Below, piece after piece: positions 1 through 64,000 of a stretch of DNA of 64,000 nucleotides. Source of the stretch: Beroe forskalii. Its lineage: Eukaryota > Ctenophora > Nuda > Beroida > Beroidae. Within the stretch, counting starts at the first letter, position 1. Each line of letters opens with the position of its first letter. Made by a program: the position numbers and the translations under genes. The notes under the pieces are model-generated. The model worked only from the letters and a program-made list of their open reading frames with translations, was not told the DNA's origin and made no database searches. The DNA lies in contig WFMF01000025.1 of the NCBI GenBank assembly GCA_011033025.1, forward strand, positions 793,018 to 857,017, in the 5' to 3' direction.

Positions 1-119
1 TGTTATCTTTGTCCAATGGATCCACTATTATTACTAAACCATGGGACAAAGATCATGGTGTCGATTGGACATATTTCCAATTTTGTTTATTGGCTCAAAA
101 TTGAAAATAATAAGGCGGA

Positions 120-959
120 AAACTATCCCCCACTCATCTCACTCCACATCGCACCCACTCATCTCACTCTACACATCACATCCACTCATCTCACTCTACA
201 TCACATCCATCTCATCATCAATCTACATCGCACTGTCCCATCAGCCATTCCATGACTCACCCACTCATCTCACTTTACATCACACTATCCCATCAGTCAT
301 CCCATGACTCACCCACTCATCTCACTCCACATCGCACTATCCCATCAGCCATTCCATGACTCACCCACTCATCTCACTTTACATCGCACTATCCCATCAG
401 CCATCCCATGACTCACCCACTCATCTCACTCTACATCGCACTATCCCATCAGCCATTCCATGACTCACCCACTCATCTCACTTTACATCGCACTATCCCA
501 TCAGCCATCCCATGACTCACCCACTCATCTCACTCTACATCGCACTATCCCATCAGCCATCCCATGACTCCATGACTCGCCCACTCATCTCACTCTACAT
601 CGCACTACCCCATCAGCCATCCCATGACTCGCCCACTCATCTCACTCTACATCACACTATCCCATCAGCCATTCCATGACTCGCCCACTCATCACACTCT
701 ACATCACACTATCCCATCAGCCATCCCATGACTCACCCACTCATCTCACTCTACTTCGCACCGTCCCATCAGCCATCCCATGACTCACCCACTCATCTCA
801 CTTTACATCACACTATCCCATCAGCCATCCCATGACTCACCCACTCATCTCACTCCACATCGCACTATCCCATCAGCCATTCCATGACTCACCATCACAT
901 GAATCAGTTTCACTATCCCATCAGCCATCCCATGCACTATCCCATTTCACTGTCATCCC
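120..959. repeat. 52-bp minisatellite
   Basis: About sixteen imperfect copies of a C-rich unit near 52 bp lie head to tail. Each contains CCCATGACTCACCCACTC, then CATCTCACTCTACATCGC and ACTATCCCATCAGC. Copies differ by substitutions (tctac/tttac/tccac) and a few short indels. Reading frames here are by-products of the repeat. Confidence 0.95.
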
Positions 960-1326
960 ATCCCATGACTCAAATTCAATCGATTCCAAAATTTGCATGG
1001 ACACAGTTTATGGCATAAGACAGCGTCTGTGAAAATTTGAAGCATTTTCATCCGAAAATATAGAAGATATTGCAAAATTAAAATAAAATCAGTTTCGGAC
1101 CGAAACTGGCAGTTTCGGTCCGAAACTGATTATTAAATTCTTTTATAGCTTGGTCATTTTTGGATGAAAATGCTTCAAATTTTCACAGACGCTGTCTTAT
1201 GCCATAAAATGTGTCCATGCAAATTTTGGAATCGATTGGACTTTCACAAATGGTTTTATGAGTGAAATGGTCAAAATTTGCGCGCAGCACTTTCGGTCCG
1301 AAACTGATTCATGTTGTGCACAGTTA
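960..1326. mobile_element. Foldback (MITE-like) element, copy 1, inserted in minisatellite
   Basis: The segment is largely self-complementary. The stretch around 1013-1055 (GACAGCGTCTGTGAAAATTT and on) is the reverse complement of 1155-1205, and the centre holds two facing copies of CAGTTTCGGACCGAAACTG. The right end reads CTGATTCATGTTGTGCACAG, as in the copy at 7873-8199. Minisatellite resumes at 1327, so the element appears to have landed inside the array. The left boundary is uncertain; a TIR-like ATGAATCAGTTTC is already present near 899. No coding capacity. Confidence 0.75.
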
Positions 1327-1465
1327 CCCACTCATCTCACTTTACATCGCACTATCCCATCAGCCATCCCATATCCCATGACTCACCCACTCATCTCACT
1401 CCACATCGCACTATCCCATTAGCTATTCTAATTCTTTGACTCGCCCACTCATCTCTCTTGCACTC
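1327..1465. repeat. Minisatellite, distal part
   Basis: Two to three degenerate units of the same 52-bp repeat continue after the foldback element, ending near 1465. Confidence 0.85.
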
Positions 1466-2008
1466 TCATCAGCCATGGACCATTCCACCCGTTTCACTCC
1501 AAGTCCAACATCTGACATTATCGACACACAACATTTAAGGTTAAGTCAAATTTGAAAGCTGCCAACCAAAGAACCTCGAGTGAATAGAATTCGCAATGCA
1601 ATAAAGCTAGGTATACAACGAAAACATCGATAGACCAAGAACTGAGCGGGAAATTGGAGCAGCACAGTACTGTCAAAACAAATACGAAACATTACCCTGT
1701 CTACACATAAGATCATAGCTATTATTAGCTTTCTCTTCCTTGTAACTTTGTAATGAGCTCTTATAAGCCAGTGAAGAGGTATGTTATCCAATAGGGATTT
1801 CTCCACTTCTCCAGAAACGGAGATATTTTTCTCCGCGCATTCGCAACTCGAATTCGCGGAGCCGCGCACAACGCAGGGGTCACGCAAAAATAACAACGCC
1901 CGCAGTCGTTAGTCGTAATCTATACTTTAATGGATTTCCTTGTGACGGAACGCGCGAAAATTGACACTTCGCGATCTTAGGCTGCTCATTACTTTTTGCG
2001 CCTACTAT
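1466..2008. other. No gene recognised
   Basis: Non-repetitive flank outside the inverted duplication. A 116-codon open frame lies on the minus strand (1546-1896), but it resembles no family I recognise and has no receptor TM motifs, although it sits just beyond exon 3 of the minus-strand receptor copy. Confidence 0.4.
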
Positions 2009-2039
2009 AGGTAATCTCTGAAGACGTTCCGTAACTCAC

Positions 2040-3463
2040 CAGAGGATGTAGAGGGAGTAGGGCATACACACGAGGGTTTTCAACAGGTCTGCCGTAACGA
2101 GGTTAACGAACCACGGGTAAAGTTGGGAGGTCGTGGCCAGCAGGGCGATTAGAGCCATTCCGTTCCCTGGGATATACCATCATTCTAGAGAGATTCAGTT
2201 AGGACTCCACGCATTCCAGGAATAGTTTCGAAACTCTTTTAGTTTTGGAAAGAGAACTACATGAATACAGCATGAAATCTGTAAAAACAACGTCTTCACA
2301 TTGATTAACGTTATCAGTTATTGTAACGACTAACGTTATTGATAACGATAATCCAGAGATATAAGTTTGAAATTAAATGGAAGTCCACATCATGGCCATT
2401 CCGTTCCCGAAGAAGGAACACAGGAGGATAACTAGGATGATGGCGAAGTACACGTATTCAAGTTCTGGGTAAATCGGCTGAACTGAAACAATGGCATGTC
2501 ACGTTATTTTCACACTATATTTCAATACACTGTCGATTAGTTTGGCCAGCGCATCCGGCTCCGGCGATTCGACACAGCGCTACTTTGCTTTAAGACTTAT
2601 CATGAACTATGATAGGTATTTTGCCTTCAGATAAATTATGATGACAGAATCAATAAACGACTCATAATTTCTGATTATCTTTGATTCTGACATGGAATTT
2701 GTATGGGTTCACTAATTCAAGCGCGACGCCCTTCGAAAATCCTTCAGAAAATAAAAGAACATATTATGTGAATGAAATTAGAAATAATCAGGCTTTGTTA
2801 CTTTTATCTAGTACACCTGGCAGCATAATAAAATCATTGGATATCTTTGTATGAAATTTTGAATATTCCCTTCAAGTCAAAACTTCAAAAGATTTATTAA
2901 ATTAGAAGGAGTTGTTAACCATAACTTTGGAAGTTAGCATATGGTGAAATGAAGCGAAACTGATTGAAGAATGAAAACTTCGTGAAAAGATAGTGAAATA
3001 GAAAAAAAAATCAAAAAATGCAATCATTTCATTATTGTTAAATACTTAAATAGGTTACTTGAAGAGGTACTTTGCTGGAGACGGAATGGATGCCTGGCAG
3101 TTGCAATTAATGCTCAAATGGAAATGAAAGTTCTTCAAGATTTTTAGGGTCGTTGGATATGAGCCAGGATGATTGGAGCTTTGACTTTCGGAGTAAATTT
3201 AAGTATTGATTATGTGTGCTGAAAAGCCACCTGCTGTGCCCGCTAGGTTTCACAATTTCTCAAGAAAATGGCAGAGTGTGCTCTAGTGAATTAATGAATA
3301 AATCTATTAATTAGGCTGATTAATTAGGCTGATTAATTAGGCTGATTAATTAGGCTGGGTAAATCGGCTGAAGTTGTGTGGGTTGACTTTCTGTAGAAAT
3401 GAGCGGGATAATGATACCCCCACTGTAATTGTCCGGTAACTCGAAGAAATCTCCCATATCCAT
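2040..3463 (-). pseudogene. Partial duplicate of class A GPCR gene (exons 1-3)
   Basis: Minus-strand copy of the first three coding exons of the receptor at 47795-50525: exon 1 3463-3373 (91 nt, starts at ATG 3463), exon 2 2482-2408 (75 nt, TM1), exon 3 2166-2040 (127 nt, TM2 with the ADLL motif). Against the other copy there are eight base differences (3+2+3), all synonymous. The acceptors (TTTCAG before exon 2, CCCAG before exon 3) and the exon 3 donor (GTGAGT) are intact. The donors after exons 1 and 2 are absent. Exon 1 is followed directly by the first 18 bases of exon 2 (3372-3355), and exon 2 by the first 13 bases of exon 3 (2407-2395). The duplication ends inside intron 3, so exons 4-6 are missing. 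I infer a non-functional 5' fragment, unless the lost donors are an assembly artefact. Confidence 0.85.
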
Positions 3464-3576
3464 CGTCAAGCTGTGTCTGTCAAACTGTGGTTACTCGCTC
3501 TACCTTGTGACTTGCAGTTGTGGAACTTTGATTCTCAAGCGGTCAGACTGAGCCATGAATCTTGAGAAGAATATGC

Positions 3577-4682
3577 GGCACATTACCACTTGTGCAAACC
3601 GCCGATTCGGCGCCTATAGGCGCCGAATCGGCGCCTATAGGCGCCTATAAGTTTTTTTCGGCGCCGATTCGGCGCCTATAATTGACATTTTCCAATTTTT
3701 CGGCGGTCATCGGCGCCTATAGGCGCCGATAAGCGCCGATAAGCGCCTATGGACCGCCTATCGGCGCCGTCGGCGCTTTTCGACCGCTTATCGGCGCCTA
3801 TATTTCGGCGCCTATAGGCGCCTATAGGCGCCGATATTGATTTCTAGCAATCTATGTTATTCCTCTTTTTTCGATGAATTAAGACAGTCATGAACTGGCG
3901 AGGATGAGTTTTATTAGCTGAGCTCCGAGTCTATGACCTATATTCATTGGCCTAAATTCTATAGGCGCCTATAGGCGCCTATAGGCGCCGATGAATTAAA
4001 GTAGTCCTAAATTGGCCCGCAACATCGTTGGGTCAGGATTAGGGCTAAACTTGGGGTTAGGGTTGGGTTAGGGTTAGGGTTAGGGTTAGGTTAGGGTCAG
4101 GCTAACTCCAATCCCTAACCCAAACCCTAACCCAAACCCTAACCCAAACCCTAACCCAAACCCTAACCCTAACCCAAACCCTAACCAAAACCCAGACCCT
4201 AACCCTAACCCAAACCCTAACCCTAACCCTAACCCTAACCCAAACCCTAACCCCAACCCAAACCTTAACCCTAACCCCAAACCCTAACCTGACATACCGT
4301 GAAACGAAAGCGCACGCCAATTTAGGACTGTTTTTAATTCATCGAAAATAGGCGCCGAAAAAGGCGGAAGAACACAGATTGCTAGAAGGAAAAATCGGAC
4401 GAAGAAACAGTATCGGGCGCCTTCAGGGCGCCTATAGGCGCCTATAGACGGTTGAAAACATAGGCGCCGATAAGCGGTCGAAAAAGCGCCGACAGCGCCG
4501 ATAGGCGGTCCATAGGCGCTTATCGCTTATCGGCGCCTATAGGCGCCGATGACCGCCGAAAAATTGGAAAATGTCAATTATAGGCGCCGAATCGGCGCCG
4601 AAAAAAACTTATAGGCGCCTATAGGCGCCGATTCGGCGCCTATAGGCGCCGAATCGGCGGTTTGCACAAGTGGTAATGTGCC
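3577..4682. mobile_element. 1106-bp palindromic element with 8-bp target duplication
   Basis: The ends are long inverted repeats starting GGCACATTACCACTTG and ending CAAGTGGTAATGTGCC. The arms (about 3577-3855 and 4390-4682) are packed with GGCGCCTATA-type motifs. The direct repeat GAATATGC flanks it at 3569-3576 and 4683-4690. The paralogous arm has a single GCATATTC at 47654-47661 with no insert, which gives an empty site. An 8-bp duplication fits hAT-type insertion, but no transposase is encoded, so the class is inferred. Its middle holds telomere-like repeats. It sits 114 bp upstream of the ATG of the duplicated receptor fragment. Related motif remnants occur at 33120-33243 and 41785-41880. 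Confidence 0.92.
4038..4290. repeat. Telomere-like TTAGGG/CCCTAA degenerate tract
   Basis: GGGTTAGGGTTAGG-type repeats run to about 4100, then switch to the opposite strand as CCCTAACCCAAACCCTAACC-type repeats to about 4290. The head-to-head polarity fits the palindromic symmetry of the host element. Open frames of Leu-Gly or Val-Arg repeats across it are repeat artefacts. Confidence 0.9.
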
Positions 4683-6346
4683 GAATATGCTAATAGAATA
4701 GGTAGAAACTACAGTATAATATGAACTGAAGGCTTCTAAACAAATGTGAGTATATGGGTTATTGTTCCTATTTTCAAGAAAAATATTCTATGTTTAAACT
4801 ATATTTTGTTTTCGAGGTCATTTATCATTGATGCAAACTGTCTCTATTTTCGGATACAACCATTAAAAATGTCAGCTTCAGCGCTCATAGACCAGAGCAA
4901 ATGCCGCAGGTGATATTTGAAAACCAACAAATTAAAGAAGTCAGGAGACATTGAAAACAGTCAACTGAGTAAACAAAGTCCACTCAGACATATTGAGGTT
5001 TAACGACTGAGGAGTGAGGAGAATATATTCAAGTTTCAGTAAATAAAAGAGAACAGTTCAAATGACATTGGCCGAGTATTCAGTGTTAATAAGCTTTTAA
5101 GACCATTTCATTTTGATATTAAATTTGATTGCGATACCCGATTGAGGGGAAATGGGCATAAAGTATGAGATAAAGTTGAGAATATGTAAAGTAGGTACAG
5201 TTCTCTGCATAACTATGTAACTATGGAACTTATACGAGTTATTCTAATTTACAGGAATATTCAGATTCTGCAATACCTATCTCAAATCTAGATATCTATC
5301 CGGGATCCATGGTGAGCAAAAGTAACATCAAGTTACTAAGACATCAGAATAAAATCTCAATTTGACAAATTCACGGATTATTGGCAAATCTCTTTTAGAT
5401 AATTTGGATATTTAGTATAAGAGCTGCGCGAGAAACTTATGTTTTAATGCTACAATAACCATTTCCAGGTAGCAACGCCCCGACCTAACAAAGCAACGAC
5501 CTAACGAAGCAATGACTAATGAATATGAAGATACGAGATCAAACGCTTGTAAAGAGATTAAAGGGAAAGGTCCCATGACCAATAACATATCGAGATATCC
5601 AATATCCATCAAACTAATATCAATCAAATCAATAACACAGATGACCTGCGTATAACGGTACCTATAACGGCATGTCGGTATAATCATGAATGATGATATT
5701 TAGATCCTTATGATTCACAACCGAGTGATTCTCAGAAAGACTTTGGTGAGTTCCCATCATCAAGAGGCAATGAATGAAATCCGAAATGTAAATATATCAT
5801 AGAGCATGGCTATCACAGTACATCTCGACCAATTCAGATGGGTCATTTACATCATAATGTAAAGAGTGAGTGATTTTACATCAAAATGCAAATAATGGGT
5901 ACATGGATGAGGGAACGTCTTCAAGAATAACATGGACCCATGATGTTACAGAATATCATGAATATGGAGCCGTATGGAGCGGAATCCCACAGGTTTACAA
6001 GAAACCAATGAACCATTCTGTTCAAAATGGATGTATGCCACTTCTTCTAGCTACGTGACCTGGATTTGCGGCTACGGATGCAGGTATAAGCTTATTAGGG
6101 AGTTTTCAAAACATCCCTCGATAAATTTGGCGACTACCGAGATCACTGCTATCAAAATGAGTGCCACAAAAGCAAGATGGTAAAATATAGATAGAATGTA
6201 CGTCATCAGCCATCGCAACCATGATCTAATAAAACTGTCATTTTCCATATTATTACAATATTAGGATTATTAAAACGATCACATGTGAGAGTTTTATGAT
6301 AGTAAATAGTTAATGAGAGTCATAAGCCAGTACGTCAACAGTCTGC

Positions 6347-6640
6347 AAAGGATGTTCCCAATGGAATTCTTCTTGCAAATTCTATGCATAGCAGAGGATA
6401 CCTGAAAACATAATAGAAAAGATTCATTCTAAGAGATATCAATGAAAAAATTATTCCAACTTTTTATTTACAAGTTGTAACTTCTATCCACACAGCCATA
6501 CTTAAATCTCCCAAGAGGCGAGATTTGCAGCAAAGAGCATAGAGCAACTCCTCATTTAACCCTCCTGCACAGTTTCCTGTACACTCAGATTAGCAAACCA
6601 TGTGGCTTCTTGGGCTTGGGATACACCTCTCACCCCTAGC
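6347..6640. other. No gene recognised
   Basis: Unique AT-rich sequence beyond the edge of the inverted duplication. I see no exon with splice sites. Confidence 0.4.
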
Positions 6641-6647
6641 ACAGTGG

Positions 6648-6715
6648 GAATGGCATGGAATCAAACCCAGGATTTTTTGATCATGAGTCAGACTTGATAC
6701 CAACTACTAACTACA
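6648..6715 (-). pseudogene. tRNA-Met-like SINE head or tRNA pseudogene
   Basis: On the minus strand the segment has a B-box-like GGTTTGATTCC (6658-6668), an anticodon-loop-like CTCATGA with CAT, and an A-box-like TAGTTGGTATCAAG in the right order and spacing for a tRNA. The stems are not convincing, so this is probably a tRNA-derived repeat and not a working tRNA. Confidence 0.4.
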
Positions 6716-7007
6716 AAATAACAGCTACTGAGGGGGAGTTATTTATTTATTTAGTTTGACTGTCTAAATTTCCCTGTCCCAATTTACTTTTTTGAGTTTG
6801 GGACTGTCTTATGGGACAACTGGGATATTTGGGACAAACAAAAAGTGGGAATAATCAGTAATTTAGTAGCTTTTAAATTGATTCAAGTTTTTACCATTCA
6901 AATGAATTTAAAATATTTCTGCCTAAAATTTATAATATTCATTCTAAGTACATATTGTGTATTCATATTAAGTACATAATTTGGCTGTGTTTGTTTGCAA
7001 CAGTGTT

Positions 7008-7062
7008 TTGTATGTGTGTGTATGTGTGTGTATGTGTGTGTATGTGTATGTATGTGTATGTA

Positions 7063-7153
<91 letters not shown>

Positions 7154-7192
7154 GTGTAGGTGTATGTGTAGGTGTATGTGTATGTGTAGTCA
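7008..7192. repeat. TG/TATGTG microsatellite
   Basis: An uninterrupted run of TATGTGTGTG followed by TATGTG hexamers, with GTAGGTG variants at the end. A short C-tract follows at 7286-7296. All long open frames across it (Cys-Val or Thr-His repeats) are artefacts. Confidence 0.97.
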
Positions 7193-7872
7193 AATCACAA
7201 AGAAAACTTTCTTCAAGACATCAATCTGCAAGACTTTTCTTGGTGTGACTCACTTAGATCCTACTGCTCTCCACTACATTACCAACCCCCCCCCCCAAAG
7301 GGATCATGCTGGTGTTCAAGTCGAAATTGGAGAAAAGTCTTACAGATTAATGTCTTGAAAAAATATGTTTAAACCCTGATTTTTCAGGGGAAGCATCTCT
7401 CAAGATGGAGCATTGGATCAGGATGCATGCCACTCCCATTAATTTTATTAATGTGCAATGTAAAAGGTCACAAATAACCCGGATCCATCCACTGGTCCTT
7501 TACATCTAGTGAAAAACTAAAAATGCAATGATGGATTCAAATCAGATCTACTTTACACCACTGATTTACTGCCAGTTTCGAGAAAACAGCATTGAAAATG
7601 ATTATATCATCTCTCGTCTTCAGAAAACTCCAATTGGTGATAAGCACCTTCCTTAGTTAGTTATATTAATGTCTTGTGTTGTAAATCAAAAATCATTAAT
7701 TTAATTTAAATAAAAGTACAATAAAATCTTAATTCATTACAAATTAACCAATTGTTGAAAAAACAATCTCTCAATACAGAAAAAACAATATTGATCATAG
7801 GATCATATGATTTTTTAAATAGACTTGTTTATTTCCCAGGGTGCAGTTTAGTTTGAGGTGCCAATCTCATAG

Positions 7873-8199
7873 CTAACTGTGCCCAACATGAATCAGACAG
7901 CGTCTCTGAAAATTTGAAGCATTTTCATCGAAAAATGACCAAGCTATAACAGAATTTTATAGTCAGTTGAAACTGCCAGTTTCGGTTGGAAACTGACTTT
8001 ATTTTAATTTCGCAATATCTTCTTCATTTTCGGATGAATACGCTTCAAATTTTCACAGACACTACATTTAATGTCACAAACTGTATCCATGCAAATTTTG
8101 GTATCCATTGGACATTCATAAATGGTTTTATGAGTGAAATGGTCAAAAACAGTGTGCAGCACTTTTGGTCCGAAACTGATTCATGTTGTGCACAGTTAG
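7873..8199. mobile_element. Foldback (MITE-like) element, copy 2
   Basis: Terminal inverted repeats CTAACTGTG..CAACATGAATCAG and CTGATTCATGTTG..CACAGTTAG bound an imperfect palindrome of 327 bp. Its sequence matches the element at 960-1326, including the facing CAGTTTCGG motifs and the AAATTTTCACAGAC arms. No clear target duplication beyond one or two bases; no coding capacity. Confidence 0.85.
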
Positions 8200-8262
8200 G
8201 TTGTGAGGTAAAAATGGTAAACTGCCACTCAAAACACAACCCATTTGTTTCTGCCAATTTTC

Positions 8263-8400
8263 TCCAAAATGTCACATTTGTCCAAAATTTCACATTTGTC
8301 CAAAATGTCACATTTGTCCAAAATGTCACATTTGTCGAAAATGTCACATTTGTCTCAAATGTCCCATTTTTCCAAATGTCCCATTTTTCCAAATGTCCCA
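8263..8400. repeat. 18-bp tandem repeat
   Basis: Five to six copies of TCCAAAATGTCACATTTG grade into shorter TTTTCCAAATGTCCCA repeats. Confidence 0.9.
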
Positions 8401-8483
8401 TTTTTCCTGTTCCAATTCATTTTTCGGATTCCATTTAACAATTTACTTTTTGAGTCCCAATTTCTTTTTCCCAATTGTCCCTT

Positions 8484-9210
8484 GCCCTAACCAGGACCCT
8501 GGTTACGCGCCCCTGGTTAAGGGAAAATTGTCCCATTTGACTCAAAAATCTCAAATGTCCCTGTCCAAATCTATTTATCTTGAGTTTGGAGCAATTGGGA
8601 CAGTGGCACCTCTACTGAAAATTAACAATTTGCCCTTACCAGTGCCCTGAATTCGCTCTATTTTTTAGAATGCGCGGCGTTGCCCTAACCAGGACTCTGG
8701 TTACGCGCATGGAGTGCGCGGCGCGACGCCCCTGGTTAGGGGAATGCGTTGCTAAACCCTGACCAAAACATTAATTAAATGTTTGCTAAACACGTATACC
8801 CCTGTTATCTCTATGCTCTAACAAATCCTGACCCTAACCCCGGCCCCCTGCGCGCGCGGATCGCGCGCGCCCCGACTCGCAGAGCTAGAGTCGGGACATT
8901 ATTTGGTATGTCTCCCATATAAACGGCTCTGAGTGACGTCACAGATCTAAACGTCATTTTTCTGTATCCTAAACCTATCCATAGCCCTAACCAAAACCCT
9001 AACCTTAATAAAATCCTAACCCTAACAAATCCTGACCCTAATCCTGACCCTAACCCTAGTCCTTAAAGCGCTAGGTGCGCTTAATTATATTTTGGTGAGT
9101 GACGTCATTTCATAGATAATGAAGGCTCCCGTTTATATGGGAGACTCACCCATTATTTTCAAAAAATGTGGGGCCGGCAACTCCGTGCGCGAAACCAGGG
9201 CGCTGGTTAG
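8484..9210. repeat. GC-rich palindromic block with CCCTAACCAGG ends and degenerate telomere-like tracts
   Basis: Facing copies of CCTAACCAGGACCCTGGTTA-type sequence occur at 8484-8523 and 8682-8745. CGCGCGCG runs follow (8847-8873), then degenerate CCCTAACCCTAAC tracts (8820-9065). A pair of inverted segments, TCTCCCATATAAACG (near 8910) and CGTTTATATGGGAGA (near 9130), each lies next to GTGACGTCA. It looks like nested remnants of inverted-repeat elements; I cannot delimit one element. Confidence 0.6.
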
Positions 9211-10020
9211 GGCAACTTTATTTCTACAATTCATCGACGTGAACTCTCGTGCTGAAATACAGCAACTGGCTTCAATTTCACGTCTATTTATCGCATTTGA
9301 ACTTGTTTCGATGTAATCAAGTCGAAAACTCGAATATCCTATTTAGATATCAATTTCTTGAAATCCCCTAATATCTTAAAAATATCCACGTGAACTCAGT
9401 TGTAGAAAAAATAGCAACCAGTTCTAGTTTTAAGTGTTATTATCATAGAACTTGTTTCAACGTAATCAAATCGCAAATTTTACATTATTCCTATAATAGT
9501 ATAATATTATAATATTTTACCTCTGAGTCGCGTTTTGCGACTCATTGGGGGAATGGAAATTTTACCTCAAAACATTTTACCTCCAATCACTTTAAGTTTA
9601 TGACTTGATAGGGTTAGGGTTATTACATGGCGATATAGTCAAAGGTTTGGGTTAGATTAGGGTTATGGTTAGGGTCAGGGAAGAGAGATAAAGTGCTGTG
9701 AGTTAAAATGTCTGAGGTTATACTTATAGTCTCCCATGATAGTTATATGGAGTATTTGAAATATGTATTTATTACAATATAGTCAATTTGACATAAATCA
9801 TAACCATATAAACGTCAGACTATGATAGTTATATGGAAGTATGGAAATACGACAATAATGACATAAATCATAACCATAAGTAAACGCTATAAACGTCAGA
9901 CTATACGAGACGTATGTCATAATATCTATAATATGACTAACTTAATATGTCGTCAAATAGTAATAATATAGTCTGACTTTTGCATTCATAACTCGACATA
10001 TTGATATAATGATGAATTTC
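9211..10020. other. No gene; local AT-rich repeats
   Basis: Short repeats of GATAGTTATATGGA and GACATAAATCATAACC (9730-9890) and a few GGGTTAGGGTT pieces (9600-9680). Nothing coding is visible. Confidence 0.45.
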
Positions 10021-10033
10021 CCCTCTATCACTA

Positions 10034-10290
10034 GTGAACCCCGCACCAGCTGTCCCGGCTAGTGAGCCAGTGTGCACAACAACAACTCCAGCTCCCCAGT
10101 ATGTTCGGTTGTCTGAAAGTGTCCCGAAGTGTCACACCCTGCGCCAAAAGGTGACGTGCCCTGGAAACACCCCCTGTCAAGTGTGGAGCAGCTGCTCACA
10201 TCCTCACAGTCACATTATATTGACGCAGGACCAGTGCTAGCTCCTGCCCGTCATGTATCCTCACACCCGCCCTCACACAATGGTACTAAC
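10034..10290 (+). other. Possible coding exon in a GC-richer island
   Basis: This stretch is clearly richer in G+C than its surroundings. One forward frame stays open from 10034 to 10240 with a Thr-rich segment (CTTTTPAPQY) followed by several Cys and His residues. A second frame is open over 10129-10290 and ends at a GGTAC that could be a donor. I do not recognise either product, no acceptor is convincing, and the two frames exclude each other. It could equally be a decayed repeat. Confidence 0.2.
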
Positions 10291-11499
10291 TTTATTTTTG
10301 TCACAACGGTCCAAGGACTCAAAGGAGCCCGCGGGCTCCTCTGGAAAATGTCCACCATATGGCTTTCTATATTTCCAGCTCAGTTATTGCACACCGCTAT
10401 ATGCTTTTTGACTTTACATTCAGCTTATTCTTATTGTTCCATTTTGTTTTTGCTCTTATTCTGTAAGCTGGAAATTCAGGATTTGAGGAATAATGCAGTG
10501 CTAGGAATTGAACTTCAGGCTTGATCGTGTGCGGGTGAATTGAGATTTGATTGAGAGTAAGACGCGGTCGTTATTCAGCCTTGCATATAAATGATAAATG
10601 GTAGCTAGATCAGCGCCGATTTGGCGATTCTGTTGAATAAGATTTTGCCCAAAAGATTTGGTTGCAATTATTGTGCTGCTGGCTGAAAGTCAATATATTT
10701 GCAGTATGAATCATGTTTTAAGTGCCTCGTACCATGATGCACTGAAAAAGTGAAAACGGCATATGATTTCAAGCAACAGGCCATGAAGACTAATCGTCGA
10801 TCATCGCCGTTTGGTGTTACTGCAATTCGGCGCCGCTATCAATAATAGCGTCGATCAAAATCGATCAGCGTTTACCGGTGCCGATCGACGTTCCTTAATC
10901 CCGGCTTCTGCTTAGTGACCACCTGCCTCTTCAATCCGACCAGCTTTAACAGATATAACATGTGATTTTAAATGTCAATGTCATATAATGATCTCAGGGA
11001 TGTCAATTTAGCTCACAAGCTCCCAAGCATAAGTATGTCCTTTAAAGTAGTAAAGCAGTCGCATTAACAACCACCGATAATACCATTAGCACATTGCCAA
11101 ACCCAATGCATAAGTATGTTGATGACAAGAAGTTCTATATCATGACTCGATCAAATAATCCCAATATCTTGAGCCTCGAAAAGTTAACCCGGCCACCTGA
11201 CCCAGTTGCATAAATATTCGACTATCAGCTGGATCAGTTCCTATTTCCTCTCAATCATGCATGTTTCTTTGGTCCAGGTTTTTTGGCCCCAAAATAACCC
11301 CAATATAGAGTATGGACTTACAATTTATAGTTTTGGAATGAAATCCAGATTTTTGGTGATTGTAAGATTGTAATTTCTAACAATGCTGGATTATAAACAC
11401 ATCGCTTATTGAATCCTAATCACCTTGTTCGTACTGACTGGATTGCAATCGTAACGCTGATTGAATTCCAATTGCAACGCTGGTCGCAATCCAATCGCA

Positions 11500-12260
11500 A
11501 CTACGCTAAATGAATTCCAAGCACTTCGATATTGTTGGATTATAAGGCATTAAGGCAAATGGGTACTCTAGCACAAGGCTTACTTGAGACTTGAGTGCAA
11601 ATGGGCGCAAATATTTGTGCCCATTTGCGCTCGACTCTTGAAAATGGCTGGTTGCAAATGAGCGCAAATTTTTTCGTTCATTTGCACTCATTTGCACTCT
11701 TTTTTGCGTCCAATTTGCGCTCATTTTCGCCCTCTTTGCGCCCAATTCTCGCCCATTTTGCGCCAAAAGCGCAAATGGGCGCAAAAAATCAGAGACATGA
11801 AAATGGACGCAAATGGGCGCAAATGAGCGCAATGGTCGCAAATGAGCGCAATGGGCGCAAATGACTATGAGTTCTCAGTTTTTATGGTCGCAAAATACTT
11901 GCGATCCTTTGCCATTGCGCTCAGTTCTGCTGAGCGAAAAACATGATTTCATTGGTTAGGGTTTGGGGTAGGGTCAGGGTATTATAGGGTTAAGGTTAGG
12001 GCAACCGCAAATGATCACAAATAAGCGCAATTGAACTGAAAATTTGCGCTCATCCTCAATGAGCGCAATTTCGAGTTACTGAGCGGCGAGTGCAAATGGG
12101 TGCAACTGAAGAACTGAGCGCAATAAATGGGCGCATTTGTTATTGAGCCAGCCATTTTCGAGCTACTAAAAGGTTATTGACCACATATGAGCACAAATTG
12201 AGCGCAAATGAGCGGTGACTGAGCGCAAATTTGCGCTAAAGTACTCATTTGCCGTTGGAT
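11500..12260. repeat. GCGCAAATGGGCGCAAATGAGC repeat block with inverted arms
   Basis: Dense short repeats of GCGCAAATG(A/G)GC occur on one strand, with the complementary CATTTGCGC on the other, interrupted near 11955-12000 by GGTTAGGGT-type sequence. AAGGCAAATGGGTACT (11552) and AGTACTCATTTGCCG (12238) face each other and suggest a foldback element of about 0.7 kb. Frames across it are artefacts. Confidence 0.7.
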
Positions 12261-14199
12261 TCCAACGTATTGCTATAAGTGTAACTGCGCAGGGCTCCAA
12301 TCCAGCGCTGATTGGATTCTGATCTTACTGTTTAGACACATATGCTGATTCATGATTGGTTTCCAATTGCACACTCGAATTGATTTATGAATAAAGCTTT
12401 TAGTTTTACGAATAAATATAAACTTCAAATCGAATATGTTTGAATATTATACCATTTTTGAATAAATGATTATTTTCACACAATTTATTGAGTCGATGGT
12501 GTAATTTCGCAACCACACATTTGATCCATCTGGTGCAGACATCGTTAGGTGGGTCTGACCAATAGAATTATACAATTGCCATTGTTCGTTGCAACGATTT
12601 GACTGTGTCTATTTTTGTCGAACCTCTTTGTGGCTCGCAACTTTATGTGTTTTCAGCTGAAATAAAAACTAATCCCGGTACGGAACTGCAATTTTCAATA
12701 CTTGTTCATAGGAGTTCCATTTTTATGAAAACAAAAACAATTCACCAAATAATGAATCGATGAGGTTGCTGATTGATGTAACGGACATAAAAATCCAATT
12801 CAGGGTACATTAGCCCATTGTCCTATTGTTCGGGTATTGTCTGATTGACCTTTCAAATTGCTTCGAAAGTCAATCAATGACCGGTAACCCATATGCTCAT
12901 ATGGTTCAAAGCCAATTGACCAATGAAAAGTGATAGCATTTAAGAAAATTCACTTGAAAAGTTTTTGTCATATTTTGGTTCAGTCATTTTAATTTTTCAC
13001 GATCAGTAGCGTCGTGACCCATTTTGTGATTCCTGATCCTGACGGACTTTAGTGGACCCGCCAGGTCCACCAGGTCCTCCCGATCTTTTAAGCCACCAAT
13101 ATGCGGACTTCGAATTGACAATAACATCTGCCAAATTCTTGGATGGGGACGGGGGTGATAGTAATTGGGCCGCGGGTATAACGAACAATTGAATTGAATT
13201 ATGATAATGTTATTGACATTAATACTTTAACCAGTGTATTATTTTTTAGGGTTGGCCTTATAGGTACTGCAGTCACCCTATGTTCAAGTTTCAACAATCA
13301 TAATTCAATTATTGATCGGCCCTAAGCCCAATTCTCAAAAAGCTATTCTATTAAGTTGCGGATTTGGCAATGATCAATCTTCTGGTCGAATTGATTACGA
13401 CAATTAATGCACTGTACTCTGTAGGCTGTAGCAGCATAATGAGACTATGAGAAATGTGTGAGGTCGCATAAGTATTCACACTCACTCACTCAGGGGAGCA
13501 AGGGGACAAAGCTTACCTATTCTACACATCTACTTCCTAGGAACTCCATGTAGCCATGTGACGAATGCTGCTTTATAATCCATAATTATAGCAAAATTAC
13601 TTAATTATTCCGTGTCCGTGAAGCTGCAGTCTGACCTTATCCTTTGTACTTTTATAGTTTGTCCTATAATTTCTCATCGTGTGCATCTTTTCTCCGAGGG
13701 GATATCTTAACGTATTCATTTTATAACTATAAGTTTAAAATTTTAAATAATGTAGGTAGAATACAGCTGTATTCAAAGTCAATAGAGCAATATAGGTACC
13801 TACCAACTAGCGAAGCCGACATCGATGTGCTTTTTACTGTTTTTCATCGTCCATCTCTCCGCTTTATCATTTCGAAAGGGTAGCTACGTACTTCAAATTA
13901 GATTAATTTGAAGTGTAAATTTAAAATGATGGACGACCTTTTTAGTTATATTCCTGTAGGTTATATATAATATTAATATAATATTCTTATATTCTTATAT
14001 TGCCCTTTCTTAGTAAACAAGACTTCCGTGAAGTATTTGGTATTGAGACCTTACAGTTACAGCATTAAAACTTTTTATACTTATACTCAATATATGTCTT
14101 TTTGGGAATAACGTCTCGGTGATCTAAATTTTATGATAAAGCGACTTATAGCTTTTGGAGTTGACGTCTGAAAAATTGTTCATCTAGGTACTAAATAGA
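12261..14199. other. No gene recognised
   Basis: AT-rich intergenic sequence. A short Gly-Pro-Pro-like stretch near 13045-13085 is closed by stops and lacks splice sites. Short AT repeats (ATATAATATTAATATAAT) occur near 13965. Confidence 0.4.
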
Positions 14200-15373
14200 T
14201 AGGGGAGACATGGGGCAAATGATCCTAGTTTATGTAATTTGTAATGACTTCGTCGTAAATCAATATATGGCTCCGTTTTCCATTGAAACTCCATCTAAAT
14301 AGATTTTACCTCATTTTCGGATACCTCCAGTAACATTTTAAAGTTCAGAATGGCCAATAATGATATGATCATTTGACCCCATGAAAAAGGCCCTTTCAAA
14401 ATGCTAGGGTCAAATGATCTGTGCCCCTTTAGGGTCATATGATCGCATCATTTGACTCTAAGTAGACTCATTTGACCCTAAATTTTTGCAATTTTTAGTC
14501 GAAAATATTTTTTTTCCGGCTGTAATTTGTGTTCTATGTTAATAAAATGGATTAAAACATGAATAAAATGACCACAAGAGTATAAAATGTTGTCTATAGA
14601 TGCATTTAATCTATAGTCAACAAAATAATCCCTAAAATTGAACAAATGCAAGCAAAATCTACTGTTTAAAACCTAATGTTAGTTATTTAATGCAATAGAT
14701 CTATTCAAAAGTACATATCTTATGTATACAAAGAATTAGAAAGACGTGGAGGATCCAACCGATGTAATTTTTTGGTTTTTGATTAATTTACCTATTATGT
14801 TATTTTTAAAGGCATTATTGAAAGTATTTCTGATCGCCTATGATCATAAGTAGGTACATCTATAACATGATAAACTTATAAATGCATATAATAGCCACAA
14901 ATTAAGTGAAAGGGATGAAAAAGCAAAAAATTGAGTCAAATGATCACGTTCAGGGTCAAATGATCTGCGATCATTTGGTCAAAATTCAATATTGATCATT
15001 TGGGCAAAACAGTGGGGCTGGACAAAAATCCAATTAACACCTAATTAGATGCATGTTCATCATAAACAACGTTGTAAGAGTGAAAATGGATGTGTAAACT
15101 TATGCTTAGGCTGAAAATTTTGAGAAGTCGTTCAATAGGGACAATACTAGTAGCCTCCAAAATTGCATGAATATCCTAGAATTCTTGTTTTCAGTTGCAT
15201 GTATCTGGTTTCTGAGAGTTAAAGCTATCACAGCCATTGGAATTAAGTCAGGACATGATGTTGTTATCTTCAATACGTATTACACTGATTTCAATCGTTT
15301 TCAATGTACAGGAAGTGATAAAAGGCAATTTCTCATTTGACCCGATAGGATCATTTGACCCACGTTTCCCCTA
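14200..15373. mobile_element. 1.17-kb TIR element with ATCATTTGACCC motifs
   Basis: Terminal inverted repeats of about 28 bp: TAGGGGAGACATGGGGCAAA at the left and, reading in from the right end, TAGGGGAAACGTGGGTCAAA. Many inverted and direct copies of TCATTTGACCC or GGGTCAAATGATC lie just inside both ends (14355-14480 and 14935-15005). Possible TA target. A 104-codon frame at 15237-15551 crosses the right end and is not a transposase. Non-autonomous. Confidence 0.75.
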
Positions 15374-18173
15374 TAAAAAAGAATTGCATGTCAACAAACC
15401 ACTGGACCATGAAATTGTCACAAATTTTATGTCGCAACTCGCAGTGGCACTTACAGAGTTACACTTACACTTTACAGTTACTGATCGGCAGTTTGACACC
15501 TTACATCTAAAACATAAATATGCGAGCACATATAGAGGTGCGATGATGTAATTTAATATTCAATTTCAAATCTTAGTTTTACTTCGACCGGTCGACGGAC
15601 ATGTGCAATTGCATTGCCACTTGCAGCCTGGCATGGGCAGCCAATTCATTTTTCTGACTGAATGGCTTAATAGTTAATGGTATATTAGAGCGCAAATGTG
15701 AACGCCCGCGTGACCGCGTCCAATTCTAAATGTGGAACTTTACATCCTATGAGTTTTACTGACAGTGACTTTGACTTATTACTGATGTTGCCCTAAGTTG
15801 CTCTTATGACTGATGTTGCCCTTATGACTGATTTTGTTTTAACCTGCAGGTGCGCTGCGCTGCACCTCTGGAATGACTGATGATTTTTCTAAACAGGAAA
15901 TTTATTATAGTGAAGTATTGAAATCGCAAATATTCAGAATAAATGAGTAATCAAAATTAAATAACTTATGACCGATTTGCTTGTGAATGCAACGCAACGC
16001 GGCGGCAAACATGGCCGCGCGCGCATTACAGCCCAGTCAAATAAAATTGGGTTACAAAATAACTATGCAAAATTTTAGACACCAAAACGCGCATTGCTGC
16101 GCGCGGCTCACATGACGTTCGTTCCATGATTTCTCAGTTCATTTCTTCATTTGCGTTTGCGCTCTCGTTGCTTCTCCGAACTTAACCTTGATCTGCAGAT
16201 CCTGAATCCTCAGAATTCAGATTTTTTAGGATTATTTCTAAATTGTAACTGTAAGTTGTTAGACGATACCCATTCTCAAATTAGCCTTTTTTAGCCTTTT
16301 TTAGTCTTAACTCTCAACATAAGTCATATATAAACACATATGTTTGGGTCTTAACTCTTAAATGGAATTATAGCCGCCCTGACCCGTCTTTCCTAAAAAG
16401 CTGCGTTTTCTTGGCTGGTTTTGATCATCATTGATATTATTGAATTCCAATTGGTAATCTTCTGAATTGCAGTTGTATATTGTTGAAGACCGTATCATAT
16501 TCTTTGCCTGCCAACTCATGTGTCACCATGGGATGGGACTCCATGAAATGAGTCGGTCAGTATAAGTGTGTTTTACTTTTTCTGTCACCCTTCTGGAAGC
16601 GTCAATTGGGTGGAACCCCGGATTCGATCAAGTAGTTTCAACTTTTCTTTCTAATCTGTTATTACCTACACGATAGGAATTAGTTAACTTTATAACTGTT
16701 GAAGTTCTTGTCCAGGCTAAAGCATCAACCAAGATTTTCGCCACTTTTCTACTTCCATTTCCGTTTCCACTTCCATTTTCATTTCCCTTTCATATTAGCA
16801 ACAGGTATCATAATCCCGTTATAGGCTATAGGTAAAGACTTTGTACGGACCACAACCCTGTGCTGAGTTATTACTGCGAACTGTGAATTGAGATTCTGTG
16901 AACTTGTGCCACGCACTTTTAGTGTGTTTTCTTTAAACTCCGCCGTTTGTGATGTAGCATACTACTCGCGTTGATCCTTTGAACTTAGGAAATACAGTCA
17001 CTGATTTCTTCAATAACTATACGACCTACTGACAGGTTGCTAATAATTTCACGTTTGAACACTTTAACACGTACAGAGTTGCTGCTTAGTGCGTGTGTGA
17101 AGAAATTGTCAAGTACTGATATTCATGATTCTACAATTTTATGCAGTGTAGCGACCATGTAGTAATTTTTGGCGGTGTAATTTCGCCATATGAAAGTAAT
17201 ATATAAAGGTTTACGAATACAGCAGTATCATCAAAAATATAATGTACCAGCTGCAAGAAGATTGTGCGATTGTTTCCTGCGTACAGAAAGGATTATCGTA
17301 TATTTACCACCGTTTATGCGAATTCACGTATATTTTAAATTTGCGCTGCATTGAAATGATATTTTCTTTGTTTCAGACACTGACGTTTTCCTCCGCGATG
17401 TCTATAATAATCGATATACATACTTACATCTTTACATTAACCCTTGCCCTATCGGACGCATATTGGTTTAGACCCTCGACAACTGTTAGATTTAAAGTTC
17501 AAATTCAAAATTGCATAAAGCTATTGTTTATTATAATGATTAAGTTAGCATGAAGTTGGCATTTATCTAGATATCCCAGGAACTTGACCATTTGCGTTCT
17601 AAACTACATGCTGAAGTAGGAGGTTAGAATTATTACCTCCTTATTCCTGAATAAACTAAAATATGTCAATGGTAAGGAAGTTGCGCTATATTGTTAATAA
17701 GAGGGTATAACCATGCCCATACATAACAAACTCATTAAATTTTGCTATATGTTAAAAGTAATCAAGATATGAACCTAGGCTACAGGATATAATGAAGCTC
17801 AGGTACCTGTAATTTGAGTAAGGGACTTTCTACTTACTGGACAGGGTCCGGTATTATTAAGCTTTCACTTTGGTTAGACGCATTTAATACACCCACGATC
17901 TTGTCTCCGGTAATTTTCTGCATAGTCATATGATCCGCTGTATAGCCCTTGTTTTAAGTCACATGACCTAGTATTGCTCCACCGCGGTGTTCAATTTGGG
18001 GCATGTAACATTCGAAACTTATTAATCTGTGTTTATCTGTTCAGTGTTCTGAGTTTAGACCATAGTTCAATATTATATGCATAGCTCTATTCTTGATCCT
18101 GTTTCATATTGAAACAGTGTTTCAATATATTTTCAACAATTTGTCATATCGAGGACACTGATTGCCAGTAGGT
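15374..18173. other. No gene recognised
   Basis: Intergenic sequence. Small CpG-rich patches (near 15690-15870 and 15985-16100) and an AGCCTTTTTT duplication near 16285 are the only structure seen. The frame at 17242-17553 shows no family features. Confidence 0.4.
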
Positions 18174-19144
18174 ATATCGGTCGTATGAAAGTATACCAAT
18201 GACCCCCTACTGACCCCCTGCTGACCCCCTACTGACCCCCTGCTGACCCCCTACTGAACCCCTGCGGACCCCCTACTGACCCCCTGGTGAACCCATGGTG
18301 ACCCCCTGGTGAACCCCTACTGACCCCCTGCTGACCCCCTACTGACCCCCTGCTGACCCCTTACTGAACCCCTGCTGACCCCCTACTGACCTCCTGGTGA
18401 ACCCCTACTGACCCCCTGGTGAACCCCTACTGACCCCCTGCTGACCCCCTACTGACCCCCTGCTGACCCCTTACTGAACCCCTGCTGACCCCCTACTGAC
18501 CTCCTGGTGAACCCCTACTGACCCCCTGGTGAACCCCTACTGACCACTTTCTGATCATTGTTTCAATTCTTATCATGAGTGATTTTTAACATCTAAAAGC
18601 ACTTTGAATTTCACTTTGCCTTATCGCAAAGTGATATCACAAGTGATAAGGCAAATTGTGACCAATCGACCGATGCACCCTCAACACACCAAAATACCAT
18701 AAACACACCCTACATGTTAAGTATGCTATGTTAGTATTTTAGCTATATTAGTTGTGTTAGTTATGTTTGCCATAACTGAAATAAATAACATGTCAAGCGT
18801 AATGATAAGGCAAAGTGAAATTCAAAGTGCTTTTAGATCTTTAGATGTTAAAAATCACTCATGATAAGAATTGAAACAATGATCAGAAAGTGGTCAGTAG
18901 GGGTTCACCAGGGGGTCAGTAGGGGTTCACCAGGAGGTCAGTAGGGGGTCAGCAGGGGTTCAGTAGGGGATCAGCAGGGGTCAGTAGGGGGTCAGCAGGG
19001 GGTCAGTAGGGGTTCACCAGGGGGTCAGCAGGGGTTCACCAGGGGGTCAGTAGGGGGTCAGTAGGGGGTCAACAGGGGGTCAGTAGGGGGTCAGCAGGGG
19101 GTCAGTAGGGGGTCATTGGTATATTTTCATATGACCGGTATATC
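18174..19144. mobile_element. Foldback element with 11-bp tandem arrays in both arms
   Basis: Two arms of about 450 bp are inverted around a centre near 18715. The tips match: ATATCGGTCGTATGAAAGTA at the left and, from the right, ATACCGGTCATATGAAAATA. Inside each tip is an array of 11-bp units, CTACTGACCCC alternating with CTGCTGACCCC (or CTGGTGAACCC). Inside that lie facing copies of TCATGAGTGATTTTTAAC and GGCAAAGTGAAATTCAAAG. This is the classic foldback design; no coding region. Confidence 0.92.
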
Positions 19145-22100
19145 TTTGGCCTTTTTGTTCTGTTGACGCGCTAAAAATCAACATCATCTTATATTCTCTA
19201 ATTCTCTATTATATTCGTTTTAGCTATACTGTAATGGACTACCTTTCAAAGCGGCATGATATCATTCATCATCCATGCATTTATTTTATTATTTTGGTCT
19301 ATGATTACATGATTAAGTCATCAGACTTTGAAAGTGTCTGTTAATGGACCACCTCAAACTTATTTTATGCCTTCCAACTTGCAAAGCTTTTAATGGTGCT
19401 ATAAAATCATGAACGGTTTGCTAAGGCCTGGTTCGTTCTGACTTACTTAAGGCGAGGAATGACAGAGCAGTTCCCCAGTTTTCCAGCTGACTAGACGGGT
19501 TTACCAGTATTCACGTTTAATATGCTCGACATGATTAGAACATTATGTTGTGATCGGACTCCCTTCCCTGAGTTCAATCTTTCAATGGCATCCAAATAAG
19601 TCGGCGAAGAAATTAAATTCTGAGCATATTCCAATTCGCATTAAACAACTTTTAATGTGTGACAGTATATATTTTGTTGGTCTGGATATTTTCATAATTG
19701 ATTTGATTAAAATACTGATTTCCCTAAAAAGCTAAAATAAGAAATGTTTGAAGTTGCTGTGATACTTTATATTCTATTGGCTGTGTTATCAGGAAAGGTA
19801 ATCACGTGACAAATGCTCTTAGAATTCCGTGCAATATTTTACGTCGTATCGTGTGCGACCCGTTTTGAACTTAATCTAGATATTTTGATGTTTTTTTTGA
19901 AGCCCGCGATCTCTGTTTTACCCATGGTTGCCAATGGCCCTTCTTTGCCCTTCTTTCTGACCTGCTCTCGCAGGGCATGTACACGTATATTGAACGATTT
20001 GACTGCAAAAAGTGATTTTAAAGGCAAAAAACCAACTTAGAATTAAAAAGGTGCTTCACACCCTTGAATTTCAGATTTTTCAGAAAGGTACTTATAAAGT
20101 AGTCTAGTAAATTGAGACTTCTATGCACCAAAAAGTTGCATATATCACTTAAAATTACGAAAAGGTACATAATAAATTCACCCTTCTTTTGGTTTTGAAA
20201 TGATGCACTCCGATGGGTTCTCCAAGATTTGGCAGCTACGGTTGTACAGCCCAGTGCTAACGTCTGCACCCCTCCAATCAGATCGCTTATTCTCTTACTG
20301 ACTCATTAATAACACTTATAACTTCATGCATTGACGAAATGTATCCACTTTACAAGTTTTATGGTCAGCTATCAGCTGCAAACCATTAATAGGTAATTTT
20401 TGCGACCGTTGAGTCAAATTATATCAAGCTGTTGGTCAATACAGCAATACAAAGCAGAAACTCTTAGCTGCTTGAGAAGCCCCTCAGAGATGAGCACAAT
20501 TGCAATCCGTTGCAGGCGATCCTCTGTTTTTATCGAAAATAGAAGGGTAAAAAGCGGTAAATCATATACGCTAATCTAACGGTGATTAGTGTTGCTGTTG
20601 ATGTGATTGCACGAGGAGAAACTGGATGCCAATTAAGCAATTACTAAATCATCACTCGAGGCAAAGCCGAGTTTTGATAAGTGAACTAATTGGCACGATT
20701 CATCAGCCGAGTGCAAATTGGTGCAACGGCATCACTTTTGAGGCGTTAGATTAGTGCATGTATAGTGCTATGGCCATAGTACGGTAGTTATTTTCGCAGG
20801 AGTGCTACTTAACTATTGATTTGACCGACCATGCAGCCTGTTGTTATCAATGTAGCACCATTAAAGTAAGAATTTTATGAAATCATCTGGTAATTATCTT
20901 GTTTCTATCTGCAGTCGAGTGATAAAAGGTCCATTAATGCTGCTAGGTTGGTATAAAAAGAACAAATAATGTATTGGAAACTTTGCGATGGTTCAAGGCT
21001 TGGAGCACCCCCACCTGACAATAACAGCCCTGGTTTCAGAGGAACATTTTCTTTATACCTTTTTTAGAAGTTTGAGCAGTGATCTTTTAAAGGATCCGAC
21101 CACAGCTCATTACTGAAATGCCATACAACTTCCTAAACTTCCTATGATTCTGTCAAAGCCTAAATTTACATCGGGAATTATGGAATTAATTACCTATAAG
21201 CCTTATTTACCGCGATTATCGCTTAATATCATCATTGTTAATTATGTTTTTTATTATCATCATTTTCGGATTATTTTACTCTTGTTTTTGCATCTGTCCA
21301 CTGCGGTTCGTTTGATCTTAGTCCTCTCTGGTATACACAGGGTTATTCATACTTTTATTGGCGAAAAATTTGTTTCCGATCGAGTAGGTATAAGATTACG
21401 TATAAGATTACCCGATATCGGCCAATATTTCGTATTTTCTTGTTTAGTTAATAGCTGTTTTCTCCAGCAATCATTGGATGGATGAAGTCAATTCTCGTTG
21501 ATACTTATTGATACTCATTGATATTCAGATTATATCTTTAAGGGGTAGATTCACTTTTTTTTTATTATTCAATTCATGAAACATCACATGCCATTACGGT
21601 TTGTTCATACATTCTGAATTTTGATTCGTGGTCAATTTCAAGATTTGTAAGTTGAAGCCCTTAATAAAACTAACGATTTTTTAAATGAGATTTTTTGACC
21701 ATGATGGCAATTTTTTTCAAATACTATTTTTCATGCGGCAGTATACTGTATGGCACAGAATCTACTAGAATTTTAACGTTTGCAGTAAACATACCAATGG
21801 AGAAAATAGTCAAATAATCTGGCATTGCTGCATTGATCGCATGCTAGATTATGTAACGCATTAAAACTTAAATGGTTTTGAAGTTAACCTTTCAATATTA
21901 CCCCGGCAGTTTTGTGGTTGCGTTGGGAAACCTGGAAATCTTCAGTGTTTATCCTGCTACCTCGATAAATCGTCTGTAAACGTTCAGTGACCATATCTAT
22001 CATCTTATTGAGATAACTGTTAGCATACAGTCAGAGTTGCTTGAATATTTCTCATTTAAAGTTTTACATTAAAATTTCTACTTTTCTAGGAAATAAGAAC

Positions 22101-23860
22101 CACGGAAGATTAAATAATAGGAACATTTCCTGCTGCATGTCATGGATGCCGTCGCGTCATTACGAGAGTAATTTGACAGAAAATTTTAATGATAGGTAAT
22201 GCAAATGACTTGTCACAGTTCGAGTTTGTGACAGGATTGTTTTCTTGATACGTGGCTTCTGTGAGGGTAGCATAGTTCGAATGATCATTCGAACAATTCA
22301 GGCAATTTGATATTTCTTATTTCTTAATGCTTTAATGGCTTTTCCATTATGTGAATGATAATAATTGGTAATGCGGAATTCTTCAACCAGGTCAATCATG
22401 AAGTGTCATTACATGCGACATGATAACCCATTAGGAGTGGTCTCAGGTAAATTTACGCACAATTGCGCTGATAATAATTTATAAAATATGGCAAATTGCC
22501 AGCTTATTTACGTGTTTTGACTTACAGTACTGCTCCGGGAAAGATTCACGATATTTGTCTTTTTATTAACAGTGCTCATTCCGCAAATCCAGGATCATTA
22601 GAACTGCCATTTGATCTTTTCCAGCTACTATCTGTGTACCCTAAGATCTGTGACAGGTCAGACAGACCGTTTGTACACAGTCTGTCTGTCTTTTAGGATG
22701 TAGATACTAGATATCCCTCTCACAAGATACAGATTGTTCGCAGAGTCTAGCACTATATCATTGCTTAGTGTGGTGGATTGATGACGTTTCTTCGCGTATT
22801 GGTATGCGCGGCTAATAGATTTCCTGGCATTTGTGTGCGGCAAGGCACTGTTATTCTGATAATGGTATCTTGAATGTCTCCCAGGTCTGAACTCTGAGGT
22901 CTGAACTCTGAGGTCTTCCACTGACCACCGCATGATCACAGAACTCTCTGTCCCTAGTATTAACATCTATTGGACTAGCGAGAAAACTTCAGTTTTATGA
23001 TACTTAGTTAGGTAGTTATGATGATGGCTCATGACATGAAAGTTATATGTTTGCTATTTCGCTTGGTATTTTGTGTATTGCATTCCTTTAAACTGAGTGT
23101 TTTGACGAGTGACTTCTAAAATTCGAGGGAAGTGACAGGCTAACGCTCTAGGTGTCAAAGTAGCACCACCCAGAATATAATGATATGGCACATATAAGTG
23201 ACATTGTCACTTTACAACATCACCAGCGACAGGTGCATACTGGATACTTAGATCTGGACTAAGTCCAAGATATTAAGATTATCTGGGATAATTAACTTTC
23301 ATCTAATTCAATGAGATTCATGAAATCGCGACGATCTCTGTCCCTCCCCTCCCGTCGCCTCCCTTTGTCCTGAATTGATAAGAACATGAAGTCAATTTTT
23401 AGAGATAGGCCGTACGTCTAAGTACTGCATGGCATGTTAATCGTAAGGACTTAAGGAGCTGAAAGACTTGCATAATGCATACAGACCGAATCTATTGCGA
23501 CACACTAAATAGTCTGTGTTGAGATAAGGTACATGATTTGTCAAAATAGAATTTAGAAATTAATTAAAAATTCGTTGAATTATTTTTGATTTCTGAGTAT
23601 TTGAGTTGTGATGACAAACTTTGTCTTGATAATGATTTGGAGGATCTATCTATCCTACGATATTTGTTCCGATGTTTCGATTTTGAAACATTATGCCTAT
23701 TGTCTCATCTTTGGTACAGGCTGCCGTTTTTAGGGAAGTTAGCTCGACACTTCGATCATAGTTATTATATGTCTCAAGTCTGCCAACTCTTTTCCATACG
23801 CAATTATTCGACTTAGTTCTTTACGAATCTTAATTATTAGCTATATCGCTACAAAATCAT
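19145..23860. other. No gene recognised
   Basis: 4.7 kb of AT-rich sequence. Minor items: a CGAGGCAAAGCCGAG motif near 20658 (see 24271 and 24911), a small palindrome GTTCGAATGATCATTCGAAC near 22266, a duplicated GAGGTCTGAACTCT near 22890, and facing AGACAGACC/CTGTCTGTCT near 22660. Frames of 60-113 codons show no family features. Confidence 0.4.
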
Positions 23861-23864
23861 TTAA

Positions 23865-24106
23865 TAAACAGTCGGGGAAAATATGATTCTAGTAATATTT
23901 ACGTGGCTGCAAGCAAACGTTTATGGCAATAATTCAATGATTTTACATGAGGCAGAATCTTTCAAAATTAATTACTCTACTACGACGTAGTAGAGTAATT
24001 AATTTGAAAGATTTCTGCCTCATGTAAAATCATTGAATTATTGCCATAAACGTTTGCTTGCAGCCACGTAAATATTACTAGATATCATAATTTCCCCAAC
24101 TGTTTA
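23865..24106. mobile_element. 242-bp near-perfect hairpin flanked by TTAA
   Basis: Almost fully palindromic around CTACTACGACGTAGTAG (centre about 23983). The ends are TAAACAGTCGGGGAAA and TTTCCCCAACTGTTTA, flanked on both sides by TTAA (23861-23864 and 24107-24110). The arms carry only a few mismatches. The TTAA target suggests mobilisation by a piggyBac-type transposase, which is not present here. Confidence 0.92.
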
Positions 24107-24270
24107 TTAAATTTTTGGCAATTATCATGGGTTACAACTTACACATGCTCATTTTGTTATAGGGTGACTGGTTAAAAACCTTTTTGTTACTTACTGACTT
24201 ATAAAAAGTAGGTACTCACCAGCTGACTGACTCATTGAGACATGATATAGAACTATAGGTCGAAGGAGTA

Positions 24271-24403
24271 ACCTAATACCACATATATGTAGTGAGCGCG
24301 AAGCGCGAACTATATATAGACGCATTATTGGCCGAAGCGAAGCTGAGGTCAATAATGGTTTGTTTTGGACGAGGCGAAGCCGAGTTCAAATGTGGTATTA
24401 GGT
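24271..24403. mobile_element. 133-bp MITE with GAGGCGAAGCCGAG core
   Basis: Perfect 14-bp terminal inverted repeats ACCTAATACCACAT and ATGTGGTATTAGGT. The inside contains GAGCGCGAAGCGCGAA and GACGAGGCGAAGCCGAG, shared with the element at 24911. Confidence 0.8.
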
Positions 24404-24769
24404 ACCTGAGACCTATGGTGATATTACATGGCGAAACCACAAAAATTAACGCGCTAAAATACGTAATAACGTGAAAAATAGACTTTGACAAGCAGCATGT
24501 TGTCGTCAGACAGGTTGATGTGTAAATTTACATCCGGCCCGGATCAGAACAAATTAGTGCTAAATCGTTGGTGGTGTTTCTTGCACTCATTTTTCCATCA
24601 ACCCACAACTGTAAATCTTGATAAAGACGTCACTCTGAACATTTTGTTCATCGTGGAATGTATAGAAATTCTATTACCACAGAATGCAGATCTATGTTTG
24701 TCCCATCCAAATTATGCAAATTCGATTGACACTTTACTAATCAGCTATCATATAAGGGTTATAGATTCG

Positions 24770-24822
24770 TTCCCGACCCTATAACCCCGGAAAATCCGGG
24801 GTTATAGGGTCGGAAACGACCA
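24770..24822. repeat. Short hairpin
   Basis: CCGACCCTATAACCCCGG and CCGGGGTTATAGGGTCGG face each other around AAAAT. This is a nearly perfect stem of about 20 bp; further GGGGTTATAGG copies follow at 24831. Confidence 0.85.
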
Positions 24823-24910
24823 CATAACATGGGGTTATAGGATCTGACCGACCCTATAATATAGAAATACCCCGATTTATATGGTAGCAAATAAGGGCTT
24901 ATGAGCCATG

Positions 24911-25022
24911 TAATATAGAACTATAGGACAGCATTGAGATGCATATTAGTGCATATTGTACGAGGCGAAGCCGAGTTCAATATGCACAATATGCATCGAA
25001 ATGATGGCCTATAGTTATATTA
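24911..25022. mobile_element. 112-bp MITE with GAGGCGAAGCCGAG core
   Basis: Inverted ends TAATATAGAACTATAGG and CCTATAGTTATATTA, with inner facing GATGCATATT and AATATGCATC. Its core GTACGAGGCGAAGCCGAG matches that of the element at 24271. Confidence 0.75.
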
Positions 25023-28007
25023 TAGGGTGAGCAGAATATAAGTATGCATAAGCATGCATAATATGTATGTGAAAACTGAGGGAACCTTATAATATGATTT
25101 ATAGGCTTGCTGCTAATCAGGAGATTACTAAATTATTAGTAGATTACAGAATTAGGAGATTAAAGACCTCCCCACTGTATTGCCCACCACACTGCAGATA
25201 GTATGTAGTAGATAGTACGTTACCACCACCGATTACTACCACCCTGGGGGTCTACCACCTCACTGATCTGTGAAGCAACTTAGCAACTGTAGCGCAGTAT
25301 CAATCACCACTTATAACATTCGTGACATGGCACAGCGCCCATAACTGCTAATAATCGTGTTTATTTATTAGTTATCAGTTGGCGTTTCTAGTTTCTACTG
25401 ATTTGCACCAATCGGGGACTGGGGAAGGCTGAGTTGCTACACGATTGGTTGATTGAACCCGATTGAACTTCTCAGAACTCTCATTTCTGATCATCTTCAT
25501 TATTCTGCTTAGCTGTATAGATATACTGTATCATCTAGTTATAACGTTAAATTCAAGCCTTGTAACAAGTCACATCGGAGCCTGTTTCTTCATTTGGACA
25601 CTGATTCTTATTGCTTGACAACCATCTATAAACTGATCATACCATTGACCAACGCTGTATCAACGTCAATTTTCTCTGAGAATTTAATTATGACTGAGGA
25701 ATTAACTTTATTTTCAACATTTATTTACCAACAAGATTTTCAATAATATGCAGATTCGGCCATTCACTTCTATCCTGGATCGTTTACGTAGCATTGTACT
25801 ATTGTAGTTTCAATGGCCATAATACGACCTTCCCGCGTCATAAATAATGGCTAATTAAGTTATCAATACTGAGTAATGACTTCCCATGCTACTTGAGACT
25901 AGATGGTGCACATTGCTTGTAGAACGTAGCAATAAATACTAAAGCTCCACTGCATACGGCGCCCCTAGTCCTAAACACCGGCCACTAAATCCTATCCAAG
26001 ACGAGCAAGAAGCTCTCTCAGGTAGTCCGCAGGACGCGAGGAGGGATATCAGAAGAGTTTAACTACGTTCTGGGGTAGGTATACTGAGTCTATGGAGGTC
26101 AGGACGTAATATAAAAGTAATAGGGTATTATGAGGTAGGTAATATCTAGGTAGAGAATGCCAAGTTCACTCAATCCACACATTCTTTACTTCTCGTGTGT
26201 CAGGGAGTGGGAAATGTTTTAAAACAGCTCCCCTGCAAGCTGTCGATTGAGTTCCGTGGCCAGAGTACTGTGTTTAATAAACACGTTGCTTGCCGTTTTC
26301 ACGGTACACAGCAGCTGTTTTATAATCGAACCGAGTATTATTTTCCTAATTTCTATAATCTTTTGCTTTTAAACATTTCACTCCGAGTTCTATTGTACGC
26401 TATTTCGCATAAATTTCTCATATTTGATAAGTTGATATATTAGAGAAGTGAAACAAACAGTTTCGAGGACATTCGAGGGGTTTGTCACCCTCTGAACTGA
26501 CTTTGTTACATCATACATGTCCTCTACGATATGAGTCGTGGCTATCGGCCAAATACATAATTCTGTGAGTCAACTTAAAGTTAATGAAACACTTTTTCCT
26601 GAATTTAACATCTTGATTCGTTGAAGTCATTTCTCTGTAGCTAATAGCTCTGTGCCAATATCCGTCTTTTAAAGTGCGAATGTGAAGTTATGGGAAGTTG
26701 TTGGAATGGAATGTCGCATGATAGATATTCTTAATTTTTGGGCTGGTCGCATGCTGACATCATTTCATGCCGTTGTTGCAGAATCCTCGTTAACTTATGA
26801 TGGTTGGCATTTTTTGTGAAATGTACATTATGTCACTACGTAATGTTCTATCTAATGTTGTAATATTGTAACCAGCATAATAATGTATGATCTCGTAAAA
26901 TGTAAAATAAGAGCATAGCTATTTATTGCAATTACTCAATTAAAGTGGATATGAGTGCCTGTGGATAGCGACCTCATGATTTCAAATATTTGGCGAGTTT
27001 CCGTAAATTTGTATGATAATTTATAGTGGTTAGCATCATGAATTAGTCCTTGAGTTTGCGGAAATTCTGTCCAAATAGTCTTCATCGTAGTTGTTCTGCC
27101 CTGTTGTCACTATTTCAAGATATTTTATTATTCATAAACCGTAAACGTTTACTTGAGTTGGCATTCTGTACTGTTTGGATTTCTGATTTTCAGACATGAA
27201 ACGACCGGAGCACAGAAAAATATATTGGTATTTGCGTTATTAGAATGTTTCATAATTCATTATTCATCAGAATTCTTATAATTCTATTTCCTAACATTTC
27301 TTAAATTACGTTTTCTTTTCAACTCAGTCATAAGATCATGAGGAAATTGTATGTTATTTGCCTTTAATACTGACCCGTGGGAGCGAAATTGAAAAATATT
27401 TTTGAGTGTTTCATTAATTGAGCTTCCAATCAAAGGATGAATATATTATATTAAAAATTATTCTGATCCAAATCAAGCGAGTGACATACTTCCATGAGGT
27501 CCGACAACAATACCGAGAAGGTTGAAGCTAAGCCACATTCATTGTTATATTGAGTTATGTTGCCCTATAGTTGGAATTCAGCTTGCTGCGCTCATGAACC
27601 GCTGAGATGCCTCTTGTTACACGGTGTCCTAGTCACGCGGTTATTCGTCTAGGAGCTAATTAGCTAATTAAGTAATAACTTCGCATACCAATGCCACGCT
27701 ACTAAAACAGTGCTGACCAATGATCTACTCTTTTGTTTATTTATGTTTCAATGCTTCGCAAAGCCTTCAATTGATGCTCTATTTTTAGTCAGGATCTGGA
27801 GTCTGTACCCAGTAAGCAACTTGACAAACTGTTGGAGTTCTTCAAAAGTTCAAAATCATCGGAAGGAATTCCAAATTATGTGTGTTTTTGATCCGGAATA
27901 CCTTTCATCAACAGTAATTGCGCTGTCGGTTAAGAATATTTCGGATTAAATATGTGCGTCCGTGCAATACTGAAGTTCCTATTCTCAGCGGCAACACCCA
28001 TACCCAT
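25023..28007. other. No gene recognised
   Basis: AT-rich intergenic sequence. Frames of 79-82 codons near 26195 and 27710 have no recognisable features or splice context. Confidence 0.4.
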
Positions 28008-28160
28008 AGGTTCATTCGACATTAAAATGTCAAATGGAAATGTCTAATTGAAATGTCCATTAGACATTGGTCCATTTCAACCAATCATCGGACAGCGCGT
28101 GGGTAAGCATGTGTGCTGATTGGTTGATGTCGAGATGATTCTGATTCCTATGGGTAATGC
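28008..28160. mobile_element. Small inverted-repeat element with ACCAATCA hairpin
   Basis: Ends CATACCCATAGG and CCTATGGGTAATGC face each other. Inside, CAACCAATCATCGGACAGC pairs with GCTGATTGGTTG. A similar internal hairpin (AACCAATCAGCG/GCTGATTGGTCGA) occurs at about 34125-34190, and GCTGATTGGTCGAAATTT at 50730-50760. Confidence 0.55.
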
Positions 28161-29927
28161 ATAAGATTACACCGCCCATATTGTTTTGTAATTTTCGGGC
28201 TTACTATGTATGTTTTCTTAGTTTTTCTCGTGTTATTTTTCATGATATGCCGCATTTGATCGACGATACATCCCACACTTCATAGATTTCTATTAGAAAT
28301 AAGAAGCTTCCTTTGGTGGGTCTCGACACTTGGGGTGATGTGCTTTCCTTGCGAATTTTATGCATTCTTATGGTAAATGTCGCGGATAATATATGCCAAA
28401 TAAGTTCACTATATCTTTACACTTTGAAAATAGACAGTGGTTAGGGGGAATTTATTATGCCCAAACCAGCTAACTTGTACTACAGACGTTAAGAATATTA
28501 TTCATATTTTATGATGCTTTCCTTATGACGATTACATTAAATGCTTCAACAATCAACATGTTATAAAGTTTTATTAAACAGCTTGATCGACCTTCGTCAA
28601 CTGAAAGACTCAAATTAGGGATAACTATTGATTGAAACTCTATTTGAGAACACGTTTAACCGTAATCCGAATAATTTTTATTGTTATAGGTTTTATATTG
28701 GATGGTTGATGGTTCGTGTCATTTATGATTAGGTTCTTTTTGTGAATGTTTCATGTGAATATTTTATGTGAATGTACGCTTTTAGTAGGGACTTTATCAA
28801 CCGGTGCATTTATAGCACTTAAAAGCATAGTAATAATTTTTTACGTTCGCTATTTACTCAATACTCACAAGAACATAATATTACTGACAAATTCCGCAAT
28901 TTTAAAAGTTTAAAATTGTCCGTTTTTATTCTAAAACAATTTTTTATAAGGTTTAACAACTTCTTAAAAGCTTATTTAAGGTTTTAATTTTCCTTCGTAT
29001 GAAAATTATAACACATGTTATTGAGTTGCTATCGACCTTTGGATTATTATGTTGAGAAACGCACTTTGTATATACCAACACTCGACACAATAGCTGCTCT
29101 TATTATCCTTATTGATGGAAGAAATGTAGGTATCATCAATTATTTTCGCTTTCGAGTCAAAAGACTGGTTTCAGAGTAAAGGTTCCAGATTAGACTGGTG
29201 TCAGAGTAAACTGTACCACAGAATTGAGATTTTTGACATGGATTGATCAGATTACAGCACTTCTGTACTGTGTTTTTAGATAAAATACACTTTCCGCTCA
29301 TCAACCCTAATGTGCGTCGTATAGTGACGTGTGATAAATCCCTTGCTCCACTGCTTTATATTAGAGTCGCGTTACTGAGAGTAAGCCAATATATTGTAAC
29401 CTTCCCTTCTACCAGATATAACCTCATATAATTTAGTAAAACATCTGCTGAACCGCCTTCTAGCAAGAAGTAGGTAAATTACAGTTGCTCAACTTTATAT
29501 TGCTCGTGCCAACTTTACAATATATAAATTAGGTATGTCATTGTGTGACACTGAGCTCCCTGCGATTATTAACCTTATCTCTACGTGCGTGTACGTGTCA
29601 TATGCAAAATAGCAACACTCACTACTCAGCGCAGCTACAATTAATGAATTATTGCTTGTCGGGGCATACTTTCTAATTTTGTTGATATGTTGCTGTTGTT
29701 GGTTTGGCGCACGAGTTGGAAGTTAAATTGAATATATTTAGCAGAATATTTGATGGCATTTGATGATCTCTTAGTGAATTGTAGTTACGCATCCGTATTT
29801 CACCCAATGAAGCCGTAGAGTATTTAGCAAGGAAAACAATCGAGCAATTGTGTGATGTTCTTAATAATAGTGACTTTCAGTATTGTTGACTGCTCTGGCC
29901 TTTATTAAAATGTTTGTGATTTGCCTT
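28161..29927. other. No gene recognised
   Basis: AT-rich sequence without clear repeats or exons. Confidence 0.4.
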
Positions 29928-29990
29928 ACTTTTGCCATGCATTGAAGACTTCCTCGGAAACTTTGCCATGCATTGAAGACTTCCTCGGAA
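29928..29990. repeat. 31-bp tandem duplication
   Basis: TTTGCCATGCATTGAAGACT..CTCGGAAA is present twice in a row. Confidence 0.9.
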
Positions 29991-30331
29991 ATACGACTTC
30001 TCTTTCTTGTAGCATAAATAATTAGAAACTTCATCCTTTCCCAGTCTTACAAAATGGTGGAATAAGGCGTTTCCCTTGTACCTCCATTGACCATTGTGTG
30101 AGTGAATGTTTTTACACTGGTCTCAACTCCATTGTGGGATTGAAATGAATTATCCGCTATTATTATGAACACCTGACACCGCTTCTTCTTCTTCTTGTGG
30201 CTTTCACGCAACATTTCCCATGTTCTCTGGAATTCAGATAATGGCATGATGGTATGATGACAGCCACCATTCCAATGCGTGTAACCAATGGTGTTAGATG
30301 GTGTAACCCATGGTTGATTATCTGTTACTAC

Positions 30332-30415
30332 ACACTATAGAGGTGTGGATTTGGGAATATTCCTCGGGGAAAAGCCAAGTGGAATATGGAAAATCCACAC
30401 CGATATAGTGTTGTC
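30332..30415. repeat. Hairpin, probable MITE
   Basis: ACACTATAGAGGTGTGGATT and AATCCACACCGATATAGTGT face each other. Inner arms GGAATATTCC and GGAATATGG flank a short loop. Confidence 0.7.
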
Positions 30416-30499
30416 TTGTAGTTAAAAGTATTATTTAACGTTCAGAGCAAAAGTTACGATGCCGCACCGTAATCTGGATTTTAAAGTCGGAGAACGGGC

Positions 30500-31830
30500 C
30501 GTGAGTTAAATAGTATGATGTAACCTGTAACCACCGGTGTTAGAGGGTAGATATGATGTAACCACCGGGATGCCCACCTCGGAAGCTATGATCGTACAGT
30601 TGTCAGATGCCAGAGGTTACAGCTAAAGCATTGTTTTGGTAATGCCTACTGCTCGGGGCAAAATCTGCCTGGATTACCAATCCGATTCCGATGATTCCTG
30701 CTTTGGTAAATGGTTGTCACATTTTATGCTTTTATGTATTTTTCCCTTTCATTTATAATTTAAATAGCCACCATTCCAATGGTGTAATCCTTGGTGGGTA
30801 GTATGATGTAACCTGTAACCACCGTTGTGGGAGGGTGGATATGATGTAACCAACCAGGCATTGTCAACCCATGACATGTTCCCGGGTCAGGTTTCTCATC
30901 CCACCCCTCCCAATCACGGAGGAAGGTGGTGACAATAGAGCGACAGTAGGTGTCGCGCGCAGGAGGGTCATGGTAACGCGTCATCAACTCACCATTCAAG
31001 ACCTGATGAATACGTCACTCTCAGCTACATAGTATTAGTTGTCTGATACCAGGGTTACTCAAACATTGTGTTGGTAATGCCGACTACTGGCAAAATCTGC
31101 CTTTTGTCCTTTTGCATGGAAACTCTTGAAGGTTACCAATCCGATGATTTCTGTTATGGTCGTCAAATAAACAGCGCTTTTATGTAAGTTTTTCCCTCCA
31201 TTTAAATAATTTTATACTTAGACATATTTTCTGTTATTTGGATATTATCTTCATGATATTATTTGCTAACGAAAGGTTGGTATAGGTATTCCTGTATTGG
31301 GATTTGGGATGTTCGAAGTCTATAATTGTAGACTTTTACTAGACGAAATTGTGCTGTCATTTCACACACCCAACTTATACTGAGACCGCGGAAACAAAAG
31401 ACGAAAGTTGAAGTATTATTATATGGGGTTTTAAAAGATATATAATCAAATATTTAAAAATTTTCAATATTTAATAAGAATTATGTTATGGTTTATGGTT
31501 GTCAAATTTTATGCAAGTTTTTCCTTCCATTTAAATACTTTTATTCTTATTATACTTAGACATACTTTCTGTTATTTGGATATTATCTTCATGATATTAT
31601 TTGCTAACGAAAGGTTGGTATAGGTATTCCTGTATTGGGATTTGGGATGTTCGAAGTCTATAATTGTAGACTTTTACTAGACGAAATTGTGCTGTCATTT
31701 CACACACCCAACTTATACTGAGACCGCGGAAACAAAAGACGAAAGTTGAAGTATTATTATATGGGGTTTTAAAAAATATATAATCAAATATTTAAAAAGT
31801 GTTCAATATTTAAGAATTATTATTATGTAA
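30500..31830. repeat. Nested tandem duplications
   Basis: Two diverged units (about 30500-30775 and 30800-31200) share GATATGATGTAACCA, GGTAATGCC(T/G)ACTACT, GGCAAAATCTGCC and ATTACCAATCCGATGAT in the same order. A second, much younger duplication with a period near 340 bp follows: 31219-31460 and 31559-31800 are almost identical over about 240 bp (GATATTATCTTCATGATATT, GAGACCGCGGAAACAAAAGA). Frames here are not convincing genes. Confidence 0.85.
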
Positions 31831-31906
31831 TGATAAAGCTTCACTCGATATTAGTTCATCCCGATAGCAGTATTTGTCCCTCGTGCTCTATGTTGTATAG
31901 TATTAA

Positions 31907-32515
31907 GAAGGCAGGGGGGTCTTCGGGGTGTCGATGGCCAAAATGGAGCTTTTGGCTAGAAATGATAGAGGAGCATCATAGCTACCAGAAAAACTTTACA
32001 GAATCTAAAAATCTTGTTCCTAGCCTGAGTTATGCGATTTTGAAAATCACAATTTGCCTGTAATTACAGTACGCGCGCAAACTTCAATCGCGATTTGCCG
32101 AAAATGATCTTAAAAATCTATCTTCTACATTTTTGAAGGAGCCAAATTTTGAGGATTTTTGCCGGCCGGGAATATTCGAAATCGAATATTTTCGGTTCTG
32201 AGGCCTAAATCGAAAATCCGTTGGGCAAATCTCTTCATTTTAATCCTTAGAACATATCTGGAAAGTTTCTGGACGATTCCCTAAAAAATGTAGGAGAAGA
32301 TAGATTTTTAAGATCATTTTCGGCAAATCGCGATTGAAGTTTGCGCGCGTACTGTAATTAGAGGCAAATTCCGATTTTCAAAATCGCATAACGCAGGCTA
32401 GGAACAAGATTTTTGGATTCTGTAAAGTTTTTCTGGTAGTTATGATGCTCTTCTATCATTTCTAGCCAAAAACTCCATTTTGGCCATCGACACCCCGAAG
32501 ACCCCCCCTGCCCCC
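31907..32515. mobile_element. 609-bp foldback element flanked by TTAA (family A)
   Basis: TTAA at 31903-31906 and 32516-32519. Inverted arms of about 260 bp run from GAAGGCAGGGGGGTCTTCGG at the left and GGGGGCAGGGGGGGTCTTCG from the right. Both arms contain CTGTAATTACAGTACGCGCG and ATCGCGATTTGCCGAAAAT or complements. The centre has GGCCTAAATCGAAAATC. The inner sequence is shared with the element at 35333. Non-coding. Confidence 0.93.
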
Positions 32516-32519
32516 TTAA

Positions 32520-33119
32520 GGCACGTTGATATCCATTAAATTACAAACCTGATATAAATGTTAAGATTAAGTTAGTATATCAAATTATTAGCTACCTCAA
32601 TCACGCTTGATTGAAGCACTCTCTCGGTCACATACTCGTGCGTTGTATGTGACAGTGTGACACCCTGACATACGCATAATTAGTTTCTTATGACAAGTGC
32701 CTGCTCCGTAACAGTGCGGCAGTATCTAACGCGTGAAACGACAATGTGTACCAGTAACACATGTAACACATTCGTAAAAGTGATAGTTTAGCTACGGAAC
32801 CAATGGCACCAACAAAACATGCTACATCGCTACTTCACAAGCGAACTGCAACTCTGCAATTATTTATTCACATTTTTTCAAATTCCATATTATATTCAAT
32901 TCATGTCGTATCGCACACAGCTTTGTACTTACATAATCTAATGAAATATTATTTCTTTTAACGGTACGTTACTCATGCCTGAATTATTTAATATTTATTG
33001 ATACTAAGTAATGAGTTTTGTCAGCGCGCACTGAAAAAAGGTATTTTTTTCTTTTCTTTTTTTTAAATTTTACTTTCTCTTTATAAAAGAGAAAGTAAAA
33101 GTGGCGAAATCCTATATAT
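32520..33119. other. No gene; one short hairpin
   Basis: AT-rich sequence. TTTACTTTCTCTTTATAAAAGAGAAAGTAAA near 33070-33100 is a perfect short stem-loop (described in parts: TTTACTTTCTCTT faces AAGAGAAAGTAAA). Confidence 0.45.
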
Positions 33120-33243
33120 ACAAACCACTGATTCGGCGCCGACAAGCGCTGAATCGGCACCCAAAAGCGGCACCGCCTATAGGTGCTGGATCGGCGCCCA
33201 TAAAAAAATTAAAGGCGCATGTAGGCGCCGAATCGGCGGTTTC
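33120..33243. mobile_element. Short GGCGCC-type inverted-repeat element
   Basis: AAACCACTGATTCGGCGCC at the left faces GGCGCCGAATCGGCGGTTT at the right, with GCCTATAGGTGC motifs between. The ends resemble the inner arms of the 3577-4682 element, so this is probably a deleted relative. Confidence 0.75.
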
Positions 33244-35328
33244 CAATTATATAGGATTTAGTCCCCAAAGGTTGCATTGAATTGAGGAAATATGGGCTGA
33301 GTATCTGAGAAATTTTTAGATTTTATGCAAATTATTAATTCCTTTATCCTTTTAACGTTGAGAATATTTCAGTCTCAGTAAAACAAAATCATACTCAGAA
33401 TGCTATTGCTTCATCGTGTCATGACTTTGAAATTAATATAAGATTACAATTTACTAATTAATAATGACACTGTTTCGTGAACCTATTACAAAATTACAAA
33501 AAATTAATGCATAAAATATTTAGCAGTTGCTTGAATATGGTCTTGTCAAAGAAAATTGAGGAATGGATTCGATACATATATTGGGTTAATCACGCTACTT
33601 TTACATCGCCAGATTGCCGTGAAAATTGGCACGCAACAGCAAACTGACATACTAATGGTAATTTTTAACATTTAGCAGTCTAGGTGTTCTCCGATTGTAG
33701 GGATGGTATTTTACCTGATGGATTGGTATACGTGCTCTTTGACCATTGAGACACGGCGGTATTAAACCATTGACCAATGAAGCAATGAGACACGGTGGTA
33801 TTAAAATATTGACCAATCACAACTGTTGTGAGATATTGCTAACCATTCGTCCAGGAAACGTATCGCCACCCAATGAAAAGGCGTTTAGAAGTATTGACTG
33901 GATCTCTTGAATTCAGGGAAGTAGTGAAAAGTTCGATTGAATGATATTGGGTGTTCTCCATAACGTGTGAATTTAAACTAATCAGGATTTGATATGCTTG
34001 GTATAATGACGTCATTTCCCTGTTTTAATATGGTGCGCTGATGACATTAGACCGCCTGTTTGCCGTACTCCCTTGCATCGAGTGCTCCAATATCGACGGC
34101 TTAATACCTTACCCACATGCTCATTTAACATTAACCAATCAGCGCGTGAGTTGACTGCCGACACGCTCGCTGATTGGTCGATGTCATGAGGATTTTGTGA
34201 CTCTACGGGTAAACTATCGCTTTTCCTCACTACATTATGTTCTACAAGTGGACAACAGCTCCTAGTAATTAAGTCAGACGCCGTCAGTCGTGGGAAGAAT
34301 AAAGCACAACAACAACATCGTTACAACATGTTATGCTGAGTTTATATATCTATATGGCTGAGTAGTTGCTTAGTTCTTTAATTCTTTATAGTTGTTACTA
34401 ATGTTAGCTCTGAACATAAGCTCTACATTAGCTCTGAATATCATCGTTTCACCTTAAATAATCTTCATTCTTCAGTTTTGTTTTCTGACTTGTGTTTCTC
34501 TACCTTTCGTTCCAAATTGTTGTGTGTGGAATGTGGATGCACGAGAAGCATGCGAAGGATTAATTCTTGGCACCCAACTGTCAAGATCTCTCCTGATCGG
34601 ATGCCAGCCAGGTGCCACCATGACATGACATATACACTGAACTCACGACCCTGACCTGAGTTCGTGACTTCTCTGTTGAGAGAGGGGGAGGTACCTTCTC
34701 TCGAGATACCCTCATTAACCTCCTGGATGCCAGGAATACCACAGCTGTTTTCTAAGAAATGTTATCTAAGTTTTATTAAGGTGCAGTACATGGCCTTGTA
34801 CGCTGTCATTTAGCCGTGTCTTGATTCGTCATTCGGTTTAACCAATCGTTAAAAAGTTAAAAACTCAAGTTTTATTAGGTGTTAGGTACTTGGATGTTAA
34901 CTGTGACACTATATAAGTAAATAGTAGCGATACCTTTAATAACAGTTTAACAGGACGCGTATCGCCTGAGTTTCCTAAATAGCTAAATTCTCGTCACGAA
35001 GTTGGCGAATAAATCCTTACCGAGCGATATTCTCACAATTTAGTTAAAATCATGTAGTTTTTTTTTTTAATTTTAGCATAGTAATTTAATTTTATAATTT
35101 CACTGCAGCTTCCGGCTTCTTCATAATATGTGAACTGATACCGAGTGCTAAATTTATGGATGTGTCAACTGTCATTAACGAGGAAGATTACATATAATGT
35201 AGTTCAGGATGCTTCACATTCTCACACACGCCGTACATTCCTTCCTTTCCTAAATTATTGCTTCGATATTCAGTAGCGAATGAAAACTAGACATAGTTTA
35301 TTAATTTAATTAAGTTTTAGATGCTTTA
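33244..35328. other. No gene; minor repeats
   Basis: A roughly 41-bp duplication (GAGACACGG(C/T)GGTATTAAA..ATTGACCAAT) lies at 33746-33820, and a hairpin with AACCAATCAGCG/GCTGATTGGTCGA lies at about 34125-34190. Nothing coding is recognised. Confidence 0.45.
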
Positions 35329-35332
35329 TTAA

Positions 35333-36039
35333 GGGGGCCGGGGGGGGTCTGAGGTCTATTTTCGGTTTTTTGTTGTTTCTGATAGAGCTGAACGCCAGCT
35401 ACCAGTAGGTTTTTACCCCATGAAAAAATATTGTTCCTAGCCGAAGTTATGAATTTTTCAAATCGCGAGTTCGCCTGTAATTACAGTGCGCGCAAACTTA
35501 CGACGCGATTTGCCGAAAATAAACTTTAAAATCTATCTCTTCCTACAGTTTTTGAGGAAAACCCTTGAAACTTGGTAGTTATGTTCTAGGGCATAAAACA
35601 AAACTTTGAATCGAGCCGATTTTGATTTAGGCCTCAGAAGTGAAAATATGGCTTTTTGAAATTTGAAAATCGTCATTTTTGACTTTTTTGGGACAGGAGC
35701 CAACTTTGAGAGGCCATATTTTCACTTCTGAGGCCTAAAATCAAAAATCGGCTCGATTCAAAGTTTTGTTTTATGCCCTAGAACATAACTACCAAGTTTC
35801 AAGGGTTTTCCTCAAAAACTGTAGGAGGAGATAGATTTTAAAGCTTATTTTCGGCAAATCGCGTCGTAAGTTTGCGCGCGCACTGTAATTACAGGCGAAC
35901 TCGCGATTTGAAAAATTCATAACTTCGGCTAGGAACAATATTTTTTCATGGGGTAAAAACCTACTGGTAGCTGGCGTTCAGCTCTATCAGAAACAATGAA
36001 AAAACGAAAATCGACCTCGGACCCCCCCCCCCGGCCCAC
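35333..36039. mobile_element. 707-bp foldback element flanked by TTAA (family A)
   Basis: TTAA at 35329-35332 and 36040-36043. The ends are GGGGGCCGGGGGGGGTCTGA and, from the right, GTGGGCCGGGGGGGGGGGTC. The arms (about 320 bp each) are close to perfect complements and contain AATTACAGTGCGCGC, GCGATTTGCCGAAAATAA and CTACCAGTAGGTTTTTACCC. Internal motifs match the 31907-32515 element, so the two belong to one family. Confidence 0.93.
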
Positions 36040-36043
36040 TTAA

Positions 36044-38440
36044 TCTAATAGTTTGTATAAATTTATTTAAATTCTAGATGCTTTATAACGAACTCCTGAA
36101 CCTCATCATCTGATTAATCCTCAAACGATTCATGGTGGATGATCGCCCACGAAGTCAACTCCACGTCGTTTAACAGTTTTATATAGTTGACTCATGAAGT
36201 CATAAGAACTGCCCAAATAGTTATTAATGCGTTGCGGATACGTTTAATCATGCCTAGTACCTAATCTCTGACCAGACCTAGCGCGAGCTAGTGGTCAAAT
36301 CATGCTTAGCTCTGATTGGCTAAATGGTGAGTAATCCCCTACCGCAAGGGCAGTATTTTACGGAACCCTCTAACGTTTTCATCGGTGGTTATAAGGGGTA
36401 GAAACTTGTCTGATCGGGTCCATTTTGGTTTAGACGCTCGCCCTTCTTGCCGCAGTTGTATACCCGCGGATACATCCTATAGACTGCGCCATCAGGAAAA
36501 TATCCCTAAATCGATCCAATATTCCGATAGACGGCATGTGTCTAGGTATATTCAAGATTCTGGATTGATTTAATTAGAATTTTGTCTGAGCTGGAAACAG
36601 AAGCTTAGCTAAACGGTTAGGATGTCATACAAGTCATAGGATCAGCTCCGAGATATTTGATAATGCTACGTTCTATAATATTCGTGTATTGGCACCTACT
36701 ACAACGGACTTGCTCCCTTAACGTCGTTTTTAGCATCTGAAGTGCTCACTCAGCTCAAATCATTGACAGGCCACCCTGTTAGACCGTGGGAAATAGATTC
36801 TTATGTGCACACTTGTCGGTAGGCCCCCTTAACTCCTTAAATTTATTTTTGTCCATCTAAATTCTAAAGTAAGAATTGCTTATTTCAATCGTCCATGCAA
36901 CTGCTTATCATGCTTATAATAAGTGGCAATATTGTTTCGATAATCGATCCTCGTACATCAATCCACGTGCATCAGCCCACGTACATCAATTTAAGGCCGT
37001 TAGGCTGAGGTTTTGCTATTTATGGACATTGGACATGAATGCTTGAAATCAGACAGCTTGCTTGAATTTGAATAATTCTATTGACTACTGAGTACTGAGG
37101 TGTCATTTCTATAACTATTTAGGATATCAGGATGACAATAATAATCTCAGGGACAACGCGAATTTTACCTACGTAAATGAGTCATGTGCTGTGAATTGAG
37201 GATATGATCAAGGCACAGTCGAGACTTAATAAGTTGGATAAAGACGAGGCTGGTCAAGTTCATTATTGCTTCATTGAATTCAGATTACAGAATACAGGCA
37301 CAGCTGAGACTATGGAACCCTGTTCATAAACCTCGACTAAACCATTGTAACTATGTCTCTACATCCCCACTTGGGTCCGTCTATTTCTTTCGTACTTCCC
37401 CCTAAATCTGAATTCTGACGTCAGTCGTCTAGATTTCAGGCTTTTATAGATTGATTGACGTACTCCTTCATAAAATTTAAATCAGGACTGTTAGCTGCAT
37501 TCTGCACTGTTATTCACTTCGTTGTAATGGTATTCCTCAACTCTCACGGTCGTCTGGAAGGTCATACTGAGTATCATTAGGACGTAGTATGCTTTCCATA
37601 CTGCTTCTCCAGGGAACTGAGCTAGCTTATGCAGCAGGAACCTGGTTGTGATAACATGCAAAGCTTAACCAGCAGACAGCAGCTTACAAGCTCTACTTGC
37701 CGCCATTGTTATATCATAAGGAGGAACATTTCAAGCTGTGTCGGAAATGTATCCCCTGTTACATATTTCCCATGATATCTAACTGCCTCCATAAAGGCAA
37801 TAAATTCTAATTATTCTATTGCGTTTGAAAGCACCCACGAAGGTGATTCAATACGTTGTTATAATAACTGTACCTGAATGAAGCCCGTCTGTGCTGTAAT
37901 TTGACAATTTTAACTAGGCGATTTGACAAGGTGTTATGATTGTAGTCGATGGTCTATATTATAGACATTTGTCACTGTGCCATTCCATTGCTAAGTGGGC
38001 AGTGTATGATAATTATGGCACGTGGTATTTGTTCCTCATTATTGACGCGCTCTCATGAATATAATCGCTTTTTTCGTCATTATCAAGGTATCGACTAATG
38101 CTATGTCCTGTGTCCATGATGATTGATAGGCTTTTGAAAGTTCGCGCTTCGAGCAAAAGTTTTAAGTTTGTCACGAATTGTTGACAGGATGGGTGAAAGG
38201 AACTGTAAATTCCAATATTCCATCTACCGGAACCTTGCTTCAGGATTATAGATTGTGCAATGCTCTGTGGGATCGTGGGGGAAACGAGCTATTTAATAAC
38301 TCCGTCTGGAGCTTAATCCTCGTACTTAACTAGGTTACTGGGTTCCTTTTATAATCCGATATTGTAGCATTATCAAAGCAATATAATGATAATATTTTAG
38401 TGCAGTTACTTGAAATTTCCCCCGCTATTAAAATTGAGGA
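36044..38440. other. No gene recognised
   Basis: Intergenic sequence. ATGCTTTATAACG follows the element as ATGCTTTATTAAG precedes it, suggesting a short flanking duplication. No exon is visible. Confidence 0.4.
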
Positions 38441-38554
38441 TTATACTTCGCGTATTAGTAATCCGCCGGGCATATGACGTCACTTAGTACTACTGCGCGA
38501 GTGCGCGCTAGAAAAGATGCATAGCCCGGCGGATTACTAATACGCGAAGTATAA
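38441..38554. mobile_element. 114-bp MITE with 31-bp perfect inverted repeats
   Basis: TTATACTTCGCGTATTAGTA at the left and the exact complement ending CGCGAAGTATAA at the right, continuing inward through ATCCGCCGGGC. The loop contains ATGACGTCAC and GCGCGAGTGCGCGC. Possible TA target. Confidence 0.93.
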
Positions 38555-40298
38555 ATTGGACTCTATTCAATGCCATTGGATTTGTTTCTTTGTATGGAAT
38601 ACATTATTCATCTATTTACATATTTCAAGATCAAATATTTCTAAAATGTGGAACTGGTAGGTCGCTGGAAGGTAAAAAAGCCCTCGTGAATGCACTCCAG
38701 CTGAGCATGTTGCGGATAAGCTTCCCGTTTGAACTTGATATGCCTCATTCGAAAATTGTTGAATTATCAGATACATTATACAAGAGTTTCATTATAGACC
38801 AACTAGAAGGCCCGTTGGGCCTTCTGGGTCACAGGACACCCGACCCTTTCAATGCTGGCTACAGGGCACCACCATGCCAGCATATAATTGCCCTAGTCAG
38901 GACCCTGGTTTCTTAGGCTTGAAAAGTTGAAAAAATGGACATTGAAGTACGCAGTATTTTCAAAATTCATGAGCCACAACGCAAGTTTCATAAATAATAA
39001 TATTGAATTATGAAAATTAATGACAAAAACAATTGCAACGTATGAAATTGGAATAAAATGAACAATTGCGGTTTTTTAAAGTTTGGAAGTGTCAAATGTG
39101 ATATCTTACACTAAGTTAGTCATTGATGCAATTTTTTGTTACTGGGGGTGGGGATGCAACGTAACGAAATTACGAAATATTCACATAAGGGCTTTGAAAA
39201 TAAATGAAAATATAGACTAAATTTTACGATTGCATATTAACCTCGAACAAACAGCTGTTAAATAAGAAGAACTCAAAAATAATGTTTTTAATCTTAAGTT
39301 CAGATTATGAGAATAGATGGGCAGCAAATTTGAATCCGAGCTCATTAAAATCAAAATTGTTTCCATTTTTATCTTTTCATAACCCACTTCTAGCTTCAGT
39401 AAATAATTGAATTCCTCATTCCGTCGAATTCTCGCAGCAAACCATCGAATTGTTTTCTTGAAAGAATTACCGCTAATTTTCATAATGGAACAACTCTTAC
39501 CATTTCTCCTACGACGGTGATAAGTTAGTCTTCGGTCAAAAACTTTTTTTACCGAACTCGAAAATTCTATTGGGAACGTATAAATTATGAATTTCAACAG
39601 TGGAAACGTTTCCAAAATATACAACAACGAAATGGCAGATTCTTCGTGAAAATGCACGTGCAGTTTTGCGCGCTAGCCCATGTATCCATAGCAACGCTCA
39701 ACTGGTGAATCAAATCTAAAACTCGATCATGTTTTTTCGCGACCCTTTCCAACTTTGAGCGTTAACCACAAAAAATCTAAAGCCTTTACTCAAAAAAGAA
39801 GAATGTAGCAATACGAAGACACCTTTTTTCTACCACCCTGCAAAAAATCGCGGTTTTTCAACTCCTAGTTTGTCAGATTTTCTGGGAGAGCGGAGGCTCC
39901 TACCTTGAACTACCTCTCTCGATTATAATAATAGATGTCGCATAATGCGACTCCCAGCATAAAATGCTGGAATTTTTGGCATTATGCTAGATCTGTTTTA
40001 TCAGGACCACCATTGATCATGGCTAATGGGAACTGGGAATACTATTAGTATTTTAGTGAGGTAGTTGTGAAACCCTCGCATCCCCATCAGGAGCATGCGG
40101 CTCGAGATTTAATTATAAAGATAGGGCAGACTAGCAGTCTGGCAGACTATAATTCATATAATTATCGTTAAAACTTTAAAAGTTGGGAATTAATGACATC
40201 GAGCTGTCTATTTTGCGCCCGTTTCCGGTAGACGCTCGCATTGAACAACTCACCACGAAACTGAATTCTTAAATGCTTTAATAAAAGTATGGACCTTG
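38555..40298. other. No gene supported
   Basis: Frames of 108 codons (38590-38916, plus) and 146 codons (39217-39657, minus) are the longest here. Neither shows a known domain, splice structure or a codon pattern I would trust. CCCTAGTCAGGACCCTGGTT at 38889 resembles the CCCTAACCAGG motif near 8484. Confidence 0.4.
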
Positions 40299-40786
40299 GG
40301 TAAATTGAGCGATCCGTCTAGGCCAGTATCACGCCAGTATCAAGCCAGTAGCTCGCCATTTGCACGCCAGTATCAGGCCTTCCTCACGCCAGTATCGCGC
40401 CAGTATCACGCCAGTAGCGCGCCTGTATCACGCCAGGACCGCGCCAGTATCACGCCAGTCGAAACTAACTTAAAGCCAGGACGCCAGTAGCACGCCTGGT
40501 ATAAGATCATATACTGGCGTGTTACTGGTGTCCTGGCTTTAAGTTAGTTCCGACTGGCCTGCTACTGGCGCGCCGCGCGGTACTGGCGTGATACTGGCGC
40601 GGTACTGGCGTGATACTGGCGCGCTACTGGCGTGATACTGGCGCGCTACTGGCGTGATACTGGCGCACTACTGGCGTGTTACTGGCACGCTACTGGCGTG
40701 ATAACGGCGTGAGGTAGGCCTGATTCTGGCGTTCTACTGGCGTGGTACTGGCGTGATACTGACCTAGACGGATCGCTCAATTTACC
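40299..40786. mobile_element. 488-bp foldback element with CGCCAGTATCA tandem arms
   Basis: The tips GGTAAATTGAGCGATCCGTC and, from the right, GGTAAATTGAGCGATCCGTC are the same sequence inverted. Both arms are arrays of 10-11-bp units alternating GCCAGTATCAC and GCCAGTAGCGC, meeting near 40505. Same architecture as 18174-19144 with unrelated sequence. The 64-codon frame inside (40296-40490) is a repeat artefact. Confidence 0.93.
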
Positions 40787-42213
40787 TGATTTTGGATATA
40801 GACATTGAAAAGCAATAAATATAGAAAATGTTTCCTTCTAAGTGGGGATGGAAGAGGGATACCATTGTACCATTCCTCTAATATTGCGCCAAATTACCCG
40901 ACTAATTCAATAATTCTAAAATCTAAATCTTTTAAAATATCGATATACCAGCGCCGATCTTTGAACTTTAAGGCTTAAAGGGATCCCTCCATTGATATCC
41001 AAATATCTACATTAACTTAAATTCTTTCATTAAATTCTGTCATGGCTCCATTAGGCATTTTGTTGCCAATGTTTAGCTCCACGGGTCACGTATATCCTCA
41101 ATATATTCTTAGGTAGGTACCAACTATAATAATAGATACCAAGGAACACTTGCGCTCTGAATTTCCATGACAAATTAAGAATTAAACTTTCAAATTACTG
41201 AGTTAGCTGATCTGTCAGTTAGATGTCCGACGGCTCCGTTCAGATCGTTAAATTCACGCAACGTCCTTCAACCAAATGATATTTGTGTTACCATAGTTCC
41301 GGTTTCCGCTTGTTTCCTTATGAACATTGAGGAGGTAGGTAATACATTTTCAAGGAAAAGAGCTGATACCTACTTGATGACAAGTTTTTCGCATCTAGAC
41401 ATGGGCTTCAGGTATACAGTCATACTGGATTAAATTAGGCTTTATTAAGTGTTCTTTCTTTGCACTTCAAAGTAAAGAGATGTCCAATAATGCAGTGGTG
41501 CTGGATATTAAATATCAAGTTAGGTAGTACACCCCACCGGTCGTAATTCAATGAGACCGAAGTTATCGTGGAATGTTATCAGAATTATCACCCTCGTTTT
41601 GTGAATTGTTGGTAAAAATTGGTGTTTTATTCATACTTCAGTCCACCCGTACCGACCACAATACTTTGCCTACTACTACAAGCTCAGAGTCCCATTTTAT
41701 CATTTTCTTTGTGCTCTGAACCGTTTTGGATTTGCAATGATTCTTTAATCATAACCACCTAAAAGTGGGTGGTTGGCAATAGGACAAAGTGCCGAATCGC
41801 TCACTTGGTGCCTATAGGGGCCTATCAAGCGCCTATTGGTGCCTGTTAGGCTCCCATAGGCGCCTAGTCGGCGCCTATGTTTTTGTTTTCATTAACTTTT
41901 TGGCCCTCATCTTTTCGGTTTTTACCCTATCCTTTTCAGTTTTCCCACCTATCCAGTCGACTGTACAAACTTACAGTTACAAAATAAGATTGGAGCTAGT
42001 GCAATGTGATTTGCCATGTACTGTTTTATTAAATTATGCGAAATAATTGATTTTACCCTGTAATAAATATAGAGTTACCGTTATATTATGCTACTAATAT
42101 TCTTTTTATGCTCATTATTAATGCCTATTACTACTCTCTAACTATACCTGTACTGATCTATTCGACCTTGTAACTTAATAAGTTAATAAGTTAATAATGA
42201 TGGTAAGTGAGCT
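40787..42213. other. No gene; GGCGCC remnant
   Basis: 41785-41880 holds GTGCCGAATCGCTC, GGTGCCTATAGGGGCC and GCGCCTAGTCGGCGCC, a remnant related to the 3577-4682 element. The rest is AT-rich and without exons. Confidence 0.45.
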
Positions 42214-44922
42214 TGCAGACTGTTGACGTACTGGCTTATGACTCTCATTAACTATCATAAAACTCTCCCATGTGATCGTTATGATAATCCTAATATTGTA
42301 ATAATATGGAAAATGACAGTTTTATTAGATCATGGTTGCGACGGCTGATGACGTATTCTACCTATTTTGCTTTTGCTGCACTCATTTTGATAGCAGTGAT
42401 CTCGGTAGTTTCCAAATTTATCGAGGGATGTTTTGAAACTCCCCTAACTCCCTAAGCTTAGACCTGCATCCGTAGCCGCAAATCCAGGTTACGTAGCTAG
42501 AAGAATTGGCATTTTGAATAGAATGGTTCTTTGGTTTCTTGCAAACCTTTGGGATTCCGCTCCATACGGAGCTCCATATTCATGATATTCTGTAACATCA
42601 TGGGTCCATGTTATTCTTGAAGACGTTCCCTCATCCATGTCCTCATTATTTGCATTTTGATGTAAAATCACTCACTCTTTACATTATGATGTAAATGACC
42701 CATCTTGTGAATTGGTCGAGATGTACTGTGATAGCCATGCTCTATGATATACCTACATGTCTGATTTCATTCATTGCCTCTTGATGTTTTGATGATAGGA
42801 ACTCACCAAAGTCTTTCTGAGAATCACTCGGTTATGAGTCGCATAAGGATCCAAATATCATTATTCATGATTATACCGACATGCCGTTATAGGTACCATC
42901 ATACGCAGGTCATCTGACTTATTGATTTGATTGATATTAGTTTGCTGGATATTGGATATCTCGATATGTTATTGATCATGGGACCTTTCCGTTTAATCTC
43001 TTTACAAGCGTTTGATCTCGTATCTTCATATTCATTAGTCATTGCTTTGTTAGGTCGTTGCTCACTGCGTCGTTAGGTCGTTGCTACATCGAGGTAGTAA
43101 TTGCTTTATTGTATCACTAACAAAAGCATATGTTGCTTTGATTTGTTTATTTGTACAAATTACCCAAATGATCCAAATAAGATTTGTAAGGATTTGCCAA
43201 TAAGCCGTGAATTTCGTCAAATCTAGATTCTATTCTGATGTCTTAGTAACTAGATGTTACAGATTCCAGATAGATATCTAGATTTGAGATAGGTATTGCA
43301 GAATCTAAATATTCCATAAAAATAGAATAACTCGTATACCATAGTTATGCAGAGAACTGTACCTACTTTACATATTCTCAACTTTATCTCATACTTTATG
43401 CCCATTGCCCCTCAATCGGGTATTGCAATCAAATTTAATATCAAAATGAAATGGTCTGAAAAGCTTATTAAACACTGAATACTCGGCCAATGTCATTTGA
43501 ACTGTTCTCTTTTATTTACCGAAACTTGAATATGTTCTCATCACTCCTCAGTCGTTAAACCTCAATATGTCTGAGTGGACTTTGTTTATTCAGTGGACTG
43601 TTTTCAATGTCTCTTGAATTTGTTGGTTTTATTATATCACGTGCGGCATTTGCTTTGGTCTAGACAGCTGAAGCTGCATTTTTAAATGGTTGCATCCGAA
43701 AATAGAGACAGTTCGCATATGATTAGTCGGCGTATTTGAAATTGGCGGATCGGATAGAACATCCGCGCCGGCTCACAAGTAAACTTGGTCACGTGACATC
43801 AAGACATGGGCCAATCAGAGGGCAGTAGGAGACGCTGGACGCGCGCGCAACTCAGCGCGTTCTCAGAGACAGATAGTCCTCGAACGCAGGACGATTCATC
43901 CGCTGAAAGGTACTCACGAATTAGAGACAGGACGGCAGAGGACCTGAGGTATAGTGATTCCACCTTAACCCAAACTCTCTACTCCAAAGTATATCAAGTA
44001 TAAGTACTTTGCTTGTTGAAACACTCGACTTTACTGCCAAGCGGGACAAAATATGAGAGAGAAACGAGCTTCAAGTTGATCAAGAAGCATTTCTCATCTT
44101 CTAAGCAGTCTCGACGTGGGAGACGATGCATCTGTTTTCTGATCAGGAAGTCCGATGTTTTTCCAATCATATCCTGTATAATAATATTTCCTTGTGTTTG
44201 AAGAATCATGACAGATCTGGATATTGTTACAATCTTATGCTGTAAAAATTTGGAGCTGTTGTACCTTGTCTACCTTCAAATAGTCTGATCACCGTCTGAT
44301 ATCCAAAAAGCAAATTTGAAAGCTTGTTTATCATTAATTTATGCTCATTAAACTGAGTAATCACATTGAGGTACAAATAACGACGGAGAGACAGGGCTGC
44401 ATAGATTGGGCGATTGGCTGCCAGAGCCTGTTTCATAATAAGAAACACTATTATTGAACGTGTTCAAGTCCGACAAATTGTCTTGATTATGCTCTACCTA
44501 CATAGTAATTCGAAAAGCATTCTATAAGCATAGCTATAAGCATCACCACAACAATCTTTAATTTACACCATGTATCATTTCAGGTAACCCGACTATCGTC
44601 AGGTGGAACAAATATAGCGATCGACTGACTGAGATATGATCTCTGTCATGACGATTCGATTGGTGAGGAAGGAAATTCTAAATCACAAATGTGCCCAGAT
44701 TTTCTCTAAACTTATTACCCCGATAAAAATATTTCCTTGTGTTTCGATCCAAATGAGATTTACTAGAAATGGCACAAAATGGCACAAAATCACAAATTTG
44801 GTCGCTAAAACAGTAGCATTTTGGCTTGTTATTATCTCACAAGCAATTTCTAAGATTTTGGGCACTCACAAGGCGTTGATATAAGTCTTTTGTACACTTT
44901 AACAACATTATTGTGATTTCAG

Positions 44923-45025
44923 GCGACTCGCATGCTACACTCTATGGTGAAGATAAAGCTCTTGGAAGGCTGCCGGTTAAAGTTCGTCATATCATCTCGG
45001 TGGCACATTCTATACCTGATCCGAG
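44923..45025 (+). other. Exon-like segment in repeat unit, copy 1
   Basis: 103 nt between a good acceptor (TTGTGATTTCAG) and a good donor (GTAAGG), open in a phase-2/phase-2 frame reading about 34 residues (DSHATLYGEDKALG, then GRLPVKVRHIISVAHS and IPDPR). It is identical in the three copies of the unit. I do not recognise the family. It may be a captured host exon or a piece of the element's own gene. Confidence 0.45.
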
Positions 45026-45282
45026 GTAAGGAAGTTTTAGAGTACTCATCTGACCGAGCAAACGCGAAGCATTGCCTTAACTTATAAGCTGTGAGCTTCA
45101 TTTTTACATTTTTAAATTTCTAACGGCTATTGATATCGGTATCCTTATAGACTTTAAATTTTAGCTTCCCATCCCTCTAAGTTTGCATGTATCGAGCTTG
45201 CATCATGATTCTGTTAGCTTCATAATTTGCAAAATGTCAGAGATCTTATTGTATGAGAAGCTTGACATCGAAAATACAAAAT

Positions 45283-45353
45283 AGCATCGAACGGGAATCG
45301 AACCAGGATCTTCCCCTTACGAGCCAGGCACAATACCATTGAGCTACCGCGGC
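45283..45353 (-). pseudogene. tRNA-Thr-like sequence (left unit)
   Basis: Mirror copy of 45916-45986; same A box, CTCGTAA loop and B box on the minus strand. Confidence 0.5.
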
Positions 45354-45915
45354 CATGGCTGAAAAGTATTTTGATGCTTCATATTCACTATTTGGTAATT
45401 CGACCAAAATTTTCCAAAATTGCAAGATATTTCTTCCTTAGGCAATTCCCCGTTGTAACCTCAATAAAAACCAAAATCTGGAGTGAAATAACCCTGGAGT
45501 ACGGCATTTCTCCGGGTGGGAAGCTAGAATATCAAGTCCTACTGTCATGACGATACCACTGCCTGTAGGATATCACTACCTGTAGTCGCTAGGAAGATGA
45601 AAGGAGCTCCTCGACCAAAAAGTACCTTATTACTTACCTTATCGTATCAACCGGTATCAACAAGAGAACAAGCCACCGATCTGACATTATCATCTCGGTT
45701 ATATAGGTAGCGGTATCGTTATGACAGTAGGACTTGACATTCCAGCTCCCCACCCGGAGAAATGCCGCACTCCAGGGTTATTTCACTCCAGATTTTGGTT
45801 TTTATTGAGGTTACAACGGGGAATTGCCTAAGGAAGAAATATCTTGCAATTTTGGAAAATTTTGGTCGAATTACCAAATAGTGAATATGAAACATCAAAA
45901 TACTTTTGAGCCATG

Positions 45916-45986
45916 GCCGCGGTAGCTCAATGGTATTGTGCCTGGCTCGTAAGGGGAAGATCCTGGTTCGATTCCCGTTCGATGCT
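45916..45986 (+). pseudogene. tRNA-Thr-like sequence (right unit)
   Basis: A box TAGCTCAATGG (45923), a seven-base loop CTCGTAA giving anticodon CGT (45946-45952), and a perfect B box GGTTCGATTCC (45965-45975) are at tRNA spacing. The acceptor halves (GCCGCGG and TCGATGC) and much of the anticodon stem do not pair. The internal polymerase III promoter looks intact, but a working tRNA is unlikely. A tRNA-derived SINE or pseudogene is the better reading. Confidence 0.55.
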
Positions 45987-46235
45987 ATTTTGTATTTTCG
46001 ATGTCAAGCTTCTCATACAATAAGATCTCTGACATTTTGCAAATTATGAAGCTAACAGAATCATGATGCAAGCTCGATACATGCAAACTTAGAGGGATGG
46101 GAAGCTAAAATTTAAAGTCTATAAGGATACCGATATCAATAGCCGTTAGAAATGTAAAAATGAAGCTCACAGCTTATAAGTTAAGGCAATGCTTCGCGTT
46201 TGCTCGGTCAGATGAGTACTCTAAAACTTCCTTAC

Positions 46236-46338
46236 CTCGGATCAGGTATAGAATGTGCCACCGAGATGATATGACGAACTTTAACCGGCAGCCTTCCAAG
46301 AGCTTTATCTTCACCATAGAGTGTAGCATGCGAGTCGC
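46236..46338 (-). other. Exon-like segment in repeat unit, copy 2
   Basis: Same 103-nt segment as 44923-45025 in the inverted unit, with the same acceptor and donor, read on the minus strand. Confidence 0.45.
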
Positions 46339-47794
46339 CTGAAATCACAATAATGTTGTTAAAGTGTACAAAAGACTTATATCAACGCCTTGTGAGTGCC
46401 CAAAATCTTAGAAATTGCTTGTGAGATAATAACAAGCCAAAATGCTACTGTTTTAGCGACCAAATTTGTGATTTTGTGCCATTTTGTGCCATTTCTAGTA
46501 AATCTCATTTGGATCGAAACACAAGGAAATATTTTTATCGGGGTAATAAGTTTAGAGAAAATCTGGGCTCATTTGTGATTTAGAATTTCCTTCCTCACCA
46601 ATCGAATCGTCATGACAGAGATCATGTCTCAGTCAGTCGATCGCTATATTTGTTCCACCTGACGATAGTCGGGTTACCTGAAATGATACATGGTGTAAAT
46701 TAAAGATTGTTGTGGTGATGCTTATAGAATGCTTTTCGAATTACTATGTAGGTAGAGCATAATCAAGATAATTTGTCGGACTTGAACACGTTCAATAATA
46801 GTGTTTCTTATTATGAAACAGGCTCTGGCAGCCAATCGCCCAATCTATGCAGCCCTGTCTCTCCGTCGTTATTTGTACCTCAATGTGATTACTCAGTTTT
46901 GAGCATAAATTAATGATAAACAAGCTTTCAAATTTGCTTTTTGGATATCAGACGGTGATCAGACTATTTGAAGGTAGACAAGGTACAACAGCTCCAAATT
47001 TTTACAGCATAAGATTGTAACAATATTCAGGTCTGTCATGATTCTTCAAACACAAGGAAATATTATTATACAGGATATGATTGGAAAAACATCGGACTTC
47101 CTGATCAGAAAACAGATGAATCGTCTCTCACGTCGAGACTGCTTAGAAGATGAGAAATGCTTCTTGATCAACTTGAAGCTCGTTTCTCTCTCATATTTTG
47201 TCCCGCTTGGCAGTAAAGTCGAGTGTTTCAACAAGCATAGTACTTATACTTGATATACTTTAGAGTAGAGAGAATGGGTTAAGGCGGAATCACTATACCT
47301 CCGGTCCTCTGCCGTCTTGTCTCTAATTCGTGAGTACCTTTCAGCGGATGAATCGTCCTGCGTTCGAGGACTATCTGTCTCTGAGAACGCGCTGAGTTGC
47401 GCGCGCGTCCAGCGTCTCCTACTGCCCTCTGATTGGCCCATGTTACGTCACGCGCTGGTCACGTGCGCGGCAGCTCGAAGAGTCACCAAGCAGTCCGCCA
47501 ATTTCTAATATAATGAACTTGAAAACAAATTACGGTTGAAACGATTATTTTTCTTGAAAATAGGAGCAAAAACCTATATACTCACATTTGTTTAGAAGCC
47601 TTCACTTCACATACTGTAGTTTCTACCTATTCTATTAACTTATTAAGCTATGAGCATATTCTTCTCAAGATTTATGGCTAAGTGTGACTGCTTGAGAATC
47701 AAAGTTCCACAACTGCAAGTCAAAAGGTAGACCGAGTAAACACAGCTTGACGGACACAGTTTGACGGACACAGTTTGACAGACACAGTTTGACG

Positions 47795-50525
47795 ATGGAT
47801 ATGGGAGATTTCTTCGAGTTACCGGACAATTACAGTGGGGGTATCATCATCCCGCTCATTTCTACAGAGAGTCAACCCACACAGCGTGAGTAGCACTAAT
47901 CAGCCTAATTAATCAGCCTAATTGATCAGCCTAATTAATAGATTTATTCATTAATTCACTGGAGCACTCTGCCATTTTCTTGAGCAATATTGTGAAACCT
48001 AGCGGGCACAGCAGGTGGCTTTTCAGCACACATAATCAATACTTAAATTTACTCCGAAAGTCAAAGCTGCATTTCCAATCATCCTGGCTCATATCCCACG
48101 ACCCTAAAAATCTTGAAGAACTTTCATTTCCATTTGAGCATTAATTGCAGCTGCCAGGCATCCATTCCGTCTCCAGCAAAGTACCTCTTCGAGTAACCTA
48201 TTTAAGTATTTAACAATAATCAAATGATTGAATTTTTTGATTTTTTTCTATTTCACTATCTTTTCACGAAGTTTCCATTCATCAATCAGTTTCGCTTCAT
48301 TTCACCATATGCTAACTTCCAAAGTTATGGTTAACAACTCCTTCTAATTTAATAAATCTTTTGAAGTTTTGACTTGAAGGGAATATTAAAAATTTCATGC
48401 AAAGATATCGAATGATTTTATTATGCTGCCAGGTGTACTAGATAAAAGTAACAAAGCCTGATTATTTCTAATTTCATTCACATAATATGTTCTTCTATTT
48501 TCTGAAGCATTTTCAAAGGGCGTCGCGCTTGAATTAGTGAACCCATACAAATTCCATGTCAGAATCAAAGATAATCAGAAATTATGAGTCGTTTATTGAT
48601 TCTGTCATCATAATTTATCTGAAGGCAAAATACCTATCATAGTTCATGATAAGTCCTAAAGCAAAGTAGCGCTTGGTCGAATCGCCGGAGCCGGATGCGC
48701 TGGCCAAACTAATCGACAGTGTATCGAAACTAGTGTGAAAATAACTTGACATGTCATTGTTTCAGTTCAGCCGATTTACCCAGAACTGGAATACGTGTAC
48801 TTTGCCATCATCCTAGTTATCCTCCTGTGTTCCTTCTTCGGGAAGTTACTCATCATCAGTTGGACTTCCGCTTAATTTTATACTAAGATCTCTGGATTAT
48901 CGTTCATCAATATCCACTGCAGTGAAGACCTTGTTTTTTCAGATACCTATTTCATGCAGTATTCCATATTGTTTTTTTTCAAAAATAAAAGAGTTTCGAA
49001 ATTTTTCCCGGAATGCGCGGAGTCCTAACCGAATCTCTCTGATATGATGGTATATTCCAGGGAATGGAATGGCTCTAATCGCCCTGCTGGCCACGACCTC
49101 CCAACTTTACCCCTGGTTCGTTAACCTCGTTACGGCAGACCTGTTGAAAACCCTCGTGTGCATGCCCTACTCCCTCTACATCCTCTGGTGAGTTACGTCT
49201 GAGATTACCTAATACTCTAATAAAAGGTGTACATACGCAATCTTTGATTGTCAGATTGGAATATTGACAACTTGAGACAATAGCAACAAGTTGATGTCAC
49301 ATTTGGGATTCCTTATGAAAAATGGAGTCATTGAGAGGGGTTAGGGGCTTTCAAACTTTCAAAATAATATGATTTCGCAACATTTTGTTTCTGTAAATCC
49401 ACAAGTGTACACATGTAACGGGGGTTTGATTTTTGAAATCGACTTATAAAACTTCATACCTACATGTGAATTCTGAACGGCTCCTACTCACTTGACCGAA
49501 AATTACGAAATATGAGGTGATAAACTGCATAAACTCACTCACAATTACCCAAGTATGCAAGAATCTGTTTGCAAACATTTATCACTTGTTTTGACACTTT
49601 ATTACCACTCACTTATGTTTCAAAGTTGCAAGTATAATTGTCACCAATGACTTACGGATAATGAGTACTTAAATAGTGTGAAGACTGACGGTGCTATCCC
49701 TGCAGGCAGTTTGAAACGTACAGAACGCCAGGAGAAATGATACCCCGCCCCTCCTACTGCACCACCGAGGGGTAGGTTGGAAATTCCAACTCTTATCTTA
49801 AATCTCTGCGATATAAGATAATATTGTTGGAATGTTGGAGGGTGCCATCCCTCCCTACATGGTGATTGGCGTGATTTCTGGCCTTCTGAATATCAATACT
49901 TGAAAATAAATCATGTTGGTCTGAAAATGATTATTTGTTATGAATTAGTCTTCCCATGAAATGTCTAACTTTGTATCGCCTGTTCTCAGTACGATATTCC
50001 TGACGTGTCTGCTGGTATCCCTGCTAAGTAACGCTGCTATAGCCCTGGATAGGGTGGTGGCTATCACAGTTCCCATCTTCTACTCCAACATTCAGCGGAG
50101 GATCCGGCCCTGGCTCCTCATTATCAGTACCTGGCTACTGGTGGCTGTTACAGCTCTAGTACCTGCTCTATTCACTGACGGGTACTGTAAATTTCATGTA
50201 CATAATATACATTTCGTGTAAATGTACACAAAATGTGGATATGAATATACACAAAATTTACCTTTATTTATGAATATACACGAAATGTTCAATATGAATG
50301 TACACCAAATGTACTCTATGAATTTACACAAGATGCACAAATGAACATACACAAATTGTACAATGTACATTACATCAGGTACATGTACACGGACATGCTC
50401 CCAACCTGTAACCTGGAGCTGCACAACCTCTTCTACCGCATCACGGACTCTAGCAAGGCTAAGATATACGCCGGAGTCGCGTACTCCATCCTCTTCGGCA
50501 TTCCCATCGTCGTCGTGTGTGTCAG
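47795..50525 (+). CDS. Class A (rhodopsin-like) GPCR, exons 1-6, TM1 to TM5 only
   Basis: Orphan seven-TM receptor fragment of about 232 residues. Exons: 47795-47885 (ATG; 30 extracellular residues), 48766-48840 (TM1), 49061-49187 (TM2), 49706-49771 (ECL1), 49990-50181 (TM3-TM4), 50379-50525 (ECL2-TM5). Phases join without frame change; from exon 3 on all introns are phase 2. Hallmarks: GN of TM1 (FFGNGMALIA), ADLL of TM2, Cys before TM3 (SYCTTEG), DRV in place of DRY, Trp of TM4 (ISTWLLVAV), Cys in ECL2 (MLPTCN) and Pro of TM5 (FGIPIVV). No TM6 CWxP or TM7 NPxxY exon is visible downstream. The base after the exon 2 end gives GGAAGT where a donor GTAAGT is expected. A MITE begins at the exon 6 donor. 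The ligand class cannot be told. It could be a truncated or decaying gene, or its last exons may lie where I could not recognise them. Confidence 0.88.
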
Positions 50526-50526
50526 G

Positions 50527-50637
50527 TACCTTAGTGGTAGAAATTATGATGCGTACTAATTATGATTATTTTCGCAAAATGATCATAATTAGTACGCATC
50601 ATAAATTCTACACATCATAATTTCTACCACTAAGGTA
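50527..50637. mobile_element. MITE hairpin at the exon 6 donor of the GPCR
   Basis: TACCTTAGTGGTAGAAATTA faces TAATTTCTACCACTAAGGTA, with inner facing GCGTACTAATTATGAT and ATCATAATTAGTACGC; possible TA target. The first base of the element is the T of the exon 6 donor GT (50526-50527), so the present donor is made by the insertion junction. Confidence 0.85.
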
Positions 50638-50849
50638 TAGTATTTCTACAGCGGACACCATGTTAGTTTGCCCACGGGCCATGTTGCCCACGGCACGTTA
50701 TGGCTCGAACAATCAACGCGCAGTTTTACACCAATACTTCGCGCTGATTGGTCGAAATTTAACTTGCTATGGGTTAACTGATGTTCTGTCGGTGATAATA
50801 ACCTGAGGTGTGACAGCTCAATGATTTAAAGGTTTTCCAACTAAAATGA
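50638..50849. repeat. Imperfect inverted repeat with ATTGGTCGAAATT hairpin
   Basis: GGACACCATGTTAGTTTGCCCA faces TGGGTTAACTGATGTTCTGTC in outline (21-22 bases, several mismatches). The inside has CAATCAACGCGCAG and GCGCTGATTGGTCG, similar to the hairpins at 28008 and 34125. Confidence 0.45.
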
Positions 50850-50989
50850 TAATATCTACAGCGTATTAGCTTACCGACAGCTCCATTTGACAGAGATCAC
50901 CAATAAGCGCACGATTTGACCGTAAACTCGCGCACTTCTTGATAGATTTCGGGATGTTACGGGTATAAGCTGATACGCCGCAGATATTA
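50850..50989. mobile_element. 140-bp MITE
   Basis: TAATATCTACAGCGTATTAG faces CTGATACGCCGCAGATATTA; followed inward by GCTTACC and GGTATAAGC. Confidence 0.7.
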
Positions 50990-52572
50990 CTAGGAAATTT
51001 GTTAGATATTACTGGCCTTATTAATAAATATTATTTAATTACTATGATGTTTTTAAAATTTTGCAAGAGAAATCTATTGCCTGGTAACAATATGTTTCCT
51101 GTAAAAGCTATGTTCTTCAAATTGCGAGATTTAAATGTTTTTAAAGTGCTCTCTCACGTTGGGTTAGAGATGTAATGAAATGTTTGCTTTGAATAAGCAA
51201 TCTGTGTCAAGCCACCTTGTTCATAGAATTTTGAGCGTCATGACTCATGTGAACCCTATAAGCGTGGCTCTACAGACTTTCAATATTCTCAAAACTATGT
51301 CACATTAATTATCTTCCATTTTTCAACGACTAAATAAAAAGTTGGAAACAGTTTTGATTACAATTTTCTGATTTCACAGGATCGGCTAGTGTTCTTTGTC
51401 CAATGAAACGAAGTTTGAAAGATCCCTAGCAGACCAAGCTGATTCAAACTATCACTTCTCTCATAATTTGCCAACAATTTGTGGCATCTGCTTGTCCAAT
51501 GATTATATTTGTTTCGCCTTTCCACTAAAAAACACAGAAAAGTGGTAATCAGCAATATAAATACATAATATTTACTCGATTCTTGAAAAATAATGATCGA
51601 CCTCATATTTGGTTATTTTTGTAAGAAATATTGACAATTTTCGTGGCTTGATTTTGGTTAAGCCTAAATTTATTTGAAATCCAATATAATTTTCCAAAAA
51701 CATTGGAAAATCAAATGAGGGACCCTTCTTGACACTTACAGAATGAAAATTAATCATTTGCTCCTCTATAAACTCAGCAATAAAGATTTACTTTTTAGAC
51801 ACGAGACTCGAAACACCCTGTAACTTTGCAGCTCTTACTCATTTAGAATAAGATTGCAGTGCTACTGCACTCCAACACAGTATATATTTACGTAAAAGTG
51901 GCTCATCACTAGCACAATCCGAAGTTGCATGACGATCAACGTATTATACAACTGCGCCTTGTGCCAAGCAATGTGCTGTGTATAACATCATATGCAGAGC
52001 TGGTGTAATCTCGAAGACGACAGTACAGGTGTTTGCAGCAATGTGCTTATCTGCGCTGTCTTTCCTTCAATGGTCATTGAGAGATACCGGATATATACTA
52101 TTCGCGATAAAACTACTCTCCAGTAAGCAAATTTCATGGCGAATATGTGAACTGTAGTGGTATTGGATCAATGCTGAAAACGCATGAATTTTACGGCGCG
52201 CGCTTGTGTTGAAGTCTTTATTTTAATGATAAAACAGAAATCATTACTCCTTGATTTAAGCCGCGCGCGCATATGGTAGCGGGTTTGTTTGGATTTTTGT
52301 CGAATTTCTCTATCATATGACGCTAAAAATCAAAACATAGAATCTGACTACAATTATCACATGATTTCAAAAGGATTCTGATGAAAATCTTACTCGTGTC
52401 AGCTAAAAATTCATGCTTCTTTCCACCCCATGAGCCATGACTTAAAAAGTAACATGATGCTCCTCAGCAAAGACTTCTCTTATTAAATATTTTCATCGAA
52501 TTTTTCTTATGATACCAAGGATAACCAATACAATATAAGGTATCTTGTGAATAAACAACGCCATGATTTCAG
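50990..52572. other. No exon recognised; expected site of GPCR TM6-TM7 or CIMIP2 N-terminal exons
   Basis: I looked on the plus strand for CWxP and NPxxY receptor motifs and for a YIPGYTG-type CIMIP2 start and saw none. Minus-strand frames of 61-82 codons (51358-51757) have no family features. GC-rich patches GGCGCGCGCTT and AAGCCGCGCGCGC near 52195 and 52257 face each other and may bound a small element. Confidence 0.4.
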
Positions 52573-55500
52573 AAATACTTCGTGTCTGGGTACACTGGCT
52601 TCGTGCCCCGTTCCAGAGAGTTGTTGGCTAAGAGCTACCCAGTGCTGACGAATGAGGCCCTAAACATGCACCAGGAGGATAGAGTGAGTGTCCCCACTCA
52701 GGGTGGGCTACCATTGGTTTTAAATTTAAGATATTACGATAAGTTAGTGAGTCAAAAGAGTTCATAGTCGAAAATTGAAGCCTTACATTTTTGGGTCCAT
52801 CGTATCGGATGAAAATGGTCATTTGGAAGTTAAATAAGAATTTGGCCTAATGCCCACTAGTGAAATTGTCCATAAGCTTATTCATTAGATTCATTTATAT
52901 TGGATCCATTAGATCCATCTTTAATGTCCGCTGTCCAAACTTCAAATGCACAATCAGAATGGATCCAATGAACTCAATCACTAAATGAATTAGTGGATAG
53001 ACATCATTTAGTATATATTGTTCAATAGATTCATCTTTACCATGTTCACCATTGTCCAACAGATCCTATAATTACGTATTTCAGGACAAATCACTGGGCC
53101 TGAGTCCGCCTAGTGGGGGCAGGCCGACGGGTCGGGCTAGGACTTGTCACAACACCATCTACAGCAAGCAGTCAGGCCTCATTCCCAACTATACAGGTCA
53201 CGTGCCTGGTAAGTACCAACTGCAGGAACGTTATGTTATCTGTAGGGATTAGGGAACTGTTCACATCTTACGCTATCAATTTTTAGGCGATTTCAACCCC
53301 CCCTCATCCGTATTCATGTGTTTTTCACAATTTTGTGTTGCGTAATCATTGGAAAACCTCCTCTTCCCTCATTGATTGCATTATACGTAATTTTCAATAT
53401 TGCGTGAATGATGAATGAATAAGATTTGTTCAATTTACCAGTTAATACAGTCAAATCTGCCTCAAAAAGGGGTAAAAAGTGGACAAATTCTACACCAAGC
53501 GATTTTGCATGGATTCTATAGTTTTTTGCATGAAAAATCGATCTAACAACTTTCCACACCTCTCCGGAGTGTGGAAAGTGCCGAAAATCGATTTTAGCTG
53601 AGGAGCAGCCGACTGATATGTAAAAAATCGTATCTCGGCTCAGGAAGGTCGTAGAGACTTCATCTTGGGCGGAAAATGTGCACGCAATTAGCATGTTTAT
53701 ATACAATTGTCAACACAAATATGCCCTAAAACGCTCAGGAACGGAGTTACAGGCGAAAAACAGATTTTTGGGCAGGCGCAAGACCTGCATATAGAGGCGA
53801 ATTTTGTATCTCAGTCCAGGAAGGTCGTAGAGACTTCATCTTGGGCGGAAAATGTGCAATGGCCATGTTTATATACAATTGTTGACAAAATATGCCCTAA
53901 AATGCTAAGGAACGGAGTAACGGGCGAAAAACTGATTTTGGGCCAACGCAAGACCTGATTTAGGCGAATTTTGTATCTCAGTCCAGGAAGGTCGTAGAGA
54001 CTTCATCTTGGGCGGAAAATGTGCGCAATGGCCATGTTTATATATAATTGTTCACAAAAATATGCCCTTTAAATGCTAAGGAACGGAGAAACGGGCGAAA
54101 AACTGATTTTTGGGCCAACACAAGACCTGCATAAGGCGAATTTTGTATCTCAGTCCAGGAAGGTCGTAGAGACTTCATCTTGGGCGGAAAATGTGCGCAA
54201 TGGCCATCTTTATATACAATTGTTCACAAAAAATATGCCCTAAAATGCTAAGGAACGGAGTAACGGGCGAAAACTGATTTTTTAGCCAACACAAGACCTG
54301 ATTTAGGCCAATTTTGTATCTCAGTCCAGGAAGGTTGTAGAGACTTCATCTTGGGCGGAAAATGTGCGCAATGGCCATGTTTATTCTGTACGACTTGCTG
54401 ATAAAAGAGTAAAAGGATAAACATGTGCCCTGAAATTCTCAGGAAGAAAGTTATAGGCGAAAAATGAAATTTGGCGATGGTTTGAGACGATTTTCATATA
54501 ATCACTGTCCAGTAAAAGAGACGGGTAACGGACATTTGATCTCATGACATTTCATCTCACTTCACCTTATCTTGTAATATTTCAACCCCACGCAAAGGTA
54601 AGGATCTGGGTTAGGGTAATGGTTAACGTATGGGTAAGAGTTAGGATTCGGGGTAAGGTTATAGGGTGATGTTTAGGGTCAGGACAGGGAGATGAAGTAT
54701 CCTGACATGAAATTTCGTACACCCATAGAGACTTCCGGCCGAGCAGAAAATAATTGGAATGGTCAACTCAGGAAGTAGGACTTAGGAGGAGAGTACAGAA
54801 ATGTGTCTAAAACGAGGTAACGATTAACCACCATAAAGGACTGGCCTTTGCCCATGGAGCCCAGTTAAATCCCAATCGGTGGGAATAATATTTACACAGT
54901 CTGGCTGGGTCAGACCTCCCAGTGAATCATCTAGACAAAGAGAGGTGGTGCATTATAGCCGCCTTTGGCAGATCTCTGACTCAATCTGCAGGCAAGCCTT
55001 GTCGTGCTTTGCAGTCTGATTGTTGCCACGGGCGTTGACAGTCCGCCGGTCCAGAGGGGTCCAGGAACGGCTGGCTGCTCTCAGCTGAGGATATCCCTGG
55101 CAGTAGGGTGGCCTAAAAAACCACCCAGGAGCTCACACCCTTAGCCTAGCGTATTAGAGATAGTCTCCATGCTCAGCATGGCTGCCACCGGCCTGGCCGA
55201 TTAAACCGACCCTGGCCGTTTTACTAAGACCATACAGTACTGGAATAAATGTCTGGACCAAGATAGAAAAATCTTCTATATCAGGCCTGTTAGCTGCCAA
55301 AAAATTAGTTTTTCGCCCGTTACTCCGTTCCTGAGCATTTTAGGGCATATTTTTGTCAACAATTGTATATAAACATGGCCATTGCGCACATTTTCCGCCT
55401 AAGATGAAGTTTCTACGACCTTCCTAGACTGAGATACAAAATTCTCCTTAAGCAGGTCTTGCGCCTGCCCAAAAAATCTGTTTTTCGCCCGTAGCTCCAT

Positions 55501-56378
55501 TCCTGAGCATTTTAGGGCATATTTTTGTTGACAATTGTATATAAACATGGCCATTGCGCACATTTTCCGCCCAAGATGAAGTCTCTACGACCTTCCTGGA
55601 CTGAGATACAAAATTCGCCTAAATCAGGTTTTGTGTTGGCCCGAAAAAACAGTTTTTCACCCGTTACTCCATTCCTTAGCATTTTAGGGCATATTTTTGT
55701 CAACAATTGTATATAAACATGGCCATTGCGCACATTTTCCGCCCAAGATGAAGTCTCTACGACCTTCCTGGACTGAGATACAAATTCGCCTTATGCAGGT
55801 CTTGCGCCTGCCCAAAAATCTGTTTTTCGCCTGTAACTCCGTTCCTGAGCATTTTAGGGCATATTTGTGTTGACAATTGTATATAAACATGCTAATTGCG
55901 CACATTTTCCGCCCAAGATGAAGTCTCTACGACCTTCCTGAGCCGAGATACGATTTTTTACATATCAGTCGGCTGCGCCTCAGCTAAAAATCGATTTTTC
56001 GGCACTTTCCACACTCCGGAGAGGTGTGGAAAGTTGTTAGATCGATTTTTCATGCAAAAAACTATAGAATCCATGCAAAATCGCTTGGTGTAGAATTTGT
56101 CCACTTTTAAATCCAATTTTGACTGTATTAAGTCAAATCATTCGCTGTGGAGCGATGTTATTGATTAAGGCCCCATACGATGTAACACTTACTTTTCTGC
56201 TTGATTCAAACCTAAACCTCAATCCTCCCATAGTCCCTCACAAATCTGATATATTTTGGGCACTGTTTGATTCATGAACTGTAGAGTTATAGTTATTCCG
56301 TAAATTATTTTCAGAGTTTAAGTTCAAGTACGGACGGACATACGGAGATACGACTGTAGATGCCCTTAGCAACATTCG
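52573..56378 (+). CDS. CIMIP2: CIMIP2 (FAM166) family ciliary microtubule inner protein, 3' exons
   Basis: Three exons with canonical sites: 52573-52683 (in frame, AAA first; donor GTGAGT), 53085-53208 (acceptor TTTCAG, donor GTAAGT, phase 1) and 56315-56378 (acceptor TTTTCAG, donor GTAATT, phase 2), about 100 residues. The family signature is repeated: SGYTGFVPRSR followed by PVLTNEAL, then GLIPNYTGHVPG spliced to EFKFKYGRTYGDTT. CIMIP2 proteins bind inside axonemal doublet microtubules, so a role in motile cilia or flagella is expected. The first GYTG repeat and the start codon are not seen, so the gene is 5'-incomplete here. The incoming intron is phase 0, whereas GPCR exon 6 ends in phase 2, arguing against one fused transcript. 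A possible final exon is 57149-57233 or an extension to a stop near 57278, but its acceptor is weak. Confidence 0.85.
53446..56127. mobile_element. 2.7-kb TTAA-flanked foldback element with tandem-repeat arms, in a CIMIP2 intron
   Basis: TTAA at 53442-53445 and 56128-56131. Ends TACAGTCAAA and TTTGACTGTA. The outer arms (53480-53640 and 55930-56100) are near-perfect complements (GTGGACAAATTCTACACC, CACACCTCTCCGGAGTGTGG). Inside each arm is a tandem array with a unit of about 170-180 bp (GGTCGTAGAGACTTCATCTT, AATGTGCGCAATGGCCAT, GGAACGGAGTAACGGGCG): five units at the left, four at the right in inverted orientation. The centre includes GGGTTAGGGTAATGG-type sequence and a dispersed repeat. Frames inside are artefacts of the array. 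Confidence 0.92.
54906..55233 (+). repeat. Dispersed repeat, copy 1 (inside the foldback element)
   Basis: Aligns with 59750-60113 throughout: GTCAGACCTCCC, GGTGGTGCATTATAGCC, GGCTGCTCTCAGCTGAGG, ATATCCCTGGCAGT, CACACCCTTAGCCTAGCGTA, TGCTCAGCATGGCTGCCAC, GACCCTGGCCG. It keeps CpG where the other copy has TpG or CpA. No coding frame or clear tRNA head; SINE or satellite-derived origin is open. Confidence 0.85.
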
Positions 56379-56554
56379 GTAATTGGATTTGCAAATTTTC
56401 ATATCATAACCGTGCAATATACGACGAGAACCTTGTAAAATAGCTCATAAATCAAGTAGCTACTTGCCTCTAGAATGGAAGTTTGGGCTGCGTCTCACGA
56501 ATTTGTTTAAAATTGACTTTTGGAAAGTTTTAGCATAAGTAGGTTAGGATACTT

Positions 56555-56712
56555 TCCGCGGTATGTACCACGTAACATGTTCTAACTAATCGGCACATAC
56601 GGTACGTACCGCGGTATGTGCCGACTAGTTAGGACATGTTTCGCGGTACGTACCGCGATACGTACCGCGGTATGTACTACGATACGTACCGCGGTATGTA
56701 CCGACTAGTTGG
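56555..56712. repeat. GGTACGTACCGCGGTATGTACC palindromic cluster
   Basis: At least six copies of CGCGGTA(C/T)GTACC on both strands, with facing GCGGTATGTACCACG and CGGTATGTACCGACTAGTT and CTAACTAATCGGCACATAC. Every unit is itself nearly self-complementary. Confidence 0.85.
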
Positions 56713-57051
56713 GGTCTAAGTAGGAGTAACAAATGTTTAACGATGATTTGTCATTCGTGATTTTTGAACCCTTTTTGCGGACTGCTTAAGTTCATGTCTC
56801 TGGTATCCTCACGGAAAATGATTATGAATAATCTTTGATAATAACCTCCACGTTCCAGATACGGGGTATTATAAATTTGCCGTCCACTGCTACTGGGTTT
56901 TTCAAAGGGCACAATAAGATAATTATGTACATATTTAATTTTGTCTTCATCGGGACCTTTTTATAGTGTAGAGAACTGATCATATTTTAAGCTAAACGAT
57001 AATTCACTGTTTATGTAATTAGCTATATTGATATTTTTGGCATTTCGATCT

Positions 57052-57130
57052 TTATGCCGCCCTCTGGGAGATTGCGCGCAAATGTGCTTTACTGTGTGAA
57101 GCGCATTTGCGCGCAATCTCGCGGCATAAA
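57052..57130. repeat. Hairpin
   Basis: TTTATGCCG, GGGAGATTGCGCGCAAATG and CATTTGCGCGCAATCTC, CGGCATAAA face each other around a loop of about 20 bases. Confidence 0.85.
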
Positions 57131-57584
57131 AAACGCGGCACGAGAAAGGACCCAACCGCGGCGTAATTTGAATACACTGGAGGCCTCAAAAGGTCAGGAC
57201 ATCACAGTAAGCCAAGCCACTTTCCAATCATCAGTAAGTACGTCTAAGTCTAACGTTACAAATTTATACGCTTGGTAATGAATTTAACACTTAAATGTTG
57301 ACACGATCTTGATTTGCGATTCCTTCTAATATTACTGATATAGCTTGTGCAGCATTAAAAGTTTAATTTTGTAGTTAAATGTTCAATACTTTAATAACTC
57401 TTTGGCAATATGGCATGTATAGTTTTGTTTATAATCATAATACCTACTACTAGTCTTCAATTAAACGCAGAAACGCTGTCTTTATAAGTAAATTTTAATC
57501 ACTTATTGATTATAGGCATTTATTTCTGAACTGAAGTGTTTTGAAAACTTCTGCGAATTTGGATTTTTGTTGCCGAACACGTTT
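57131..57584. other. Possible last CIMIP2 exon; otherwise no gene
   Basis: An open phase-2 frame from 57149 continues the CIMIP2 reading frame through LNTLEASKGQDIT, with GTAAGC (57206) or GTAAGT (57234) as possible donors or a stop at 57276. The acceptor (GAGAAAG) has no polypyrimidine tract, so I do not count it as established. Confidence 0.25.
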
Positions 57585-58034
57585 GCCAGGCGTTGCCTGG
57601 CCCCCTCCCGCGCGCAGGCAACGTCTGGCAAGAACACGTAGTATAGCGTAAATAAAAAAATTCCTGTGTGTGGTATGGCTCGCGCGCGCATCTCCAGCAG
57701 TCCAGCACGGTTGCACTAAACACGAATATCCCTGTTTGCGTTGCGCGGGCTAACGCGCGTGGCGACTGGCGCTGCGGCCCGCCCGGCGCAATAGCGCATC
57801 AGCCTTGTCAGGCGTTGCCTGATCCCCTCGCGCGCGTGAAGCGCGCGCGCCACGACGTCAGACAACATCAGCCAGCGCAGTGCGTCAGCTAGCGCGCGCA
57901 GCCGCATATTATTTGCATCAGGACACTGGTTTCGCTTGTCAGAAGTTGTCTGACCCCTTCGCCTTCGGCGGGCGCGCGTGCTTTGCGCGCGCGTCCACCG
58001 TCTGAAATAATGGTCATACAACGTCTGACAAGGT
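57585..58034. repeat. CpG-rich block with three related hairpins
   Basis: Three copies of TTG(C/T)CAG(G/A)CGTTG(C/T)CTG followed by CCCCTCGCGCGCG, beginning near 57584, 57805 and 57935. Each faces an inverted CAGACAAC- or CAACGTCTGAC-type sequence. The long minus-strand frame (57716-58135) follows from base composition. Confidence 0.7.
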
Positions 58035-58500
58035 TTCGCACAATCACGCACAGATTGCGCGCGGCAAGTGTTAAAACTGATGCATGACGCCATGGTTAAA
58101 AGAATAAATATAGAACACGGTGCATCAGCTAGCATGCGTTGCTGCTGTGCATCATTCCCAAGACTTGGGATACCACTGTATGCTTTAAAGAATTATAAAA
58201 AAAACACCACCTGGACCATGAACCTGGAAAGGAGTAAAACATCCTCTTAGCTTGTAATTTATCGAGAATAGCCATATTGCAAATTTAGGGACTGCTATTA
58301 CTACTATCAATACATAGTTACATGTTCCTGTTTGGTTGCACTTGCCTGCACAAAATAAGGCTCTGTGACATGTAAGGACTGCTTCATTGTTATCATTTTC
58401 AGCAAATCTAAATGCAGTCCCTGTTGAAAAGGTTGAACATTATATTATTGAATATTATATTATTGAATATATACAGTCGCTGTTGAAAAGGTTGAACATT

Positions 58501-58735
58501 AGGTGCCCGTAACGTTCGTTGGTCGATCGAATGGAATTGGTCGATCGATCAACTCCATTTGAATGAATGATGTGTTTTAATGCTCCCTGTTGACTTGAAT
58601 CGTGTTTAAATGAGTTATATTTAGTTGTTTCCCTACTAGCTTAAAGATTTTCTATTACAAACACATCAATCGATTAAATGAAGTTGATCGATTGACCAAT
58701 TCCATTCGATCGACCGACGAACGTTACATGCACCT
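58501..58735. mobile_element. 235-bp MITE in an ATATTATATTATTGAAT repeat
   Basis: Terminal inverted repeats of about 54 bp: AGGTGCCCGTAACGTTCGTT and the complement ending AACGTTACATGCACCT, continuing through GGTCGATCGAATGGAATTGG. Flanking TATTATATTATTGAATAT repeats occur on both sides (58440-58475 and 58736-58765), as if the element split an older repeat. Confidence 0.9.
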
Positions 58736-58765
58736 CATATTATTGAATATTATATTATTGAATAT

Positions 58766-59749
58766 CATTTTATTTTGATTCATCTTATCACTCTTCTACT
58801 CCTTAATTATTTGATTTTATAAAGATAGCTCATTACTAAATTGGATTAAATTTGCAATTTATGGTTTATACCAATATTACTGCATAATATACCCATGTAA
58901 ACAAGTTTAAGTATTCCTTAAGGTGAATTTGACGGAGAGCCACTTATCTTCATCTCATCATTCTTAATTCTATTTCTATTTTTTCTATAATTCAATTTTT
59001 GGCTTTTCAAACTTCAGGCTTGCCTTAACTTTGCATATTTTGTTTTGGTTCAGCAAGTATGATTCCTATGCCCTGAAATATGCTATTAATGGCTGTATGT
59101 TGGATCACAAATTACACCATGGGATAGTTGTTGACCACTCAGTCTGGATACTTGGAAATTAGCATTTATTGGTCACAGAAACTGTTCTCAGGCAGGATAA
59201 CAAGGCAACAACTAACCATGATCTTATCTCATCCACAATAATTATAGTTTTTTGTAAGTGAGTTAAAGAAGTGATTTAAAGAATTCTTTTAAAGAACATG
59301 GAAATTTTTATCTTACATATGACTGTTTCATCAGATGGCTATGAGGGGTGATTTGATTGGAACTAGTTCTTACCTTAGATCTGTTAAGCACAATGAATGA
59401 AATCATATGACCTTGAATCTGAGAATTTGTTATCACCTCTTTTAACTTTATAACTAAATTAAATCAACTCAAGTTGACTTATAAAATGTTGAGTACCTTA
59501 ATATTCATTGGTAGTTTTGAATTATGTTCTTACTAAAAAGATTTGGTGCACCACTGCATCTAGGTATATCACTTTATTTGTAAGATCTCTATCTTTGTTA
59601 AAATGGCATGAAATTTAAATTCCTTGTTTTCTTCAAATTTGAAGAAAACAAATATTTTGAGAATTGAGAAAACAAAGCTGTATTTGTTCTACAAAGAAGA
59701 AGAAAACAAGTAATTTATTGCTTGTTTTTCTTCATTTTTATGCAATCTT
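58766..59749. other. No gene recognised
   Basis: AT-rich sequence. CTTGTTTTCTTCAAATTTG faces AATTTGAAGAAAACAA near 59622-59652. No exon is visible. Confidence 0.45.
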
Positions 59750-60113
59750 ACCCAGTCAGACCTCCCTGTGACTCAGTTAGACAAAGGAAGGTGGTACATA
59801 GCCATTTCTGGCTGATCTCCAATTTATTGCAGGCCCTGACTTGCTATGTAGTCTGAATGAAGCTGCTGGGTGTTGGCAGCTTGTTGGTCCAGTGAGGTTC
59901 TTGACTGGTGGGCTGCTCTCAGCTCAGGATATCCCTAGCAGTCAGGGGGCCTGTCCACCCAGGAGTTCACACCCTTAGCCTAGCATACTAGGGTAAGGGT
60001 CTGAGGTCTCTATGCTCAAAATGGCTCTATGGCGAGTCTCTATGCTCAGCATGGCTGCCACAAGCCTGGTCAATTAAACTGACAGTGGCTATTTAACCAA
60101 TTAGACTAAGACT
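59750..60113 (+). repeat. Dispersed repeat, copy 2
   Basis: Second copy of the repeat at 54906-55233, with an extra CTATGCTCAAAATGGCTCTA segment. CpG sites of copy 1 are often TpG or CpA here. It ends about 150 bp upstream of the SRP14 start codon. Confidence 0.85.
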
Positions 60114-60261
60114 CCTCAAGAGGTGGGGGTGGACTTTGATTACATTTTATTATATGAGGATGGAGGTGGTTGGAAATGGCCAAAAATTGATAACATAATA
60201 TGTGAACAATCCTTAATGCATTGATTGATATATAATGCCCTATTCTAATATTTGAGGAAGC

Positions 60262-60579
60262 ATGGTTTTGCTGGATAATGATGGATTTTTGCTTGCTCTC
60301 ACAAAAATGTTTCAAAACAACAGGTCTTCTGGTAGTGTTTCAATAGTTCTAAAGAAATACAATGGACGAACAACAAGACAGGCACCTCAGCAACCTTTGG
60401 ATAACCTGTGTCTGATCAGAGCATCAGATAATAAAACAAAGCTTAGTACCATTATCTCAAACAAAGAAGTTACCAAATTCCAAATGTCTTATGCCACATT
60501 GTTGAGAGGAAACATGGACTCATTGAAAAAGCATGACAAGAGCAAAGAACAAAAAGGGCGAAAAAGGAAAGACTTATGA
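60262..60579 (+). CDS. SRP14: Signal recognition particle 14 kDa protein (SRP14)
   Basis: Intact 105-codon frame with its own ATG (AGCATGG context) and TGA stop. SRP14 pairs with SRP9 on the Alu domain of SRP RNA and mediates elongation arrest during targeting to the ER. The start MVLLDNDGFLLALTKMFQ, the strand SGSVSIVLKKYNGRT and the C-terminal block NKEVTKFQMSYATLLRGNM match the family closely and in order, followed by a basic Lys/Arg tail. The Ala-rich tail found in primates is absent and length is typical. The whole gene is one exon. I see no poly(A) tract or target duplication, so a retrocopy is possible but not shown. It is AT-richer than the GPCR exons. A dispersed repeat lies just upstream and an AATAAA 442 bp downstream. 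Confidence 0.92.
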   Translation: MVLLDNDGFLLALTKMFQNNRSSGSVSIVLKKYNGRTTRQAPQQPLDNLCLIRASDNKTKLSTIISNKEVTKFQMSYATLLRGNMDSLKKHDKSKEQKGRKRKDL

Positions 60580-61020
60580 TGACTAATTCTCTTCTTCTCT
60601 AATTAATGTGGAAATTTCTGGTTCAATTCAATTTCAAATATTTGATTTTAAATATTCACACATAATTGTTATTTCAATGATAAACTTGTGTCCTTAAGTC
60701 ACTGAAATATATACCTTATAAAAGAAGCAAGAGGGCATTTGATAAAATAATTTAACTTGTATTTTGGATCAATATACCCATTTAAATTGTCAGATACTAT
60801 ATTCATATAAGTCTACAAATTGGCAATTGTGATTAATCAAATAGCTCCAAATGCAAAGCATATAACAGCTTGGCTGTATGAGAATGGTGCTTTACTATGT
60901 CATTGCATTGAATTTGAAAATAATTTTGCTCACTGTTATATGCCTTAAAAGTAATCATTCACATTATGATATTCTATGCATTGAATGGTCAAGACATCAC
61001 AGTTATAACTTATGCTCATC
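60580..61020 (+). other. Probable SRP14 3' UTR or intergenic sequence
   Basis: AT-rich, no repeats seen, no exon. Its length is plausible as a 3' UTR if the AATAAA at 61021 is used. Confidence 0.35.
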
Positions 61021-61026
61021 AATAAA
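61021..61026 (+). terminator. Candidate polyadenylation signal for SRP14
   Basis: AATAAA, the first canonical hexamer I see downstream of the SRP14 stop on this strand. Assignment is by position only. Confidence 0.35.
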
Positions 61027-61245
61027 GCCTATTAAAATCTCATAGGAGTATGAGGATTGGACTCAATGGAGAACTTGCACTCATTCCCTCTCTCAAGTAT
61101 AATTTCAAATGCCAATTGATTTTATATGGGGACTGCCCTCTATCAGGCACTAATGATGCTTTACCTCTGAAAAGCTGTACAACCTTAGAACAGGTTCTTG
61201 CCAAGTCAGTAACATTTCATCTTTCTTGTGTTTGCTTAAAATGAT

Positions 61246-61280
61246 AAGAATTATTATATAACGATCGTTATATAATTCTT
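61246..61280. repeat. Short palindrome
   Basis: AAGAATTATTATATAACG faces CGTTATATAATTCTT around ATCGAT-like symmetry. An open 64-codon frame (61050-61244) ends just before it and is not recognised. Confidence 0.7.
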
Positions 61281-61343
61281 GCTCCGATAATTTTTGTTAT
61301 ACAACGGCTTCAAAAATTGATTTTGATGGTCGATAAACGTTTC

Positions 61344-61493
61344 ACATAAGATTTTAGAATTTTCGAAATTTTGGGGTGTGATAATTTTTCCAGGTGTGTG
61401 ATAACTGTACAGTTATCACACCCCTCAAAGAACAGTTATCACACCTTTGAAAAATTATCACACCCTAAATTTAGAATTTTGTGATTCTTATGA
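61344..61493. mobile_element. 150-bp hairpin with GTGTGATAA motifs
   Basis: CATAAGATTTTAGAATTTT at the left faces AGAATTTTGTGATTCTTATG. Inside, GGGTGTGATAATTTTTCC faces GAAAAATTATCACACCC, and the centre is GTGTGATAACTGTACAGTTATCACAC (described as facing GTGATAACTG). Probable MITE. Confidence 0.8.
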
Positions 61494-61523
61494 AAGATCA
61501 TTTAAATCAGACTTTTAAGTCAA

Positions 61524-62105
61524 TGCTGTCACTCTATCACGATGCACCAGTGTATACATCTTACCTTATCTTGTTTTGGTTTCATGAGTCTATGCAATCA
61601 CCGTTCACGTTAGTCGTTACATGAGCACAAGACGACGTGCCAGTAAAGCAGTAAGACCACTTGCTCTCACTCCATTACGATACACCAGTGTATACATATT
61701 ATTATGTTATCTTGTTTTGGTTTCATGAGTTTATGTATACTTGTTGGTCATTATATGAGCCGCGCACCCACGTGCCAGTAAGACCACTTGCTCTCACTCC
61801 ATTACGATACACCAGTGTATACATATTATGTTATCTTGTTTTGGTTTCATGAGTTTATGTATACTTGTTGGTCATTATATGAGCCGCGCACCCACGTGCC
61901 AGTACGACCACTTGCTCTCACTCCATATCGATAAGTCGATACACCAGTGTAAACATTTATTGTGTTATCTTGTTTTGATTTCATGAGTTTATGTATACTC
62001 GTTACATGAGCCGCGCAAGCACGTGCCACAAGGACCACTTACCCTCACAACATGTCTATGGGTTATGATACACGACCGTATACAAAATATATTTTGTTGC
62101 TTTGG
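61524..62105. repeat. Satellite of about 127 bp, 4-5 copies
   Basis: Units begin near 61524, 61657, 61784, 61908 and 62035 and contain CCACTTGCTCTCACTCCATT, GATACACCAGTGTATACAT, CTTGTTTTGGTTTCATGAG and GAGCCGCGCACCCACGTGCC. Middle copies are very similar; the outer ones are diverged. The frames across them are repeat-derived. Confidence 0.92.
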
Positions 62106-62624
62106 CGTGATGCTTCTTGTTTTGGTGTTTTGTAAACTTGACATTCGTTACCCACAGTTTACACGTTGGTGGAATGTCACTTGTTTGAATGTGCCCGCAA
62201 TTTTCCAAAAAATGCGCGTCCTTTATTAAGGGGTTACACACTTGATGATCTTTCTATTTTGTTTCGTCATAGCTTGAGAAATATTGACGTTGTTATACAA
62301 TTCAATCGACAAACACTTTATAGTACCTAGTTGAATCAAAAGATATGACCTAAGTTCATGAAGTTATGAATATTCTGGACTTGGTTTTTTGTTCATACTT
62401 TCTTTGACTAATTTAAATTTACATAGCCACTCTTTATAATATAAAATTCCAGGCCACTTCGGAGCTTGATATTTTCAAGGTTCAATCAATTTCAAGCCTC
62501 CAGTTCAAAGGATTTTTATATTTAAAGGCTTCTAAATTCGCTTTCTTATTGGAAAACCAGTAAATATCCGCCGCTTTCTCGTTATATAATAGATTAATCA
62601 AACACCCTATGGATACGTTTATAT
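62106..62624. other. No gene recognised
   Basis: AT-rich flank between the satellite and the terminal element. Confidence 0.4.
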
Positions 62625-62696
62625 CAATATCACACTCGCCTTCGGCTCGAGTGATATTGGAATTATAGCACTCGCCTTCGGCTCGAGCAATATTAG
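62625..62696. repeat. Tandem CTCGCCTTCGGCTCGAG hairpins
   Basis: Two copies of CACTCGCCTTCGGCTCGAG, each followed by a TGATATTGGAATTA or CAATATTAG segment. CTCG..CGAG makes each a small stem-loop. It abuts the start of the third repeat unit. Confidence 0.8.
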
Positions 62697-64000
62697 AAAT
62701 TGGCGGACTGCTTGGTGACTCTTCGAGCTGCCGCGCACGTGACCAGCGCGTGACGTAACATGGGCCAATCAGAGGGCAGTAGGAGACGCTGGACGCGCGC
62801 AACTCAGCGCGTTCTCAGAGACAGATAGTCCTCGAACGCAGGACGATTCATCCGCTGAAAGGTACTCACGAATTAGAGACAGGACGGCAGAGGACCTGAG
62901 GTATGGTGATTCCACCTTAACCCAAACTTTCCAAGGTATTCAAGTATAAGTACATTGCTTGTTGAAACACTCGACTTAACTGCCAAGCGGGACCAAATAT
63001 GAGAGAGAAACGAGCTTCAAGTTGATCAAGAAGCGTTACTCATCTTCCAAGCAGTCTCAACGTAGGAGTCAATGCATTTGTTTTCTGATCAGGAAGTCCG
63101 ATGTTTTTCCAATCATATCCTGTATAATAATATTTCCTTGTGTTTGAAGAATCATGACAGACCTGAATATTGTTACAATCTTATGCTGTAAAAATTTGGA
63201 GCTGTTGTACCTTGTCTACCTTGAAATAGTCTGATCACCGTCTGATATCCAAAAAGCAAATTTGAAAGCTTGTTTATCATTAATTTATGCTCATTAAACT
63301 GAGTAATCACATTGAGGTACAAATAACGACGGAGAGACAGGGCTGCATAGATTGGGCGATTGGCTGCCAGAGCCTGTTTCATAATAAGAAACACTATTAT
63401 TGAACGTGTTCAAGTCCGACAAATTGTCTTGATTATGCTTTACCTACATAGTAATTCGAAAAGCATGCTATAAGCATAGCTATAAGCATCACCACAACAA
63501 TCTTTAATTTACACCATGTATCATTTCAGGTAACCCGACTATCGTCAGGTGGAACAAATATAGCGATCGACTGACTGAGATATGGCCTCTGTCATGACGA
63601 TTCGATTGGTGAGGTAGGAAATTCTAAATCACAATTGTGACCAGATTTTCTCTAAACTTATTACCCCGATAAAAATATTTCCTTGTGTTTCGATCCAAAT
63701 GAGATTTACTAGAAATGGCACAAAATCACAAATTTGGTCGCTAAAACAGTAGCATTTTGGCTTGTTATTATCTCACAAGCAATTTCTAAGATTTTGGGCA
63801 CTCACAAGGCGTTGATATAAGTCTTTTGTACACTTTAACAACATTATTGTGATTTCAGGCGACTCGCATGCTACACTCTATGGTGAAGATAAAGCTCTTG
63901 GAAGGCTGCCGGTTAAAGTTCGTCATATCATCTCGGTGGCACATTCTATACCTGATCCGAGGTAAGGAAGTTTTTGAGTACTCATCTGACCGAGCAAATT
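62697..64000 (+). mobile_element. Third copy of the 1.8-kb repeat unit, cut by window end
   Basis: Starts AAATTGGCGGACTGCTTGG, as in the right unit of the 43739-47504 palindrome (47504 inward), and runs collinearly through the CCAAT segment (62765), the 73-codon minus-strand frame (63173-63394) and the exon-like segment to the window edge. The tRNA-like part and any inverted partner would lie beyond 64000. Confidence 0.92.
63859..63961 (+). other. Exon-like segment in repeat unit, copy 3
   Basis: Identical over 103 nt to 44923-45025, with the same TTTCAG acceptor and GTAAGG donor. Confidence 0.45.

Follow-up and report, generated by a model that had tools for sequence, protein, structure and literature searches.

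In polymerase-theta end joining, templated insertions are short tracts copied from sequence close by, and one edge of the tract has microhomology. In RT-DSBR a spliced exon-exon junction is found in genomic DNA, base-exact and also at consecutive introns, the introns being deleted whole (PMC12065846, in the part of that report used here). In mRNA-mediated intron loss, cDNA made by reverse transcriptase from the spliced message recombines with its own gene (PMC3652778, likewise in part); the expected product is again a gene that has lost the intron. Retrocopies absent from the human reference (retroCNVs), in turn, yield exon-junction reads in genomic DNA (PMC3554589, as far as the portion used here describes them).

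Here we describe a receptor gene of the ctenophore Beroe forskalii, copy A of an inverted pair, in which the start of each of the first two introns carries the letters of the next exon. The locus shares with RT-DSBR a base-exact spliced junction at consecutive introns, but it retains introns 1 and 2 (890 and 241 bases), of which only the first 18 or 13 bases are next-exon letters; the precise absence of the intron that defines RNA-templated whole-intron deletion is thus not what is found in copy A. The same retention separates it from mRNA-mediated intron loss, which it resembles in that a spliced message would have met its own gene. As in polymerase-theta insertions, a short copied tract has microhomology at one edge, but the template in copy A would have been spliced, and the tract in intron 2 replaces an equal number of bases. 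Whereas the junction of a retroCNV is seen in reads, in copy A it would have been written into the consensus of the parent gene. Among the papers listed by our literature search, none dealt with such an artefact or with partial overwriting of introns.

An inverted pair of receptor genes

The window, by which we mean the whole stretch of 64,000 nucleotides analysed (C303:793018-857017), carries an inverted duplication in which parts of 2008-6348 match parts of 42213-49211 reversed, with insertions. Each arm holds one copy of a rhodopsin-like receptor gene, copy A on the minus strand and copy B, inverted relative to it and about 44 kb away, on the plus strand (Table 1). The joined copy B protein, taken without exon 3b and with a few wrong residues at the join of exons 4 and 5, matched PF00001 (7tm_1) with an E-value of 2.2e-17 and 63.8 bits over profile positions 1-171 of 260. 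A weak query for the exons of the last two transmembrane helices found none in the vicinity of copy A or copy B. Intron 3 is 3,338 bases long in copy A, partly owing to 52-base tandem repeats near window positions 93-1020, against 518 bases in copy B; exons 3b, 4 and 5 of copy A therefore fall outside the window, at C303:790906-791718, 1.3-2.1 kb to the left of its start. The presence of these exons rules out that copy A is a truncated fragment, and the introns kept between exons 1 and 5 rule out a processed pseudogene.

Table 1. Positions in the window of the exons, overwritten donors and intron 1 repeats of the two receptor gene copies
Feature	Position	Strand	Basis or remark
Copy A exon 1 (start codon at 3463)	3373..3463	-	alignment to copy B, shared frame
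Copy A, 18-base tract replacing the intron 1 donor, identical to the exon 2 start	3355..3372	-	sequence identity; 0/19 slides usable
Copy A, 13-base repeats (CCTAATTAATCAG) of intron 1	3304..3354	-	one unit more than copy B, just after the tract
Copy A exon 2, acceptor TTTCAG intact	2408..2482	-	alignment with copy B
Copy A, 13-base tract replacing the intron 2 donor, identical to the exon 3 start	2395..2407	-	sequence identity; 0/15 slides usable
Copy A exon 3, normal donor (TCTG followed by GTGAGT)	2040..2166	-	alignment with copy B
Copy B exon 1, normal donor GTGAGTAGC	47795..47885	+	alignment with copy A
Copy B exon 2	48766..48840	+	alignment with copy A
Copy B intron 2 start, GGAAGT, +2 base G as in exon 3, no GT donor	48841..48846	+	C232 relative has GT
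Copy B exon 3	49061..49187	+	exon comparison with copy A
Copy B exon 3b	49706..49771	+	exon comparison with copy A
Copy B exon 4	49990..50181	+	exon comparison with copy A
Copy B exon 5	50379..50525	+	exon comparison with copy A

We searched the assembly (216 Mb, 1134 contigs) for further copies of the gene. A DNA query made of window 2300-3500 found only copies A and B. A 98-residue protein query covering exons 1-3 found nine places, six of which are exons of copies A and B and one a distant relative on contig C232 (54% identity over 41 residues), the remaining two being weak (E 0.15 and 0.47). An intron-free copy of the receptor gene was not found in the assembly by either the DNA query, which spans exons 1 and 2 with intron 1, or the protein query.

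Over exons 1-5 (698 bases, 232 codons) the two copies differ at 15 positions, all of them silent, leaving all 232 residues identical. With 24% of random changes silent, such an outcome has a probability of 7e-10 without constraint, and of about 3e-5 if half of the changes, those on copy A, were free. On this comparison of their coding sequence both copies look like working genes under strong constraint, and the silent-only divergence also supports the use of exons 1-2-3 as coding sequence. The implication is that copy A worked until very recently or still does, and hence that the loss of its donors is very recent or exists solely in the assembly.

The window holds other structural features. 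A stretch of telomere-like sequence, a TTAGGG run followed by CCCTAA and flanked by inverted GGCGCC-rich repeats, lies at 4050-4290 inside the copy A arm. A foldback stretch with long inverted ends lies directly at the donor of exon 5 in copy B (50525-50645). Nested palindromes, together with another inverted copy of the same sequence, occupy 43804-47443 and 62690-63998.

Next-exon sequence at the donors

An earlier, sequence-only reading of this DNA had reported that in copy A 18 bases of exon 2 follow exon 1 and 13 bases of exon 3 follow exon 2, and both matches proved exact when read again. Bases 3372-3355 (minus strand) read TTCAGCCGATTTACCCAG, as do the first 18 bases of exon 2 (2482-2465), and bases 2407-2395 (minus strand) read GGAACGGAATGGC, as do the first 13 bases of exon 3 (2166-2154). 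With up to three mismatches allowed, the 18-mer has three matches in the window, all exact (two in copy A and one in copy B exon 2), against 0.04 expected; the 13-mer, with up to two mismatches, has five, two of them exact, against 0.85 expected. Because the first four bases of the 13-mer (GGAA) are also present in the copy B intron, the evidence for the second tract rests on the nine further bases. By our own arithmetic the fixed-register chance is about 4^-9 for the 13-mer, counting these nine informative bases, and about 4^-18 for the 18-mer, and the lengths of the in-register matches rule out chance as the cause of the tracts.

Both tracts begin with an exact exon-exon junction, with 0 and 1 bases shared to the left, so a spliced source is well supported. 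Where the second tract repeats exon 3, it has copy A's own variant, GGAAC, against GGAAT in copy B. The acceptors are untouched, as the sequence-only reading had it, introns 1 and 2 having ordinary acceptors in both copies. Its further claim, that the replaced stretches kept their length, holds for intron 2, where the tract replaces the copy B sequence without a gap, but for intron 1 only if the extra 13-base unit is counted as ordinary repeat variation. Relative to copy B, the 18-base tract amounts to nine changes in 18 bases, and, with copy B standing in for the original of copy A, it stops where the following six bases would all mismatch. A CAG is common to its right edge. The start of exon 2 is similar to the 13-base repeat of intron 1; their best match is 13 of 18 bases, a score reached in 0.11% of 20,000 shuffles. 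Beyond its start, intron 2 differs between the copies at 21 of 171 aligned bases with 38 more gapped, and copy B is therefore a poor stand-in there for the original bases of copy A.

Intron gain with a target-site duplication, or a tandem duplication, was ruled out by three facts: the C232 relative has an intron with GT at the same position as intron 2, the donor of intron 1 is normal in copy B, and over the remainder of that intron the copies show just 22 differences in 813 aligned bases (13 gapped).

The sequence-only reading had also placed intron start sequence at both of these sites in the other copy. This is correct for intron 1 of copy B, a GT-AG intron with no repeat at its ends (right match 0, left match 0), but not in full for intron 2, where the sequence after exon 2 reads GGAAGTTAC and begins with GG rather than GT. 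The usual donor consensus is GTAAGT. Since the copy B hexamer is a single base away from it, and since the C232 relative reads GTACGG at this donor, intron 2 of copy B has most likely also lost its T, either in the assembly or in fact. The four-base match of GGAA to exon 3 is weak evidence when taken by itself, because intron 4 of both copies has a four-base match to its next exon together with an ordinary GT donor.

Sliding the intron boundaries along the repeats does not restore a usable splice site: a GT-AG, GC-AG or AT-AC pair was obtained at 0 of 19 slides for intron 1 of copy A, 0 of 15 for its intron 2 and 0 of 6 for intron 2 of copy B. If the assembled sequence is real, copy A is broken at intron 1, and intron 2 of both copies permits only GG-AG or something odder. 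Could intron 2 be a functional, truly ancestral GG-AG intron? Both copies do begin it with GGAA and permit the pair, and rare GG-AG introns exist, one of them in human CPSF3 (PMC4176328, in the part used here). Odd splicing of this kind is nevertheless rather improbable, as intron 2 starts with GT in the distant C232 relative and the start of copy A intron 1 offers no usable donor, while the further changes in copy A would need another cause.

The 18- and 13-base direct repeats flank both stretches in copy A, as they would if they were pointers in a programmed excision that cuts the stretches between them from the DNA of some cells. We regard this option, which the sequence-only reading had raised, as hardly credible: copy B, whose protein is identical over exons 1-5, lacks a repeat at intron 1 and has no more than GGAA at intron 2, and in copy A the acceptors are ordinary, as are the donors of exons 3, 3b, 4 and 5, which all begin with GT (that of exon 3b reads GTAGG in both copies).

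Source of the tracts

Our preferred reading, to which we assign a probability of about 0.5, is that intron-free reads of this gene introduced the tracts as an error into the assembly consensus. Reads with exons 1, 2 and 3 already joined would have been placed on the intron-bearing locus and would have run from a few to about 20 bases beyond the end of an exon, where their next-exon bases outvoted the true intron bases. Outvoting without gaps would replace the donor base for base, and at intron 2 of copy B an overhang of four bases would alter only T to G. The animal itself would then carry ordinary GT donors in copy A and, at intron 2 of copy B, probably GT as well. The reads might come from RNA-seq data that served for correction, or from the DNA of a retrocopy or intron-loss allele absent from the assembly; the latter source, though inferred, fits better because only this gene pair is affected in the DNA examined. 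We likewise infer the overwriting route as a whole, the original bases of copy A and the order of events.

A consensus error accounts together for three faulty donors in one gene pair, for the gap-free exchange in intron 2 and for the conflict between working genes and unusable donors. All three non-GT donors that we read lie in this pair and each matches the next exon from its first base, and both copies are under strong constraint, yet none of the three donors has a usable splice pair at any slide. The reading depends on intron-free reads from this one gene, of the kind that absent retrocopies yield in humans (PMC3554589). Should the tracts be such an artefact, they show that splice donors can be lost unnoticed from an assembly through intron-free reads, so that functional genes seem broken or odd introns are invented.

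Several observations count against this reading. The DNA and protein queries recovered no intron-free copy from the assembly. Nearby DNAI1-like, COG4-like and P450-like genes, which should also have yielded RNA reads, show no overwriting in their readable introns, and these intact introns, together with the absence of an excess in our scans (see below), make plain RNA-seq polishing of the whole assembly doubtful. Of the two main options of the sequence-only reading, a spliced template and RNA-seq polishing, both stay live: the starts of the tracts at splice boundaries speak for a spliced template, whereas the intact donors of the neighbours and the lack of an excess in 267 kb speak against polishing across the assembly. 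Reads should overhang in both directions and overwrite donor and acceptor sides alike, yet in introns 1 and 2 of the two copies three of four donors are altered and none of four acceptors, an imbalance with a probability of about 0.07 by chance (own arithmetic). Nine changes within 18 bases exceed the expected tolerance of common aligners, so that several rounds of correction or a lax aligner would be needed. Lastly, the divergence of intron 2 noted above makes copy B a weak proxy for what copy A originally carried.

Alternatively, the patches may be real. Breaks near the two donors of copy A would have been repaired from spliced cDNA of copy A itself, leaving a very recent, broken germline allele. 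The sense 3' end of exon 1 (or 2) would pair with antisense cDNA and be extended by 18 (or 13) bases into the next exon, after which the end would be released and a short match (CAG at intron 1) would serve to rejoin it to the intron. Such repair suits the exact starts at splice boundaries with copy A's own exon 3 variant, the CAG common to the right edge of the first tract, and the resemblance of the exon 2 start to the intron 1 repeat (13/18, shuffle frequency 0.0011); a change at donors only would be expected if an antisense template was copied from a sense 3' end. Frames of a putative Penelope-like reverse transcriptase, recognised by eye, lie nearby. In yeast, a gene can be repaired with the cDNA of its own transcript as the template (PMC11390984, in the part used here), and in human cells spliced RNA can guide the repair of breaks, leaving whole-intron deletions (PMC12065846).

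We consider this repair the main rival of a consensus error, though less probable. The outcome in human cells, in the part of PMC12065846 used here, is loss of the intron and not a short patch with the intron kept, and that part of the report excludes both retrotransposons and microhomology end joining; the route proposed above, through cDNA and microhomology, therefore differs from the one shown. Two patches in one gene require two events or a single complex one, the gap-free exchange in intron 2 is left without a reason, the GG donor of copy B requires a separate cause, and in 267 kb such repeats are no more frequent at acceptors than expected. If the patches were nonetheless real, they would be a visible case of abortive RNA-templated repair, with the gene killed by overwriting of its donors instead of losing its introns. 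They would also be a footprint of information flow from RNA to DNA in an animal germline, invisible to ordinary scans for intron loss, and scanning intron starts for next-exon starts would offer a simple way to count such events.

The 13 of 18 matches between intron 1 repeat and exon 2 start would also suit copying from DNA, in which ectopic gene conversion or template switching moved the exon 2 start onto the similar repeat, and the exon 3 start onto intron 2, without RNA. Short local copies of exon or acceptor sequence do occur in nearby introns (28 bases at L012 7732 and 8212; 16 bases at L030 4597 and 4669). Both tracts, however, start exactly at splice boundaries, the match extending 0 and 1 bases further left, and DNA copying provides no reason for that to happen twice, which leaves this explanation improbable.

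Extent of donor overwriting

A consensus error might be expected to affect many genes, and this was not seen in 26 hand-read introns or in 267,517 bases of scanned sequence. The 26 introns come from the receptor pair, the C232 relative and the three nearby genes, whose names were given by eye. They were chosen by eye from reading frames while looking for GT, so the sample leans towards GT, and it leaves aside COG4-like introns 4 and 5 and other exons that could not be placed. Within it, 23 of 26 introns begin with GT, the exceptions being copy A intron 1, copy A intron 2 and copy B intron 2, which match the next exon from the first base over 18, 13 and 4 bases, respectively. An acceptor was entered for 23 introns (all but DNAI1_i7, DNAI1_i8, whose exon-end string was found twice, and COG4_i8); the match between intron start and next-exon start is 0-4 bases in 21 of these, and 18 and 13 bases in the others.

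The scans cover about 257 kb of C303, the contig of the window, and 10 kb of C232. Among repeats of at least 10 bases joining two open frames (267,517 bases), 70 were preceded by AG against 71.1 expected, and the other dinucleotides scattered, the highest being GC (83 against 49.6); the second tract is counted here under CA, with its one base shared to the left. Acceptor-like AG sites gave 33 of 5,731, or 5.76 per 1000, compared to 4.79-7.44 for seven control dinucleotides, in a scan that misses the second tract (7 of 14 pyrimidines by our own count, where 8 are required). With no AG excess in these two scans, wide overwriting across the scanned parts of C303 and C232 was set aside as unlikely.

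A cruder scan of the window and L012-L031 counted AG before the second copy of a repeat against AG before the first. The counts were 85 against 54 at a length of at least 13 bases (15 against 10 with a pyrimidine tract), 57 against 36 at 15 or more, and 167 against 167, hence no difference, at 11 or more; the cases that it listed are mostly tandem or dispersed repeats. When at least 8 bases and a coding score on both sides were demanded, AG had 13 matches, within the range of 6 to 14 for the 15 remaining dinucleotides. The sole AG match over 9 bases was the second tract of copy A, the first not having passed the filters. GT-AG introns with terminal repeats numbered 34, compared to 25-43 for eight other end pairs.

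Repeats at intron ends were also seen elsewhere. In L023 (C303 near 874934), an 11-base direct repeat stands at both ends of an intron (7934-7944 and 8149-8159), where the exon end equals the stretch after CCTAG; alternatively, this may be a GT-AG intron with a TTGAAG acceptor. For the gene, perhaps TPR-like, a PDB search was uninformative (9 sequences, best E 0.33), and its best Pfam match was a sub-cutoff TPR_1 (E 0.012). In L012, an exact 28-base piece of a DNAI1-like exon occurs in the intron upstream of the preceding exon (7732-7759 and 8212-8239), and the 10 bases that open a DNAI1-like exon (GCATGGCGTG) are found again several times, exactly or nearly so and mostly after AG or AA, at the end of the preceding intron (4633-4760). 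In the C232 receptor relative, an acceptor and exon start (CAGGTACATATTCCAC) are duplicated 72 bases apart (L030 4597-4612 and 4669-4684).
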